A stretch of DNA of 64,000 nt from contig JAKARI010000001.1 in the NCBI GenBank assembly GCA_021819245.1, positions 1 to 64,000 on the forward strand, given 5' to 3'. Made by a program: the position numbers and the translations under genes. The stretch comes from Pseudomonadota bacterium. Its GTDB lineage: Bacteria; Pseudomonadota; Gammaproteobacteria; Acidiferrobacterales; Acidiferrobacteraceae. Below, in pieces: positions 1 through 64,000 of this stretch (position 1 is the stretch's first letter; every line of letters begins with the position of its first letter). The notes beneath the pieces are model-generated. The model had not been told where the DNA came from, made no database searches, and worked only from the letters and a program-made list of their open reading frames with translations.

Positions 1-12
1 CCAGCCTCTTCC

Positions 13-1389
13 AACATGAAATGAGTCTGGAGGAGGGGCTGTGTTTCTAACATGAAATGAGTCTGAAGCCGGATCGGGTTTTGTTCATGATAGGGAGATG
101 CAGACCCTTATGAACCTCGATAACCTGACCTCCATTGACCAGCTGGCCGAGTTTTTGTCCGGCACCCAGGCGGTGGCCTTTTCGGTCTTGAGCAGCCCCG
201 TCGCCCGTTATGAGTGGGTGCAAAAGACCTTGGTCCGATTCCGGTATCTCACCCTCTCCCGGGCCGACCAGGGGGTCGTGATCCGTGCCCTGATGAAGGT
301 CAGCGGCTATTCCCGGCAGCAGATCACGCGGCTCATCGCTCAGTACCGCACGACCGGCACCATCAGACGCCGCCAGAGGACCGTGGCGGGCTTTATCCCG
401 AAGTACACCCCGGCCGACATCCGGTTGCTCGCGGCGATGGATGAGCGCCATGACACGCCCTCGGGACCTGCGGTCAAGAAGCTCTGCGAGCGCGCGTGGC
501 GGCTCTTTGGGCAGGGCGAATACGAGCGCCTGGCGCAGGTCTCGGTCGCCCACCTCTACAACCTGCGCAAATCCCTTCCGTACACAAGGCTGCGGTGCCA
601 CTTCGAGAAGACCCGGCCGCGACAGATCCCGATCGGCGAACGCCGCAAACCGGCACCCGACGGACGTCCCGGCTACCTCCGCATCGATACCGTCCACCAG
701 GGGGATTACGACGGGAAAAAGGGCGTTTATCATGTGAATGCGGTTGATGAAGTCACGCAGTTCGAGGTGGTATGCACAGTCGAGAAGATCAGTGAATCGT
801 ACCTGATCCCGGTCCTCGAACAATTGCTGGGAACCTTCCCTTTCACAATACACGGTTTCCACTCGGACAACGGCTCGGAATACATCAACAAACGGGTCGC
901 CGAGCTCCTGGAGAAGCTCCTCATCACGTTCACGAAGTCGCGCTCCCGGCACTCCAATGACAATGCCTTGGCCGAGAGCAAGAATGGCTCCGTGGTGCGC
1001 AAGGTCTTTGGCTACAGCCACATCCCCAGCCGCTTCGCCCAACGGATCAATCTCTTCAACCAGGAGGTCCTCAATCCCTATGTGAATTATCACCGCCCCT
1101 GCTTCTTCCCGGAGGCCACCACGGATGCCAAAGGCCGCACCCGTAAGCGCTACCGCTATGGGGCCATGATGACCCCGTATGACAAGCTGAAATCCCTTCC
1201 CGGGGCGGAGACCTATTTGAAGCCGACTTTAAGCTTTGCGATACTAGACGAGGTCGCTTACGCCATCAGCGACAACCAGGCGGCGGACCGTCTTCAAAAG
1301 GCCCGCCAGAAGCTCTTTCACACCATTCGCGAACAGGACCTCAAATCTGGCTGAAGGTGGCCCCTGACTCTCACCCTCCAGACTCATTT
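13..1389 (+). mobile_element. Insertion sequence with integrase-core (rve/DDE) transposase; left boundary may lie upstream of the window
   Basis: 15-bp inverted repeats aaatgagtctggagg (19-33) and cctccagactcattt (1375-1389) flank the transposase ORF; a 17-bp direct repeat aacatgaaatgagtctg occurs at 13-29 and 49-65. Confidence 0.8.
98..1354 (+). CDS. Integrase-core (DDE) transposase
   Basis: 418-aa ORF with rve-like core (RIDTVHQGDYDGKKGVYHVNAVDEVTQ, FHSDNGSEYIN, NDNALAESKNG); flanked by inverted repeats. Confidence 0.88.
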   Translation: MQTLMNLDNLTSIDQLAEFLSGTQAVAFSVLSSPVARYEWVQKTLVRFRYLTLSRADQGVVIRALMKVSGYSRQQITRLIAQYRTTGTIRRRQRTVAGFIPKYTPADIRLLAAMDERHDTPSGPAVKKLCERAWRLFGQGEYERLAQVSVAHLYNLRKSLPYTRLRCHFEKTRPRQIPIGERRKPAPDGRPGYLRIDTVHQGDYDGKKGVYHVNAVDEVTQFEVVCTVEKISESYLIPVLEQLLGTFPFTIHGFHSDNGSEYINKRVAELLEKLLITFTKSRSRHSNDNALAESKNGSVVRKVFGYSHIPSRFAQRINLFNQEVLNPYVNYHRPCFFPEATTDAKGRTRKRYRYGAMMTPYDKLKSLPGAETYLKPTLSFAILDEVAYAISDNQAADRLQKARQKLFHTIREQDLKSG

Positions 1390-1580
1390 AGGGATTGGAA
1401 AATACTGGCCCCGCGCCAGGGTGCCCCAAACAGCGGCCGCGCGGGCCCGCAGGGTGCCCGAGCCCTGCGCCCACCCCTTGCCGGCACTGATGGCGGGCCG
1501 CTCGCCTTTTTGCACGGGCGCGCCCTGCGGGCCGGTGGACGAAAAACGGGACTGGGGAATACGCCGCAATACCGCGATGA

Positions 1581-2978
1581 TCAGCGGTTCTGAGAGGCCC
1601 CGCGACGCCGTTCGGCAGACAGCTGGAGGCCGTACTGGAACATCCGTTCCAGCAACAGGGGCGGCAAGATGAAAAGATCGTACAGGGTACTCACGGTGCC
1701 CGCGACCGCCACCACCACGCGGCCGGCCAACCGGAACCCGAAGGACGAGATGCGCACGAGGGTCTCGACGAGGATGCCGGTGACGGTGCGCAGGGCGTAG
1801 ATAAAGGCCTCGAGCGGAATGGCCACCAAGGCCATAAGGCAGGGCAGCACGAACGCGAGCAGGGACTCGGCAACGGTCTGCCAAAGCGGCAGATCAGGGA
1901 TCACGACGCCCTTCACCACCCCGGCCGCGGGAACTGCGCTCTCGCGCACGAAGGCCAATACCACCTGCAGGGCCGCGAGCATGATGAGTGCCACGATGGC
2001 GCCCGCCGCCGCTATGCGCCGCGCGCGCTTGGTCAGCATCGCCACTACGCCAAAAAGATGGGTGATGTCGAGCGCATCGAACAAGACGATGCCCGCCACC
2101 ACCTCGACTGCGATCAGGACGCCTGCGGCCACTTGCGAGGCCGGCTCGCCCGCCACCACGAAACCCTCACCGACCCCAAGCCAGCGCAGGGGGGCGGCGA
2201 TCAGATGGGCATTCATAAGGGCAGCGCCTGTGGCCACTAGCAGCACCAGGCCCGCGGCCAACAGGCGCGAGGCCGCGGAGGTGACCAGCGCGCGATCCAG
2301 CGGGGACACCTGCTCGGACAGGGCCTGATAACGCTCCACGGCCTCGTGGATGCCAAATGCCGACTCCGCCACCCGCGCCAACCGGTTGTCGACACGCTCG
2401 AGTCTTCGTGCGACCGTCTGCCACATGAGCTGGGCGCGGGCCAGCGCGCGGTGCCGCTCGGCCACCACCTTACGGCGCTCGCGCAGGGCCTGATCCTGCG
2501 CGGTCTGGACCAAGGCCTGAAACCCCGCCTGCACGCGCTCGGCCACACCATCATCGCCGGTCTTTAAGCGCGCGACGGCGGCAACCGCCTTGGTCCATTC
2601 CGGCGAGGGCTGCGGGATCTCCCCGGACCGCTGAAACTCCTCCTCCCATTGCGCGATCTGGCGCAGCAGGACCTCCTGCAAGGCCGGAAACCCCTGGACA
2701 TCGCGCCGCACGACCTCGTCGAGGCGGGCCCACTCGCGCTCGATCTTCAAGACCGCATCGGCCCGCGCCTGGGCCTGCAGCAGGGCCCGATTGCGTCTGT
2801 GGATATCGGCCGCGCCCGCGCTTAAGAATAATGCCATGAGCGTCAGCGGGTGGCGCACGAGGCGCGAGAGGGCGCGCATGCCTTTATGGAAGTAAGGCCG
2901 GGCCACATACATGACGAGCCACGCCGCCACCACCGCCGCGGCCCAAGGCCCCCCTGGCATCCAATAGGAAATGTCCAT
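1581..2978 (-). CDS. Hypothetical multipass membrane protein with central charged/coiled-coil region
   Basis: 465-aa ORF with several hydrophobic segments flanking a charged helical region; no family recognised. Confidence 0.7.
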   Translation of the reverse strand: MDISYWMPGGPWAAAVVAAWLVMYVARPYFHKGMRALSRLVRHPLTLMALFLSAGAADIHRRNRALLQAQARADAVLKIEREWARLDEVVRRDVQGFPALQEVLLRQIAQWEEEFQRSGEIPQPSPEWTKAVAAVARLKTGDDGVAERVQAGFQALVQTAQDQALRERRKVVAERHRALARAQLMWQTVARRLERVDNRLARVAESAFGIHEAVERYQALSEQVSPLDRALVTSAASRLLAAGLVLLVATGAALMNAHLIAAPLRWLGVGEGFVVAGEPASQVAAGVLIAVEVVAGIVLFDALDITHLFGVVAMLTKRARRIAAAGAIVALIMLAALQVVLAFVRESAVPAAGVVKGVVIPDLPLWQTVAESLLAFVLPCLMALVAIPLEAFIYALRTVTGILVETLVRISSFGFRLAGRVVVAVAGTVSTLYDLFILPPLLLERMFQYGLQLSAERRRGASQNR

Positions 2979-3081
2979 ACAGCCGCCCTCCGAAACTTAC
3001 GGGGTAGCGACTGCATACCATAGATAGCCCTGGCACGCCAAGCAGCCCCGATAGGCCGGGCCCGATACAAGACCGGCGGCC

Positions 3082-4002
3082 TTAGGGGCGGTCCTCGGCA
3101 GTTTTGCGCGCCACCAGATCCTCCCGTTTCAGGCCAAGCCACATAACGATAGGGCTTGCTACCAAAACGGACCCATAGGTCCCCACGACGATACCGACGG
3201 TCATGGCCAGGGCGAAACCGAACAGCACCGGCCCCCCGAGAAATAGCATCGACAAGACCATCATCTGGGTCAAAAGGTGCGTCATGATAGTACGCGAGAG
3301 GGTCCGGGTGATGGCGCTATCGATCACCTCCGCGGTCGTGCCGGTGCGCATGCGCCGGAAGTTCTCGCGAATCCTGTCGAATACCACCACCGTGTCATTC
3401 ACCGAATATCCGAGCACGGCGAGCACCGCAGCCAGCACGGTCAATGAGAAACTGATATGAAAAAGCGCAAACACCCCAAGCACGATGACCACATCGTGTA
3501 TGGTCGCAATGATCGCGCCGACGGCAAACCGCCATTCGAAACGCACGGTGAGATAGATCGTGATTCCGATCGCTACAAACAAAAGGGCGAGCGCACCTTG
3601 ATCGGCAAGCTCCGAACCGACCTCGGGACCCACATACTCCACGCTGCGCAGGCTCGCCCCGGGATAGCGCGCCGACACCAACCGTAAGACCCGCACCGCA
3701 AGCGCCTTGCCCTTGGTGGCGCGCGTGGGCAGACGGATCAAGACCTTGCTTGCAGTCCCGTAATTTTCCACGCGCGCATGGCGATAATGATGGGTCACGA
3801 GCAGCCGGCGGATCGCGGAGGCCGGGGTGGCGGCATTGAACTGAAGCTCGATCACGGTGCCGCCGGTGAAATCCACGTTCAGATTCAGGCCGCGGGCAAC
3901 GAGCGCCGCGACCGCGACGGCAAACAGAATGAGCGACACAAACACCGTGGTGCGCGCATAGCGCATGAACGGCAGGTCACGTTTGATGCGGAAAAATTCC
4001 AT
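3082..4002 (-). CDS. secF: Protein translocase subunit SecF
   Basis: 306 aa; motifs GLNLNVDFTGGTVIEL and GYSVNDTVVVFDRIRENFR; adjacent to secD and yajC. Confidence 0.97.
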   Translation of the reverse strand: MEFFRIKRDLPFMRYARTTVFVSLILFAVAVAALVARGLNLNVDFTGGTVIELQFNAATPASAIRRLLVTHHYRHARVENYGTASKVLIRLPTRATKGKALAVRVLRLVSARYPGASLRSVEYVGPEVGSELADQGALALLFVAIGITIYLTVRFEWRFAVGAIIATIHDVVIVLGVFALFHISFSLTVLAAVLAVLGYSVNDTVVVFDRIRENFRRMRTGTTAEVIDSAITRTLSRTIMTHLLTQMMVLSMLFLGGPVLFGFALAMTVGIVVGTYGSVLVASPIVMWLGLKREDLVARKTAEDRP

Positions 4003-5880
4003 TTATATGCTCACATGTGCCAGCCGGCGGCGGCGCCCATACACGGCGTTGACGAATGCCCTCGTAACCAGGATGGCGCTAAAAAGCGAGGTGAGGATCC
4101 CCAGACACAAGGTGATCGCAAACCCCCGGACCGAGCCGGATCCCAGCCAAAAGAGCGCGAGCCCGGCGATAAAGGTCGTCATATTCGAGTCCACGATCGT
4201 CCCCATCGCCTTGTCGAAACCGGCCGAGATAGCGGCCTGCGGGGAGTTTTTATTGCGCAGCTCCTCGCGTATGCGCTCGAAAATGAGCACATTGGCATCG
4301 ATCGCCATGCCCACGGTCAGGGCGATGCCGGCGATGCCAGGTAACGTCAGGGTCGCCTGCAAGACCGAGAGCACAGCCACCAGCAGCACGACATTGCTCG
4401 CAAGCGCGATGGCCGCCAGGACCCCGAAGATCCGGTAATAGATGGCCATGAACACAGCGATCGCAAGAAACCCAAACAGGGTCGCGTAGAAGCCCCGGGT
4501 GATGTTGGCCGCCCCCAGGCTCGGTCCGACGGTCCGCTCGGCGATGATGCTCACGGGCGCCGCCAGCGCCCCGGCGCGCAGCAAAAGCGCCAGATTGCGG
4601 GCCTGACGGATACTGCCAATGCCCGTAATCTGGAAACTGCCGCCCAAGGCCTCGCGGATGACGGGTGCTGTGATCACGCGTTCGATCTTGTGGGTCACAC
4701 GCTCGCGCCGGCCGTCGGGCCCGCGTATCGGGACCCCCTGATCGTTACGCTTGAGATGCGACTGGACCTCGACATACACCACCGCCATGCGCTGACCGAC
4801 GTTGCGGCGCGTGACACGGGCATTGATGGCCGCGCCGCGGCCATTGAGCGTGATGTTCACCACCGGCTGCCCGCTCTGCGGATCGACGCCGGCCGAGGCA
4901 TTGGTGATATCGTCGCCGGAGTACAAGACGCGGTCATAGAGCAGGATCGGCTGGCCGTGCCGGTCGTAATAGATGCGCGTCCCCGGCGGGGGGCCGCTTG
5001 CGAGGGCCGAAGACAGGCTGTCTTTGCTGTCGACCATGTGGATCTCAAGGGTCGCGGTGCGCCCCAGGATCTCCTTGGCACGCGCGATATCCTCGACACC
5101 CGGCAGCTCGACTACGATACGCGAGCGCCCCTCCTGCTGAATGACCGGGGCGGCCACGCCCAATTCGTTCACCCGCCGCCGCAGCGCCGTCAGGTTCTGC
5201 TCGAGGGCGTAATGCCGCCGGGCGGACATGGCGGCCGGCGTCATGACCGCCTGCAGGCTGCCATGCGGCCCCGAGGTCACGGCAAGGTCGGTAAATTGCC
5301 GGGCTATCAGGCGCTCTGCCTCATGCGCCTGGGCGGCGTTGCGAAACCGCAACTCCACGACCCCAGCCTTGGTAAGCCGCGCCCGGCGATAGCGGATATG
5401 GTGGTGGCGCAGGGCCCGGCGCAGGGCCCGGGTATCTTCCACCAGCGCCTTGTGCAGCGCCGCATGCATGTCCACACGCAGCAAGAAATGGACTCCGCCG
5501 CGCAGATCGAGCCCGAGGTACATGGGACGCGCCCCCAGGGCGCGAAGCCACGCCGGGTCGGCCGGCGCCAAGGCAAGGGCCGTATGAAATCCCGATCCCA
5601 GCTTCTGGCCGATCAGATCGCGGGCGCGCATCTGCACGCCGGCGCGCGCAAAGCGGATCTGCAGGCCCTTGCCGGCGCGGCTTATCCGTTTATAGGGGAG
5701 GTGGGCGGCCGCAAGCAAGGTGCGCACCTCAGCCACGGTCGCGCGATGTATGGTCGCGCCGTGCGTGGCCTGAATCTCGACCGCCGGATTGTCACCGTAA
5801 ATATTCGGGAGCGCATAGATCACGCCCAACACGACGATGAGCCCGATCAGGGCGTTTTTCCACCAGGGATACTGATTCAT
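4003..5880 (-). CDS. secD: Protein translocase subunit SecD
   Basis: MYLGLDLRGGVHFLLRVDM and GIALTVGMAIDANVLIFERIREELR motifs; ATG at 5880 (MNQYPWWKNALI) preferred over the longer ORF start. Confidence 0.97.
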   Translation of the reverse strand: MNQYPWWKNALIGLIVVLGVIYALPNIYGDNPAVEIQATHGATIHRATVAEVRTLLAAAHLPYKRISRAGKGLQIRFARAGVQMRARDLIGQKLGSGFHTALALAPADPAWLRALGARPMYLGLDLRGGVHFLLRVDMHAALHKALVEDTRALRRALRHHHIRYRRARLTKAGVVELRFRNAAQAHEAERLIARQFTDLAVTSGPHGSLQAVMTPAAMSARRHYALEQNLTALRRRVNELGVAAPVIQQEGRSRIVVELPGVEDIARAKEILGRTATLEIHMVDSKDSLSSALASGPPPGTRIYYDRHGQPILLYDRVLYSGDDITNASAGVDPQSGQPVVNITLNGRGAAINARVTRRNVGQRMAVVYVEVQSHLKRNDQGVPIRGPDGRRERVTHKIERVITAPVIREALGGSFQITGIGSIRQARNLALLLRAGALAAPVSIIAERTVGPSLGAANITRGFYATLFGFLAIAVFMAIYYRIFGVLAAIALASNVVLLVAVLSVLQATLTLPGIAGIALTVGMAIDANVLIFERIREELRNKNSPQAAISAGFDKAMGTIVDSNMTTFIAGLALFWLGSGSVRGFAITLCLGILTSLFSAILVTRAFVNAVYGRRRRLAHVSI

Positions 5881-5884
5881 CGGC

Positions 5885-6238
5885 CTATCGCTTCTTCCCG
5901 ATGGTGTCCTTCCCGATGGTATCCTTCGGCAACACAAGCTGCACGGAAGACGTCTGAATCTGCACCACGACCCCCGGGGCCACCTCAACCTTGGAATATT
6001 GCGGGTTGACCTCGGTCAGCCGGCCGAGCATGCCCCCGGCCACCACGACCTCATCGCCCGGGGTCAGCGCCGCCAGCATCGCCCGTTGCTCGCGGGCGCG
6101 CTTGTTCTGCGGGCGCATGATCAGGAAATACATCAACACCACGATCAGGATTAAGGGCAGGAACTGAAACAGGCCGGCGGCCTCTGATGGGGGCGCGGCG
6201 GGCGCCGCCGCCCAGGCATTGCTGATGATATGTATCAT
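5885..6238 (-). CDS. yajC: Preprotein translocase subunit YajC
   Basis: 117 aa; FLPLILIVVLMYFLIMRPQNKR and LTPGDEVVVAGGMLG; located between tgt and secD. Confidence 0.96.
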   Translation of the reverse strand: MIHIISNAWAAAPAAPPSEAAGLFQFLPLILIVVLMYFLIMRPQNKRAREQRAMLAALTPGDEVVVAGGMLGRLTEVNPQYSKVEVAPGVVVQIQTSSVQLVLPKDTIGKDTIGKKR

Positions 6239-6247
6239 GATTTCCCT

Positions 6248-7423
<1,176 letters not shown>

Positions 7424-7500
7424 CTAGCGCAAATGTCCGTGGTTTGCCACAGGCACGCAGGACGTCTGCATACCGCCGGACCCGCATGCGGCATCCGCCT

Positions 7501-8577
7501 TCATGTCACCAAGCCCCCGGGTCCTTGCGCATGAGCGCCTTCCAAGGGCATGGCGCGCCACAGCAGCATGGCATCGCCATAGCTAAAGAAGCGATACCGC
7601 GCCGCGACCGCCCGGCGATAGGCGTTCATGACGCGCTCATGGCCCGCGAAGGCGCAGACCAGCATGAGGAGCGTGGAGCGCGGCAGGTGAAAGTTCGTGA
7701 TAAGGCCCTCGATCACTTGGAACCGGAATCCCCCCTGAATAAAAAGATCGGTATCGCCGGCGTAGGGTTGGAGCGTCCCGGAGGCGGCCGCCGCCTCCAG
7801 GGCCCGCGCGGTCGTCGTCCCCACCGCCACGACCCGCCCGCCGCGCGCCTGCGCCGCCGCGATCGCCGCTACGCAATCCTCCGAGACCAAGACGCGCTCG
7901 GGGTGCAAGCGCCCCTGCGCCAACGCCTCGGGACGCACCGGCCGAAACGTCCCGGCGCCCACGTGGAGCGTCACAAACGCACTCTCCACGCCCTGGCGCG
8001 TAAGCCGCGCCAGCAGATCCTCATCAAAATGGAGGCCGGCGGTGGGTGCGGCCACCGCCCCGGGGGCCCGGGCGTACACTGTCTGATAGCGGGTCCTGTC
8101 GTCCTCGTTGTCGGGGCGCGTGATATAAGGCGGCAGGGGGACGTGGCCGACCCGGTCGATGAGCCCCATCACATCTTCGGACCCGCTAAAAAGGACCTCG
8201 GTGAATTCCCCGGCACGGCCCAGCACCGTGGCGCGCAGGCCGCCCTCGAGGATAAGGACTTCGCCTATACGGGGCGACTTGCTGGCCCGCAGCGCCACAT
8301 GCGCGCGACCATCGCCATCGAGAAAGCGCTCCAACAGCATCTCGACGCGGCCGCCTGTGGCCCGCTGCCCGTAAAATCGCGCCGGCACCACCCGCGTATC
8401 ATTGAAGACCAGCAGATCGCCGGGCCGCACATAGTCCGTGAGATCCGCGAATCGCCTGTCCTCCAACCCCTCATCACCCTGGCCAACCACCATCAAGCGG
8501 CTCGCGCTGCGGGGCGAGATCGGGGTCTGGGCGATCAACTCGGGAGGCAGATCGTAGTCAAAGGGATCAAAGGGCAT
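7501..8577 (-). CDS. queA: S-adenosylmethionine:tRNA ribosyltransferase-isomerase QueA
   Basis: FDYDLPPELIAQTPISPRSASRLMV, DLLVFNDTRVVPARFYG, TAGLHFDEDLL, THVGAGTF-like region, NFHLPRSTLLMLV; ATG chosen at 8577. Confidence 0.97.
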   Translation of the reverse strand: MPFDPFDYDLPPELIAQTPISPRSASRLMVVGQGDEGLEDRRFADLTDYVRPGDLLVFNDTRVVPARFYGQRATGGRVEMLLERFLDGDGRAHVALRASKSPRIGEVLILEGGLRATVLGRAGEFTEVLFSGSEDVMGLIDRVGHVPLPPYITRPDNEDDRTRYQTVYARAPGAVAAPTAGLHFDEDLLARLTRQGVESAFVTLHVGAGTFRPVRPEALAQGRLHPERVLVSEDCVAAIAAAQARGGRVVAVGTTTARALEAAAASGTLQPYAGDTDLFIQGGFRFQVIEGLITNFHLPRSTLLMLVCAFAGHERVMNAYRRAVAARYRFFSYGDAMLLWRAMPLEGAHAQGPGGLVT

Positions 8578-8647
8578 GGGGCGACGATTATACGGGAAAG
8601 GCGCCCGCACTGTTGCGCCACCGCCAAACCCGCTATACTGCGCGCGC

Positions 8648-8734
8648 GCCGGGATGGCGGAACTGGCAGACGCGCCGGACTCAAAATCCGGTGGTAGAGA
8701 TACCGTGTGGGTTCGACCCCCTCTCCCGGCACCA
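8648..8734 (+). tRNA. tRNA-Leu (anticodon CAA)
   Basis: Acceptor gccggga/tcccggc, anticodon arm ccgga-ctCAAaa-tccgg, long variable arm, T-loop gggttcgacccc, encoded CCA. Confidence 0.95.
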
Positions 8735-8866
8735 ATAAAAACAAGCGCTTAGAAAACATCCTGACAGACTCTTCTCTTGCGATAATCCCGCGACAGCCCG
8801 TTGTCGGGAGCTACCTGCCGACACACCCCAATGCGGGCTGATGCGCCATTGGCACCAGCGGCGCAG

Positions 8867-9904
8867 TTAAGTAGGGGTGCGCCCGGCCTCAGCACGCTCG
8901 ATCATACGCATGACCTCGGGGTTCGCGTTACATACGCTGATCTGGACCTGGGGGTTCTTCTCACGAAACACTCGAAACACCTCATCGGCAAACGCCTGAC
9001 CGATCGCAGTCACGCCAGTGAAATCGAGTACAACATGCTTGAATCGCTCGAACCGTGCCAGCAGGCGCTTGGCCTGGGATCGCGAAACCAGATTGTCATC
9101 ACCATAACGCATGAGATTAACTGGGACCACGGTGTTGGTAAACCCATAGTCCTCGCCGGACGTAAACTTATCGAATACTTGGCGCGCGGTTCGGGCCGTG
9201 TGATTGTGCAACTCCATCATCACAAGTGTTCCTTTCGTTGACGATGATGATTGCAGGATCCAGTCTTCAGTCTCGTGGAACTCGTGCGAGAAAAACACGC
9301 CACCCGAGAGGATAAGGAACTCGTCGAACATACGCGAGGCAAAAAAGATCCCTTCGCCCGTGTGGTTGGCCGGATCGGTCGTCAGCTTGCCCTTGGCAAG
9401 CTCGAGAACGGAATGACGCTCATCGGCAAGATGCAGTGCGGCCTGAATCTTCTTGAAAATGCCTATGCCGTCATCGATCAGGGTAATTTTTGTTGCGGCG
9501 GCGGTCTTCGCGAACTCTACCGTGACCGAGGTCCCTTCAGAATGATCAATCGCATTATTCAGCATCTCCGTAAAACCGTAGTGCCAGATATCCCGGACGT
9601 TATCGGGGTGGCCCCCAAGCGCCGGCGCGACATCTTCGCGCCAAACACGATCCTCAGCCAATCCGGCCAGCAGATATCGCCTGTGCCAGGTGATAAGGGG
9701 GGCTAGGCGATAGACCCGGCTGCGGGTATGTCCTTCTGCAGTGAGTATGCCTTCCTTGAGCAACTGCTGAAGATATTTATGGATGGCCTGGCGCGTGCAC
9801 CGGAACCTCTCGGCGGCAACCCGCGCGATATCGGCCGGGTGCCTATCGACGTTTTCGATGATAAAGGTGCGCGCGGCCGCGCCTCGCTTTCGCAGGATCG
9901 CCAT
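8867..9904 (-). CDS. HTH + GHKL (HATPase_c) + STAS-like (DUF4325-type) regulatory protein
   Basis: N-terminal winged-HTH-like segment (RFRCTRQAIHKYLQQLLKEGIL), GHKL N-box-like FTEMLNNAIDHS and DDGIGIF, C-terminal STAS-like domain (VVLDFTGVTAIGQAFADEVFRVF). ATG at 9904 preferred over TTG at 9919. Confidence 0.85.
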   Translation of the reverse strand: MAILRKRGAAARTFIIENVDRHPADIARVAAERFRCTRQAIHKYLQQLLKEGILTAEGHTRSRVYRLAPLITWHRRYLLAGLAEDRVWREDVAPALGGHPDNVRDIWHYGFTEMLNNAIDHSEGTSVTVEFAKTAAATKITLIDDGIGIFKKIQAALHLADERHSVLELAKGKLTTDPANHTGEGIFFASRMFDEFLILSGGVFFSHEFHETEDWILQSSSSTKGTLVMMELHNHTARTARQVFDKFTSGEDYGFTNTVVPVNLMRYGDDNLVSRSQAKRLLARFERFKHVVLDFTGVTAIGQAFADEVFRVFREKNPQVQISVCNANPEVMRMIERAEAGRTPT

Positions 9905-9910
9905 ACTGCC

Positions 9911-9967
9911 TATTGTCAACCTATGATTGGCTATTTGTCAACTTATTTAGGAGAGATTGTTAACTTA
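9911..9967. promoter_or_regulatory. Candidate operator: three direct repeats TTGTYAACYTA at exact 22-bp spacing
   Basis: ttgtcaaccta (9913), ttgtcaactta (9935), ttgttaactta (9957), immediately upstream of the ATG at 9904 of the HTH-GHKL-STAS gene. Confidence 0.7.
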
Positions 9968-10231
9968 CGGAGTAGAACGCGCACAACATGGGATCCCATG
10001 CCCAGCCAATACCAACCGCCATGTGAACGTGGGGCCTTGAGGGCCAGGATTGACCATGAGGGGTCCCGGCGTCCCCCTGTACCCGACATCCACGTCCGCC
10101 CTAGAACGCGCTTGCGAATACCGCCGCAAAAAAGCGGGTGGCGGAAACGCTTGCGCGTCATCGACAGATCTTTCTATAAGGGCGCAGAACGGGCGTTATG
10201 AACCTGCGACTGGACATCCCATTCGCGTTCC

Positions 10232-11227
10232 TCACTGGGCACCATAGAGCGCCGCCAACCTCTGTGCGGTTACTATCATGACGCTACGCATTCGTCGGGG
10301 TCTTATGACCTCCGCCTTCTCCCCAAATCCCAAAATCCACCAACGCAGTTGCTCGGTCTCGGGCAAGGTGGCCTGAATGCGGATGCGGCCATCGGGCATT
10401 GGCGTCAGACGCTGATTCGTACTCAACGGGGTCTCGGCGAGATGGCGGGCGGCATCGGCCTCCAGCAGCAACTCGAGATGCACCATCTTTCCATTCCCAA
10501 AACCCATCTGCCCCGAGGCAATATAGGCGTCGATATCAAAGCCCGCCGGCCGGGACACCGGGGCCGCGAGCATCTCCACGGCCTTCATGCGGTGCAAGAC
10601 GAGTAGGAAAGGGTCCTGATACCCATAAAACGTGCACACGAGATAGAGCACCGCGCCACGCTGGACCAATCCTAATGGATGCACGGCATCATAATCGACG
10701 GGCGTCTTTTCGCCGGCCTTCAGATAGCGAATCTTTACCTGGCGGTCGGCAAGCAAGGCCTCATAGAGGACCTTCTGCACATCTTTCTTGAGAGGCGGCA
10801 CCAAGAGGGCCTGCATGGGCGCGACGACGCGGACCTTGTCGGCCCAGGAACGCCTGGGCCCCATCTCGGAAAGTCGCGCCGCGGCAAGCCTGAAATAGGG
10901 ATCAAGTTCCGCTAACGCCGCAGGCGGCAGCAAGGGCCGCAGGTGCTGCTGCACCAGCTGAAAGGTCAGCGCCTGCGAAAGGCTTAAACCCGGGATCGTA
11001 AGGCCGGGGGCGTCGGCGCTCCAGCTCCACCCAAAGGGCCTGCTGCGCTCATCGGCTTGCAGCGGAAAAAGACGAGTGAGATCCAAAAGGTCCCGTTCGA
11101 CCGTGCGTTTGGTGACCTCATAGCCCCCGCCCACGAGGCCTTCATGGATCTCGGTTGCCGTCTTCTTGGCGGGATGGCGCGGGATAAGCCTTAACATCTC
11201 CCACTGGCGCGCAATCGTATCCGGCAT
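10232..11227 (-). CDS. HTH/WYL-domain transcriptional regulator
   Basis: 331 aa; N-terminal HTH (TVERDLLDLTRLFPL), WYL-like core (KVLYEALLADRQVKIRYLKAGEKTPVDYDAVHPLGLVQRGAVLYLVC). Confidence 0.9.
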   Translation of the reverse strand: MPDTIARQWEMLRLIPRHPAKKTATEIHEGLVGGGYEVTKRTVERDLLDLTRLFPLQADERSRPFGWSWSADAPGLTIPGLSLSQALTFQLVQQHLRPLLPPAALAELDPYFRLAAARLSEMGPRRSWADKVRVVAPMQALLVPPLKKDVQKVLYEALLADRQVKIRYLKAGEKTPVDYDAVHPLGLVQRGAVLYLVCTFYGYQDPFLLVLHRMKAVEMLAAPVSRPAGFDIDAYIASGQMGFGNGKMVHLELLLEADAARHLAETPLSTNQRLTPMPDGRIRIQATLPETEQLRWWILGFGEKAEVIRPRRMRSVMIVTAQRLAALYGAQ

Positions 11228-11287
11228 GCCCTCGCCTCCTCATAAGGGAACCCGAGCGGGCCCCTCGTCATACCCACCCCCACACCG

Positions 11288-11344
11288 CCCTGCGCCCCAG
11301 GGACCTGGGGCATGCGGGCGCAGGGCGCGCCTTGGCGCCCGCAT
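11288..11344 (-). promoter_or_regulatory. Overlapping, mutually exclusive hairpins upstream of the WYL gene
   Basis: Perfect 10-bp IR ccctgcgccc(11288-11297)/gggcgcaggg(11316-11325); perfect 10-bp IR atgcgggcgc(11312-11321)/gcgcccgcat(11335-11344); nested gccccag/ctggggc (11294-11300/11305-11311). Confidence 0.55.
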
Positions 11345-11404
11345 GATAAGTCGCGTGCCCTCGAAATGGCGGGGCCTGCCATTATGGTTATGCGTCATGG
11401 AAGT

Positions 11405-12892
11405 TTAGCCGCCCCCCAAAAAACTGGCCAGACGCACGAGGGCCTGCGTGTCCCGCCCGCAATAGCGCCGCAGGGCCTCATCCAGGACCTTTTTGCGCTC
11501 GGGGGCCGTGGCCGGATCGATGGCCTCCCGATAGGCCTCCTGCGCCCCGCCTCCATCCTGCACCTCGGCAAGGCCGGCATAGTCGAGATCCGGCGCGATC
11601 GTCGGCAACACCGCCTTGATAGACCACGAGCCCTTCATGGCCGGGTGGTAATAGTGGGCCCGCGTAAGCGGCAGGAGATCGACCAGGCGCGCAAGGAGCG
11701 CGGTGAGGGGTGCGGCCAGATCGGCGTGGCGGGTGGCAAGCTCCCGAATCACGCGGCCCTCGAAGCCCTGATTGTACACACAGATGGGGCCCTTGGCGCC
11801 CAAGGCCTCGATCAGGGCGAGCGCAAAGGGCCGGGTCGGATCGGCGCCTGAGAGGTCCAGAAACTCCGTGTGGCTCACCGTCCCTGACCTCTCCTCCCGA
11901 TGACAGGACCATTGAAACGGCAGCTGCTCATACGGACGCGTGCCCCGCCAGATGGGCACGGCAAACTGAATCGTCTCGAAATCCAGGTAATAGCGGGGAT
12001 AGTCGAGTGCCCGCAAGGCCGCACGGGCGCCCGGACGCCGATCGAATCGCCCGGCCCGGGTCACCTGCCGCACCCATTCCTGCGTGGGGTTGCTCAACAC
12101 CCCCTCCGGGATATCCCGCACATCCGTGTAACCGGCGCCACTTAAGACCTCGATCGCGCCGGCGCCGATCCGGGGGAGACAAGACAGCGGGTACTCCGGG
12201 GCATCGGCATGACAGAAGGCCTGATACGGACAGGGGTAGGGATCATCGCAGCTGTCTGTCATCTCGGGCATGGCACCGGCCAGGGTCCGCCGGGCCTCGA
12301 CGATCCACCCCGGGACCTCGGCTTCCAGGGGCTGCACCACCGCGGTCACGTCCTCCGCGGCAAAGAGGCTATTTTCCGTCCCGTCGGGGCGGATCTCGCG
12401 ATAGCACTGATCGCCCGGATAGATGAACGCGCTATTGATGTAGTGCAGGACCCGGCGTTTCACAGAGACACCGGCGCCCGCAAAGACCTGGGCCTGAATG
12501 GCGATGTCTGCGAGCTGATAGTCCTTCACGCTGGTCGACGATTTGACCTCGACGAGATCGAAGGCCTTGCCGCGGGGCCGGGGCACGAGGATGTCGGCGC
12601 GCACCAGCACCCCGTCTTGTTGCACGGTCGCTTCAAAAAGCGGCCTGCGCGCGGCAAGGGCCGCCCGGGTCTGGCTCAGGGCCGCCTCGAGCGGTCCGTC
12701 CGGGGCAATCAGAATCCCCTCCGGCCAGCCCAGACGGGCGACGACGCCCACGTCCGTCCCGATCGCCAGCACAGCGTCGTTTGTCTCATCGGCCGGCACG
12801 CAGTCGGGCCTATGGACCGACAGCCACAGACGCCGTGGACACTGCCAAAACGCCATCAATTTCGATTTCGACAAGCCAAACCGTTGCCCCAT
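11405..12892 (-). CDS. DUF2779-like protein: PD-(D/E)XK nuclease-type N-terminus plus exonuclease-like C-terminal region
   Basis: 495 aa; GLSKSKLMAFWQCPRRLWLSVHRPD, nuclease-like VRADILVPRPRGKAFDLVEVKSST, C-terminal YYLDFETIQFAVPIWRGTRPYEQLPFQWS and GRDTQALVRLASFL. Confidence 0.85.
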   Translation of the reverse strand: MGQRFGLSKSKLMAFWQCPRRLWLSVHRPDCVPADETNDAVLAIGTDVGVVARLGWPEGILIAPDGPLEAALSQTRAALAARRPLFEATVQQDGVLVRADILVPRPRGKAFDLVEVKSSTSVKDYQLADIAIQAQVFAGAGVSVKRRVLHYINSAFIYPGDQCYREIRPDGTENSLFAAEDVTAVVQPLEAEVPGWIVEARRTLAGAMPEMTDSCDDPYPCPYQAFCHADAPEYPLSCLPRIGAGAIEVLSGAGYTDVRDIPEGVLSNPTQEWVRQVTRAGRFDRRPGARAALRALDYPRYYLDFETIQFAVPIWRGTRPYEQLPFQWSCHREERSGTVSHTEFLDLSGADPTRPFALALIEALGAKGPICVYNQGFEGRVIRELATRHADLAAPLTALLARLVDLLPLTRAHYYHPAMKGSWSIKAVLPTIAPDLDYAGLAEVQDGGGAQEAYREAIDPATAPERKKVLDEALRRYCGRDTQALVRLASFLGGG

Positions 12893-13059
12893 ACCGCCTC
12901 CTTACCCCTCGATCCGATCTCTCGCTATGCGGTTTCGCCCTGCCGCCTGGAACCAAAGACCCAGGCCATGGCATCGGTCGCCTCGATCCTGAGATCCTCG
13001 GGCACCATGATGCCGGTGCGCCACCAGGCCCCGACCCCCTTCGTCAGCGACCATTGCCA

Positions 13060-14037
13060 TCACCCCTGGGCGCGATCCACCCCCCCTGCGACGAGTCGTA
13101 CGGCCAGATCCGGCGCATCGACCGGCCAGAAACACTCCGGTCGCGGGCGGCGCACACCCGCCTGCCCGGCCGCGGGGCGACACGCCACGAGGTGCTCGAC
13201 CCAGCGCGCCGGCACGGCGTGCGCGCCATGCACCGCCCCCAGAAGCGCCCCGCAGACGGCGGCGTTGGTATCGGTGTCCCCGCCGCGCCCGACGGTATCG
13301 ACGAGGGCCTGCTCGAGGCTCGGGGCATGCAGCAACTGCCAGAGGGCGTTGCCGAATGCCACCAACACCCAGCCCTGCAGGGTCAGGTAGTCCTCGGGAG
13401 GCGCCCAGGCGGCCCTGTCGATGACCGCTACCAGAACCTCGTCTACCCGGTCGCCGATCGCCCATTCCCGGATATGGGCGTAGAGCGATGCCGGTTCGGA
13501 TCCGGTCTGTACGGCGTGCGCGATCGCCGCCGCAAACAGGGCATTGGTCTGCCCGCACACCGGGTGCGGATGGGTCAGCGCAGCGTCGGCATGGGCCCAG
13601 GCGGCCACGACCTTTCGGGGATGCGCCGCGCCGAATATCCCAAGGGGGCTTACCCGCATAAGCGCGCCATTGGCCTGGCTGTCGGGGTTGGGACGTCCGC
13701 GCAGGGCCGAGGCGATCGTCGCGCCGCAGTCGAAGGGATCCGAATGAAGCCAGTAGCGGTAGGCCTCAAAGGCGGCCGCCGCCTCGTACCGGCCCTCGGC
13801 CACCAGCATGCGTGCAAGCAGGAGCGCAAGCTCCGAGTCATCAGTCGGCTGTCCGGCGAGCGTCCCCCACGTGCCGCCCGCGGCAAGATCGCGCACGCCG
13901 TCGGGATAGCGGCGGCGGATCTCCTCGGGCCGGCAAAATTCCACGAGGCTCCCCAGGGCATCGCCGGCCAACTGGCCGAGGAGACAGCCCTGGGCGCGCA
14001 CGACGCGGTCCGGGCGACTGGATCCCTTCTTTCCCAT
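13060..14037 (-). CDS. ADP-ribosylglycohydrolase (DraG-like) family protein
   Basis: AQGCLLGQLAGDALGSLVEF, TDDSELALLLARML, GRGGDTDTNAAVCGALLGAVHG; ATG at 14037. In-frame reading continues 45 codons past the TGA (see findings). Confidence 0.93.
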   Translation of the reverse strand: MGKKGSSRPDRVVRAQGCLLGQLAGDALGSLVEFCRPEEIRRRYPDGVRDLAAGGTWGTLAGQPTDDSELALLLARMLVAEGRYEAAAAFEAYRYWLHSDPFDCGATIASALRGRPNPDSQANGALMRVSPLGIFGAAHPRKVVAAWAHADAALTHPHPVCGQTNALFAAAIAHAVQTGSEPASLYAHIREWAIGDRVDEVLVAVIDRAAWAPPEDYLTLQGWVLVAFGNALWQLLHAPSLEQALVDTVGRGGDTDTNAAVCGALLGAVHGAHAVPARWVEHLVACRPAAGQAGVRRPRPECFWPVDAPDLAVRLVAGGVDRAQG

Positions 14038-14161
14038 GAAACCCCCCTTACGCGACGGTGAACACACCCACCGTCTGGATCACTCTGATAGGACACCCGA
14101 TAGATCGTTCTCGCTTACCATATCCACCCCCCTTGCCTCATTGTGCCAGACATCGTCCGGA

Positions 14162-15439
14162 TCACACGCCACACACGACCTGCCGCTCCTGTACCAGGGC
14201 GCGCACATCCTTATGCTTGACCCACACGAAGCCATCGCCCTTCGAGAGCAACGCCACATCGACGGGTTCGGCGACGGTCTGATCCTCGCTTGTGCTCATA
14301 CGCATCAAAAACGCGGTGAGACTGACAAGGGACTCGGCCATCTTGGCGAGGTCCTGGCGCGGCAGGGCGCTTACCGCAGACAAGAGCGGGTCCGCATACG
14401 GCTCAAGGATGTTCTTACGCACGGAGAGCGCAAACGCCCTCCCTTGCTCAGCCACGCGCTCGGCGTCCCCGCCATCATCCGCATCGTCAAAATCATCGAG
14501 ACCCTCGTCGTCATCCTCCCGATCGTCGTTCTGCGCACGCGCCAGGCGGATCGCGGCCTCTGCGACCTCCTTAAACACGCGCGGGTGGATCCCCTCGATC
14601 AAGGAATTGATCATCTCGTGCTGCCCAAAAGGCGCCACTGTCCCATCCGCATCCCTTCCGACCCGTGTCTCGTCGGTCTTGCGGTACCGCAGGGTCCCCG
14701 CGGCCAGCGTGCCCACATCGTACATAAGCAAGACCGGAAATGGCTCGGCCTCCCCCATGCCGGCGATCACCACATGGCCGCGATCCCGCGGATGGAACCA
14801 ATCCTTCTGGTAGGCGAACTCCACGGTCTTGCGCAAGGCCTCTTTCAGGGCGGGCGTCAAGGAAAACCCTTCAAAGAGATCCCGCTCGACCTCGTCTAGG
14901 GCCCCGGCGAAGGTCTCCCGAACATGCTGCCCATAGTCCGGACCCGCACAGGCAAGATCCCGATACCGCTCCCAGTCTTCGTGATCCGCTTTGATGATGG
15001 CCGCGAGCCTTTTTTGCTTGGCCTTGTGACCGATCTTTTCCTCTTCCGCCAGCCCCCTCTTTAGTTCGTCTACATAAAACTCCTTCCAGAAATTGTAGAT
15101 GAGGCTCTGCAGCCAGCGTGTCTGTGTTGTGGGGGGTAAGAGCCGGTCGGCGCCCTCGATGAAGCCAAAGAAGTCCTGCGCGTACTCGGCCAGGGTGTCG
15201 AACCGCTGCCCGTCGAGTTTTTGCGCATAGACCTTGACGACCGTCTCCCACGGCACGCCCATGATGTCCGCCGAGCCATAGGTCATGACGGCGACCGGCA
15301 GCTTCGGGGATAGGCAAAAGAGCTTCTCGGCGGTGGAGTAGATCTTCTTGCGACCCCCATCCCCATCGCTCACAGTCACGGCGCTATCGGCCGCAAGCGC
15401 AATGCCCCGCTTATTCATGACCGCCACTTCACATGTCAT
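14162..15439 (-). CDS. Stand-alone proteasome-beta-like Ntn-hydrolase
   Basis: 425 aa; MTCEVAVMNKRGIALAADSAVTVS...RKKIYSTAEKLFCLSPKLPVAVMTYGSADIMG resembles the proteasome beta N-terminus; after Met removal Thr1 and Asp17 are in register and KKIY matches the Lys33 region. Confidence 0.75.
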   Translation of the reverse strand: MTCEVAVMNKRGIALAADSAVTVSDGDGGRKKIYSTAEKLFCLSPKLPVAVMTYGSADIMGVPWETVVKVYAQKLDGQRFDTLAEYAQDFFGFIEGADRLLPPTTQTRWLQSLIYNFWKEFYVDELKRGLAEEEKIGHKAKQKRLAAIIKADHEDWERYRDLACAGPDYGQHVRETFAGALDEVERDLFEGFSLTPALKEALRKTVEFAYQKDWFHPRDRGHVVIAGMGEAEPFPVLLMYDVGTLAAGTLRYRKTDETRVGRDADGTVAPFGQHEMINSLIEGIHPRVFKEVAEAAIRLARAQNDDREDDDEGLDDFDDADDGGDAERVAEQGRAFALSVRKNILEPYADPLLSAVSALPRQDLAKMAESLVSLTAFLMRMSTSEDQTVAEPVDVALLSKGDGFVWVKHKDVRALVQERQVVCGV

Positions 15440-15488
15440 AGAGGCCCTCCCGTCCCAGCCATCGATACCGCCTATGGTAATTCGCTCA

Positions 15489-15507
15489 TGCGACAGATCG
15501 TGTCGCA
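15489..15507. promoter_or_regulatory. Palindromic operator candidate TGCGACA-GATCG-TGTCGCA
   Basis: Perfect 7-bp inverted repeat in the divergent intergenic region between the Ntn-hydrolase gene (-) and the NERD-helicase gene (+). Confidence 0.6.
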
Positions 15508-15519
15508 GAAAACGGGGGC

Positions 15520-15558
15520 GGCCCGGCCCCTTTGGCGACCCCGCAAGGGGGACGGGCC
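15520..15558. other. Long imperfect hairpin in the divergent promoter region
   Basis: ggcccggcccctttg (15520-15534) pairs with caagggggacgggcc (15544-15558), 13 of 15 pairs Watson-Crick. Confidence 0.55.
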
Positions 15559-15644
15559 GGATAGGCAGGGATCTGCATCTTAAGGAGGCGAAACAGGCCT
15601 AAGCCGCGATCTTTGGCTACAATCTCAGTCTTTGAGGACACATT

Positions 15645-17270
15645 ATGGCGACCCTACGCCCCTCCTTGGCGGGCCTCCATGCCACGCTGCCGGGCGAACA
15701 GCGCGAGTTCGACGTCCTGCGGCAACTGGAGGCCGATCTGCCGGCCGACATCACGGTGTTTCATGGGGTGGCGTGGTCGTCTGTGCACAACGGCGTCCAG
15801 TGGTTCGGGGAATGCGATGCCATCGTGCTCGCCCCCAACGGCAGCCTCGTGATCCTCGAGGTCAAGGCCGGGATGGTGGAGTTCGCGCACGGCGCAGTGC
15901 GCAAGCGCTACGGGGACCGCACCAAAGATGTCGGCCGCCAGGCCCGCGTACAGCACGCGGCCTTGCTCCAGCGCCTGCGCGCCCAGGGCCTGCACGTCCA
16001 TATCGCCCACATGCTGGTGCTGCCGGATCAGATGGTGCCCACCGGCACCATAGGCTATCCACGGGAGCGCATCGTCGATGCCGCGGACATGCCCGACCTA
16101 GGCCCTCGGGTCCTCGCGGCGATTCCTGGCCCCGCCGCCCGCGCGCCCGCGGCCGATCGCCTATCCCGATTCCTCGATGATGTGTTCGACCTGGGCACCG
16201 ACGCTCACGCGCGCATCGACTGGGTGGGCCGTGCCGTAACGCGCCTCTCCGGCGGCCTAGCCACCTGGGTGCCGCGCATCACGGCGCCAGACGGGGTCTT
16301 TCGCATCGAGGCCACGGCCGGATCCGGAAAGACCCAGCTTGCGCTGCGCCTTCTGGAGCAGGCGAACCCCCGGGAAGCCCGCGCCCAATACGTGTGCTAC
16401 AACCGCGCACTGGCCGATCACATGCGGCGCGTCGGCCCGCCGGATGCGCACTACGCGACATTCCACGAGCTTGCAGTCGGTAATCTGCGAAGCCAGGGCC
16501 ACGCCATCGATTTTACGGACGGCACGCTCTTTGCGCGCGCCGCGACCCTGTATAAGCAACCGCCACCGGACACCCCATGGGACCTTCTCATCATAGACGA
16601 GGCCCAGGACTTCGATGCCGACTGGATCACGGCCCTGCGCGCCCGACTCGTCTCGGGCGGACGCATGTATCTCTTGGGTGACCCCGACCAGCAACTGCGC
16701 GCGGTGGCCCCGCCGGATCTGCCGCATGCCGTCGCGTTGCGCTGCACCGACAACTTCCGTAGCCCGCGGCAGATCGTGCAGTGCATCAACGCCTGGGGGC
16801 TTAGCGCGCAGCCGGTGGTGGCGCGCGCCCCCCTTGAGGGGGATCTGCCGGGCTTTCATGTCTGGGCGCAGGATGATGCCGATGGCATGCGCGCCACCGA
16901 AGCCGTCGTCGCGCAGATCCTGCAGGAGGGCGTAACCCCCGATCACATCGTGATCCTCACCGCCAAAGGGCGCCAATCCTCGGCGCTTTTGCGATGTCCG
17001 ACACTCGCGGGCCTTGCGCTTAGGCGTTTCACCGGGGACTTCGATGCGACGGGGCAGGCCCGCTGGACCAAAGGGGAGCTGCTATCCGATACCATTGCCC
17101 GCTTCAAGGGCCAGGCCGCCCCCGTGGTGATCCTGACGGAACTCGATTTTGCCGCACTCGATGACCCCCTGCGCCGCCTCCTTTTTACCGGCATGACCCG
17201 CGCGCAGTGGCGTCTTGAGTGCGTGATGAGCACGCGCGCCGAGCGCGTCTTGATGGAGGCCTTGCCCTAG
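15645..17270 (+). CDS. NERD nuclease-domain / SF1 (UvrD-like) helicase fusion
   Basis: 541 aa; NERD-like GECDAIVLAPNGSLVILEVKAG, Walker A EATAGSGKTQLAL, Walker B LLIIDEAQDF, LLGDPDQQL, DNFRSP. Confidence 0.9.
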   Translation: MATLRPSLAGLHATLPGEQREFDVLRQLEADLPADITVFHGVAWSSVHNGVQWFGECDAIVLAPNGSLVILEVKAGMVEFAHGAVRKRYGDRTKDVGRQARVQHAALLQRLRAQGLHVHIAHMLVLPDQMVPTGTIGYPRERIVDAADMPDLGPRVLAAIPGPAARAPAADRLSRFLDDVFDLGTDAHARIDWVGRAVTRLSGGLATWVPRITAPDGVFRIEATAGSGKTQLALRLLEQANPREARAQYVCYNRALADHMRRVGPPDAHYATFHELAVGNLRSQGHAIDFTDGTLFARAATLYKQPPPDTPWDLLIIDEAQDFDADWITALRARLVSGGRMYLLGDPDQQLRAVAPPDLPHAVALRCTDNFRSPRQIVQCINAWGLSAQPVVARAPLEGDLPGFHVWAQDDADGMRATEAVVAQILQEGVTPDHIVILTAKGRQSSALLRCPTLAGLALRRFTGDFDATGQARWTKGELLSDTIARFKGQAAPVVILTELDFAALDDPLRRLLFTGMTRAQWRLECVMSTRAERVLMEALP

Positions 17271-17959
17271 CGCCACGTTTCCCAGAGTGGCGCTTCGGGC
17301 ATGAATCAACCACGCGAGGACTGGAGATTGCATCGATTCGCGTCGCGCCATTCTCGGGGAAAGGGGCCAACGACCCGTCCCGGACATGCCGGACGGCATT
17401 CCGGACGGTTGCCAGAAGCCTCCCACCGCGATGCCGCGAGGTTATTCGACATGGGGACGGGATGGTGCCAAGCTTGGGACAGGGCACGCAACGAAGGCTG
17501 CGGCCCTCTAAGGTCCCAGGCAACACTCGAAATCCGTCCCACCGCGGCGCGCACTCACACTTTTTTCCCGTTCCGCATGCCATTGCGGCATCCGGCCCTT
17601 ATGGAAATGACGCGTTGCCACCCCCTTGCGCCACCAGCGGTCTTACCAAAAACCGAAACGCCCCGCGGATGGCCAATCACACGGGACTTTTAGTAAATTC
17701 TAAAACTCTTAGGTCTTATGCGAAGCGCGGGCCCAGACTGCACACCACAATCTCCTCCTACGCCTACATTGCCTGAATCGCCATAATGATGCTAGGTACC
17801 GTCATGGCTATATGTCCATACACCCCTATTGGACATTATTCTTGGCGCGTATCATACGACCATGCCACGAATATCGCAGTGTGTCTGTGCGGCTTCGCCG
17901 TAGGGAAGCCGCGCTCCAGAAACCCGCGTTGGGGTAATGGCGACCAGGCGCCTGAGAGA

Positions 17960-19129
17960 CTACATAAGCAATCTGTGCGTATGGCGTGCGATCATCAGGT
18001 CTTCATGCGTGGGGATGACCAGCAGGGTGATGCGGCTGCCGGGCGCGGATATCGTGCTGGCATTATGCGTATTGGCCGCGACATCGAGACGGGCGCCGAG
18101 GTGGCCCAGGGCCTCGACGATAGAGGCCCGCACGGGCGCTGCGTGCTCACCGATGCCACCGGTAAAGACAAGGGTGTCCACGCCATTCATGGCCACAGCC
18201 AGCGCCCCCATGGCCTTGGCCGCCTGGTAACAGAACATGTCGATGGCCTGGGCCGCACGCGGATCGGTGGCGCGATTTTTGAGAAGCTGCTCCATGTCCG
18301 CGGTCCCGCCGGACACGCCGTACAGACCGGATTGATGGTTTACGAGGTCTTCGAGGGTCTCGGGGCTGTAACCCTTTTCGGCGAGAAGATAGATAAGGAC
18401 GCCGGGATCCACATCGCCGCTACGCGTACCCATCATAAATCCGCCGGCCGGCGTAAGCCCCATGGTGGTATCCACGGGCCTTCCACCGACGACGGCCGCC
18501 ATGCTCGCGCCATTGCCAAGGTGGGCGATGATCACCCGCCCCTGCCGAATCGATGGAGACAGCACCGTGAGAATGTATTCATAGGACAGACCATGAAAAC
18601 CGTATTTGCGCACACCAGAATCCCAGAGTAGGCGCGGCAGCGGCAATCGCGCGGCGATCTCGGGCAGGGCCGCGTGGAAGGCGGTGTCCATGCAGGCGAC
18701 CTGCGGCAGATCTGGGTAGTGTTGGCCGACGGCCTCTATGGCGTCGATCGCGGCGGGCAGATGCAGGGGCGCGAACTCCACGGCCTGCCGCACATCACGC
18801 AAAAAGGCAGGATCGATGCGGGCATGCCGGACGTGATTGGGTCCTCCGGATACGAGACGATGACCGACGGCCTGCGGTGTCCCCCTATTGCGTTGGGCAA
18901 ACACGGTAAAGAGGGTGCCGATAGCGGCGTGGTGATCGAGTACTGCGTTTAGTGCCATAGGGACCGGCTGTCCGCCCTCCTCAAGCCAGCCATGTCCCTC
19001 GGGTCCGCCGAGACCCTCTATCGCGCCGCGGGCCACCAGGGCCTCCTGCGCCGCATCGATGCGGTAGAGGGCAAACTTGAGCGACGATGACCCGCTGTTG
19101 ATACACAAAATGAGCGGAGATGCGGCCAT
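17960..19129 (-). CDS. ackA: Acetate kinase
   Basis: ILCINSGSSSLKFALYR, GHRLVSGG, FDTAFH-like MDTAFHAALPE, YGFHGLSYEYI, HLGNGASM, FTGGIGEHAAPVR; ATG at 19129. Confidence 0.96.
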   Translation of the reverse strand: MAASPLILCINSGSSSLKFALYRIDAAQEALVARGAIEGLGGPEGHGWLEEGGQPVPMALNAVLDHHAAIGTLFTVFAQRNRGTPQAVGHRLVSGGPNHVRHARIDPAFLRDVRQAVEFAPLHLPAAIDAIEAVGQHYPDLPQVACMDTAFHAALPEIAARLPLPRLLWDSGVRKYGFHGLSYEYILTVLSPSIRQGRVIIAHLGNGASMAAVVGGRPVDTTMGLTPAGGFMMGTRSGDVDPGVLIYLLAEKGYSPETLEDLVNHQSGLYGVSGGTADMEQLLKNRATDPRAAQAIDMFCYQAAKAMGALAVAMNGVDTLVFTGGIGEHAAPVRASIVEALGHLGARLDVAANTHNASTISAPGSRITLLVIPTHEDLMIARHTHRLLM

Positions 19130-19343
19130 ATGTAGGCCTCCTGTCGAAACCGGCGCGGTGCGGGAACCGCTGGGCGCCGGTGCCGCCGGGCGCGCCTGCG
19201 CCACATGGCGCGGGGCGCATGGGGCAAGCGGCGCCTGATATCAAAAAGGTATCGCTAGGCACGGTAGCCCCCCGCCTGATATCAGTCCAGACCCAATCCC
19301 AAATGATGCCGCACAGCAGGCGAGGCAGCGAATCCGTCAGGCC

Positions 19344-21743
19344 TCAGAACGGCCACGTCCACTCGACGCTGTCGGGGCGATCCGTGCCCTCCTCCATGGC
19401 GTAGCGTATGTGTTCGAGGATCGCGTCTTTCATGCGTTCCTTCAGGTGGGCACCGATACCCGCAAGGCGCGGCACACGATCGACGACGTCAATTACCAAA
19501 TTGAACCGATCGACCTGATTACTGATGGCAAGCTGCATGGGGGTGTTGATGCTGCCCTTTTCCTTATAGCCCCGGACATGGATGTTCCCTTCATTCGCGC
19601 GCCGGTATGTGAGCTTATGGATCAGCTGCGGATAGCCATGGAAATTGAATATGACCGGCTTGTCGCGCGTAAACAGGCTGTCGAAATCGCGGTCTGTGAG
19701 ACCGTGCTCATGCTCGGTATTGGGTTCGAGCTTGAAGAGATCGACAACGTTGACGAAGCGTATGCGAAGATCGGGGACCGCCTCCCGCAGAATCGCCGTA
19801 GCGGCCAGCGCCTCGGCGGTCACCACATCGCCTGCGCAGGCGATCACGACATCCGGCTCCTTGCCGGCATCGGTCGAGGCCCAAGGCCAGATGCCGACAC
19901 CCTTGGCGCAATGGCGCGCGGCGGCCTCGATGTCGAGAAACTGCAGGTGAGGCTGCTTGTCGGCTACGATGACGTTGATGTAATCACTGCTCTCCAGACA
20001 GCCACGGGCGACATGCAGGAGGCAGTTGGCATCAGGCGGCAGATAGATGCGCGTGACGATCGCCTGCTTGTTGGTGATGATGTCAAGAAAGCCCGGGTCC
20101 TGGTGGGTAAAACCATTGTGGTCCTGGCGCCACACAGTCGAACTAAGCAGGATATTGAGCGATGGCACCGGGGCACGCCAGCGCACCTCGGTCTTGCATT
20201 TCTCGAGCCATTTGGCGTGCTGATTGACCATGGAGTCGACGACATGCGCGAAGGCCTCGTATGTACTGAAAAACCCATGGCGGCCCGTGAGGGTGTAGCC
20301 CTCCAACCACCCCTCCAGGGTGTGCTCGCTTAACATCTCCATCACATGCCCATCGGCAGCCAGCTCGCTGCCGTCACTGTCTTCGGGCAACATGGCCGCC
20401 ATCCACGCCTTCTTCGAGACCTCATAGATGGCCTGCAGGCGGTTCGAGGCGTTTTCGTCCGGACTAAAGACACGAAACCGGCCGCGGTTGCCGCGCATCA
20501 CATCGCGCAGGAACGTGCCGAGGACATAGGTGCTCTCGGCATAGGCATGGCCGGGATTCGGCACAGGCACGGCATAGGCATGCACATCGGGAAGGCGCAA
20601 TGGCACGCGCAGCAGACCGCCGTTGGCATGCGGATTGGCGCTCATGCGACGCGTCCCCGCCGGCGCGAGCGCCTGCAGCCGCGCCACCAGACGCCCTTGG
20701 GCGTCGAACAGCTCCTGTGGCTTATAGCTTCGCATCCAGGCCTCGAGCACGGCCAGGTGGCCGGGATTGTCGGCTACATCCAAAATCGGCACCTGGTGCG
20801 CCCGCCAAAACCCCTCTATATGGTGACCGTCGAGATCCCTGGGTGCGGTCCAACCCTTGGGCGTGCGCAGGATGATCATCGGCCAGCGGGGGCGCTCGCC
20901 AGGACCGGTGGCGCGCGCCGTGCGCTGAATCTCCTGAATCTCGCTCATGCACGTCTCCAGGATGTGCGCCATGGTCTGGTGCATGGCCATGGGATCACTG
21001 CCCTCGACAAGGTAGGGCGTGTAGCCGTACCCGCGAAAGAGATCGAGGAGCTCTTCTGTCGATATGCGCGCGAGAATCGTCGGATTGGCAATCTTGTAGC
21101 CGTTGAGATGCAGGATCGGCAAGACCGCCCCGTCCTGCGCGGGATTGAGGAATTTATTGCTGTGCCACGATGTGGCCATGGGCCCGGTCTCCGCCTCGCC
21201 ATCACCGATCATGGCCACAACGATGAGGTTGGGATTGTCGAAGGCCGCGCCGAAGGCATGCGACAGGCTGTAGCCCAGCTCACCCCCTTCGTTGATGGAC
21301 CCAGGGGTCTCCGGCGTGCAATGGCTGCCGACACCGGCCGGGTGCGAAAAGAGCGTAAAAAACCGCTTCATGCCGCCTTCGTCTAAGCTGCGGTCCGGGT
21401 AGACCTCGCTGTAGGTCCCCTCCAGGTAGGCATTGGCGAGCACGGACGGGGCGCCGTGTCCCGGGCCGCTTATATAAACCACGTTGAGATCCTGTTTACG
21501 GATCAGCCGGTTCATGTGCACCCAGACAAAGTTTTGCCCGGGATCGGACCCCCAATGCCCAAGCAGGCGCCGCTTGATGTGCTCCGCCTTGAGCGGCTCA
21601 CGCAGAAGCGGGTTATCCCGCAGATACAACATGCCCACACACAGGTAGTTGGCGGCCATCCAGTAATCGTCGATGTTCCGGAGTTCGCCTTCCGTCAGCG
21701 CGGCGCCACGCCGCACGCCTTTTGCCCGCCGCTTTTGCCCCAT
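19344..21743 (-). CDS. xfp: Xylulose-5-phosphate/fructose-6-phosphate phosphoketolase
   Basis: 799 aa; [86 protein letters not shown]. Confidence 0.97.
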
Positions 21744-22049
21744 GACCGCCTCCTTAGGCCTCCATACCCGGCGCCGACATGCCCGACGCCCGTGGGCTCC
21801 TTTCTTGGTCCTTACCCGTGCTTGGGCACATCATATGAACCGCGTCTCAAATCGGTTACTACTTGTCACCTCCTCCGAAGGCAACCACCCAAGGCCCGCC
21901 GACGCGCCCGCGCACCCGACACGCGACCCTCGAGGCGGCCCTGGGCCGCCGATCGTGAAGACCGATACTCGAGGCGCTCAGGGCCCGGGGGCGGCTGCTT
22001 CCCGCACCGACGGTCACAAACCCCAAGGCGGCCACGGCCCCGCCTTTCC

Positions 22050-22496
22050 TCAATGGTGACTCGGCACCAGCAAAACGGGGAGCACGGCGGCGCGCGCCAC
22101 CCCCTCGGCCACACTGCCGAGGACCAGATGCTCAAGACCACGACGCCCATGGGTCCCGACCACGACCAGGTCCGCCCCCCAGCGCTTGGCTTCATCCATA
22201 ATAACCATACTGATCTTATGGCTCAAATTCTCGGGTAACGCCGTCTCCACCTCAAGACCGGCCTTCTTGGCCTCATCCCGCGCCTCATCGATGATCGCCT
22301 GTCCGGCCTTAAATAAAACCTCCCCCAATTGCGCGTCGCTTATGAGGCCTGTTTCGACTGTCGTAAACGGAAACACATCAATGACATGCACGAGCCGCAA
22401 GCGTGCGGCCTGCTCCTTGGCGATCTTGATCGCCTCCTGGAGCGCCAAATTTGACGTGTTGCTGCCATCTATCGCCACCAATATATTCTTGTACAC
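22050..22496 (-). CDS. Universal stress protein (UspA family)
   Basis: 148 aa; MYKNILVAIDGSNTSNLAL and DLVVVGTHGRRGLEHLVLGSVAEGVARAAVLPVLLV. Confidence 0.95.
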   Translation of the reverse strand: MYKNILVAIDGSNTSNLALQEAIKIAKEQAARLRLVHVIDVFPFTTVETGLISDAQLGEVLFKAGQAIIDEARDEAKKAGLEVETALPENLSHKISMVIMDEAKRWGADLVVVGTHGRRGLEHLVLGSVAEGVARAAVLPVLLVPSHH

Positions 22497-23259
22497 GCCG
22501 ATTCCCCTTTCTTATAAATGACGCACCGCGCCCCATCATGGTAGCCGATATCGCCTTCAAAAACCGTTCCGGATTGGCCGCACAATAGACGCACGCGCCT
22601 GTATCCCCTTTATACCCCTGCAACCCAGGAGTGGCGGAAACCCAGTACCGCCCCCCCCTTTCCGAAGAACCACCGATCTGGCCGCCGCCCGCCATGACGG
22701 GCGGCGCACACACCATGAAACAACCCCGGCCTTTCCGTGCCCGCCCTCTCATCCCGCTGCGCATCGGCGCCGTGTATCATGTCCCCAACGATCTCATTAT
22801 GCCAGAAAGCCACAGGTTCTTATTGATCTTTATCCAGAGCACATCCTCTATGGGGGCGCGCAGGCCATCCGCCGTGAAACGTGCAAACACGTGTGGCGAT
22901 TCGCGCGACAACCGCGTCATCCCCGCCCTGTAAGACCCCCGGCCGCGATGAGGACCGCGGTTCGTGCGGACCGCCAAGCCACGCGCCTTGGGATGCCGGC
23001 CCGCCGGCCTTCCGGCGCATGCGATCCTCGCGTCCCCGAGGCCGGTCCATGGCAGCACGCCAGTCGTGCTCATCGGCCCCCGCCATGGACGAAAGCGGCC
23101 CTCGATGTGCCCTCATGCCGCGTACCGTGTCCACGCGCCTCACACGCTTGGGGGCACAGCACCTTCGATAAACCAGCCCGAACGCGCCGGCATCGATGCC
23201 TTGCCAGGCCCCGCATGAGGCTTGCCATACCGAATTTCTGGGTGAGGGTTTCCTCTCGC

Positions 23260-25557
23260 CTATGAGCGCGCATCGGCCTTAGTCAGATGCCGCAGCAAGG
23301 GGACCTTGACTTGGTCGAGGAGCAAGGTATACGCCATGGTGGCGAGGAGCAGCCATGAGGTCATGGAAAGCGGCATCCGCGCCATAAAAATGCCCACACG
23401 CGCAAGCATGCTCACGATAATAATGTCTGCGACAATGGCCGAGAGGAGAAATGTCCCGGGACGCGAGCCCCACATATGACCACGCTCGCGCACGAGCAGG
23501 ACGTTGCCGAGGCCTGAAAACACGAGCCCCAAAAAATCCCATGTCTGCAGCGGTGCGGGCGCGAAACCCATGGCCCGCCCGGTCAAATAGACGCCAAAAA
23601 TATACACGGTCCATGCCATAGCCACCACAAACGAGGAGAATATCAACGCGCGGACGTCCCACCGATCGGGTTTCTGGGAGGGCCGCACGCGATCACTGGC
23701 AAGCGACATGGTGATGAAGTCGTTGGCAAACACGAGCAGAAGGACGAGCAGGGGTGTGATCACAAAACGATTGAAAACGATCAGGCCGATACTCAAAAAC
23801 AGCGCCACCTGAAACGTCTTGACGATCTTGTTGAGCGTATATGTAAGCAACCTCTGGTAGACGCGCCGGCCGGTCTCCACGGCGTCTGCCACGCCCGTAA
23901 GCCCAGGGTTCGTCAAGACAAGGCTTGCCGCCGCCTTGGCGACATCGGTGGCGCTCTCCACTGCGATCCCCACCTCCGCCTGTTTTAAGGCGGGTGCGTC
24001 ATTGACCCCGTCTCCGGTCATGCCCACGATCTTATGTTGCTGCTGAAGGGCCTGCACCAGATGGAACTTGTCCTCGGGAAACACGCCGGCATAAACCCCG
24101 CAATCCTCGAGCATCTCGGCGCGGTCACAGATTCGTCCCGTAAGACCGAGCGTCCCGGCCACGGTTCGCGCAGTGGCCACATTGTCGCCCGTCACCATGC
24201 GCACGCGCACCCCGAAGTTTTGCAGTGCCCGCAGGGCCTGGGGCGCATCGGCCCGAATCGGGTCGGCAAGCGCAAGCAGCCCCAGAAAGCGCGGCGCCTC
24301 CGAAGGTCCCGCCGCCACGCCAAGGACCCGCGCACCCTGAGAGGCGAGTTCTTGCGCGGCCTGCTCCCAGCCGCTTGCCCGGGCCAGGGCGGCAATGATC
24401 TGGGGCGCCCCCTTCATGGCGCGCCATGGCGCACCCTCCACCTCAAACGCGGCCTCGGAACGCTTGGTGGCCGGATCAAAGGGCGTAAAGCGCGCGCGGG
24501 CGGGGATCACGGCCTCGCGCGCACGGGCGGCCGCCAATAGGGTCAGATCGATGGGATCTTGCGTCGCATCGTCGCTGGCCACGGCCGCCATGGCCAGAAG
24601 CTCGGCATCGGTCGTGTCACCCCAAGGCCTGGTCGCGATGAGGCTCAGCTTGTTTTGCGTAAGAGTGCCGGTCTTATCGCTGCAAAGATCGCTCATGGCG
24701 GCCGCCTCCTCGATGGCCGCTAGGCGTGTCACCAGCACGCCGCGTTGGGCAAGGCCCAGGGATGCCATGGCAGTCGCAAGGGTAAATGTGGCCGGCAGCG
24801 CCACGGGCACCGACGCCACGAACAAAATGAGGGCGAAGGGCAGAATTTCGCCAAGCGCCATGTGCGTCGTAGAGGCGTAAATCAGGATGGCCGCCACCAG
24901 AAAACCGTCCATGATCACAAGCTGGCGGACGATGGACAGCACAAGTTCTTCGAGATGGCTTTTGGAGCCCGCAGCGCGTACGAGTTCGGCGGTCTTGCCG
25001 AAATAGCTTTGCGCCCCTGTCACCGTTATCGTCCCGCTCGCTTCACCGCGGCGGATGATAGAAGCCGAGTAGACCGTGGAGGCGCCCCCCCTTTCCACGG
25101 GCATCGATTCGCCTGTCAGGGCGGATTGATCGACCAGGACCTGCCCGTCCTCAAGAACCATGTCGGCCGGCACGATATCCCCGACACGAATATGCACGAA
25201 ATCGCCGGGGACGAGATCGCGGGCCGGGATACTGCGCCATTGGCCATCGCGGAATACACGCGCCACGATATGAAGGCGCCTCCTCAGGGCATCCAGGGCC
25301 CCTTGGGCCTTATGCTCCTGACGGAATCCGAGGACCGCATTGAAGAGGAGCAACAAGCCGATGATGATCGCCTCGGCCCACTTGCCAAGGACCAGTTCGA
25401 GGACCAGCGTGACCTCCAGCATCCACGGCACCGGGGCCCAGAATTTCTTGAGAAAGAGCAGCCATACATTGCGCTTGATTTCGCTAATGGCATTGGGGCC
25501 GTATTCCTGCAGGCGCTGTTGCGCCAGGGCCTCGCTCAGACCTTTTGCTGCCATCAT
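23260..25557 (-). CDS. Plasma-membrane proton-efflux P-type (P3A) ATPase
   Basis: 765 aa; SALTGESMPVE, phosphorylation motif LCSDKTGTLTQNKL, MVTGDNVATARTVA, MTGDGVNDAPALKQAEVGIAVESATDVAKAAASLVLTNPGL. Confidence 0.94.
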   Translation of the reverse strand: MMAAKGLSEALAQQRLQEYGPNAISEIKRNVWLLFLKKFWAPVPWMLEVTLVLELVLGKWAEAIIIGLLLLFNAVLGFRQEHKAQGALDALRRRLHIVARVFRDGQWRSIPARDLVPGDFVHIRVGDIVPADMVLEDGQVLVDQSALTGESMPVERGGASTVYSASIIRRGEASGTITVTGAQSYFGKTAELVRAAGSKSHLEELVLSIVRQLVIMDGFLVAAILIYASTTHMALGEILPFALILFVASVPVALPATFTLATAMASLGLAQRGVLVTRLAAIEEAAAMSDLCSDKTGTLTQNKLSLIATRPWGDTTDAELLAMAAVASDDATQDPIDLTLLAAARAREAVIPARARFTPFDPATKRSEAAFEVEGAPWRAMKGAPQIIAALARASGWEQAAQELASQGARVLGVAAGPSEAPRFLGLLALADPIRADAPQALRALQNFGVRVRMVTGDNVATARTVAGTLGLTGRICDRAEMLEDCGVYAGVFPEDKFHLVQALQQQHKIVGMTGDGVNDAPALKQAEVGIAVESATDVAKAAASLVLTNPGLTGVADAVETGRRVYQRLLTYTLNKIVKTFQVALFLSIGLIVFNRFVITPLLVLLLVFANDFITMSLASDRVRPSQKPDRWDVRALIFSSFVVAMAWTVYIFGVYLTGRAMGFAPAPLQTWDFLGLVFSGLGNVLLVRERGHMWGSRPGTFLLSAIVADIIIVSMLARVGIFMARMPLSMTSWLLLATMAYTLLLDQVKVPLLRHLTKADARS

Positions 25558-26148
25558 GCCTCCCCCTTGCGGGCACCGCTCCGGGAGGCGCCCGCACAGA
25601 TAATGACTGGGCCCAACACAGCCCGCTCTAAAACGGGCACGTCATTACGGTTGCCGTACCTTCTCCTCAGGTCGGGAAACCCGGATCCCATCGTGTGAGG
25701 ATAGCCTAGCCGGCCGGCCGTGTAGGGCCTGCGTGCCCCGTCCGGCGGCCTATGCGGGTTCCTAAGGAGGCCACCGACATCGACCCCCATCCTGCAAGCG
25801 GCAACACAACCAGGGGGTTCGAACACCGCGCTTGGCCGGGCGCGGGCCCCACCCAGCCGTGCCTACGGCCCATCCGGCCCTGCGCGCACGAGGCCAGGCG
25901 GTGAGACCGGAGACCACCGTGCCCTCAAGAGAGGCGAGAGTCGCTTCAAAAATCGGCACCGCGAACGCCCGAGGACCTGCCGCCCGATGAGGGCCTCGTA
26001 TCCGGCGAGGGCCCCCGGTGAGGCGCTGATTGCGGCCTTGACGGCTTCAGGGGTCATAAGGGTCATATAAGGTCTGGCGGCCGCGAGACGAACCCCTCCC
26101 ACAGACAGGGCAACAGGCGTCCGAATCGACGGGGCCCTCTCTCTTTAG

Positions 26149-26167
26149 TTATATATTGATTATATAA
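26149..26167. promoter_or_regulatory. AT-only inverted repeat TTATATA-TTGAT-TATATAA
   Basis: 7-bp perfect inverted repeat in an AT-rich island inside the roughly 860-bp divergent intergenic region between the H+-ATPase and MFS genes. Confidence 0.5.
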
Positions 26168-26421
26168 GCTAATACTAAAAATCACTGGCGCAGCCCGACG
26201 GCAGCGCGTATACTCTTTATCCCAATCGCCGCCGCCTTTTTGCAGCCTTCTCAAGTTCTGCGTCTGGCATGTCACCCAATAGGGGACGACGAGCAACCCG
26301 GTATAACGTTCGGGGTGTGGCGACCGTAACTGACGTTTGACTGGTCTCGGGTACGAGTCACGGTTCGCTCACTGGGCGTGCCGGCGACGGCCTGCGGCCT
26401 TGACTTTGAGAGGACCATTGC

Positions 26422-27915
26422 GTGGAATCCCGATTTCCCCACCCCTATATCAGTTCGCACCCCAAATGGCGCTGGTTTATCCTCATTACGGTCCTGATCG
26501 GGGCCTCGATGTCGGCCCTGGATGTCAGTATCGTAAACGTCGCCCTGCCGACCCTGCAGGGGGACTTCAAGGTCAATTTGGCGGTCATCGAGTGGGTCGC
26601 GATGGCCTATATGCTGACCCTCACCATATTCCTCCCCCTCTTTGGGCGCCTCGCCGACATCTTTGGACGCACCAAGATGTACAACACCGGGTTCGTGGTC
26701 TTTACCGTCGGCTCGGCCCTCTGCGGGCTGGCGTCGTCGGCAGGCTTTCTGATCGGCGCGCGTATCCTGCAGGCGGTCGGCGCAGGCCTTCTGCAGGCCA
26801 ACTCCGTGGCCATCATCACCGCGGCATTCCCGGCGAGCGAACGGGGACGGGCCATCGGTATCCAGGGGGCGGTGCAGGCCATCGCCATGTCGGTCGGGCC
26901 ATTCGTCGGCGGCATCCTGATCTCGATCGTCAGCTGGCGGGCGATCTTCTATGTCAACGTCCCGATCGGGATCATAGGGACCTTCGCGGCCCTCTACTGT
27001 CTGCCGGCAGCCGAACATTCGAATAAGCGCGAGAAGATCGACTACCTGGGCACCAGCCTCTTTGCCACCGGACTCGCGTTCCTAGTCCTCGCAGTCAATG
27101 AAGGCGAGACCCTAGGCTGGACTGCGCCCATCATTCTGACCTACTTCGCGCTCTCCGCGGTCTTGCTTGCCGGCTTCCTGATCACCGAGATGCGCGTCGA
27201 GCACCCCATGATCGATCTCGCGCTCTTCAAGCGTTATGCGTTCTGGGCGGGCAATCTCACCGGGCTCTTGTCCTATTACGTGCTGTTCGCGGTCCTTTTC
27301 CTGATGCCCTTCTATCTGGAAAAGATCGCCGGCTACAATCCCGCCGTGACCGGTTCGATCCTGACGCCCATCCCGCTGGCCATGGCGGTGGTGGCCCCGT
27401 TCGCCGGCCATATCTCCGATAAATACGGTTCGCGCCTCATGACCATGTGGGGCATGGCGGTGTGCGCGCTTGCCACCTTGTTTTTGATCTTCACCGGGCG
27501 CTCCCCCAGCATGGCGATATTGATCGCCGAGCTCGTCGTCTTGGGGATCGGCATGGGCCTTTTTACGCCCCCCAACAACTCGGCCATCATGGGCTCGGTG
27601 CCGAAAGAGCGTCTCGGGGTGGCCGGCGGCATCCTCAACATGATGCGCGCCCTCGGGCTCATCTTCGGGGTTGACATATCGGGCGTGATCTTCACCTCGA
27701 TCGAGCACAGCTACATCCGGCAGCACGGCCACACACTCATCAGCTTCAAGGACCTCCCGGTGGCGTTGCGCAAAGAGGCCTTCCTGCACGGTTTCGCGCC
27801 GGTCATGATCAGCCTCTTTGTCATCAATATCATCGCGGGGCTCTTGTCGGCGGCCAAGAAGGACCAGGGTCATCACGGCCCGGTCGAGCACGGCGAACCG
27901 ATCGACCTCATGTGA
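26422..27915 (+). CDS. DHA2-type MFS drug/efflux transporter (EmrB/QacA-like)
   Basis: 497 aa; LIGASMSALDVSIVNVALPTLQGDF, AMAYMLTLTIFLPLFGRLADIFGRTKMY, about 14 hydrophobic segments; GTG start. Confidence 0.93.
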   Translation: MESRFPHPYISSHPKWRWFILITVLIGASMSALDVSIVNVALPTLQGDFKVNLAVIEWVAMAYMLTLTIFLPLFGRLADIFGRTKMYNTGFVVFTVGSALCGLASSAGFLIGARILQAVGAGLLQANSVAIITAAFPASERGRAIGIQGAVQAIAMSVGPFVGGILISIVSWRAIFYVNVPIGIIGTFAALYCLPAAEHSNKREKIDYLGTSLFATGLAFLVLAVNEGETLGWTAPIILTYFALSAVLLAGFLITEMRVEHPMIDLALFKRYAFWAGNLTGLLSYYVLFAVLFLMPFYLEKIAGYNPAVTGSILTPIPLAMAVVAPFAGHISDKYGSRLMTMWGMAVCALATLFLIFTGRSPSMAILIAELVVLGIGMGLFTPPNNSAIMGSVPKERLGVAGGILNMMRALGLIFGVDISGVIFTSIEHSYIRQHGHTLISFKDLPVALRKEAFLHGFAPVMISLFVINIIAGLLSAAKKDQGHHGPVEHGEPIDLM

Positions 27916-28072
27916 TGTGGGCGGGTGCCGGGGGGGTCGTAGGGCGGGGTCAGTGCACCCGCCCCGGCGGCCGGCACCCCGTGCCCGACGCTCGCCCAGC
28001 GCGCGCGACTTCCTCCACAAACGGGTTGGTAAGACTCTCCCTACGGGCCTGATGGCAGGCCCAGGCTTGGCA

Positions 28073-28456
28073 TCAGCCGGCGGCCTGCATGGGGATCGCA
28101 TCGCTTCTGCGCACGATACGATTGGCCGCATCCACATAGATGAGGCGCGGCTTCATCTCACGGGCCTCACGCTCCTCGTAGACGCCAAAGGCACATATAA
28201 TGATCAGATCGCCGACCGCTGCCTTGTGGGCCGCGGCGCCGTTGACCGAGATGAGCCCGGAGGCCGGTTCCCCGCGTATCGCATAGGTACTGAAACGCTC
28301 ACCGTTGCGAACATTGAACACATCGATGCGCTCATACTCACGGATACCGGCGGCATCCAGCAAGGTCGCGTCGATGGCCACAGACCCCTCGTAATCGATC
28401 TCGACCCGGGTGACGCGTACGCGGTGCAATTTGGCGTGCAGCATGGTTCTGTGCAT
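28073..28456 (-). CDS. panD: Aspartate 1-decarboxylase
   Basis: [61 protein letters not shown]; upstream of panC/panB in the same orientation cluster. Confidence 0.95.
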
Positions 28457-28512
28457 GGGCCCATTATCCGGCTTTCTCGCTCGGATGCCAATGCCCGCCA
28501 CCGGTCCTGTCC

Positions 28513-29364
28513 TCACCTGCGGAATTCGTGATTGTCGATGAGCCGGGTGCGCCCCAGGCGCGCGGCCGCCAGCACCACGAGCTCGGAGTCGGTAGGAGAC
28601 GGCGGTGCGAGATCGGATGCGCGCCGCACGGCGACATAGTCGGGGATAAACCCAAGCGCCTCGAGATGGCTGACGGCGAGGGCCTCGGCAGCCGCGGGCG
28701 CCATGCCCCCTTCGACGTGCCCCGCGGCCTGCCGCAAGGTTGCATAAAGGCCGGGGGCGCGGGCGCGCTCATCGGGCGTGAGATAGGTATTGCGCGTGCT
28801 TAGCGCAAGCCCATCGGACGCGCGTACGGTATCGATACCGGTCACGGTAACCGGGAGCGCGAGATCCATCACCATACGGGTTACGATGCGCCACTGCTGA
28901 TAGTCCTTCTTGCCCATATAGCAGACGCGCGGGCGAATGATACCAAGGAGTCGCGCCACGACCGTTGTCACCCCCTCGAAGTGGCCCGGCCGGTAGCGCC
29001 CGCACAGGTCCTCGGACAATCCGGGCACGCGCACCTGGGTGTGCCGCTCGCGGCCATGGGGATAGATGGCGTCCTCGGCCGGCACGAACACCGCGTCGAC
29101 ACCCGCATCGGCGAGCCTCGCGCAATCGGCCTCCCTGGTGCGCGGATAGGCGGCAAAGTCTTCATGCGGCCCAAACTGCAAGGGGTTTACGTAAATGCTC
29201 GCCACCACGCGCTCGTGCGGGCGTGCGGCCTGCACGAGCCGCATGTGGCCCTCGTGAAGCCCACCCATGGTCGGCACGAAGCCGATGTCATCCGGCCATT
29301 GCGCCCGGCACTTGTGCCACTCGGCCAGCGTACGCGCGACGATCACAGGCCGCAGGCCGCGCAA
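28513..29364 (-). CDS. panC: Pantothenate synthetase
   Basis: [50 protein letters not shown]. Confidence 0.97.
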
Positions 29365-29391
29365 GACGGGATGGGGCTTTCGGCAACAGGC

Positions 29392-30195
29392 CTACTCACC
29401 GTAACTCTCATCGGCACTGGGAAAGGCGCCCTGGCGCACGGCATCGATATAGGCGGCAAATGCCGCGGCGATGCTGTCTCGTCCCGCCAGAAAATCGCGC
29501 ACGAAGCGCGGGCGGCGCGCCCCCATTCCCAGGGCATCATGCATGACCAGGACCTGGCCGTCACACGACGGTCCGGCGCCGATACCGATGGTCGGTACCG
29601 CCACGGCCGCGCTGATCTGCGCGGCAAGGGCCGCCGGTACGGCCTCCAGTACCAGCAACGAGACCCCGGCGTCGGCAAGTTCCTTGGCCTCCGACAGGAG
29701 CCGCGCGCCCGCGTGCCCGCGCCCCTGCACGCGATAGCCACCGAGGCTATGGACGAATTGGGGAGTCAATCCGATATGGCCGCAGACCGGAACCCCGCGC
29801 GCGGCAAGATACGCGGCATTCGCCGCGAACGGGCCCGCCCCCTCGCCCTTGACCATGTGCGCGCCGGCACGCATGAGGACCCCAGCGTCGTCCAGCACCC
29901 GATCGGCGCTGCCCTGAAAGCTCAGAAACGGCAGATCGGCCATGAGCAGGGCGCGGTTAACCACGCGCGCCACGCAGTGTGTGTGATAGGCCATGTCATC
30001 CAAGGTTACGGGGACCGTGCTCGTGCGCCCCTGAATGACATGACCGAGCGAATCGCCCACCAGAATGACATCCATGCCGGCCTCATCCATGGCGCGCGCA
30101 AAGCTCGCATCATAGGCGGTCATGGCAGCGATCTTGCGGCCTTCCTTTTTCATGGCCGCAAGCCGGGGCAGGGTGACAATCTCGGGCGCGGTCAT
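29392..30195 (-). CDS. panB: 3-methyl-2-oxobutanoate hydroxymethyltransferase
   Basis: MTAYDASFARAMDEAGMDVILVGDSLGHVIQG, VCGHIGLTPQFVHSLGGYRVQGR, IGIGAGPSCDGQVLVMHDALGM. Confidence 0.97.
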   Translation of the reverse strand: MTAPEIVTLPRLAAMKKEGRKIAAMTAYDASFARAMDEAGMDVILVGDSLGHVIQGRTSTVPVTLDDMAYHTHCVARVVNRALLMADLPFLSFQGSADRVLDDAGVLMRAGAHMVKGEGAGPFAANAAYLAARGVPVCGHIGLTPQFVHSLGGYRVQGRGHAGARLLSEAKELADAGVSLLVLEAVPAALAAQISAAVAVPTIGIGAGPSCDGQVLVMHDALGMGARRPRFVRDFLAGRDSIAAAFAAYIDAVRQGAFPSADESYGE

Positions 30196-30875
30196 GTCCC
30201 GGTCCCCGCCGCCAGCGGGTTAAAGAAGTGCCGGCCGCTATGAATACCGCGAATCGCGTCGATCAGCGACACCAGATCCTCATCGCTCTCGACGAAATTG
30301 GCCTCGGCGGCGTTGACCATGAGTAATGGGGAATCCTGATAGCGATGAAAGAACTCGGTGTAGCCCTCGGCAAGCGCGGCCAGATAGTCGCGATCGATAT
30401 GCTCATAGCCGCGGCCGCGGCGGCGGATCCGGTCGATCAGGACATCCACCGGGGCCTGCAGGAATATGACGAGATCCGGGGTTTGAACAGGCTCAGGGAT
30501 GGTCGCCGTGATCTGCTCATAGAGGCGCCACTCATCGTCATCGAGTGTGATACGGGCAAAGACCCGGTCCTTGGCCCACAGAAAATCCGCCACTACCCCG
30601 GCGCGCAAGAAATCGCCTTGCGCGAGGTCCTCGAGCAAGCGGCGGCGCTGAAAAAGAAAAAAGAGCTGCGTGGCCAGGGCATAGGCCCGCCGGTTCTCGT
30701 AGAAACGGGCGAGAAAGGGGTTTTGCTCCGGTTCCTCGAACAGGCCTTCGAGCCCGAGGCCCAAGGACAATCGCCGGGCGAGGCTCGTCTTGCCGACCCC
30801 GATCGGTCCTTCAATGACCAGAAACGATCCCGCGGACAACGAGATCGGCACCGCCGCCTGTCCCTTCACCAATAC
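30192..30875 (-). CDS. Deoxynucleoside kinase (dGK/dAK-like)
   Basis: FLVIEGPIGVGKTSLARRL P-loop, GVVADFLWAKDRVFA, PDLVIFLQAPVDVLIDRIRRRGR; GTG near 30875 chosen to avoid overlap with folK. Confidence 0.9.
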   Translation of the reverse strand, partial: VLVKGQAAVPISLSAGSFLVIEGPIGVGKTSLARRLSLGLGLEGLFEEPEQNPFLARFYENRRAYALATQLFFLFQRRRLLEDLAQGDFLRAGVVADFLWAKDRVFARITLDDDEWRLYEQITATIPEPVQTPDLVIFLQAPVDVLIDRIRRRGRGYEHIDRDYLAALAEGYTEFFHRYQDSPLLMVNAAEANFVESDEDLVSLIDAIRGIHSGRHFFNPLAAGTGT

Positions 30876-30879
30876 CCCC

Positions 30880-31380
30880 TCACCACGGCCTTTCGAGTCG
30901 CTCCACCCGCTGATCGCGCACCGCACGCCTCAGGTCTGCCAGCGCCCCGAGCTTGGGAATGCAAAAATCAGGCATGATCTCCGCCCAAGGATACAGCACA
31001 AAGGCGCGCTCCCGCAGGCGCGGGTGGGGCAGGATCAAGGCCGGGCCCTCGCACACCACGCCCTCGTAGTATAGGAGGTCGATATCGATGACGCGCGGCT
31101 CATTGCGCAACCCGGTGCGAATCCGCCCCAGCCGCCGTTCGACAGCGAAAAGCGCAGCCGCCAGCCCCTCGGGCGCGAGCGCCGTCTGCAGGCGGCACAC
31201 GGCATTCAGATAGTCCGGTTGGTCCGGCCCCCCCATGGGGGCGGTCCGATAGAGCGAGGATGCCGCCACCAGGGTGGTGTGCGCAAGCCCGGAAAGGGCC
31301 TCGCGCGCGGCCGACAAGGTGGCGGCGGTCTCCCCGAGATTGCCGCCCAGCCCGACGATGGCGTCAACCGCCGACCGCAC
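30880..31380 (-). CDS. folK: 2-amino-4-hydroxy-6-hydroxymethyldihydropteridine pyrophosphokinase
   Basis: IVGLGGNLGETAATLSAA, YLNAVCRLQTALAPEGLAAALFAVERRLGR, RVIDIDLLYYEG, LPHPRLRERAFVLYP. Confidence 0.95.
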   Translation of the reverse strand: MRSAVDAIVGLGGNLGETAATLSAAREALSGLAHTTLVAASSLYRTAPMGGPDQPDYLNAVCRLQTALAPEGLAAALFAVERRLGRIRTGLRNEPRVIDIDLLYYEGVVCEGPALILPHPRLRERAFVLYPWAEIMPDFCIPKLGALADLRRAVRDQRVERLERPW

Positions 31381-32653
31381 GCCGCCTGCGCCGCCTGCGC
31401 GGACGCTTCTCGCCCGGTCCGCTTAAGGCCCCTACCATGGCCTCGCGCTCATCAGCAGTGGCCTCCTGAAACCGCGTCCACCAGTCAAATAGCGCCATCG
31501 GGACCTCGCCCGAGGCGGCGCGCAGGCCCAGGAAATCATAGGCGGCGCGAAACCTCTTGCTCTCCAGAAACCGGAAGGCGTGACGCCCGGCGCGCCGGTC
31601 GAAGCGCGACTGCAGGCCCCAGATCTCGCGCATGGGCACGCTAAAGCGCTTGGGGATCATGATGACGCGCAACTGTTCGCGCAGCACATGTTCGGCGGCC
31701 TTGGTCCACGCCTCGGCCGCGGCCGCACCTTGGGCAATACTATGCATGGCCTCCTCACGCACGCCCTCCCAGAGCAACGCGGCAAACAGGAAGGCCGGGG
31801 TCACGGGCTTGCCCTCGGACAGGCGCTGGTCGCTGCTTACGAGCGCCCGGGCGAGCAGCGACTCGGCGTCGGCATGAGGACCCAGGATCGACGCCACCCC
31901 CGGGAACAGGGCCTCGAACAGCCGGTGCTCGCACAGGGCCTCGTAGGTCGCTACGGCGTTGCCGGTGTGAAAGAGCTTCAACACCTCCTCAAAGAGCCGC
32001 GCCGGGGGGACCTCCTGCAAGAGCGGCCCCAGGGCCGGCAACAGCCGGCGCCCCTCCTCGGTCAATTGCAGGTGCAATTTGGCGGCGAAACGCACGGCCC
32101 GCAGCATGCGTACCGGATCCTCCCGGAATCGCGCCTCCGGATCGCCTATCACCCGAAGCCTCCCGTGCGAGAGGTCGTCTAGGCCATTGACGTAATCCGT
32201 GACAAGGCCCTCCTGGGGGTCGTAATAGAGGGCGTTGACGGTAAAATCGCGCCGGAAGGCATCCTCTTCCAGGGTGCCGAAGACATTGCCATCATCGTCC
32301 TGTGGGTCCAGGGAGGGTGTGGCACGATAGGTGGCCACCTCGACGATCTCGCGCCCGAAATGGACGTGGGCCAACCGAAAGCGGCGTCCGATCAGGCGCG
32401 CATTGCGAAACACCTGACGGATCTCCTCGGGCCGCGCCTGGGTCACGACATCGAAATCCTTGGGTTCCTTCCCCAAAATGAGGTCGCGCACGCAACCCCC
32501 AACGAGATAGGCGGTATAACCCGCGTCCTGCAGCCGCTCCACAACCTGGCGGGCATGCGGGCTGATCCTTCCTGGTGTCACGCCGCACGATGCGGCGGTC
32601 ACGATCTTCGGCGCCTTGCTGATGTCGGTCAAAGGAAAAAAACCCCTCCTCAT
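31364..32653 (-). CDS. pcnB: Poly(A) polymerase I
   Basis: GYTAYLVGGCVRDLILGKEPKDFDVVTQARPEEIRQVFRNARLIGRRFRLAHV; Arg-rich C-terminus; adjacent to folK. Confidence 0.95.
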   Translation of the reverse strand: MRRGFFPLTDISKAPKIVTAASCGVTPGRISPHARQVVERLQDAGYTAYLVGGCVRDLILGKEPKDFDVVTQARPEEIRQVFRNARLIGRRFRLAHVHFGREIVEVATYRATPSLDPQDDDGNVFGTLEEDAFRRDFTVNALYYDPQEGLVTDYVNGLDDLSHGRLRVIGDPEARFREDPVRMLRAVRFAAKLHLQLTEEGRRLLPALGPLLQEVPPARLFEEVLKLFHTGNAVATYEALCEHRLFEALFPGVASILGPHADAESLLARALVSSDQRLSEGKPVTPAFLFAALLWEGVREEAMHSIAQGAAAAEAWTKAAEHVLREQLRVIMIPKRFSVPMREIWGLQSRFDRRAGRHAFRFLESKRFRAAYDFLGLRAASGEVPMALFDWWTRFQEATADEREAMVGALSGPGEKRPRRRRRRRAVGG

Positions 32654-32729
32654 ATCAAGTTTGTTTCAATTTGAAGCAAGCCTTGTATAATAGCACCGCT
32701 TCGCCGCGGCCCCGAATGGGTCGCCCACC

Positions 32730-32805
32730 GCTCCCTTCGTCTAGTGGCCTAGGACGCTGGCCTCTCACGCCGGTAACAGGGGTTCGAATCCCCTAGGGAG
32801 CGCCA
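32730..32805 (+). tRNA. tRNA-Glu (anticodon CTC)
   Basis: Acceptor gctccct/agggagc, anticodon arm ctggc-ctCTCac-gccgg, T-arm aggggttcgaatcccct, encoded CCA. Confidence 0.95.
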
Positions 32806-32874
32806 TCTTGCGCGCTTGATATTCATCGGGCGCGGCCGCACATCACCCCCCGGACACAAGGGAGAGAGGGATTC

Positions 32875-33738
32875 ATGGCCACGTCGCCTTACATTACCGA
32901 CGTCACCGAGGGCAATTTCGATCAGGCGGTCATAGAGCGCTCGCGGACGGTCCCCGTGCTGGTCGACTTCTGGGCCGACTGGTGTGCCCCCTGCCGGTCG
33001 CTCATGCCGATCCTCGCCAAACTGGCGGAAGAGTACCAGGGGCGGTTTTTTCTTGCCAAGGTCAACAGCGATGAAGAGCAGCGCCTTTCGGGGCGCTTTG
33101 GCGTGCGCGGCCTGCCGACCGTCAAGCTCTTCAAGCAGGGCGCGGAGGTCGCCCAGTTCGTGGGCGCGCAACCCGAACGGACGATTCGCGAGCTGCTCGA
33201 TGCCCATATCGATAGACCCTCCGACACCGCCTTGCGGGCCGCCCTCGATCAGGAGGCTGCGGGTAACCGCGAAGGGGCGCTTGCCCAGCTTCAGGCGGCG
33301 CACGGCGCCGACCCGGCCAACGACCGGCTGACCGCCCATCTCGGTCGGCTCCTGTGCGAGCAGGGCCGAATGGCTGACGGTGAAACGGTCCTCAAGGGGT
33401 TGTCTGCACGCGCCCTGGGGGACGCAGAGATCGGTGCGGTGATGGCACGGCTCGAGTTTGTGCGCATGGTCGCGGGCACGCCTGCGCTTGCCGAGCTTGA
33501 ACGGACCGTGGGCGCTCACCCCGAGGACCTGCGTGCGCGGCTGACCCTGGGCGCCCGCTATCTCCTCGCCGGCCGTCATGAGGACGCCCTGGAACAGTGG
33601 CTTGCGATCGTGCGCGCGGACCGGCGCTTTGGCGATGATGCGGGCCGCCGGGCGCTGCTTGCGGCCTTCACGCTGCTTGGCGATAAGGGCGACCTCGTAC
33701 GCCGCTATCGGGGCCTGCTCGCGGCCGCCATCACCTGA
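32875..33738 (+). CDS. cnoX: Thioredoxin-TPR co-chaperone/chaperedoxin (CnoX/YbbN-like)
   Basis: [42 protein letters not shown] plus C-terminal TPR-like region. Confidence 0.93.
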
Positions 33739-34789
33739 GGACCGCGTGCGGCGCGGACGGGGGCATGGGCGCACCGTGCGCGCCCCCGTGGTAATAGCCG
33801 AGATACCACTCCACGAACCGGCCGATGCCGGCCTCGACCGAGGTCGTGGGCCGAAAACCGAAGTCCGCAGCCAAGTCGTCGACATTGGCGACCGTGGAGG
33901 GTACGTCGCCCGGCTGCATGGGCAGCATCTCGAGCCGCGCCTTGCGGCCGAGCCGCTCTTCTAGCACATGGATATAGTGCATGAGTTCGATGGGCTGATT
34001 GTTGCCGATATTATAAAGGCGAAACGGGGCATGGCTGGTGGCCGGGTCCGGGGCCGCGGGCGACCAGGCCTCGGAAGGGCGCGCCGGGTGGTCGATCACC
34101 CGCGCCACTCCCTCGACGATATCGTCAATGTAGGTGAAATCACGCACCATGCGCCCGTGGTTGAAGACCTTGATGGGGGCGTCTTCCAGAATGCCCTTGG
34201 TAAACAAAAACAGCGCCATGTCCGGACGCCCCCAGGGGCCATACACCGTGAAAAACCGAAGGCCCGTGCACGGTATGCCAAAGAGATGCGCGTAGCTGTG
34301 CGCCATGAGTTCATCGGCGCGCTTGGTGGCGGCATACAAAGACACCGGGTGAGCCACGCCATCGTGCTCGGAAAACGGCTGGCGGCTATTGGACCCATAG
34401 ACCGAACTCGATGAGGCGTATACGAAATGCCCGACCCCTCCATGGCGGGCGCCCTCGAGGAGATTCACGAACCCCACGATATTGGCGTCGACATAGGCGT
34501 GCGGGTCCTTCAAGGAATGGCGCACGCCGGCCTGCGCCGCGAGGTTCATGACCGCATCGTAATGCCCGGCATCGAAGAGCCCGGCCACGGCCTTGCGATC
34601 GGCGATATCGAGATGGCGGAAGGTAAAGCCCGGCAATGCCTCAAGGCGCGCAAGCCGCGCCTTCTTCAGGTCCACCGAGTAGTAATCGTTCAGGTTGTCG
34701 ACACCGGTTACGGTATCGCCGCGCACGAGCAGATGTTCGGCAAGTGCCGCGCCGATAAACCCGGCCGCCCCGGTAATCAATATATGCAT
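33731..34789 (-). CDS. NAD-dependent epimerase (UDP-glucuronate 4-epimerase-like)
   Basis: [81 protein letters not shown]. Confidence 0.94.
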
Positions 34790-34957
34790 GTCACCATCTC
34801 AGCCTTAAACCGCACCATTATAACCACCCGACCGAAGGCCCGCATGCCGCGGTCCCGCAGCCGCCCTTCACGCGCCCGATCGGTGCGAACACCGATGCCA
34901 GCGGGCCCGGGGATCGCCGCGCCTCGCCATCGCCATACCGACATGCGCGCCGGCGCC

Positions 34958-36028
34958 CTATTCGTGACCGTGCCGATGATGGATATCGGGGTAATGCGCA
35001 TGGCTATGCGTGAGCGGCTCATGGGTGTGGCGATGGACATGCGGCGTCCACCCGTCCCACGGGAAATCGTGCCCATGCAGGTGGTGGGCATCATGCCCAT
35101 GCTCATGGCTATGCGTAAGCCCCGGATGATGGTGGCTGTGGACGTGGCGTTCCGTAAGGTACAGCCAGACACCTGATGCCATGAGGCCTGCCGCCGCCCA
35201 AAAGGACACGCCTTCGTTTTCCGGCCGCCACACCAAGGCGAGCAGCGCCCCGGCAAAGGGCGCCACCGCGAAATAGCCGCTCGCGCGCACGGTGCCAATG
35301 TCGCGCAACGCCCGCACGAACAGTGCGAGGCTCGCCCCATAGCCGATAAATCCGACCAGACCCGCGGCCGCCGCCACGGCACGAGACGGGACATGCTCGC
35401 CAAGCCACACCGCGGCCAAGACATTCACTCCTCCCGCGGCCAGTCCCTTGACGGCGGCTATCAGCACCGGATCGCCACTTGCCACCTGGCGCGTGAGGTT
35501 ATTGTCGGCCGCCCAGCACAGACACGCCGCCACGATCGCCAACGGACCCGCCACCGATGCCAAACCGACAGGACCCTGCGCCGCAAGCAGGCCGCCTGCG
35601 AACACGATCAGCGCCATGCCCCCCACGATGCGCCGATTGCGGTGCTCGTGAAACACAAACCAGGCCATGAGCGCCGTAAAGACGTTTTCCAGATTCAGCA
35701 GGAGCGAGGCGCTGGCGGCCGGCATGCGTGCCAATCCATACAGCAACAAGAGGGGCCCAAAGACACCGCCGCACGCGACTGCGCCCGCAAGCCACGGCCA
35801 GTCGCCGCGCGCGATGGTCCCGGTTTCGGCGCGGCGCGCGCGCCGCCACGACCACACGAGGGCAAGCCCCATCCCGGCGCCCAGATACAGCAGGCCCGCC
35901 AGGACCACGGCCGACACGAGCCCAAGGAGCCCCTTGGCAAGCGGGATACTGGCCCCGAACAAGACCGCGGCGGCGAGCGCGCTCACTATGCCCCGGTGTG
36001 GGTGTGACGAGACGGCCGGGGTCTTCAT
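34958..36028 (-). CDS. EamA/DMT-type transporter with His-rich C-terminal tail
   Basis: About 10 hydrophobic segments; C-terminal HVHSHHHPGLTHSHEHGHDAHHLHGHDFPWDGWTPHVHRHTHEPLTHSHAHYPDIHHRHGHE; ATG at 36028. Confidence 0.88.
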   Translation of the reverse strand: MKTPAVSSHPHRGIVSALAAAVLFGASIPLAKGLLGLVSAVVLAGLLYLGAGMGLALVWSWRRARRAETGTIARGDWPWLAGAVACGGVFGPLLLLYGLARMPAASASLLLNLENVFTALMAWFVFHEHRNRRIVGGMALIVFAGGLLAAQGPVGLASVAGPLAIVAACLCWAADNNLTRQVASGDPVLIAAVKGLAAGGVNVLAAVWLGEHVPSRAVAAAAGLVGFIGYGASLALFVRALRDIGTVRASGYFAVAPFAGALLALVWRPENEGVSFWAAAGLMASGVWLYLTERHVHSHHHPGLTHSHEHGHDAHHLHGHDFPWDGWTPHVHRHTHEPLTHSHAHYPDIHHRHGHE

Positions 36029-36062
36029 AAGGGGCGCCCGCGCGCGTGCACTCGCCCACCCA

Positions 36063-37355
36063 TCACCCCGGCCCCTCCCCGCCGCGATCGCGCGCGCGCA
36101 GACGCGTGAGGCGCTCCCGGATACGGGCCTCGAGCCCCCGGTCGGTCGGCTCATAGTAGACCGCGCCCGCCATGGTATCCGGAAAATACGACACGCCCGC
36201 GGCATAGGCCTCGGGCTCGTCGTGCGGGTAACGATAGGCGCGACCGTGACCCTGAGCGCGGGCCAACGCAGTCGGGGCATTGCGCAGATGCGCGGGGACC
36301 GGTTGCGTGCCATGGGTTCGCACATCCTCGGTGGCCGCCGCGAAGGCCCGATAGACGGCATTGCTCTTGGGGGCCGCGGCCAGATACACCGCGGCCTGCG
36401 CAAGCGCCAGATCGCCTTCCGGACGCCCTAGCCGGTCGAAGGCCTGCCAGGCATCCAGGGCCACCGCCAGCGCCCGCGGGTCGGCGTTACCGATGTCCTC
36501 GCTTGCCGCGCGCACCAGCCGCCGGGCCACATAGCGCGGGTCGCACCCGCCATCGAGAAGCCGTGCCAGCCAATAGAGGGCGCCGTCGGGGCTTGATCCG
36601 CGCACGGCCTTGTGCAGCGCGGAGATCTGGTCATAGAGCAGATCTCCGCCCTTGTCGAAACGCCGGTAGCGGGTCCCGGCGGCGCGGCGCACATGCGCCT
36701 CGTCAATGACCGCGACACCCGCCTCGCGGGCCTGTTCCGCGGCCGTCTCCAGCAAGGAGAGCGCGCGGCGCGCATCGCCATCGGAAAGCTCCGCGATAAG
36801 CGCGAGCGCCTCTTCGGATGCCGTATAGGCCCCCGCCAGGCCCTCGGGGGCCTTGAGGGCGCGCCGTAACACCTCACCCAAATCGGATACGGTCAAGGGC
36901 TCCAGGACGTGGAGCCGCACACGCGACAACAAGGCGGCGGTGAGCGCAAACGCCGGGTTCTCGGTGGTCGCGCCGATCATGACCACGGTGCCTTCTTCAA
37001 GGGGCCGCAGCAGGGCATCCTGCTGCGCGCGGCTATAGCGATGGACCTCGTCTATGAACGCGACAAGACTGTGGCCCGCCGCCCGCGCGTCTCGGCCGCG
37101 CTCCTCGAGGTCCTTGAGTTCACGCACCCCGCTTGTGAGCGCGCTTAAGGCTACGAACTCGCCGCCTGTCGCCTGCGCCAACACACGCGCGAGCGTGGTC
37201 TTGCCGCTGCCCGGCGGCCCAAAGAGGATCATCGGATACGGGCGGCCCCGCTCATAGGCGATTCGAAGCGGGGCATCGGGCGCCAAGAGCGCCGCCTGCC
37301 CCACGAAATCCGCGAGCGTTCGGGGACGCAGACGCTCTGCGAGCGGGGTCGACAC
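36063..37355 (-). CDS. rarA: Replication-associated recombination protein A
   Basis: TPLAERLRPRTLADFVGQAALL, ILFGPPGSGKTTLARVLA, FIDEVHRYSRAQQDALLRPLEEGTVVMIGATTENPAF; GTG start overlapping the lolA stop (TAGTG). Confidence 0.95.
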   Translation of the reverse strand: MSTPLAERLRPRTLADFVGQAALLAPDAPLRIAYERGRPYPMILFGPPGSGKTTLARVLAQATGGEFVALSALTSGVRELKDLEERGRDARAAGHSLVAFIDEVHRYSRAQQDALLRPLEEGTVVMIGATTENPAFALTAALLSRVRLHVLEPLTVSDLGEVLRRALKAPEGLAGAYTASEEALALIAELSDGDARRALSLLETAAEQAREAGVAVIDEAHVRRAAGTRYRRFDKGGDLLYDQISALHKAVRGSSPDGALYWLARLLDGGCDPRYVARRLVRAASEDIGNADPRALAVALDAWQAFDRLGRPEGDLALAQAAVYLAAAPKSNAVYRAFAAATEDVRTHGTQPVPAHLRNAPTALARAQGHGRAYRYPHDEPEAYAAGVSYFPDTMAGAVYYEPTDRGLEARIRERLTRLRARDRGGEGPG

Positions 37356-37972
37356 TACGGGGTGACGATGGCCGTGTGCGGGGGCGGCCGGAAGTGGAAC
37401 GTGGCGGTGGGCAGCGGCATATTCCAATGCAGGCCGCTCAACCGGATATCGGTCGTCTGGTCCATGGCATCCCCGACCACGATGCGCCGGATGCGCACCC
37501 CCCGATAGCCGATGCGAATCCAGCGAAAGCCCTGGCCACGCCCGCGCGGGCGCAAGACGATCCACTGCAGGCCGCCATGACTGGGGAGCGTCTCGACTGC
37601 AAAAAGCGTCGAAAGGTGGCCATCGCCCGCCAAAAGCAAGGCCGGCGTGCGACCCAGGGCCGCCGAGGCCTGATAGCGTGTCGCCTGCGCCAGGCCCGGG
37701 TCATAGAGCCAGACCTGCCGGCCGTCGCCTACGATCTGTTCCCGATAGGGCGCCGCATAGTCCCACCGGAACCGCCCCGGGCGCTTGAGCCAGAGCTGCC
37801 CATGGCCGCGGCTCACCACGTGGCCGCGATGATCGCGCACGATCTGCGTAAACCGGCCACGAAGGGTATGAACGGTCGCAAAGAATCGCGCGAGATCGGC
37901 GCCCAGAACCGGGACCGGCATGAGCACAGTCCACGAAAGCACGATCCGCAAAAATCGGCGGCCCATGATCAT
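37355..37972 (-). CDS. lolA: Outer-membrane lipoprotein carrier protein LolA
   Basis: Signal peptide; LRGRFTQIVRDHRGHVVSRGHGQLWLKRPGRFRWDYAAPYREQIVGDGRQVWLYDPGLAQATRY; between ftsK and rarA. Confidence 0.94.
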   Translation of the reverse strand: MIMGRRFLRIVLSWTVLMPVPVLGADLARFFATVHTLRGRFTQIVRDHRGHVVSRGHGQLWLKRPGRFRWDYAAPYREQIVGDGRQVWLYDPGLAQATRYQASAALGRTPALLLAGDGHLSTLFAVETLPSHGGLQWIVLRPRGRGQGFRWIRIGYRGVRIRRIVVGDAMDQTTDIRLSGLHWNMPLPTATFHFRPPPHTAIVTP

Positions 37973-40230
37973 TACACCTCCGGAGGGGGCGGCGCGAGCA
38001 CCTCGCGGCTGCCATTTGACTGAAGCGGGCCTACGACACCCGACCGCTCCATCTGCTCGATCAGCCGCGCGGCCCGATTGTAGCCTATACGCAGCCTGCG
38101 CTGCACACCCGACACCGACGCGCGCCTGGTCTCGGTCACGATGCGCAGCGCCTCATCATACAGATCATCGGCCTCGCCGTCCTCAGCGCCCTCCTCGGCC
38201 GATGCCTCGCCGGCCTCGTCTGTGGCGGCGAATATCCGTTCGTCATAGTCGGGCACGCCGGTCTTCTTCAGGGCCGATACCACCTGATGGACCTCGGCAT
38301 CGGCGACGAACGCCCCGTGAATGCGCTGCGGAAACCCGGTACCCGCCTGCAAAAACAGCATGTCGCCATGGCCGAGCAGCTGTTCCGCCCCCATTTGGTC
38401 AAGGACGGTGCGCGAATCGACCTTGGCAGAGACCTGAAAGGCGATCCGCGCGGGGATGTTGGCCTTGATAAGCCCGGTGATGACATCGACCGAGGGTCTT
38501 TGCGTGGCGAGCACCAGATGGAGCCCCGCGGCGCGCGCCTTCTGCGCCAGACGCGCGATCAGTTCCTCGACCTTCTTGCCGACCACCATCATGAGATCGG
38601 CCCATTCATCTATGACGATCACGATATAGGGGAGCCGGCCCATCTCGCGCACCTCGCCTGCGGGGGCCTGAGGATCGTTTAGAATCTCCCCGCGCGCACG
38701 CGCTTCATCATAGCGCTTATTGTAGCCGGCGAGATTACGGACCCCCAGCGCGGCCATGGCCCGATAGCGGCGATCCATCTCGCCTATGCACCAGCGCAAG
38801 GCGCGCGCGGCCTGCTTCATATCCGTGACCACCGGTGCCAAGAGATGCGGCAAGCCGTCATAGACGGCAAGCTCAAGCATTTTCGGGTCGATCAGTATGA
38901 GGCGCACGTCGGCGGGCGCGGCCTTGTACACAAAGCTCAATATCAGGGCGTTTAAGCACACGGACTTGCCGGACCCGGTCGTGCCCGCAATGAGGAGATG
39001 GGGCATGCGCGCAAGGTCGGTCACGACCGGCTGGCCGCTGATATCCTTGCCAAGCGCGAGCGCAAGCGGCGAGGCGACCGCCTCGTAGGCGCGCGACGAC
39101 AGGATCTCGCGCAACCGCACCACCTCGCGGCGCTCATTGGGGACCTCGATACCGATATAGGTCTTGCCCGGGATGTTCTCGACGACGCGCACGCTCACCA
39201 CCGACAGGGCGCGGGCGAGATCACGCTGAAGCCCGGTGATCTGGCTCGCCTTGATGCCGGGGGCAGGCTCGATCTCAAAGCGCGTGATGACGGGGCCCGG
39301 ATGCACGGCCTCGACCTTGACCTCGATGTGAAAATCCAGAAGCTTCTTTTCGAGCAGACGCGACATGGCGTGCAGCGATTCCTCGGAGAAGCTCGCCTTC
39401 TCGCCCGACGGCAGATCGAGCAAAGAAAGCGCCGGCAGCCCTGGTTCTGCGGGCTCGAGAAAGCTTGTCTGGCGGTCGCGCGTGGCGCGCACACCCTCGA
39501 CCGGCTCCATGACCGGCTCGATGCGCGGCGGGGCCGGCCGGCTCAAGGCCTTGCGTCCCTTCTCTACGGTCTCCTCGCGCTCCTGGCGCGCCTGCCTGCC
39601 GTGCCAGCGATCGATCAGGATGCCGACACGCCCGCGCAGACCCAAGGCCACGGCAAACGCCCTGTCGCCCAGATAATCCATGACCCCAAGCCACGAAAGA
39701 CCCGTGGCCAGGGTAAAGCCCGCCAGGAACACAGCAAGCAGAAACAATGTCGCCCCGAGCGGGTCGATCACCCGCGACAGCATGCTCGAGACCAGCCCGC
39801 CGAGCAGGCCGCCGGCCTGAAACGGCAAGGACACGGGTCCCCGGAAATCGAGGCTCGAAAGGCCGCAGGCCCCGACAAAGGCGAGCACCATGCCAAGCAC
39901 TACCACCCGGCGCGAGTGCCCGGACGCCGTCACCCGCGGGCGCAGCACCCGCACGCCGCTCCAACCGACCAGCACCGGGATCACATAGGCCGGCAGACCC
40001 AGCACCGCCAGCAGTCCATCCGACAGCCATGCCCCGACAAGCCCGCCGGCGTTGCGCACGGGGCCATGCCCGCTATGCGACCAGCTCGGGTCACCTGCAT
40101 GGAACGTCGCAAGCGTCACCGCCAGATACAAGGCCAATGCCAGGATCACAAAGAGGAGCGCCTCGCGCATGACGCGCGCGCGCCCGGGCGCAAGGGCCGC
40201 ACGCTCGCGCCTAAACCGCGCCTGGCTCAT
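37972..40230 (-). CDS. ftsK: DNA translocase FtsK
   Basis: N-terminal TM region, [53 protein letters not shown]-terminal gamma domain [23 protein letters not shown]. Confidence 0.97.
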
Positions 40231-40273
40231 GACCGATACCCCCCGTGCGCCGACGCCATCGGATCGGGCTGCC

Positions 40274-41338
40274 TCATGATGTCATGGCCGCCAACACCGC
40301 CTCGTGCATGATGCGCCCGCTGCGCACATTGAGGCCCCCCGCAAGGCGCGGATCATCGGCCCCATGGGCCGCCAGGACCTGCACATAGGGCAGCAGCACC
40401 GCCGACAGCGCCTGCGAGGCCGTGCGCGGCACCGCGCCCGGCATATTCGTCACCCCGAAATGGACGACGCCCTCCTCGATGTAGGTCGGCGCCCCATAAT
40501 CGGTCGCGTGCATGGTCTCCACACACCCCCCCTGATCGATGGCGATATCGATGATCACCGCGCCGCGATGCATGGTCCGCACCATGGGGCGGGTGACGAC
40601 ATGAGGGGCCCGCGCGCCGGTCACGAGTACAGCCCCGATCACAAGATCGGCCTCGCGGACCGCCGCCGCCACCGCCTCTTCATAGGCCGGCAGGGCCGTG
40701 ACACTGGCGCCGACCTCCATCATGGCGCTCTGACGCGCGCGCTCCTTGTCGAACACCGTGACCCGCGCGCCGAGCGCGGATGCCACGCGGACCGCGTTGC
40801 CTCCGGCCTCGCCCGCGCCGATCACCACCACATGGCCGCGCTCGGTGCCCGGCAGGCCGCCCAGCAAGATGCCGCGACCGCCGTGACGAGCCTGCAGGAG
40901 CTGTGTGCCGATCTGCACCGCAAGGCGCCCGGCGATATCGCTCATGGGCGCGAGCAGCGGCAGGCGCCCGCCCTGAACCACGGTCTCGAACGCCACCGCG
41001 GTGAGCCCGATCCCCTGCAGGGCCTCGGTAAGCGCGCGATTGGCCGCCAGATGCAGATAGGAAAAGAGGATATGACCGGCGCGCAACCGCCCATACTCTG
41101 CGGCGATTGGTTCCTTGACCTTGACGATGAGTTCCGCGGCGCCAAACACGGCGGGCGCATCGGCGACCACGCGCGCGCCGTGCGCGGCATAGTCCTCATC
41201 GGAAAACCCGCTGCCGCAACCGGCCCCCGCCTCCAGAAAGACCTCATGGCCCCCTTGAACCAGGGCCGCCACCGCGTGCGGCACCAAGGCCACCCGCGCC
41301 TCCCAGGGCTTGACTTCCCGCGGTATCCCAATGCGCAT
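40274..41338 (-). CDS. ald: Alanine dehydrogenase
   Basis: [69 protein letters not shown]. Confidence 0.95.
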
Positions 41339-41436
41339 CGCATCCTCCGGTCCCCGCCAGTCTAACGGGCTTTGGGCAAGCCTGCCACGGCGCATTGATA
41401 TGGGCCGACAAAAGGGGCAGGATGGGCCTATAATAA

Positions 41437-42957
<1,521 letters not shown>

Positions 42958-42961
<4 letters not shown>

Positions 42962-43440
42962 GGCCTGCCGGGCCCGTCCAGGAGCACCACCGCATGGGCG
43001 CTCATGCCCTCCCCGCGGCCGGTGTAGCCCATGCCCTCGGTGGTCGTCGCTTTCACATTGACGCAATCGACCGCAACCCCGAGATCGGCGGCCAGATGCT
43101 CGGCCATGCGCCCCACAAAGGGCGCCAGGCGCGGGGCCTCGGCCACTATGGTCGCGTCCATATTGACCACGAAGAGCCCACGCTCCCTGATCATGGCGAC
43201 CACCGTGCGCAGCAGCATGCGGCTGTCGCAGTCCCGGTAGCGGGGGTCCTTGGCGGGAAAGTGCCGCCCGAGATCACCAAGGGCCGCGGCCCCGAGACAG
43301 GCACTCGTCACCGCATGGGTCAGCACGTCGGCATCGGAATGACCCGCAAGCCCGCGCGGATGCGCAATGGTCACTCCCCCCAGGATCAGTGGCCGGCCCT
43401 CGACCAAACCGTGCGCGTCAAACCCCTGGCCTATCCGCAT
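42958..43440 (-). CDS. ispF: 2-C-methyl-D-erythritol 2,4-cyclodiphosphate synthase
   Basis: MRIGQGFDAHGLVEGRPLILGGVTIAHPRGLAGHSDADVLTHAVTSACLGAAALGDLGRHFP; next to ispD. Confidence 0.96.
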
Positions 43441-43447
43441 ATCGCCA

Positions 43448-44161
43448 TCATTGTCCTTCGTGTTGGGATGTCTGCCACGCCAGATAGATCTCGGCCAAAA
43501 CCAGATCCTCGGGCGTTGTAATCTTGATATTATCCAGACTGCCCGCCACCAGCCGCGGGTGGCCACCCGCACGCTCAATCGCGCCGGCCTCGTCTGTCAC
43601 AAGCTCGCCTGCCGCGACCGCGCCTGCAAGCGCTGCCTGCAGCCGGTCGAAGCGAAAGGCCTGCGGCGTCTGCGCAAGCCACAGATTGCGGCGATCGACA
43701 GTCGCGGTAATCTCCCCCGCGGGCCCGCCGCGCTTGACCGTATCGGCCACGGGCCGGGCGAGCAGCGCGCCATCGGGGGTATCGATCGCCGCCTCATACA
43801 AACGCCTCAGGTCCGCCTCACGCACGCACGGGCGCGCGGCATCATGCACGAACACAAGGTCATCGCCACGCGCCTGACCGGAGAGCGCGGCAAGCCCGTT
43901 TAGGACCGTAAGCGCCCGCTCGGCGCCGCCGGTAAAGGTCACAAGCGGCGTTGCCAGAGACACATGCAGCCGCGGCCAGTACGGATCCTCCGCCGAAAGC
44001 CCCACGGCGATCGCACGCGCGCCGAGACGATCGAGACGGCGCAGCGTCTGGACCAGAACGGGCGCGCCCGCGAGCGGGAGATATTGCTTAGGCTGTGCCG
44101 ATCCGAATCTGAGGCCGCGGCCGGCCGCCGGCACGATGACAAAAAGACCGGGGGTCGACAC
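43448..44161 (-). CDS. ispD: 2-C-methyl-D-erythritol 4-phosphate cytidylyltransferase
   Basis: VIVPAAGRGLRFGSAQPKQYLPLAGAPVL, FVHDAARPCVREADL; GTG at 44161 chosen. Confidence 0.95.
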   Translation of the reverse strand: MSTPGLFVIVPAAGRGLRFGSAQPKQYLPLAGAPVLVQTLRRLDRLGARAIAVGLSAEDPYWPRLHVSLATPLVTFTGGAERALTVLNGLAALSGQARGDDLVFVHDAARPCVREADLRRLYEAAIDTPDGALLARPVADTVKRGGPAGEITATVDRRNLWLAQTPQAFRFDRLQAALAGAVAAGELVTDEAGAIERAGGHPRLVAGSLDNIKITTPEDLVLAEIYLAWQTSQHEGQ

Positions 44162-44166
44162 GCAGC

Positions 44167-44667
44167 CTAAGGCCCTATGCCGACTGCAGACCGGATGATG
44201 TCGCGCGCCGCCTCCATAGTCACACCCTGAACGGCTGCCAGCTCGCGGACCAGATAGCCGTCGGCCATCTCCAGAAGGCGTGCCTCCTCGAACGATAATC
44301 CGGCCCCGGCCTTCAAGCGCAAAAGATCGCGGACCGCCGACCCCACCTCGAGCACGCCACCGGACTGAATGCGCCGCTCGAGGTCCTTGTAATGCTCGGC
44401 CCAATGGCCGGCCGGGCGGGCGCTGCTTTTATCGGCCAAGACCTCGAGGAGGTCCTTGACGTCCTTGCCGCGCAGAAGCGGGCGCAGGCCGTTGCTCGCG
44501 GCCCGGGCCTTGGGGACCTTGATCGTGACACGGTTCTCGGGGATGCGGATCACATAGCAGAGCTCATGCTCGACTCCGAAGATCACCTCCTCCATGGCCT
44601 CTATGACCCCGACGCCGGCGGAGGGATAGAACACGCCCTGCCCGATCTTGAACTCACGCTCCTTCAT
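44167..44667 (-). CDS. CarD-family transcriptional regulator
   Basis: FKIGQGVFYPSAGVGVIEAMEEVIFGVEHELCYVIRI and HWAEHYKDLERRIQSGGVLEVGSAVRDLLRL; ATG at 44667. Confidence 0.93.
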   Translation of the reverse strand: MKEREFKIGQGVFYPSAGVGVIEAMEEVIFGVEHELCYVIRIPENRVTIKVPKARAASNGLRPLLRGKDVKDLLEVLADKSSARPAGHWAEHYKDLERRIQSGGVLEVGSAVRDLLRLKAGAGLSFEEARLLEMADGYLVRELAAVQGVTMEAARDIIRSAVGIGP

Positions 44668-45002
44668 GGAAGCCCGGCCATGCGTGCCGCAGCCATGGCC
44701 GGCCGCCGGTGTCCGATGCCCCTTGCGCCGACGGCCCTCAATCCCTTCCCCGTCCTTCCCGCCGGCAGGCCCGTCGGCCCTCCGGATAACGCGCATGCGA
44801 CACCTGTCTTGACCATAAAACTCCTCGATGGCCGCCGACTCGCCGTGACGTTCGCCGGCAGGCCCGCCTATTATGCCCCGAACCGTGCACCTGCGACAAC
44901 GCACCCGCCACCCTGCGGCCGCATGCGGCCTTGCCCGAGGCCGGCCATCACGGTTACGCGCCCTCTCCATCACGCCGCTCTTTGGATTACAATGCCGCCC
45001 CT

Positions 45003-48000
45003 ATGCCGACGTCCGATCGCACACCGCATGCCGCCTACTCCCCCTTAGACCCGCCGGTACCCTCTGGACACGAGCACTGGATGGGTCTTTATGGCAGCGC
45101 TTGCGGATTGGCGCTCGCGCGCGCCGCCTGCGCCGGGCGCCTGTTGGTGGTCGTCGCTCAGGACGTGCGGTCACGCGAGCGGTTGGAAGACGAGCTTGCC
45201 TTCTACCGCGACCCCAACGGCCCGCCGATCCTCACCTTCCCGGACTGGGAGTGCCTGCCGTATGACCGCTTTTCGCCGCACCCCGACATCGTGTCCGAGC
45301 GTCTGGCAACACTCGCCACCCTGCCGCATCTCGCCTCGGGTCTCGTGCTGACCGCAGCGGACACCCTCATGCATTATCTGCCGCCTGCCTCCCACCTGCT
45401 CGGCCACAGTTTCCTCTTGCGCACGGGCGACAGGCTCGATATCGAGCGCTTTCGCGAGCGCCTCGTGCAGGGCGCCTACAACGCCGTAGGCCAGGTCGTG
45501 GAGGCCGGGGAATTCGCCATTCGCGGCGGGCTTATCGACCTGTTTCCCATGGGGTCCGACACGGCCTACCGCATCGATCTCTTCGATGATGTCGTAGACT
45601 CGATCCGCACCTTCGACCCAGAGACCCAGCGCTCGCAGGATACGGTCCCCGAGATACGGATACTGCCGGCCCGCGAACATCCGCTCACCGCCGAGGCCAT
45701 TCAGACATTCCGCGCCCATTACCGGGCGGCGTTCGCAGGCGACCCGCGCGCAAGCCTCATATACCGCGAGGTGAGCGAGGGCCGCAGCCCGGCTGGAATA
45801 GAATATTACCTGCCGCTCTTTTTTGGGCAGGTTGCGACCTTTGCCGATTACCTGCCGGCGCACGCAACACTCGTATTCATGGACGGGGCGCGCGCACGCA
45901 CCGCGCGGTTTGAAAAAGAGGTGCAGGAGCGCTATGAGGCCTCGCACGGGCATATCGAACGGCCGGTCCTCCCCCCTGACAGGTTGTTTCTCACTGCCAC
46001 CGCCCTCGAGGAGCGCCTGCAATCATTCCCGGAGATCGCGCTGGGCGCCGAGGGGACCGGCACGATTCGCGGCTTCGCCACCCGCGAACCGCCGCTTTTG
46101 CCGCAAGACAGCCACGCCCCGGAGCCCCATGCCGCCTTGCTTGCGGCGCTCGATGCCGATACGCGGCGCACGCTCATAGTCGCCGAGACCGCCGGGCACC
46201 GCGAGGCCTTGCGCGAGGCGCTTACCGCCCATGGCCACCGCCCGCAGGGCTTTGATTCGTGGCAGGCCTTCATCGGCGACCAGGCGGCGCTTGGCCTCAT
46301 GTCCGCGCCGCTCGATCGCGGGCTCGAGCTCGATGAACCGCCGCTGCGCGTCATCGTCGAGTCGCAGCTCTACGGTGAGCGCGCGCAACAGCGGCGGCGG
46401 CGGCGCGCAAAGACCCGCGATCAGCAGGCCCTCATAAAAGGGCTCGGCGAACTGCGCGCCGGCGACGCGGTGGTGCACGAAGACCACGGCGTGGGGCGCT
46501 ACCTGGGGCTCGTGCGGCTTACGGTCTCGGATATCGAAAACGAGTTTCTGGCACTGGAATACGCCGGCGGCGACAAGCTCTATGTGCCGGTAACCGACCT
46601 CCACCTCCTCGGCCGCTACACCGGCACCGATCCCGAGCACGCGCCATTGCACAAACTGGGCAACGAGGCCTGGGATAGGGCCAAGCGGCGCGCCGAGGAC
46701 AAGGCACGCGATGCCGCAGCCGAGCTTCTCGAGATATACGCCCGCCGCGCGGCGCATCCGGGACATGCCTTCGCCCCGCGCGGCCCCGAGTACACGCGCT
46801 TCATGGATGCCTTCCCGTTCGAAGAGACACCCGACCAGACACGCGTCATAGCCGAGGTCTTGAGCGACATGGAAAGCCCTCGGCCCATGGACCGCTTGGT
46901 GTGCGGCGACGTGGGCTTTGGCAAGACCGAGGTGGCCATGCGCGCGGCCTTCCTCGCCGTCCAGGATCATAAGCAGGTGGCGGTCCTCGTGCCCACGACG
47001 CTGCTCGCGCAGCAGCATGACCAGAATTTCCGCGACCGCTTCGCAGACCTCCCCGTGGAGATCGAGCTCTTGTCACGCTTTCGCACGCGCGCGGAGATCA
47101 CGCAGGCCCTGGGGCGCCTGGAAAGCGGCCGCGTCGACATCGTCATTGGAACCCATAGGCTTTTGCAAGACGACGTGCGGTTTCAGAGGCTCGGACTCGT
47201 CATAGTCGACGAGGAGCACCGCTTCGGGGTCCGGCAGAAGGAGCGCATGAAGGCGCTCCGCGCGCACGTCGATGTCCTCACGCTCACCGCGACCCCTCTG
47301 CCGCGCACCTTGAACATGGCCCTTGCCGGGATACGCGATGTATCCCTGATCGGCACACCCCCGCAGGACCGGCTATCGATCAAGACCTTCGTGACCCCCT
47401 GGGATACGGCATTGATCCGTGAGGCGTGCCTGCGCGAGGTCCGCCGCGGCGGCCAGGTCTACTTCCTGCACAACGACGTGCGCTCGATGGCGCGCCGCGA
47501 GCAGGAACTCAAGGCCCTGCTGCCGGAAGTCGATATCCGCATCGCCCACGGCCAGATGCCGGAGCGTGAACTCGAGCGCGTCATGCTCGATTTCTATCAC
47601 CAGCGCTTTCATGTCCTCTTGTGCAGCACCATCATAGAGACCGGCATCGACATCCCCACCGCCAACACCATCATCATCGAAAGGGCCGACCGCTTCGGAC
47701 TCGCCCAGCTCCACCAGCTGCGCGGACGGGTCGGCCGCTCGCGGCATCGGGCCTATGCCTATCTTCTCACCCCCGACCCCGGGGCGCTCACCGCAGACGC
47801 CCGCAAGCGTCTCGATGCGATCGCGACCCTGGAAGACCTCGGGGTGGGTTTCGCGCTCGCCTCGCATGACCTCGAGATCCGCGGGGCAGGCGAGCTCCTC
47901 GGGGAATCCCAGAGCGGCCAGATCAACGAGATCGGCTTTGGCCTCTATAGCGAGCTCTTGGAGCGCGCGGTCGCGACCCTCAAGGCCGGGCGCGAGGGCG

Positions 48001-48515
48001 CGGGCGAATCCGCGCTTTTTACCCGGCCGACCGACATCGAGCTGCATGTGCCGGCCCTGCTTGCGGAGGACTACTGCCCGGATCCGCACCTGAGGCTCGT
48101 GTTCTATAAGCGCATTGCCAATGCCGCGTCCGATGAGGAGCTAGACGACCTCGCAGGCGAACTCGCCGACCGCTTCGGGACACCCCCTAAGGCCGCCGCC
48201 CGGCTCTTTCGCCTCGCGCGCCTCAGACGCCGCGCGCGGCCTCTTGGCATCACCCATATCGATGCCGGCCCCAAGGGGGCACGGATTCGGTTCGCGCCCA
48301 ACCCGGCCGTCAACCCCGAGGAGCTCATCGCGCTTATCCAGTCGGCACCGCGGCAATACCGCCTGGACGGACCCAACGGCCTGCGCGTTCAGGCCGAGTG
48401 GCCCGACCCGGACGTCCGCATCGATGGCATCATGGCGCTCATCGCGCACCTTTCGCCCGGGGTGCAGCCCCCGAAGATCTCCGCCCAGACCCCATCGCGC
48501 CAGCGCCTGCGCTAA
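45003..48515 (+). CDS. mfd: Transcription-repair coupling factor
   Basis: Over 1150 aa; RAGDAVVHEDHGVGRYLGL, FPFEETPDQTRVIAEV, MDRLVCGDVGFGKTEVAMRAAF, VIVDEEHRFGVRQKE, QLRGRVGRSRHRAYAYLL; ATG at 45003. Confidence 0.97.
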   Translation: MPTSDRTPHAAYSPLDPPVPSGHEHWMGLYGSACGLALARAACAGRLLVVVAQDVRSRERLEDELAFYRDPNGPPILTFPDWECLPYDRFSPHPDIVSERLATLATLPHLASGLVLTAADTLMHYLPPASHLLGHSFLLRTGDRLDIERFRERLVQGAYNAVGQVVEAGEFAIRGGLIDLFPMGSDTAYRIDLFDDVVDSIRTFDPETQRSQDTVPEIRILPAREHPLTAEAIQTFRAHYRAAFAGDPRASLIYREVSEGRSPAGIEYYLPLFFGQVATFADYLPAHATLVFMDGARARTARFEKEVQERYEASHGHIERPVLPPDRLFLTATALEERLQSFPEIALGAEGTGTIRGFATREPPLLPQDSHAPEPHAALLAALDADTRRTLIVAETAGHREALREALTAHGHRPQGFDSWQAFIGDQAALGLMSAPLDRGLELDEPPLRVIVESQLYGERAQQRRRRRAKTRDQQALIKGLGELRAGDAVVHEDHGVGRYLGLVRLTVSDIENEFLALEYAGGDKLYVPVTDLHLLGRYTGTDPEHAPLHKLGNEAWDRAKRRAEDKARDAAAELLEIYARRAAHPGHAFAPRGPEYTRFMDAFPFEETPDQTRVIAEVLSDMESPRPMDRLVCGDVGFGKTEVAMRAAFLAVQDHKQVAVLVPTTLLAQQHDQNFRDRFADLPVEIELLSRFRTRAEITQALGRLESGRVDIVIGTHRLLQDDVRFQRLGLVIVDEEHRFGVRQKERMKALRAHVDVLTLTATPLPRTLNMALAGIRDVSLIGTPPQDRLSIKTFVTPWDTALIREACLREVRRGGQVYFLHNDVRSMARREQELKALLPEVDIRIAHGQMPERELERVMLDFYHQRFHVLLCSTIIETGIDIPTANTIIIERADRFGLAQLHQLRGRVGRSRHRAYAYLLTPDPGALTADARKRLDAIATLEDLGVGFALASHDLEIRGAGELLGESQSGQINEIGFGLYSELLERAVATLKAGREGAGESALFTRPTDIELHVPALLAEDYCPDPHLRLVFYKRIANAASDEELDDLAGELADRFGTPPKAAARLFRLARLRRRARPLGITHIDAGPKGARIRFAPNPAVNPEELIALIQSAPRQYRLDGPNGLRVQAEWPDPDVRIDGIMALIAHLSPGVQPPKISAQTPSRQRLR

Positions 48516-48599
48516 ACCCTTTCGCCCAGCACCCGGGCATGGCGCGTGGCAGGCATCCGTATGGACGGGGATTAATGGGCGCGCCCCACAGCACAGACG

Positions 48600-49130
48600 A
48601 CGGTCGTGTGCGGACTTTTGTGCCCATTCCTGGACTGCCGGAAGGGGTCATGGTCCGAGGGGGCGTCGAGATCAACCCCAAATCCCATGTGAGGATCCCG
48701 GGGGTCATGGGCGGCTTGCGCCTTTTGCGAGCTCGGTCGCGTTATTTGGCTATTCCCTGTGTCTCCCGGCAGGGCTCTTCGCGCATCACCACCCGGGGTC
48801 GGGGCTCGCGATTCCGCCATGGGAATGGTGGGGTGCGCTCTTCGGTCGTTGTGCTGGTCCGCCAATCCGGTCTGCGCCTTCGCGGTCCTCTGATATCTCC
48901 GCCACCACTGGCCACATGCGGCCTTTCTGTCTGCACTCGCCCTGCCCCACGGGATAACCTCGCTTGCCGCGAAGCCCTGGTGGTTCAACGAGGGGCGCAG
49001 CGCCCCTATCATAGGCTTTGGAAGCGGATTGTATGTGTGGATAGCAAGTTTTCTGTGTGTGCTCGCCACCGCCGTCGTTCCAGTCGCCCCCAACATATCT
49101 CCGGATGTGCCGCGCACACCTTGCCAATAG
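48600..49130 (+). pseudogene. Remnant of a multipass membrane protein gene
   Basis: Hydrophobic protein-like sequence switches frame: frame 1 FASSVALFGYSLCLPAGLFAHHHPGSGLAIPPWEWWGALFG, then frame 3 CWSANPVCAFAVL*YLRHHWPHAAFLSALALPHGITSLAAKPWWFNEGRSAPIIGFGSGLYVWIASFLCVLATAVVPVAPN with internal TGA. Confidence 0.5.
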
Positions 49131-49605
49131 TGCCCTCCGGACGCCATGACGAGGCCGCCTAAGGATCCCGTCGGATCACAAGTGGCCTGAGCCGCTTGAT
49201 CGCAATCCGCGAAAAGAGATGGATCCCCCCGCCCCCGTCGGATGCTAAGCAATGGCGTGAGCGCTCCGGCAAAGGCATAGGCGCAACGTGACGGACACGA
49301 CCCGATCGCTCGCATGGGGGCAGAAAGAATGGACCTTTGATGCAGGCCCATCGAGTGCCGCCAGCGCGGCCATGACGTCACGACTTATGGGCCAAAACCT
49401 AAGGATGCGCCAGCGAGAGTGCGCAGTGGGCTGGTTTATCACATTAAGGGCTTTATGGAATATTCCGGCCTCCATCTTTCGGGCAGGAGGTTGCAGCAGG
49501 CCGTTGGCGGCAACGTGACCGTCTACCCATGACGGCGGCCTTACTTCAGACCAAGAGACTCGACGAGACCGGGAGCAGGGTCAAGGGCCCGGCGTCCGGC
49601 ACCTC

Positions 49606-50145
49606 TTATTGCGCATCGTCGCCGACAATACCCTCTGGAAACAATACGCTCTCATAGCCAAAGAACTTGAGATCGCGAATGCGCGCGGGATACAAGATGC
49701 CGTCGAGATGGTCACACTCGTGCTGCACGACGCGCGCGTGAAAACCCTCGACCTCGCGAACGATCTCCCTGCCATCGATGTCGAAACCCCGATAACGCAC
49801 GCGCCGGTAGCGGGGTACGAGCCCGCGCATGCCGGGGACGCTCAGGCACCCCTCCCAGGCCTCCTCCAGCCCATCATCCAGGGGCTCTATGATCGGATTG
49901 ACGAGGATGGTCTCAGGGACGTCCGAGGCCTGGGGGTAACGGGGGTTGGCATGGACACCGAATATGACCACACGCAGCGGCACGCCGATCTGCGGGGCGG
50001 CAAGGCCGGCGCCGTGAAACGCGGCCATCGTGTCTTTCATGTCGCCTACGAGACCGGCCAACACCTCGGCCGATATGTCGGTGACCTCCTGCGCGCGCGC
50101 CCACAGCAAAGGATCGCCCATTCGCCGGATCGCCCTGACCGCCAT
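49606..50145 (-). CDS. def: Peptide deformylase
   Basis: [58 protein letters not shown]. Confidence 0.96.
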
Positions 50146-50206
50146 GACTTTACCCTCCACCCGTTCGGCCCCATACTAGAGGGGCATTGTATCAAAGGAG
50201 AATTTC

Positions 50207-50782
50207 GTGCGTCGTATTGCCCTGATTGCCGCTATCGCCCTGGGCCTGATGGCGCAGGCCTGGGCCGCCACCGCCCCGCGCCTCTACGAGGTCGATGTCC
50301 TGGTGTTCGCAAACCACCTGCCCAAACTCGATGGCAATGAACACTGGAATCAGGAAAAGATCACGCACATAGCGGGCTTTGCGAACGCGCTCGCCCCGAG
50401 CCATGGGCTGCCTGCAGGCTCGCAGCTTGCGATCGCGCGGTCGATACTGGCGCGCCACCCGCATTACACCATCCTTGCGGCACGCAGCTGGATACAAAAC
50501 GTCATCGCCTTGCACAAGACCAAGCCGATACGCATCACAAGCCGCCAATATGGGCGCTTGAAGGGCGTCATACGGGTCTTTCAGTGGCGGCTCATGCACG
50601 TCGCCCTCGACCTGCATTACACCCCGCCCGGGGCCGCAAGCGGGTCGACCCCAGGGACGGTCTACCAGCTCGTCGAATCGCGACCGGTGGCATTACGCGA
50701 TACGAACTACTTCGATCACCCCAAGTTCGGGGTCCTCGTGCGGGTCGTGCCCTATAAAGGGCCTGTGAACCTGCCCCACTAA
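50207..50782 (+). CDS. CsiV-family periplasmic protein
   Basis: Signal peptide; LYEVDVLVFANH, HYTILAARSWIQ, RLKGVIRVFQWRLMHVALDLHY, LVESRPVALRDTNYFDHPKFGVLVRVVP; near mfd. Confidence 0.85.
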   Translation: MRRIALIAAIALGLMAQAWAATAPRLYEVDVLVFANHLPKLDGNEHWNQEKITHIAGFANALAPSHGLPAGSQLAIARSILARHPHYTILAARSWIQNVIALHKTKPIRITSRQYGRLKGVIRVFQWRLMHVALDLHYTPPGAASGSTPGTVYQLVESRPVALRDTNYFDHPKFGVLVRVVPYKGPVNLPH

Positions 50783-50801
50783 AAAGAGATCGCGCCGGGC
50801 C

Positions 50802-51551
50802 TTACTCCCCGTGCAGGCGAGGGATCGCATGCTCAAGGAGCGTGCGGGCCTGGGCCATGCCGCTTTCGAGATAACGTTCTATGGCATGCAGGTCGATCGC
50901 GTCATCCGCCTTGCCGGCGGCATAATTGGCCACGACCGCAAGCGAGGCATAGCAGAGATCGAGTTCACGGGCGAGCGCCGCTTCCGGCATGCCGGTCATG
51001 CCCACGATGTCCGCCCCGTCGCGCTCAAACTTGCGAATCTCGGCGGCCGTCTCAAAGCGTGGACCCTGGGTCGCCGCATAGGTCCCTTGAGCGGCAAGCG
51101 CGATCCCCGCGCGCGCGGCGCCGTCGCGCAGGGCCGCGCGCAGGGCCTCACAATAGGGGTCAGTGAAATCGATGTGCGTGACGGGCTCCGGATGGCTCCC
51201 GAAGAAGGTATGCGCGCGCCCGTGGGTATAATCGATGATCTGATCGGGAAGCACGAGGGTCCCGGGCGCTAGGGCCGTATTGATCGCGCCTACGGCATTG
51301 ACAGCGATCACATGGCTTACACCGCACTCCCTCAAGGCCCAGATGTTGGCCTGATAGTTCACGCTATGGGGCGCTATGGTGTGCCCGTGCCCATGCCGCG
51401 GCAGGAACACGACTGCATGCTCGCCCACAAGGCCGAAGACCATGGGCGCCGACGGCTCACCATAGGGCGTGCGCATGACGCGGCGTTCGCGCACCGTGAG
51501 ATTACGCAAATGGGTCAGCCCGCTGCCTCCAATGATCGCAAGCAACTTCAT
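50802..51551 (-). CDS. S-methyl-5'-thioinosine/thioadenosine phosphorylase family
   Basis: LAIIGGSGLTHLRNL, VVFLPRHGHGHTIAPHSVNYQANIWAL, GTYAATQGPRFETAAEIRKFERDGADIVGMTGMPEAALAREL. Confidence 0.93.
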   Translation of the reverse strand: MKLLAIIGGSGLTHLRNLTVRERRVMRTPYGEPSAPMVFGLVGEHAVVFLPRHGHGHTIAPHSVNYQANIWALRECGVSHVIAVNAVGAINTALAPGTLVLPDQIIDYTHGRAHTFFGSHPEPVTHIDFTDPYCEALRAALRDGAARAGIALAAQGTYAATQGPRFETAAEIRKFERDGADIVGMTGMPEAALARELDLCYASLAVVANYAAGKADDAIDLHAIERYLESGMAQARTLLEHAIPRLHGE

Positions 51552-52108
51552 GGCAGGGCGTAGATCTCCTTGGTGTTGCGCAGAAAGCCGTTATAATCCA
51601 TGCCGCAGCCAAAGACATAGCGGTCCGGGACATCGAGGCCGGAGAAATCCGCCTCCAGTCCCGCAGCCCGCGCCCGGGTCTTTGTGACCAGCACGGCCTT
51701 CAGGACCGCCGCCGCCCCGCGTGCCCGCAGCGTATCGGCCAGCGCGCGCAGGGTTACCCCCTCGTCGAGAATGTCATCGAGCAGCACGATCGTGCGAGCG
51801 GCCACGTCAAGGCTCGGACCGGCCGCCCAGGTGATCTCGCCGCCGGTCAGAGCGCCCTGATAGCGCGTGGCATGGATATAATCGACCTCCAGGGGAAATC
51901 GAAGCCGGGGCAAGAGGTGCCCTGCAAACACCAGGGCGCCATTCATGACCACCATCATAATGGGGTTGGTTTCGGAGACGGCCTCGCGAATCGCAAGCGC
52001 CATGCGGTCCAGGGCCCGATCGACGTCCGCCTCGGCGTGGATTCGTTTGGCCGTTTCCAGGACCCGCCACGCCTGGCGCGCCTCGGATGCGCGATCACCC
52101 TCCCCCAT
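51548..52108 (-). CDS. Hypoxanthine-guanine phosphoribosyltransferase
   Basis: VVMNGALVFAGHLLPRLRFPLEVDYIHATRY, IVLLDDILDEGVTLRAL, PDRYVFGCGMDYNGFLRNTKEIYAL. Confidence 0.92.
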   Translation of the reverse strand: MGEGDRASEARQAWRVLETAKRIHAEADVDRALDRMALAIREAVSETNPIMMVVMNGALVFAGHLLPRLRFPLEVDYIHATRYQGALTGGEITWAAGPSLDVAARTIVLLDDILDEGVTLRALADTLRARGAAAVLKAVLVTKTRARAAGLEADFSGLDVPDRYVFGCGMDYNGFLRNTKEIYALP

Positions 52109-52114
52109 CAGCGA

Positions 52115-52483
52115 TCAGTATGTGAAGGTGACCGTGTCATCATCCATCGCCTGGGTGATGACATAAGCGCCGCCTACCGTCTCTTCGATCTCCGGGATGA
52201 GGTCCTTGCCCCACAGATCCAGGGTCGGCGTACATACCTTGAAGTGCACACCCGCCTCGTGTGCGTCCTTGATAAAATCATAAACGGACTTGCTGCTGCC
52301 TTCCTGCACGAAGAGCTTTTCCGCAACACCCTTGGCGGCAAGCTCGCCGGCACGGGCCGTCAGCACCACCGTCACCTCATACTCCATGGCTGCCGCCACG
52401 GTCGCCTGAAAAAACGGCGCGCCCAACTCGGAGGGGTTACGGGGATCGGTGTTCACCATGATCATTAAAAGCTTGTCTGCCAT
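52115..52483 (-). CDS. DsrE-family protein (cytoplasmic)
   Basis: 122 aa; MADKLLMIMVNTDPRNPSELGAPFFQATVAAAMEYEVTVVLTARAGELAAKGVAEKL, VHFKVCTPTLDLWG. Confidence 0.85.
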   Translation of the reverse strand: MADKLLMIMVNTDPRNPSELGAPFFQATVAAAMEYEVTVVLTARAGELAAKGVAEKLFVQEGSSKSVYDFIKDAHEAGVHFKVCTPTLDLWGKDLIPEIEETVGGAYVITQAMDDDTVTFTY

Positions 52484-52596
52484 TGCTATGCTCCGCTCAT
52501 AGGGTCCAAGAAAGACGCGCGATCATAACAGCTTTTGCTTATAAATCCCAGGGCACGGCGGGCCTCGTCCTCGCGGCCCCCCCGCGCCGACCGGGC

Positions 52597-53466
52597 CTAT
52601 AGGTTCAGGGTCTTCAGGTAGGCACGGAATTCATTTTTGAGCTGGGGGTGGCGTAGCGCATACTCGACGGTGGCCTCGAGATAACCGAGCTTGTTCCCGC
52701 AGTCATAGCGCTTGCCCTCGAAGGCATAGGCCAGGACCTGCTCCTTTTCGAGGAGCTTGGCAATGCCGTCCGTGAGCTGGATCTCGCCCCCCGACCCGGC
52801 GCCCAGGCCCTCCAGGAGATCGAAGATCGGCGGCGTCAGGATGTAGCGCCCCACGACCCCCAGGGTCGAGGGGGCATCGGCTGGCGCCGGTTTCTCGACA
52901 ATCCCCTCCACCCGGTGCAGGCGCTCGTCCCACGGGCGGGTCCGCACGATGCCGTAGGCGCCCGTATCCTCGCGCGCCACCTCCTGCACGCCGATGATGG
53001 CATTGTGATAGTGCGTGTAGAGATCCACCATCTGGCGCAGCGCCGAGGGCCTCGCGTCAATGAGATCGTCAGCGAGAATGACCGCAAACGGGGCATTGCC
53101 CACGACCTGGCGCGCGCACAGCACCGCATGGCCCAACCCCAGGGCCTCGGCCTGACGGATGTAGATGCACGTCACCTCTTTGGGCAATATGCCACGCAAG
53201 GACCCCAGGATCTTGTCCTTGCCACGCACCTCGAGCTCGGCCTCCAGCTCATAGGCCTTATCGAAATGATCCTCGATCGCGCGCTTGCTGCGGCCGGTCA
53301 CGAAGATGAGCTCCGTTATGCCGGCATCTATGGCCTCCTCGGCCGCATATTGGATAAGCGGCTTGTCGACCACCGGCAGCATCTCCTTGGGGCTTGCCTT
53401 GGTGGCCGGCAGAAACCGGGTCCCCAGGCCTGCGACCGGGAAAATCGCCTTTTTCACAGCACTCAC
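52597..53466 (-). CDS. galU: UTP-glucose-1-phosphate uridylyltransferase
   Basis: [68 protein letters not shown]. Confidence 0.97.
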
Positions 53467-53745
53467 GAGATCAATCCCCCTTTCAAGGCCCCATGCCAGG
53501 CGTTCCCCTGACCCCTATCGCGATTCCATGATGCAAGGGCCGGCGTATACCGCCCCCGTGCACGGTCACCCGGCATATCCGTTGCACGCCCATCGATGCG
53601 CCCGCGCCTCCCGCTCCCACCAACCGCCGGCCTTGCGTGGCCCTGATGCGGTCACTAGGATTGAGACGGCAGGACCCGGCGCGGCCCGGGACCGCTCTCC
53701 CGCCCCACATGCCGCCATAAACCACACACGAGTTAGGAGGATACC

Positions 53746-54246
53746 ATGAAGGGTCTACGAGGAACGATAATCGCAGCCGCAATCGCCGTCGCCGCGCTCG
53801 TGCCTACGGGGGTGCGCGCCGAACGGCTCAACGACCGCGCGGCACTCGCCGGACTGCACGTGGCCAAGGGGATATTTCTGGTGAACGTCCGCAAACCGAT
53901 CGCCGTCGCACATCTGATCCGCGTCATTGGACTCACCGCGCGCGAGCTGCGTGCGCAAAAGGTCGCGCCGCGCCTCATCGTGGTCTTCATTGGGCCTGAC
54001 GTGGCGTTCCTCACGCGTAACCGGCGCGGTATCCCCTACACCGAAGAGCGCACCGTGGCCACTATCCAGAAGGAAATCGCGGGGCTTGCCCGGCAGGGCA
54101 TCCGTTTTCAGGCCTGCGGGGTCGCCTTGCATGGCATGGATGTCCGCCCGAGCGCGCTCATCGCGCCCGTGACCCCCGTCGAAAACGGCTTCATCTCCGT
54201 AATCGGCTATCAGGAAAAGGGTTATGCACTGATCCCGGTCGGCTGA
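53746..54246 (+). CDS. Secreted DsrE-like protein
   Basis: 166 aa, signal peptide; KGIFLVNVRKPIAVAHLIRVIGLTARELRAQKVAPRLIVVFIGPDVAFLT, GIRFQACGVALHGMDV. Confidence 0.75.
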   Translation: MKGLRGTIIAAAIAVAALVPTGVRAERLNDRAALAGLHVAKGIFLVNVRKPIAVAHLIRVIGLTARELRAQKVAPRLIVVFIGPDVAFLTRNRRGIPYTEERTVATIQKEIAGLARQGIRFQACGVALHGMDVRPSALIAPVTPVENGFISVIGYQEKGYALIPVG

Positions 54247-54326
54247 TCGCGCCCCTCTCAACCGTGGCGGCGGATGCCCCGGGACGTTCGTCGCCACGGT
54301 ACATTCAAGAGGGACACACCAGGCAG

Positions 54327-55070
54327 ATGCAGGATATTCGCGGCAAGATCGCGGTCGTGACCGGGGCCTCGAGCGGCATAGGGGAGGCTGCGGCCCGCCT
54401 GCTGCACCAAGGGTCGTCGGGGGCGCACGACGCGCCGACAGGCGAGCGGGGCGTGCCAGCGAGCTCTAAAGGAACGTATCGATCCGATAACAGCCGACGC
54501 CGGTAATACCGAGCAGGTAGCGGCGCTCTTTGCCGAGGCGCAACGGCGCTTTCATGGCCTCGATCTTCTCTCCAACACTGCCGGCGTGGACTTCCATGCC
54601 CCATGTGCCGACGGCAAACCGGAGGAGTGGCGGCAAACCATAGAGGCCTATCTCTCTGGGGTGCTGCACTGCATGCACGCCGCCATCCCGCTCTTGCGCG
54701 CGCGGCCCGGGGCCATGATCTCCACGGTAGCAAGTGTCGGCGGGCGCTACGGCCTGCCGGAATGGTCGGTCGACAACGCCGCCCCATTCGCCGTGGTCGG
54801 GTTCCATGATGCCCCGCGCCAAGGAGCTTAGGCCCGAAGGGATCGGCGTGGCATTCATCGAGCCCGGCGCGGTCTGGACACAGTGGGACAACAACATACC
54901 CGTCGATCAGATGAAGGCGCGGCGCGAGTCCCTGGATGCCCTGCACCTCGAGGACATCGCCCAGGCGCTGGTCTATGACTTCGCGCAGCCGGCCAACGTC
55001 CTGGTCGAGGAAATCCTGGTGCGCCCGGCGCGCCCAATCAGCCCGTGCCCGAATACCGGGCGCCATGCGG
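54327..55070 (+). pseudogene. Decayed short-chain dehydrogenase/reductase gene
   Basis: SDR sequence in different frames: MQDIRGKIAVVTGASSGIGEAAARLLHQ (from 54327), DFHAPCADGKPEEWRQTIEAYLSGVLHCMHAAIPLLRARPGAMISTVASVGGRYGLPEWSVDNAAPFAVVGFHDA (54586..), then RAKELRPEGIGVAFIEPGAVWTQW. Confidence 0.85.
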
Positions 55071-55379
55071 CAGGCGTGCGGCCCCATGGCATACCGCGCC
55101 CTGCCGGCCTTTGTCGACAGGCGGGCCTCCATGCTACGATGCCAGGGCATTACGACGTATCGGCAAGGGGGCCGTGGCGACGATGCGCGGCTTGCGCGCA
55201 CGACCCATCGCGCGAACCGCTTGCCCGTTTCGGGGCCCTGATGCTCGGCGGATGGATGCGCGCATGACACCCGCAGGCCTCGTTACCATAAAAACGGTTT
55301 CGATAGCATCGCCACAGGAGGCTGCGGAAGTAGGCGCTATCCCTCCCTGGTCATGGGACCGGGGCTTTCCGCATACATT

Positions 55380-55772
55380 ATGAAAAAAACCATCGTGTCA
55401 CTCGTCGTCGCGGGCCTTGCCATGAGCCCGGTATGGGCCAAGCCCTTGCGTGTCCCCTTGAAGGCCGAGAACGGTTCGGGCGAAAACGGCTACGCCATGC
55501 TCTACCCGCATGGCGCACGCACGCGTGTCGTTGTCCATTTGCGCAATACGCCAAAGGGCATCGCGCAGCCTGATCATATCCATGCGGGGACATGCCCGTA
55601 CGTAAACCCGCGGCCGGCCTACATGCTCAGCCCGGTAAAAAATGGCGTGTCGGTAACGATGATCCATGCGAGCCTTAAGATGCTGCTCGCAAAGCCCATG
55701 GCGATCAACGTTCACGAAAGCCCTCAAGACCTGCGCAAATATGTCGCCTGCGGCGACATCCGCGCCCGCTAG
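55380..55772 (+). CDS. Small secreted protein with HIHAGTC motif
   Basis: Signal peptide MKKTIVSLVVAGLAMSPVWA; repeated polar segments; DHIHAGTCPYVNPRPAYML; downstream intrinsic terminator. Confidence 0.75.
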   Translation: MKKTIVSLVVAGLAMSPVWAKPLRVPLKAENGSGENGYAMLYPHGARTRVVVHLRNTPKGIAQPDHIHAGTCPYVNPRPAYMLSPVKNGVSVTMIHASLKMLLAKPMAINVHESPQDLRKYVACGDIRAR

Positions 55773-55786
55773 GAGGGCTTGTCCAG

Positions 55787-55823
55787 GGGGATCCGGGGCT
55801 GCCGGGTCCCCCCCTTTTTTTTT
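55787..55823 (+). terminator. Rho-independent terminator
   Basis: Stem ggggatccgg/ccgggtcccc followed by a nine-T run (55815-55823). Confidence 0.8.
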
Positions 55824-55829
55824 CGGTGA

Positions 55830-56756
55830 TCACGGCAGGGTCTGCGTGCGCTCCTCAGGTGTCTTCACATACTGGTGGTCGATCAAAAACTCCTTGAACG
55901 CAAGGGGCGCGGGCGCAAGCCTCTTGCCTGTGCGATGCACCAGATGCCAGGCGCGCCGCAAGGGAAAGCCTTCGACCGAGAGTTCCCGCAGATAGCCGGA
56001 TTCCATCTTCACCAAGACGCTATAGCGCGCGACCACGGCGACCCCCATGCCCACCTTCACGGCCTGCTTGATGGCCTCGTTGCTGTTCATGACCACCCCT
56101 TCCCGTACCGCAAGGCCCTTTTCCGCAAAGTAGCGCAACACCGTCTCACGCGTCCCCGAGCCCGGCTCGCGCAAGACGAAGCTTTCGCGAACCAGGTCGC
56201 GCTGCAGGATCCCCGTACGTCCAGCCAGAGGGTGATTGGCGGGCGCTATGACGATGAGATCGTTGCGATGAAACGGCAAGGCGATCAGGTCCGCCGACTG
56301 CGGCGGCTCGCCCATGATGGCCATATCGACGTCATTGCGCTCGAGGCTCGCCAGGACCTCCTTGCGGTTGGCGATATTGAGGCGGATATTGACCTGGGGA
56401 TGGCGCACCAGAAATCGCGCCAAGAGTTCGACTGCGAAGGCATTGACGGCGGAGGTGAGTGCGATACGCAATTGCCCCTCGTCTACGCCGCGCAGATGCT
56501 CCAGGGCCCGGCCGAGCCCTGACAGTTCGTCTGCGATGCGCTGCCCGGAGCGCAGCACCTCCTCGCCGGCGTCCGTGAGAAAGACCTTTTTCCCGACCTG
56601 CTCTGTGACCGGTAGCCCGATCTCCTGCTCCAGCTTGCGCACCTGCAGATAGACCGCCGACTGCGTGAGATTAAGCCTAGCCGCCGCCCGGGTATACGAG
56701 CCGGTCGCGGCCACCATACGCAGGACCTCGAGCTGCCGCAAGGTCAGATTCTTCAT
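55830..56756 (-). CDS. cbbR: LysR-type regulator, CbbR
   Basis: MKNLTLRQLEVLRMVAATGSYTRAAARLNLTQSAVYLQVRKLEQEIGLPVTEQVGKKVFLT; divergent from RuBisCO. Confidence 0.93.
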   Translation of the reverse strand: MKNLTLRQLEVLRMVAATGSYTRAAARLNLTQSAVYLQVRKLEQEIGLPVTEQVGKKVFLTDAGEEVLRSGQRIADELSGLGRALEHLRGVDEGQLRIALTSAVNAFAVELLARFLVRHPQVNIRLNIANRKEVLASLERNDVDMAIMGEPPQSADLIALPFHRNDLIVIAPANHPLAGRTGILQRDLVRESFVLREPGSGTRETVLRYFAEKGLAVREGVVMNSNEAIKQAVKVGMGVAVVARYSVLVKMESGYLRELSVEGFPLRRAWHLVHRTGKRLAPAPLAFKEFLIDHQYVKTPEERTQTLP

Positions 56757-56800
56757 GCCTTTCACCCCCCCGCCGAGGCCCCTGATCCGCTATCGGGCCG

Positions 56801-56857
56801 CCTATAATAATATGTATTTCCTATAATATCCATAACTGATAATCGTTTTTACTGATG
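56801..56857. promoter_or_regulatory. AT-rich cbbR-cbbM divergent control region with repeated CCTATAATA
   Basis: cctataata at 56801-56809 and again at 56820-56828, followed by tccataactgataatcgtttttactgatga; in the intergenic space expected to hold LysR-type operators. Confidence 0.55.
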
Positions 56858-56909
56858 ATCCGTGGCGGGTATAGTGCGTCATCCTCATCTACGAGCCAAG
56901 GAGCGCCCT

Positions 56910-58289
56910 GTGGATCAATCGTCTCGCTACACCGACCTCGCCCTGCGTGAAGAAGACCTCATCGCCGGCGGCCGGCACATTCTCGTCGCCTACAAGATGA
57001 AGCCCAAGGCCGGTTACGGCTATCTCGCGGCGGCCGCGCACTTCGCCGCCGAGTCCTCCACCGGCACCAACGTGGAGGTGTCGACCACCGATGACTTCAC
57101 GAAGGGGGTCGATGCCCTGGTCTATTACATCGACGAGCCGGCCGAGGACATGCGCATCGCCTACCCGCTGGACCTCTTTGATCGCAATATCATCGACGGC
57201 CGCATGATGGTGGTGTCCTTCCTGACGCTGGCCATCGGCAACAATCAGGGTATGGGCGATATCGCGCACGCCAAGATGATCGATATCTACTTCCCGCCGC
57301 GGGCCATTCAGCTCTTTGACGGCCCGAGCAAGGACATCTCGGATCTCTGGCGCGTCCTCGGCCGCCCCATCAAAGACGGCGGCTACATCGCCGGCACCAT
57401 CATCAAGCCCAAGCTCGGCCTGCGCCCCGAGCCCTTTGCGCAGGCCGCCTACCAGTTCTGGCTGGGCGGGGACTTCATCAAAAACGACGAGCCGCAGGGC
57501 AATCAGGTGTTTGCGCCCCTGAAGAAGACCATGCCGCTCGTGGCCGACGCCATGAGGCGCGCCATGGACAAGACGGGCCAGCCCAAGGTGTTTTCCGCCA
57601 ACATCACCGCCGATGATCACTATGAGATGTGCGCACGCGCCGACTTTATCCTCGAGACCTTCGGTCCGGACGCCGACAAGGTCGCGTTCCTGGTCGACGG
57701 CTTCGTGGGCGGCCCGGGCATGGTCACCACCGCACGCCGTCAGTATCCGGGCCAATATCTGCATTATCATCGCGCCGGCCACGGCATGATCACCTCGCCG
57801 TCGTCCCATCGCGGCTATACGGCACTGGTGCTGGCCAAACTCTCCCGCCTGCAGGGGGCCTCGGGGATTCATGTCGGCACCATGGGCTACGGCAAGATGG
57901 AAGGCGCAAGCGACGACCGCAACATCGCCTACATGATCGAGCGTGATGAGTGCCAGGGCCCGGTCTATTATCAGAAGTGGTACGGCATGAAGCCCACCAC
58001 GCCGATCATATCCGGCGGCATGAATGCCCTGCGCCTGCCGGGCTTTTTCGAAAACCTCGGCCACGGCAATGTCATCAATACCGCAGGCGGCGGCTCCTAT
58101 GGGCATATCGACAGCCCGGCGGCGGGCGCCCTGTCGCTGCGCCAGGCCTATGAATGCTGGAAGGCCAAGGCCGACCCGATCGAATGGGCGAAGAGCCACA
58201 AGGAATTTGCCCGCGCCTTCGCATCATTTCCGCAAGATGCCGACAAACTCTACCCGGGCTGGCGCGACCGAATCGGCTCCCACCGCTAA
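56910..58289 (+). CDS. cbbM: Ribulose-bisphosphate carboxylase, form II
   Basis: [107 protein letters not shown] at 56910. Confidence 0.98.
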
Positions 58290-58323
58290 CAAGGGACCGA
58301 GCTACGATCCGGTGGCGAGATCA

Positions 58324-58355
58324 CGGCGGGCCGCATCTGGCGCCCGCCGGTTTTT
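58324..58355 (+). terminator. Intrinsic terminator/attenuator between cbbM and cbbQ
   Basis: Perfect 8-bp stem cggcgggc (58324-58331)/gcccgccg (58342-58349), then g and ttttt. Confidence 0.7.
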
Positions 58356-58395
58356 CTCACGACCTTTCCCGTCACACACGCAAGGGGGTCTACGC

Positions 58396-59208
58396 ATGAG
58401 CCATGGCGACATGCTCAAGGACTACCGCGTCACGGATGAGCCCTACTATCGGCCGGTGGCCGATGAAATCGCGCTCTTTACGGCCGCCTATGACAGACGC
58501 CTGCCGGTCATGATCAAGGGGCCCACCGGGTGCGGCAAATCGCGCTTCGTGGAATACATGGCCTGGAGGCTCGGTAAGCCCTTGCTCACCGTGGCCTGCA
58601 ACGAGGACATGACCGCCGCCGACTTAGTCGGGCGCTGGCTGCTCGACGCCGATGGCACCCGCTGGCAGGATGGACCCCTGACACAGGCGGCGCGCTACGG
58701 GGCGATCTGCTACCTAGATGAAGTCGTCGAGGCGCGACAAGACAGCACGGTCGTCATCCACCCGCTCACTGACCATCGCCGAGCGCTCCCCCTGGACAAA
58801 AAGGGCGAGCTCATACGGGCCCATGCCGACTTCCAGCTGGTGATCTCCTATAACCCGGGCTACCAGTCGCTAACCAAGGACCTCAAGCCCTCCACGAAAC
58901 AGCGGTTTACGGCACTGCGATTCGCCTATCCGCCCCCCGAGGCGGAGGCGGAGATCCTGGTACGTGAAACCGGCATCGACCCGCAGCTTGCGCCGCCCCT
59001 CATCGAATTGGCGGTGAGCGCGCGACGCTTGAAGGGCCATGGCCTAGACGAGGGCATATCGACGCGTCTTTTGGTCTATGCCGCCTCGCTCATGGCCGAT
59101 GGGGTCCCGGCGACCCAGGCCTGCCGCATGGCGCTCATCGACCCCCTCACGGATGATGACGACATCCGCGCCACGCTTGAACACGCTATCGATGCCCTCC
59201 TGGCCTGA
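58396..59208 (+). CDS. cbbQ: RuBisCO activase subunit CbbQ (MoxR-type AAA+)
   Basis: MIKGPTGCGKSRFVEYMAWRLGKPLLTVACNEDMTAADLVGRWLL, YNPGYQSLTKDLKPSTKQRFTAL; ATG at 58396. Confidence 0.96.
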   Translation: MSHGDMLKDYRVTDEPYYRPVADEIALFTAAYDRRLPVMIKGPTGCGKSRFVEYMAWRLGKPLLTVACNEDMTAADLVGRWLLDADGTRWQDGPLTQAARYGAICYLDEVVEARQDSTVVIHPLTDHRRALPLDKKGELIRAHADFQLVISYNPGYQSLTKDLKPSTKQRFTALRFAYPPPEAEAEILVRETGIDPQLAPPLIELAVSARRLKGHGLDEGISTRLLVYAASLMADGVPATQACRMALIDPLTDDDDIRATLEHAIDALLA

Positions 59209-61477
59209 CGGCGGCGCCGCGCCTTCGGCCGCCACGGCCTTACAAGACGAGGAGAATGGCTGGCGGCAGCGCCTCGGCTGCGGGTTTGTGCCAGTGCAGT
59301 CCATTTTTGCAAAGCGCTTGAGCGACGCCAGGGTCCATTTGCGCGATGCCGATCTTGCCGCCTACATCGATGCCGCGCGGGTCTTGTGCCGGCTCGGGCG
59401 CGGGCCCGAGCCGGTCCTAGCCTTTCTCGAGGCCTGGCCTCAGGCAGCCGGCCGGTTCGGCCAAGACGGCCTTGCGGCGATCATGGCCTGGGCGCGGGGA
59501 ATCGGACCCACACCCAATGGCGATGTCCTTGGGGGCTTTTTTCGGGCGCTCCCGGCGCTCGCCGATGCCCTGGACGGCAGCGCACGCCTGAAGGATTACA
59601 TCGACCTGCTCAATGCTGTCGCGCGCCACACCACCGTCTCCATCCATGGGCGGCACGCGACTTATGCAAGCCACGCCTTGCCCGAGCTGATTCGGGTCGC
59701 GCCCCCACATCTGAAACATGTGAGCCTCGCGGGGCTGCGAACATGGGCGGAGCATGGCCTGCGCCATGATCCGCACAATCCACAACGGCAGGCGGATTAT
59801 TTCGCCATGCGCTCGGCCGACAGCCGCGCGGTATTTCAGGATCAGCGCAGAGGCACCTCCTTGCGCGCGCATGAGCGCCGAATGGACCTTTACCTGCGCG
59901 CCTTCTGGAATGATGCCGCACCGATCATCGCCTACTCCGAGGCCTTCGATCACCTGCGCAAGCCGCAGCCCTATACCGATGACCAGGGGCTGCACCTCCC
60001 GGACCTGCGCGATGACCGCGACGGGGTTTCGGGCCTCGACCAGTACCGCCTGATCCTTGCGCACCTTGCCGCCCACAGGCGCTTGAGCGAGCCCCTGATC
60101 GCCGACAACTGGAGCCCGTTTCAGCGTCTGTGCATCGAATACTTCGAGGATGCGCGCATCGATACCCTGGTCCTCCGGCGCTTCCCCGGCCTGCGCAAGA
60201 CGCTTCTTTCACTCCACCCCTACCCCGGGGAACACGACTGTGACAGCGCGCGGGAATCCTGCATCCGCCATCGCCTGACCATGCTCTCGCGCGCCATCCT
60301 CGACCCCGACTGCGACTATGGCAACCCGCTTTTGCGCGAGTTCGTGGGCCGCTTCCATGACAGACTTATACGCGGCGACAGCAGTACGCAGGAGATGGCA
60401 GCGCTTGCCACCGAATACCTGGTGTTGAGTCGGCTGCCCAGCGACAATCTCCCCAAGATTCACTTTGCCGATAGCGAGATCCCCTATCGCGACGACAACC
60501 GCCATCTGTGGCGCTTCATAGATCTCGACGAAGACCAGGAGGAGGCGGAGGTCAGGGCCCCGGAGATACCGGCCGCACCCGGGATCACGCACCACTATCC
60601 GGAATGGGATTACGCCGCCGGCGATTACCTTCCCGACCATGTCACCCTGCATGAACACCTCCATCCGCGCGGACTCGCGGAAGAGATCACGCGCCTGCTA
60701 GAGAAAAATGCGGTACTCGCCCGGCGTCTCACACGCATCCTAGACCAGATCAAGCCCCAGGGCCGTGACCGGTTGCGCCGCCAGGAAGACGGGGCCGAAC
60801 TCGACCTTGACTGGGCGCTACGCTCCTGGATCGATTATCGCTGCCGCCACACCGCCGATGCGCGCATCAATCAGGATATCCGCCATGCCGAGCGTGACGT
60901 CGCGGTCAGCCTGCTGCTCGACCTCTCGGCATCACTTGCAGACCCCATAGGCGGCGCCGGCGACCGGACGGTCTTGTCGCTCGCGCAGGAGGCGGTGACC
61001 CTGCTCGCATGGGCCATAGACCGCCTGGGTGACCCGTTTGCCATAGCCGGATTTCACTCAAATACCCGCCACGAGGCCCGGATCTGGCACATCAAGGGGT
61101 TTTCCGAGGCCTGGAATGACGACGTCCGCGCGCGGCTTGCCGCCCTGCGCGCCGGCTATTCGACGCGCATGGGTGTGGCCCTGCGCCATGCCGGCCGCGC
61201 CCTCTCTCAGATCCGCAAAGACAAGCGCCTGCTGCTCGTTCTCACGGATGGTCAACCCGCCGATGTCGACGTAAGCGACCCTGAGTTCCTGATCGCCGAT
61301 GCACGACAGGCGGTGCGGGAACTGGAGCGCCAGGGGGTTACCTGCCATTGCATAAGCCTGGACATCCGCTCCGACGAATACGTCCAGCGGATATTCGGAA
61401 GGCATTTCAGTGTTATAGATCGGATCGAAAGGCTTCCCGAGCGCCTTCCGGAGATCTTCCTGACTATTACTTCCTAA
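59192..61477 (+). CDS. cbbO: RuBisCO activase subunit CbbO (vWA-domain protein)
   Basis: Over 750 aa; C-terminal vWA-like region DVAVSLLLDLSASLADP...KRLLLVLTDGQPADVDVSDPEFLIADARQAV; overlaps the cbbQ end. Confidence 0.93.
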   Translation: MPSWPDGGAAPSAATALQDEENGWRQRLGCGFVPVQSIFAKRLSDARVHLRDADLAAYIDAARVLCRLGRGPEPVLAFLEAWPQAAGRFGQDGLAAIMAWARGIGPTPNGDVLGGFFRALPALADALDGSARLKDYIDLLNAVARHTTVSIHGRHATYASHALPELIRVAPPHLKHVSLAGLRTWAEHGLRHDPHNPQRQADYFAMRSADSRAVFQDQRRGTSLRAHERRMDLYLRAFWNDAAPIIAYSEAFDHLRKPQPYTDDQGLHLPDLRDDRDGVSGLDQYRLILAHLAAHRRLSEPLIADNWSPFQRLCIEYFEDARIDTLVLRRFPGLRKTLLSLHPYPGEHDCDSARESCIRHRLTMLSRAILDPDCDYGNPLLREFVGRFHDRLIRGDSSTQEMAALATEYLVLSRLPSDNLPKIHFADSEIPYRDDNRHLWRFIDLDEDQEEAEVRAPEIPAAPGITHHYPEWDYAAGDYLPDHVTLHEHLHPRGLAEEITRLLEKNAVLARRLTRILDQIKPQGRDRLRRQEDGAELDLDWALRSWIDYRCRHTADARINQDIRHAERDVAVSLLLDLSASLADPIGGAGDRTVLSLAQEAVTLLAWAIDRLGDPFAIAGFHSNTRHEARIWHIKGFSEAWNDDVRARLAALRAGYSTRMGVALRHAGRALSQIRKDKRLLLVLTDGQPADVDVSDPEFLIADARQAVRELERQGVTCHCISLDIRSDEYVQRIFGRHFSVIDRIERLPERLPEIFLTITS

Positions 61478-61684
61478 GCCATTCCATCTGCGGCGACCGT
61501 GGCCTAAACCCGGCGCTATGGCACAATCGTTTCGCCACTCAGCCGAACTTTGCCCCCCCCGAAGCAGGGAACCCATTGATTCCGCGGGATGATGAGGGCG
61601 AAGAGGCGGCCGCTTACTGGGTACAGGCCAAAGAAACGCCGAGGAGCCGGAAGGCCTGATCCTGGAGGGGTGCGGGGCGCGTGA

Positions 61685-62250
61685 TCATAGCGTAAAGTGC
61701 TTGGCCATGCGGCACACCGGGCCTACGCGCAGACCGATTGCATCGGCCCCCCGGAGGGGGCGGTGCGGGCGTTGGGTGGCGTCGACGATCTTCTGCAGTC
61801 GCTCCTCGGTGGCTGCGAGCAGGACCTCGCGCTGGCGCGCCCTTTCCTCGGCCGGCAGTGGGTTGCGGCATACCATCGGGCGTTCTCCCGGAAAGGCCTC
61901 ACGGACCACCTCGAGGAGGTTGCGCTCATCGAAAAACGACAGCGGAAACGGTCCTTGGTCGCGGGCCAGCTCCGCGATCTGCGGCGCGCGCAGGCTGCTC
62001 ACCCAGTCGAGCCCCGCCGGACGCAGGAGCGTGTCGATCCGGGCCTGGGTGAGCATGCCCCGCCCCGCAACAACACCTTCAGTCCCTCGATGACGTCCTC
62101 GGAGAGCGCCGACAGATTGGCCAGCGTGCGCTTGATAACCTTCTTGCCCTCGCGGCGGGACTCGCGCAGGAGGACCGCCGGCGGGGAGTTGCAATTGGGC
62201 GCGCGCTCGATAGACAGGGACACACCACTACGACATGCATCACGCCAATG
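61685..62250 (-). pseudogene. Fragmented IS1634-type transposase
   Basis: N-terminal NSPPAVLLRESRREGKKVIKRTLANLSALSEDVIEGLKVLLRGG (ORF 61999..62307) and internal TGLDWVSSLRAPQIAELARDQGPFPLSFFDERNLLEVVREAFPGERPMVCRNPLPAEERARQREVLLAATEERLQKI...RPLRGADAIGLRVG...MAKHF in another frame; catalytic region missing. Confidence 0.8.
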
Positions 62251-62342
62251 CACTCCATATGTCCTTAACATACATGGGTACCCTCTCGGCCGAAAAAACC
62301 ACCCCACTCCTTGTCGGAAAAGGGATTTTTCATTTTAGGGGG

Positions 62343-63995
62343 TCACAGTTCGGACTCAGGGGCGGTGACGATACGCGCGGGCTCCACGGGTGGCGGCTGG
62401 GCAAGACCAATCATATCCCTCAAGACCTCGGCCACCCCCTGTTCGTCATCCTCTGCACACAGCGTACGCAGGCGATTGAGGCCCTCGGTGAAACGCGCCG
62501 GATCGGCATAGGTCCCCGGGGTGACGCGAATCTTGGGATGCACGGTCTCAAGCAACGCCTCGTCTGCATAAAACAGCTCTTCGTAGAGCTTCTCGCCGGG
62601 CCTAAGGCCGGTATAGATGATCTCGATATCCCGTCCGGGCTGCTTGCCCGATAAAAGGATCAGCTGCTCGGCGAGGTAGCTGATGCGCACCGGGTCACCC
62701 ATATCCAGGACGAAGATCTCGCCGCCCTTGCCCATGACGCTCGACTGCAGGATGAGTCCGCAGGCCTCGGGTATGGTCATGAAATAGCGGGTGATATCCC
62801 GGTGCGTGACCGTGACCGGACCGCCGCTTGCGATCTGGGTCTTAAAGAGTGGGATGACGCTGCCCGCAGAACCCAGGACATTGCCGAAACGCACGGTCAG
62901 AAACCGCGTTCGCGAGCGGGCGCTGATCTGCTGGCACAGGATCTCTGCGGCACGCTTGGTGGCACCCATGACGTTGGATGGATTTACCGCCTTGTCGGTC
63001 GATATGAGGAGGAAGACCCCGCATCTATGCCGATCCGCGGCCTCGGCCAGGGTCTCGGTCCCAAACACGTTGTTCAATACCGCGGCGCGGCCCTGATTCT
63101 CCAGCATCGGGACATGCTTGTAGGCGGCCGCATGAAAGATCATCTCGGGGCGCTCGCGGTGAAGGACGCGATCGACGAGCACCGTGTCGCGGACATCGCC
63201 CAAGACCGGCAATAGTCCCAGATGCGGATGGTCACGGCGCAGTTCGAGCTCGATGTTATAGAGGTTGAACTCGCTGCGCTCAAACAGGATCAGCCGGCGG
63301 GGGCCAAGCTGCGCGATCTGCCGGCACAACTCCGACCCTATGGAGCCGCCGGCCCCCGATACCAGCACCACCTTGCCGCCTACGCCCTGTGCAATCTCCT
63401 CTTGATGCAGGCAGACCGGTTCCCGGCCGAGAAGGTCTTCGATGCGCACCTCGCGCAGCTCCCGAATGGTGACCTGGCCGTCGACTAGGCTCTGAAGGCC
63501 TGGCAGGATGCGAAACGGGCGACCGCTGCGCTCACAGAGCTCCACGAGACGGCGCATGCGATCGGCCTTGGCCTCGGTGACCGCAATAAATACGATATCC
63601 ACCTCAAGACCCGTAGCCACCTGCAACAATTGCCCGCAATCGGCGACCACCGGCACCCCATGAATCTCCTGGCCGATGCGCCGGGGATTGTCGTCCACGA
63701 AGGCCACCGGCCGGAAACCAATGGTCGCATCGCGCAGGAGATCACGCACCAGCATCTCGCCCGCGCGCCCGGCGCCTACGATGAGCGCCTTCTTGCCCGA
63801 GGTCTGATAGAGGCCCCGGTCCTTGAACAACCGGTAGAGAAATCGCGGGCCGCCCAGCAGCATGGTCAAGAGCATCGCGTCCAAGACGAACGCCGAGCGC
63901 GGCACCAAGACCAGGCGCTCTCCGAGAAACAAGACGAGGGCACTGGCCGCGGTGCCGACGATGATGGCCTTTAAGATACGCCACAGATCGGGCAA
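62343..63995 (-). CDS. Nucleoside-diphosphate-sugar epimerase/dehydratase, CapD/WbpM/FlaA1 type (N-terminus beyond window)
   Basis: KALIVGAGRAGEMLVRDLL, VVLVSGAGGSIGSELCRQIAQLGPRRLILFERSEFNLYNIELEL, HAAAYKHVPMLE, VMGATKRAAEILCQ; ORF opens to the window edge. Confidence 0.94.
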   Translation of the reverse strand: MPDLWRILKAIIVGTAASALVLFLGERLVLVPRSAFVLDAMLLTMLLGGPRFLYRLFKDRGLYQTSGKKALIVGAGRAGEMLVRDLLRDATIGFRPVAFVDDNPRRIGQEIHGVPVVADCGQLLQVATGLEVDIVFIAVTEAKADRMRRLVELCERSGRPFRILPGLQSLVDGQVTIRELREVRIEDLLGREPVCLHQEEIAQGVGGKVVLVSGAGGSIGSELCRQIAQLGPRRLILFERSEFNLYNIELELRRDHPHLGLLPVLGDVRDTVLVDRVLHRERPEMIFHAAAYKHVPMLENQGRAAVLNNVFGTETLAEAADRHRCGVFLLISTDKAVNPSNVMGATKRAAEILCQQISARSRTRFLTVRFGNVLGSAGSVIPLFKTQIASGGPVTVTHRDITRYFMTIPEACGLILQSSVMGKGGEIFVLDMGDPVRISYLAEQLILLSGKQPGRDIEIIYTGLRPGEKLYEELFYADEALLETVHPKIRVTPGTYADPARFTEGLNRLRTLCAEDDEQGVAEVLRDMIGLAQPPPVEPARIVTAPESEL

Positions 63996-64000
63996 GGAGG

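Follow-up and report, generated by a model that had tools for sequence, protein, structure and literature searches.

Does a run of four minus-strand genes, coding for a proteasome-like Ntn hydrolase, an ADP-ribosylglycohydrolase (ADPRH), a DUF2779 nuclease, and a WYL-domain regulator, form a functional unit with the NERD nuclease-helicase gene that diverges from it, and what would such a unit do? The genes occupy positions 10232 to 17270 of a 64,000-nucleotide stretch of a contig from an uncultured Acidiferrobacteraceae bacterium (hereafter the window), and an initial annotation had proposed that they make up a defense or stress module joining nucleic acid processing, ADP-ribose removal, and proteolysis. 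Here we compare the locus with its counterparts across the genus, the class, and the phylum, as well as on plasmids and phages, and we refer to individual genomes by working labels, with G000 being that of the window.

Gene Content of the Locus

All five reading frames are open and lie where they had been placed, and Pfam confirms the WYL, DUF2779, ADP_ribosyl_GH, and NERD plus helicase domains assigned to four of them. The regulator (10232 to 11227, minus strand), a predicted repressor of the module, matches the WYL (5.6e-11) and WCX (3.5e-16) models and features an N-terminal helix-turn-helix (HTH) seen in alignment. The DUF2779 protein (11405 to 12892, minus strand; Pfam DUF2779 2.6e-42, with weak matches to Cas4 models) is a dual nuclease in which alignment, together with PMC3985635, delineates an N-terminal Cas4/DUF83-like PD-(D/E)XK domain and a C-terminal DEDD-type 3'-5' exonuclease domain; it carries an EVK motif at residues 115 to 117 and four invariant cysteines (C18, C215, C221, and C227), as in iron-sulfur Cas4. 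The ADPRH (13060 to 14037, minus strand; Pfam ADP_ribosyl_GH 7e-59) is DraG-like, with its metal-binding TDD and GDTD motifs intact, and scores 4e-38 against NCBIfam dinitro_DRAG, under the cut-off of that model. It is the sole ADPRH of this genome and shares 29% identity with the one typical of the genus. Its frame is open to 14067, with the ATG at 14037, preceded by a GGGGGG ribosome-binding site, being the likelier start; with this start the gaps along the minus-strand run measure 124, 167, and 177 bp, in agreement with the initial estimate of about 120 to 180 bp.

The Ntn hydrolase gene closes the minus-strand run (14162 to 15439) and diverges from the NERD nuclease-SF1 helicase fusion (15645 to 17270, plus strand), whose Pfam matches comprise NERD (8e-8), AAA_19, and UvrD_C_2 and in which both the NERD and the Walker motifs are present. 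The latter scores 53 bits against the PADLOC model RTasNERD-Hel and resembles DRT- and Gabija-like proteins (RTasNERD-Hel, C3a187, GajB) in joining a NERD nuclease to a UvrD-like helicase, at moderate profile scores, but differs from them in that a search of its neighbors found neither a reverse transcriptase nor GajA. Among the module proteins there are likewise no BREX or CBASS genes, and no ADP-ribosyltransferase or sirtuin was found with the Pfam, NCBIfam, and PADLOC models.

A Proteasome Homolog of the PMI Type

The Ntn protein matches nothing among the Pfam, NCBIfam, and PADLOC models, and its assignment as a proteasome-like hydrolase is borne out, at the level of the fold, by profile search, an AF2 model, and Foldseek. 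Every one of the 82 homologs retains Thr2, which directly follows the start codon with no propeptide, as well as Asp18 and Lys39; the three correspond to proteasome Thr1, Asp17, and Lys33. A PDB sequence search with a small alignment returned chance matches only, and a profile of 47 homologs matched the Thermoplasma proteasome beta subunit (E 0.003). The AF2 model from a 47-sequence alignment (pLDDT 87, pTM 0.84) was used instead of a six-sequence one, which was discarded at pLDDT 52, and Foldseek places 20S proteasome subunits (beta) and Anbu on top of its matches with a probability of 1.00. The protein is also a full-length member of PHROG 5990 (1.5e-79), a family annotated as function unknown, and its top viral match bears a proteasome-subunit annotation.

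PMI proteasome homologs have been described as being without a genomic context or AAA+ partner that would hint at function (Fuchs, Alva, and Lupas 2021, PMC8665760). Compared with that work, the model displays helical insertions at about residues 100 to 211 (model helices 103 to 211) and 323 to 358, i.e., after H1/H2 and between H3/H4, which is the PMI-3/PMI-4 pattern. Fold, catalytic residues, insertions, and distribution fit a PMI-4-type clade, which we prefer over PMI-3 because the relatives occur in phages and Firmicutes. The window protein shares with PMI-4 (PMC8665760) the proteasome-like fold, the triad of a Thr following Met1, an Asp, and a Lys, the insertions, and a family occurrence in phages, Firmicutes, Bacteroidetes, and Proteobacteria; unlike PMI-4 as described there, it is operonic with DUF2779 and WYL genes. 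Given the invariant triad and the predicted proteasome fold, the protein is likely an active threonine-type hydrolase, presumably a protease. Connectase, a relative, is a ligase.

Conservation and Decay within the Genus

The genus sample comprised 14 genomes and was compared with four genomes of sister genera. Ntn sequence is present in eight of the 14, the NERD-helicase in seven (one a fragment), and DUF2779 in seven (two partial), while all three are absent from the four sister-genus genomes. Three Ntn operons are intact: that of the window reads Ntn-ADPRH-DUF2779-WYL; in G006, Ntn is followed by a protein of 222 aa that has trypsin-like His/Asp/GxSG motifs and no Pfam match, then by DUF2779 and a WYL remnant; and in G013 it is Ntn-DUF2779-WYL, with the middle slot empty, the first two genes 25 bp apart, and a WYL ortholog (73% identity) downstream of DUF2779. 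WYL remnants persist in G001 and G011 as well. In five of the six genus genomes with a full NERD-helicase copy, that gene diverges from Ntn, whether whole or reduced to a remnant. The stable genus core is thus Ntn-DUF2779-WYL, mostly divergent from the NERD-helicase, whereas the slot between Ntn and DUF2779 is variable and the ADPRH is optional, occurring in one of the three intact Ntn loci. As further species of the genus show the same genes side by side and identically ordered, the cluster goes beyond chance. An apparent second Ntn locus in G013 turned out to be one locus seen at two overlapping contig ends.

Decay is frequent: Ntn is decayed or IS-disrupted in five of its eight copies, and the remnants in G009 and G004 run into a Mutator-family or IS91 transposase ORF. 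In G001, G002, G006, and G012, a hotspot adjoining PBP1A is occupied by the module, whole or in remnants. The window copy lies elsewhere, between queA/ackA flanks that are not common to the sister loci, and a search for an empty site at queA met flanks that vary among species and several contigs that stop there. The idea that an ADPRH is tied to the module everywhere was rejected, as an ADPRH2 type adjoins PBP1A in six genus genomes.

Related Loci within and beyond the Genus

DUF2779 and WYL genes recur in a second arrangement, found on Diaphorobacter and Rhodoferax plasmids (twinAAA-DUF2779-WYL) and in G008, G009, and, partially, G005 (WYL2-twinAAA-DUF2779-ADPRH2, closed by ADPRH2 in G008 and G009). 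These operons have DUF2779, WYL, and the type of operator described below in common with the window but encode a tandem AAA+ ATPase (IetA-like, PADLOC) where the window has Ntn. A pairing of Ntn with this twin-AAA protein as its unfoldase was not supported, since the two co-occur only in G008 and G001, both with a broken Ntn. On an Azospirillum plasmid, WYL, twin-AAA, and DUF2779 genes, a NERD-helicase gene running divergently from the last of these, an inositol-phosphatase/ADPRH fusion with 51% identity to the window ADPRH, and two calcineurin-type phosphatases share a stretch of about 14 kb, the first five of them within 13 kb. Further ADPRHs flank this stretch on both sides, and the cluster also includes a VWA-like protein. 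In G476, from a 399-genome phylum sample, the NERD-helicase and DUF2779 genes are adjacent and convergent.

Other occurrences are looser. NERD-helicases are unlinked to the module in five of six cases in the phylum sample, and 10 chromosomal Ntn neighborhoods from nine other genomes of that sample contain no module partner. Of the 19 DUF2779 loci surveyed in the class beyond this genus, four have WYL nearby and five have twin-AAA, with no Ntn, no ADPRH, and marginal NERD-helicase-profile matches at most. Conserved neighborhood, which the initial annotation had put forward as a check and possible refutation, therefore holds within the genus and extends beyond it as NERD-helicase/DUF2779 adjacency (once together with an ADPRH) but is not universal, and in the data examined the link between Ntn and the module is confined to this genus.

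An Operator Shared among Module Promoters

The shared promoter region had been noted for a palindrome. Its longest inverted repeat (15519 to 15559) is absent from the sister loci and was rejected as an operator on that ground, whereas another one, TGCGACAGATCGTGTCGCA at 15489 to 15507 (no strand assigned), is conserved in orthologous promoters. It precedes the Ntn start by 50 bp, pairs TGCGACA with TGTCGCA around a GATCG spacer, and is the predicted site of the WYL regulator. TGCGACA-N5-TGTCGCA has a single exact match across the 2.25-Mb genome; it is found exact in G006, G008, and G013, 44 to 89 bp upstream of Ntn, and with one mismatch in G001 and G011. The same operator is found in the WYL2/twin-AAA intergenic region of G008, G009, and G005. 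It precedes twin-AAA in G013, Diaphorobacter (by 39 bp), Rhodoferax (two sites), and G405, as it does DUF2779 in G338; in Croceicoccus it comes just before the gene preceding DUF2779. Further sites head operons in L074 and L105. Of the 11 near-exact sites in the genus, 10 are located ahead of module genes, in regions making up 5.5% of the sequence, whereas each of 60 control palindromes scores 0. As these loci descend from a common ancestor, their operators do not count as independent events. Outside the genus, four sites are found ahead of module genes, where the control palindromes average 0.12 and reach 1 at most. The WYL proteins that go with this common operator are only 28 to 40% identical between groups. 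The operator is the strongest new evidence for a module.

BrxR, the WYL repressor of a phage-defense island, binds an inverted repeat with a 5-bp spacer (PMC9122601). The window locus resembles those of BrxR/CapW-type repressors (PMC9122601, PMC9122588) in its conserved inverted repeat, 5-bp spacer, and position at a defense-like gene promoter, and its WYL protein shares the HTH, WYL, and WCX architecture of BrxR-type regulators; it differs from BrxR and CapW in that the palindrome is another one, the WYL gene stands last in the operon, and operator binding is predicted. We infer that the window WYL protein binds the operator at 15489 to 15507.

Whether the divergent gene belongs to the same regulon is less clear. 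No consensus σ70 promoter was found; the NERD-helicase promoter features a -10-like TACAAT (15618 to 15623, plus strand), and TTTG-N2-TACAAT is conserved at the same position in G000, G006, G008, and G012, with one base altered in G001/G011. As the operator is 137 bp from the NERD-helicase start, and as the G012 NERD-helicase copy is without an operator yet keeps TACAAT, the regulation of this gene is uncertain, and it may lie outside the operator regulon.

Phage-Borne Relatives of the Ntn Hydrolase

Relatives of the Ntn protein were found on 74 viral contigs, in 13 phage or satellite records, and on 10 plasmids, and the viral loci contain no other module gene. In Streptococcus satellites and prophages the Ntn gene sits at the element's end. 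A small same-strand ORF of 35 to 72 aa follows at -20 to +25 nt in 64 of 67 full-length viral copies vs. 36% of control genes (binomial p about 1e-24). This ORF is missing from the Ntn copies of the genus, and the window protein further differs from phage copies in being without their C-terminal HYF...NY motif. A role as a phage structural protein was rejected, since the gene is present in satellites that have neither head nor tail genes and takes varying positions in phage genomes.

The best reading of this distribution is that the module recently acquired Ntn from a phage-borne stock. More tentatively, and with the balance of probability against it, the PHROG 5990/PMI-4 homologs could be mobile anti-phage or superinfection-exclusion proteases, carried by phages and satellites as a two-gene cassette whose 35- to 72-aa partner is possibly an inhibitor or substrate, and captured in this genus into a WYL-operator nuclease module. 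The literature searched contained nothing linking DUF2779 or Ntn/PMI to phage defense.

Discussion

Of the initial proposal, the idea of a module stands: genes for nucleases, helicase, protease, and ADP-ribose removal recur, horizontally mobile and WYL-linked, with the hallmarks of conflict systems, namely swappable parts, decay, IS disruption, a hotspot, plasmid and phage homologs, and a common operator. What is not supported is the notion of one fixed five-gene system, given that the ADPRH is absent or replaced in sister loci and that Ntn and the NERD-helicase also occur alone elsewhere. We consider it somewhat probable that the genes make up a module regulated by WYL, shuffled horizontally, and most likely directed against phages, the suggested role following from its mobility, decay, hotspot, phage relatives, and WYL control. 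In such a module, a WYL dimer on TGCGACA-N5-TGTCGCA would keep down expression of the Ntn-(variable slot)-DUF2779-WYL operon until an infection or DNA-damage signal, perhaps a nucleic acid or nucleotide, released it. Once induced, the NERD-helicase and the Cas4-like/DEDD DUF2779 nuclease would act on foreign or damaged DNA by processing or destroying it, the proteasome-like hydrolase would cleave a protein target, and the optional ADPRH would remove ADP-ribose from macromolecules, e.g., marks left by phage ADP-ribosyltransferases. The DNA-acting enzymes would be the main effectors, with the protease and the ADP-ribose remover additional or exchangeable. Counting against this reading are the absence of these partners around Ntn beyond the genus, the predominance of DUF2779 loci with neither NERD, ADPRH, nor Ntn, the missing σ70 consensus, the doubtful place of the NERD-helicase in the regulon, the common ancestry of the genus operators, the low identity among the WYL proteins, and the single ADPRH among three intact Ntn loci.

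The main rival, which we regard as rather unlikely, holds that an integration hotspot has set a NERD-helicase, a phage-derived Ntn, an ADPRH, and a WYL-DUF2779 pair side by side as functionally independent genes. It would account for Ntn and the NERD-helicase being mostly alone elsewhere, for an ADPRH so unlike the genus-typical one and confined to a third of the intact loci, and for the gathering of these genes at the PBP1A-adjacent site of sister genomes; it sits poorly with the recurrence of the same gene order at a chromosomal site other than the window's, with the 25-bp Ntn-DUF2779 spacing in G013, and with a genome-unique operator that ties the Ntn promoter to the WYL/twin-AAA/DUF2779 promoters. 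The common operator and the tight spacing weaken this rival for the Ntn-DUF2779-WYL core, less so for the ADPRH and the NERD-helicase.

An ADPRH could instead be the core. ARG-centric systems feature an ADPRH at their center, a WYL or Nudix regulator, no coupled ADP-ribosyltransferase or sirtuin, and frequently a phosphatase or chaperone (Iyer et al. 2022, PMC9503650), and on this model the window ADPRH would counter phage ADP-ribosylation, with the WYL protein sensing ADP-ribose and the nucleases serving as back-up effectors. The window module resembles them (PMC9503650) in combining an ADPRH with a WYL regulator, restriction-type nucleases, and a helicase, and no ADP-ribosyltransferase was recognized among its proteins; the Azospirillum cluster, with its several ADPRHs (one an inositol-phosphatase fusion), paired calcineurin-type phosphatases, and VWA-like protein, and the terminal ADPRH2 of the G008 and G009 operons point the same way. 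In G013, however, the operon has no ADPRH, and in G006 another gene takes its place, so that the ADPRH is not the conserved center of the sister loci and we do not file the locus under this class; nor did Pfam reveal a phosphatase or any of the listed chaperones in the window module, which also differs from ARG-centric systems (PMC9503650) in its optional ADPRH, proteasome homolog, and Cas4/DEDD nuclease. The window locus may work like an ARG-centric system, but we think this unlikely. Still less credible is a DNA-damage or stress module in which the WYL protein senses single-stranded DNA like PafBC and induces DNA-processing enzymes and a protease. WYL regulators of DNA-damage responses are known (PMC11804915, PMC10693628), and a helicase, a 3'-5' exonuclease, and a Cas4-like nuclease are compatible with repair, but patchy occurrence, frequent decay, IS disruption, and plasmid and phage relatives are atypical for a repair pathway.

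On the preferred reading of a WYL-regulated, shuffled module, the PMI proteasome family gains its first bacterial operon context, one that is regulated and contains nucleases, and the phage survey shows that the same family is widely carried as cargo, together with a small partner ORF that is conserved; both results suggest testable functions. The operator, in turn, marks a previously undescribed family of WYL/twin-AAA/DUF2779 operons, which occurs in Beta- and Gammaproteobacteria and can be sought through its promoter.

Gene neighborhoods of the module components

Adjoining the module in the window, a minus-strand gene (8867-9919) encodes a protein with HTH, HATPase and STAS-like DUF4325 domains; its G+C content is 56%, against 64.5% for the window, and tblastn found no copy beside the module in other genomes of the genus. 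The slot held by the ADP-ribosylglycohydrolase in the window is occupied in locus L020 (7595-8263, minus strand) by a 222-aa protein whose His, Asp and GxSG motifs resemble those of a trypsin-type protease, and for which a Pfam search returned zero matches even at an E value of 5.

A tandem AAA+ ATPase (twin-AAA), DUF2779 and WYL genes form a conserved operon in L070 (6733-11467) and L071 (6860-11474), in both cases preceded by the same operator as the window module. The Rhodoferax copy of this operon is located close to genes for a macro-domain protein and an FtsZ/tubulin-like protein. In the genus genome G012 (L059:11196-15350), an AAA ATPase comes after the NERD-helicase, and between it and PBP1A there are two calcineurin-type phosphoesterases and a third similar ORF; similar phosphoesterases also occur close to Ntn or to DUF2779 in the G004, Diaphorobacter and Azospirillum loci. 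The Azospirillum plasmid cluster (L067:1304-18584) is a rich, unannotated ADP-ribose/nuclease island. Several of its ORFs encode ADP-ribosylglycohydrolases, one of which carries a fused inositol-phosphatase domain; the cluster also encodes NERD-helicase, DUF2779, twin-AAA and WYL proteins, as well as a VWA-like protein and two phosphatases of the calcineurin type.

Genes adjoining Ntn homologues

On a Mesorhizobium plasmid (L034:4733-9437), a ThiF-type E1 and a multiubiquitin/prokaryotic E2-like protein adjoin the Ntn homologue, possibly constituting a ubiquitin-like conjugation cassette alongside a proteasome homologue.

Among viral copies of the stand-alone Ntn hydrolase, 64 of 67 are accompanied by a small ORF beginning within -20 to +25 nt of the Ntn stop, compared with 36% of control genes. 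These ORFs, found in L123 (7257-7433), L029 (7213-7380), L030 (7270-7437) and about 60 further viral loci, encode mostly basic products of 35-72 aa belonging to several sequence families, which may represent cognate partners, inhibitors or substrates.
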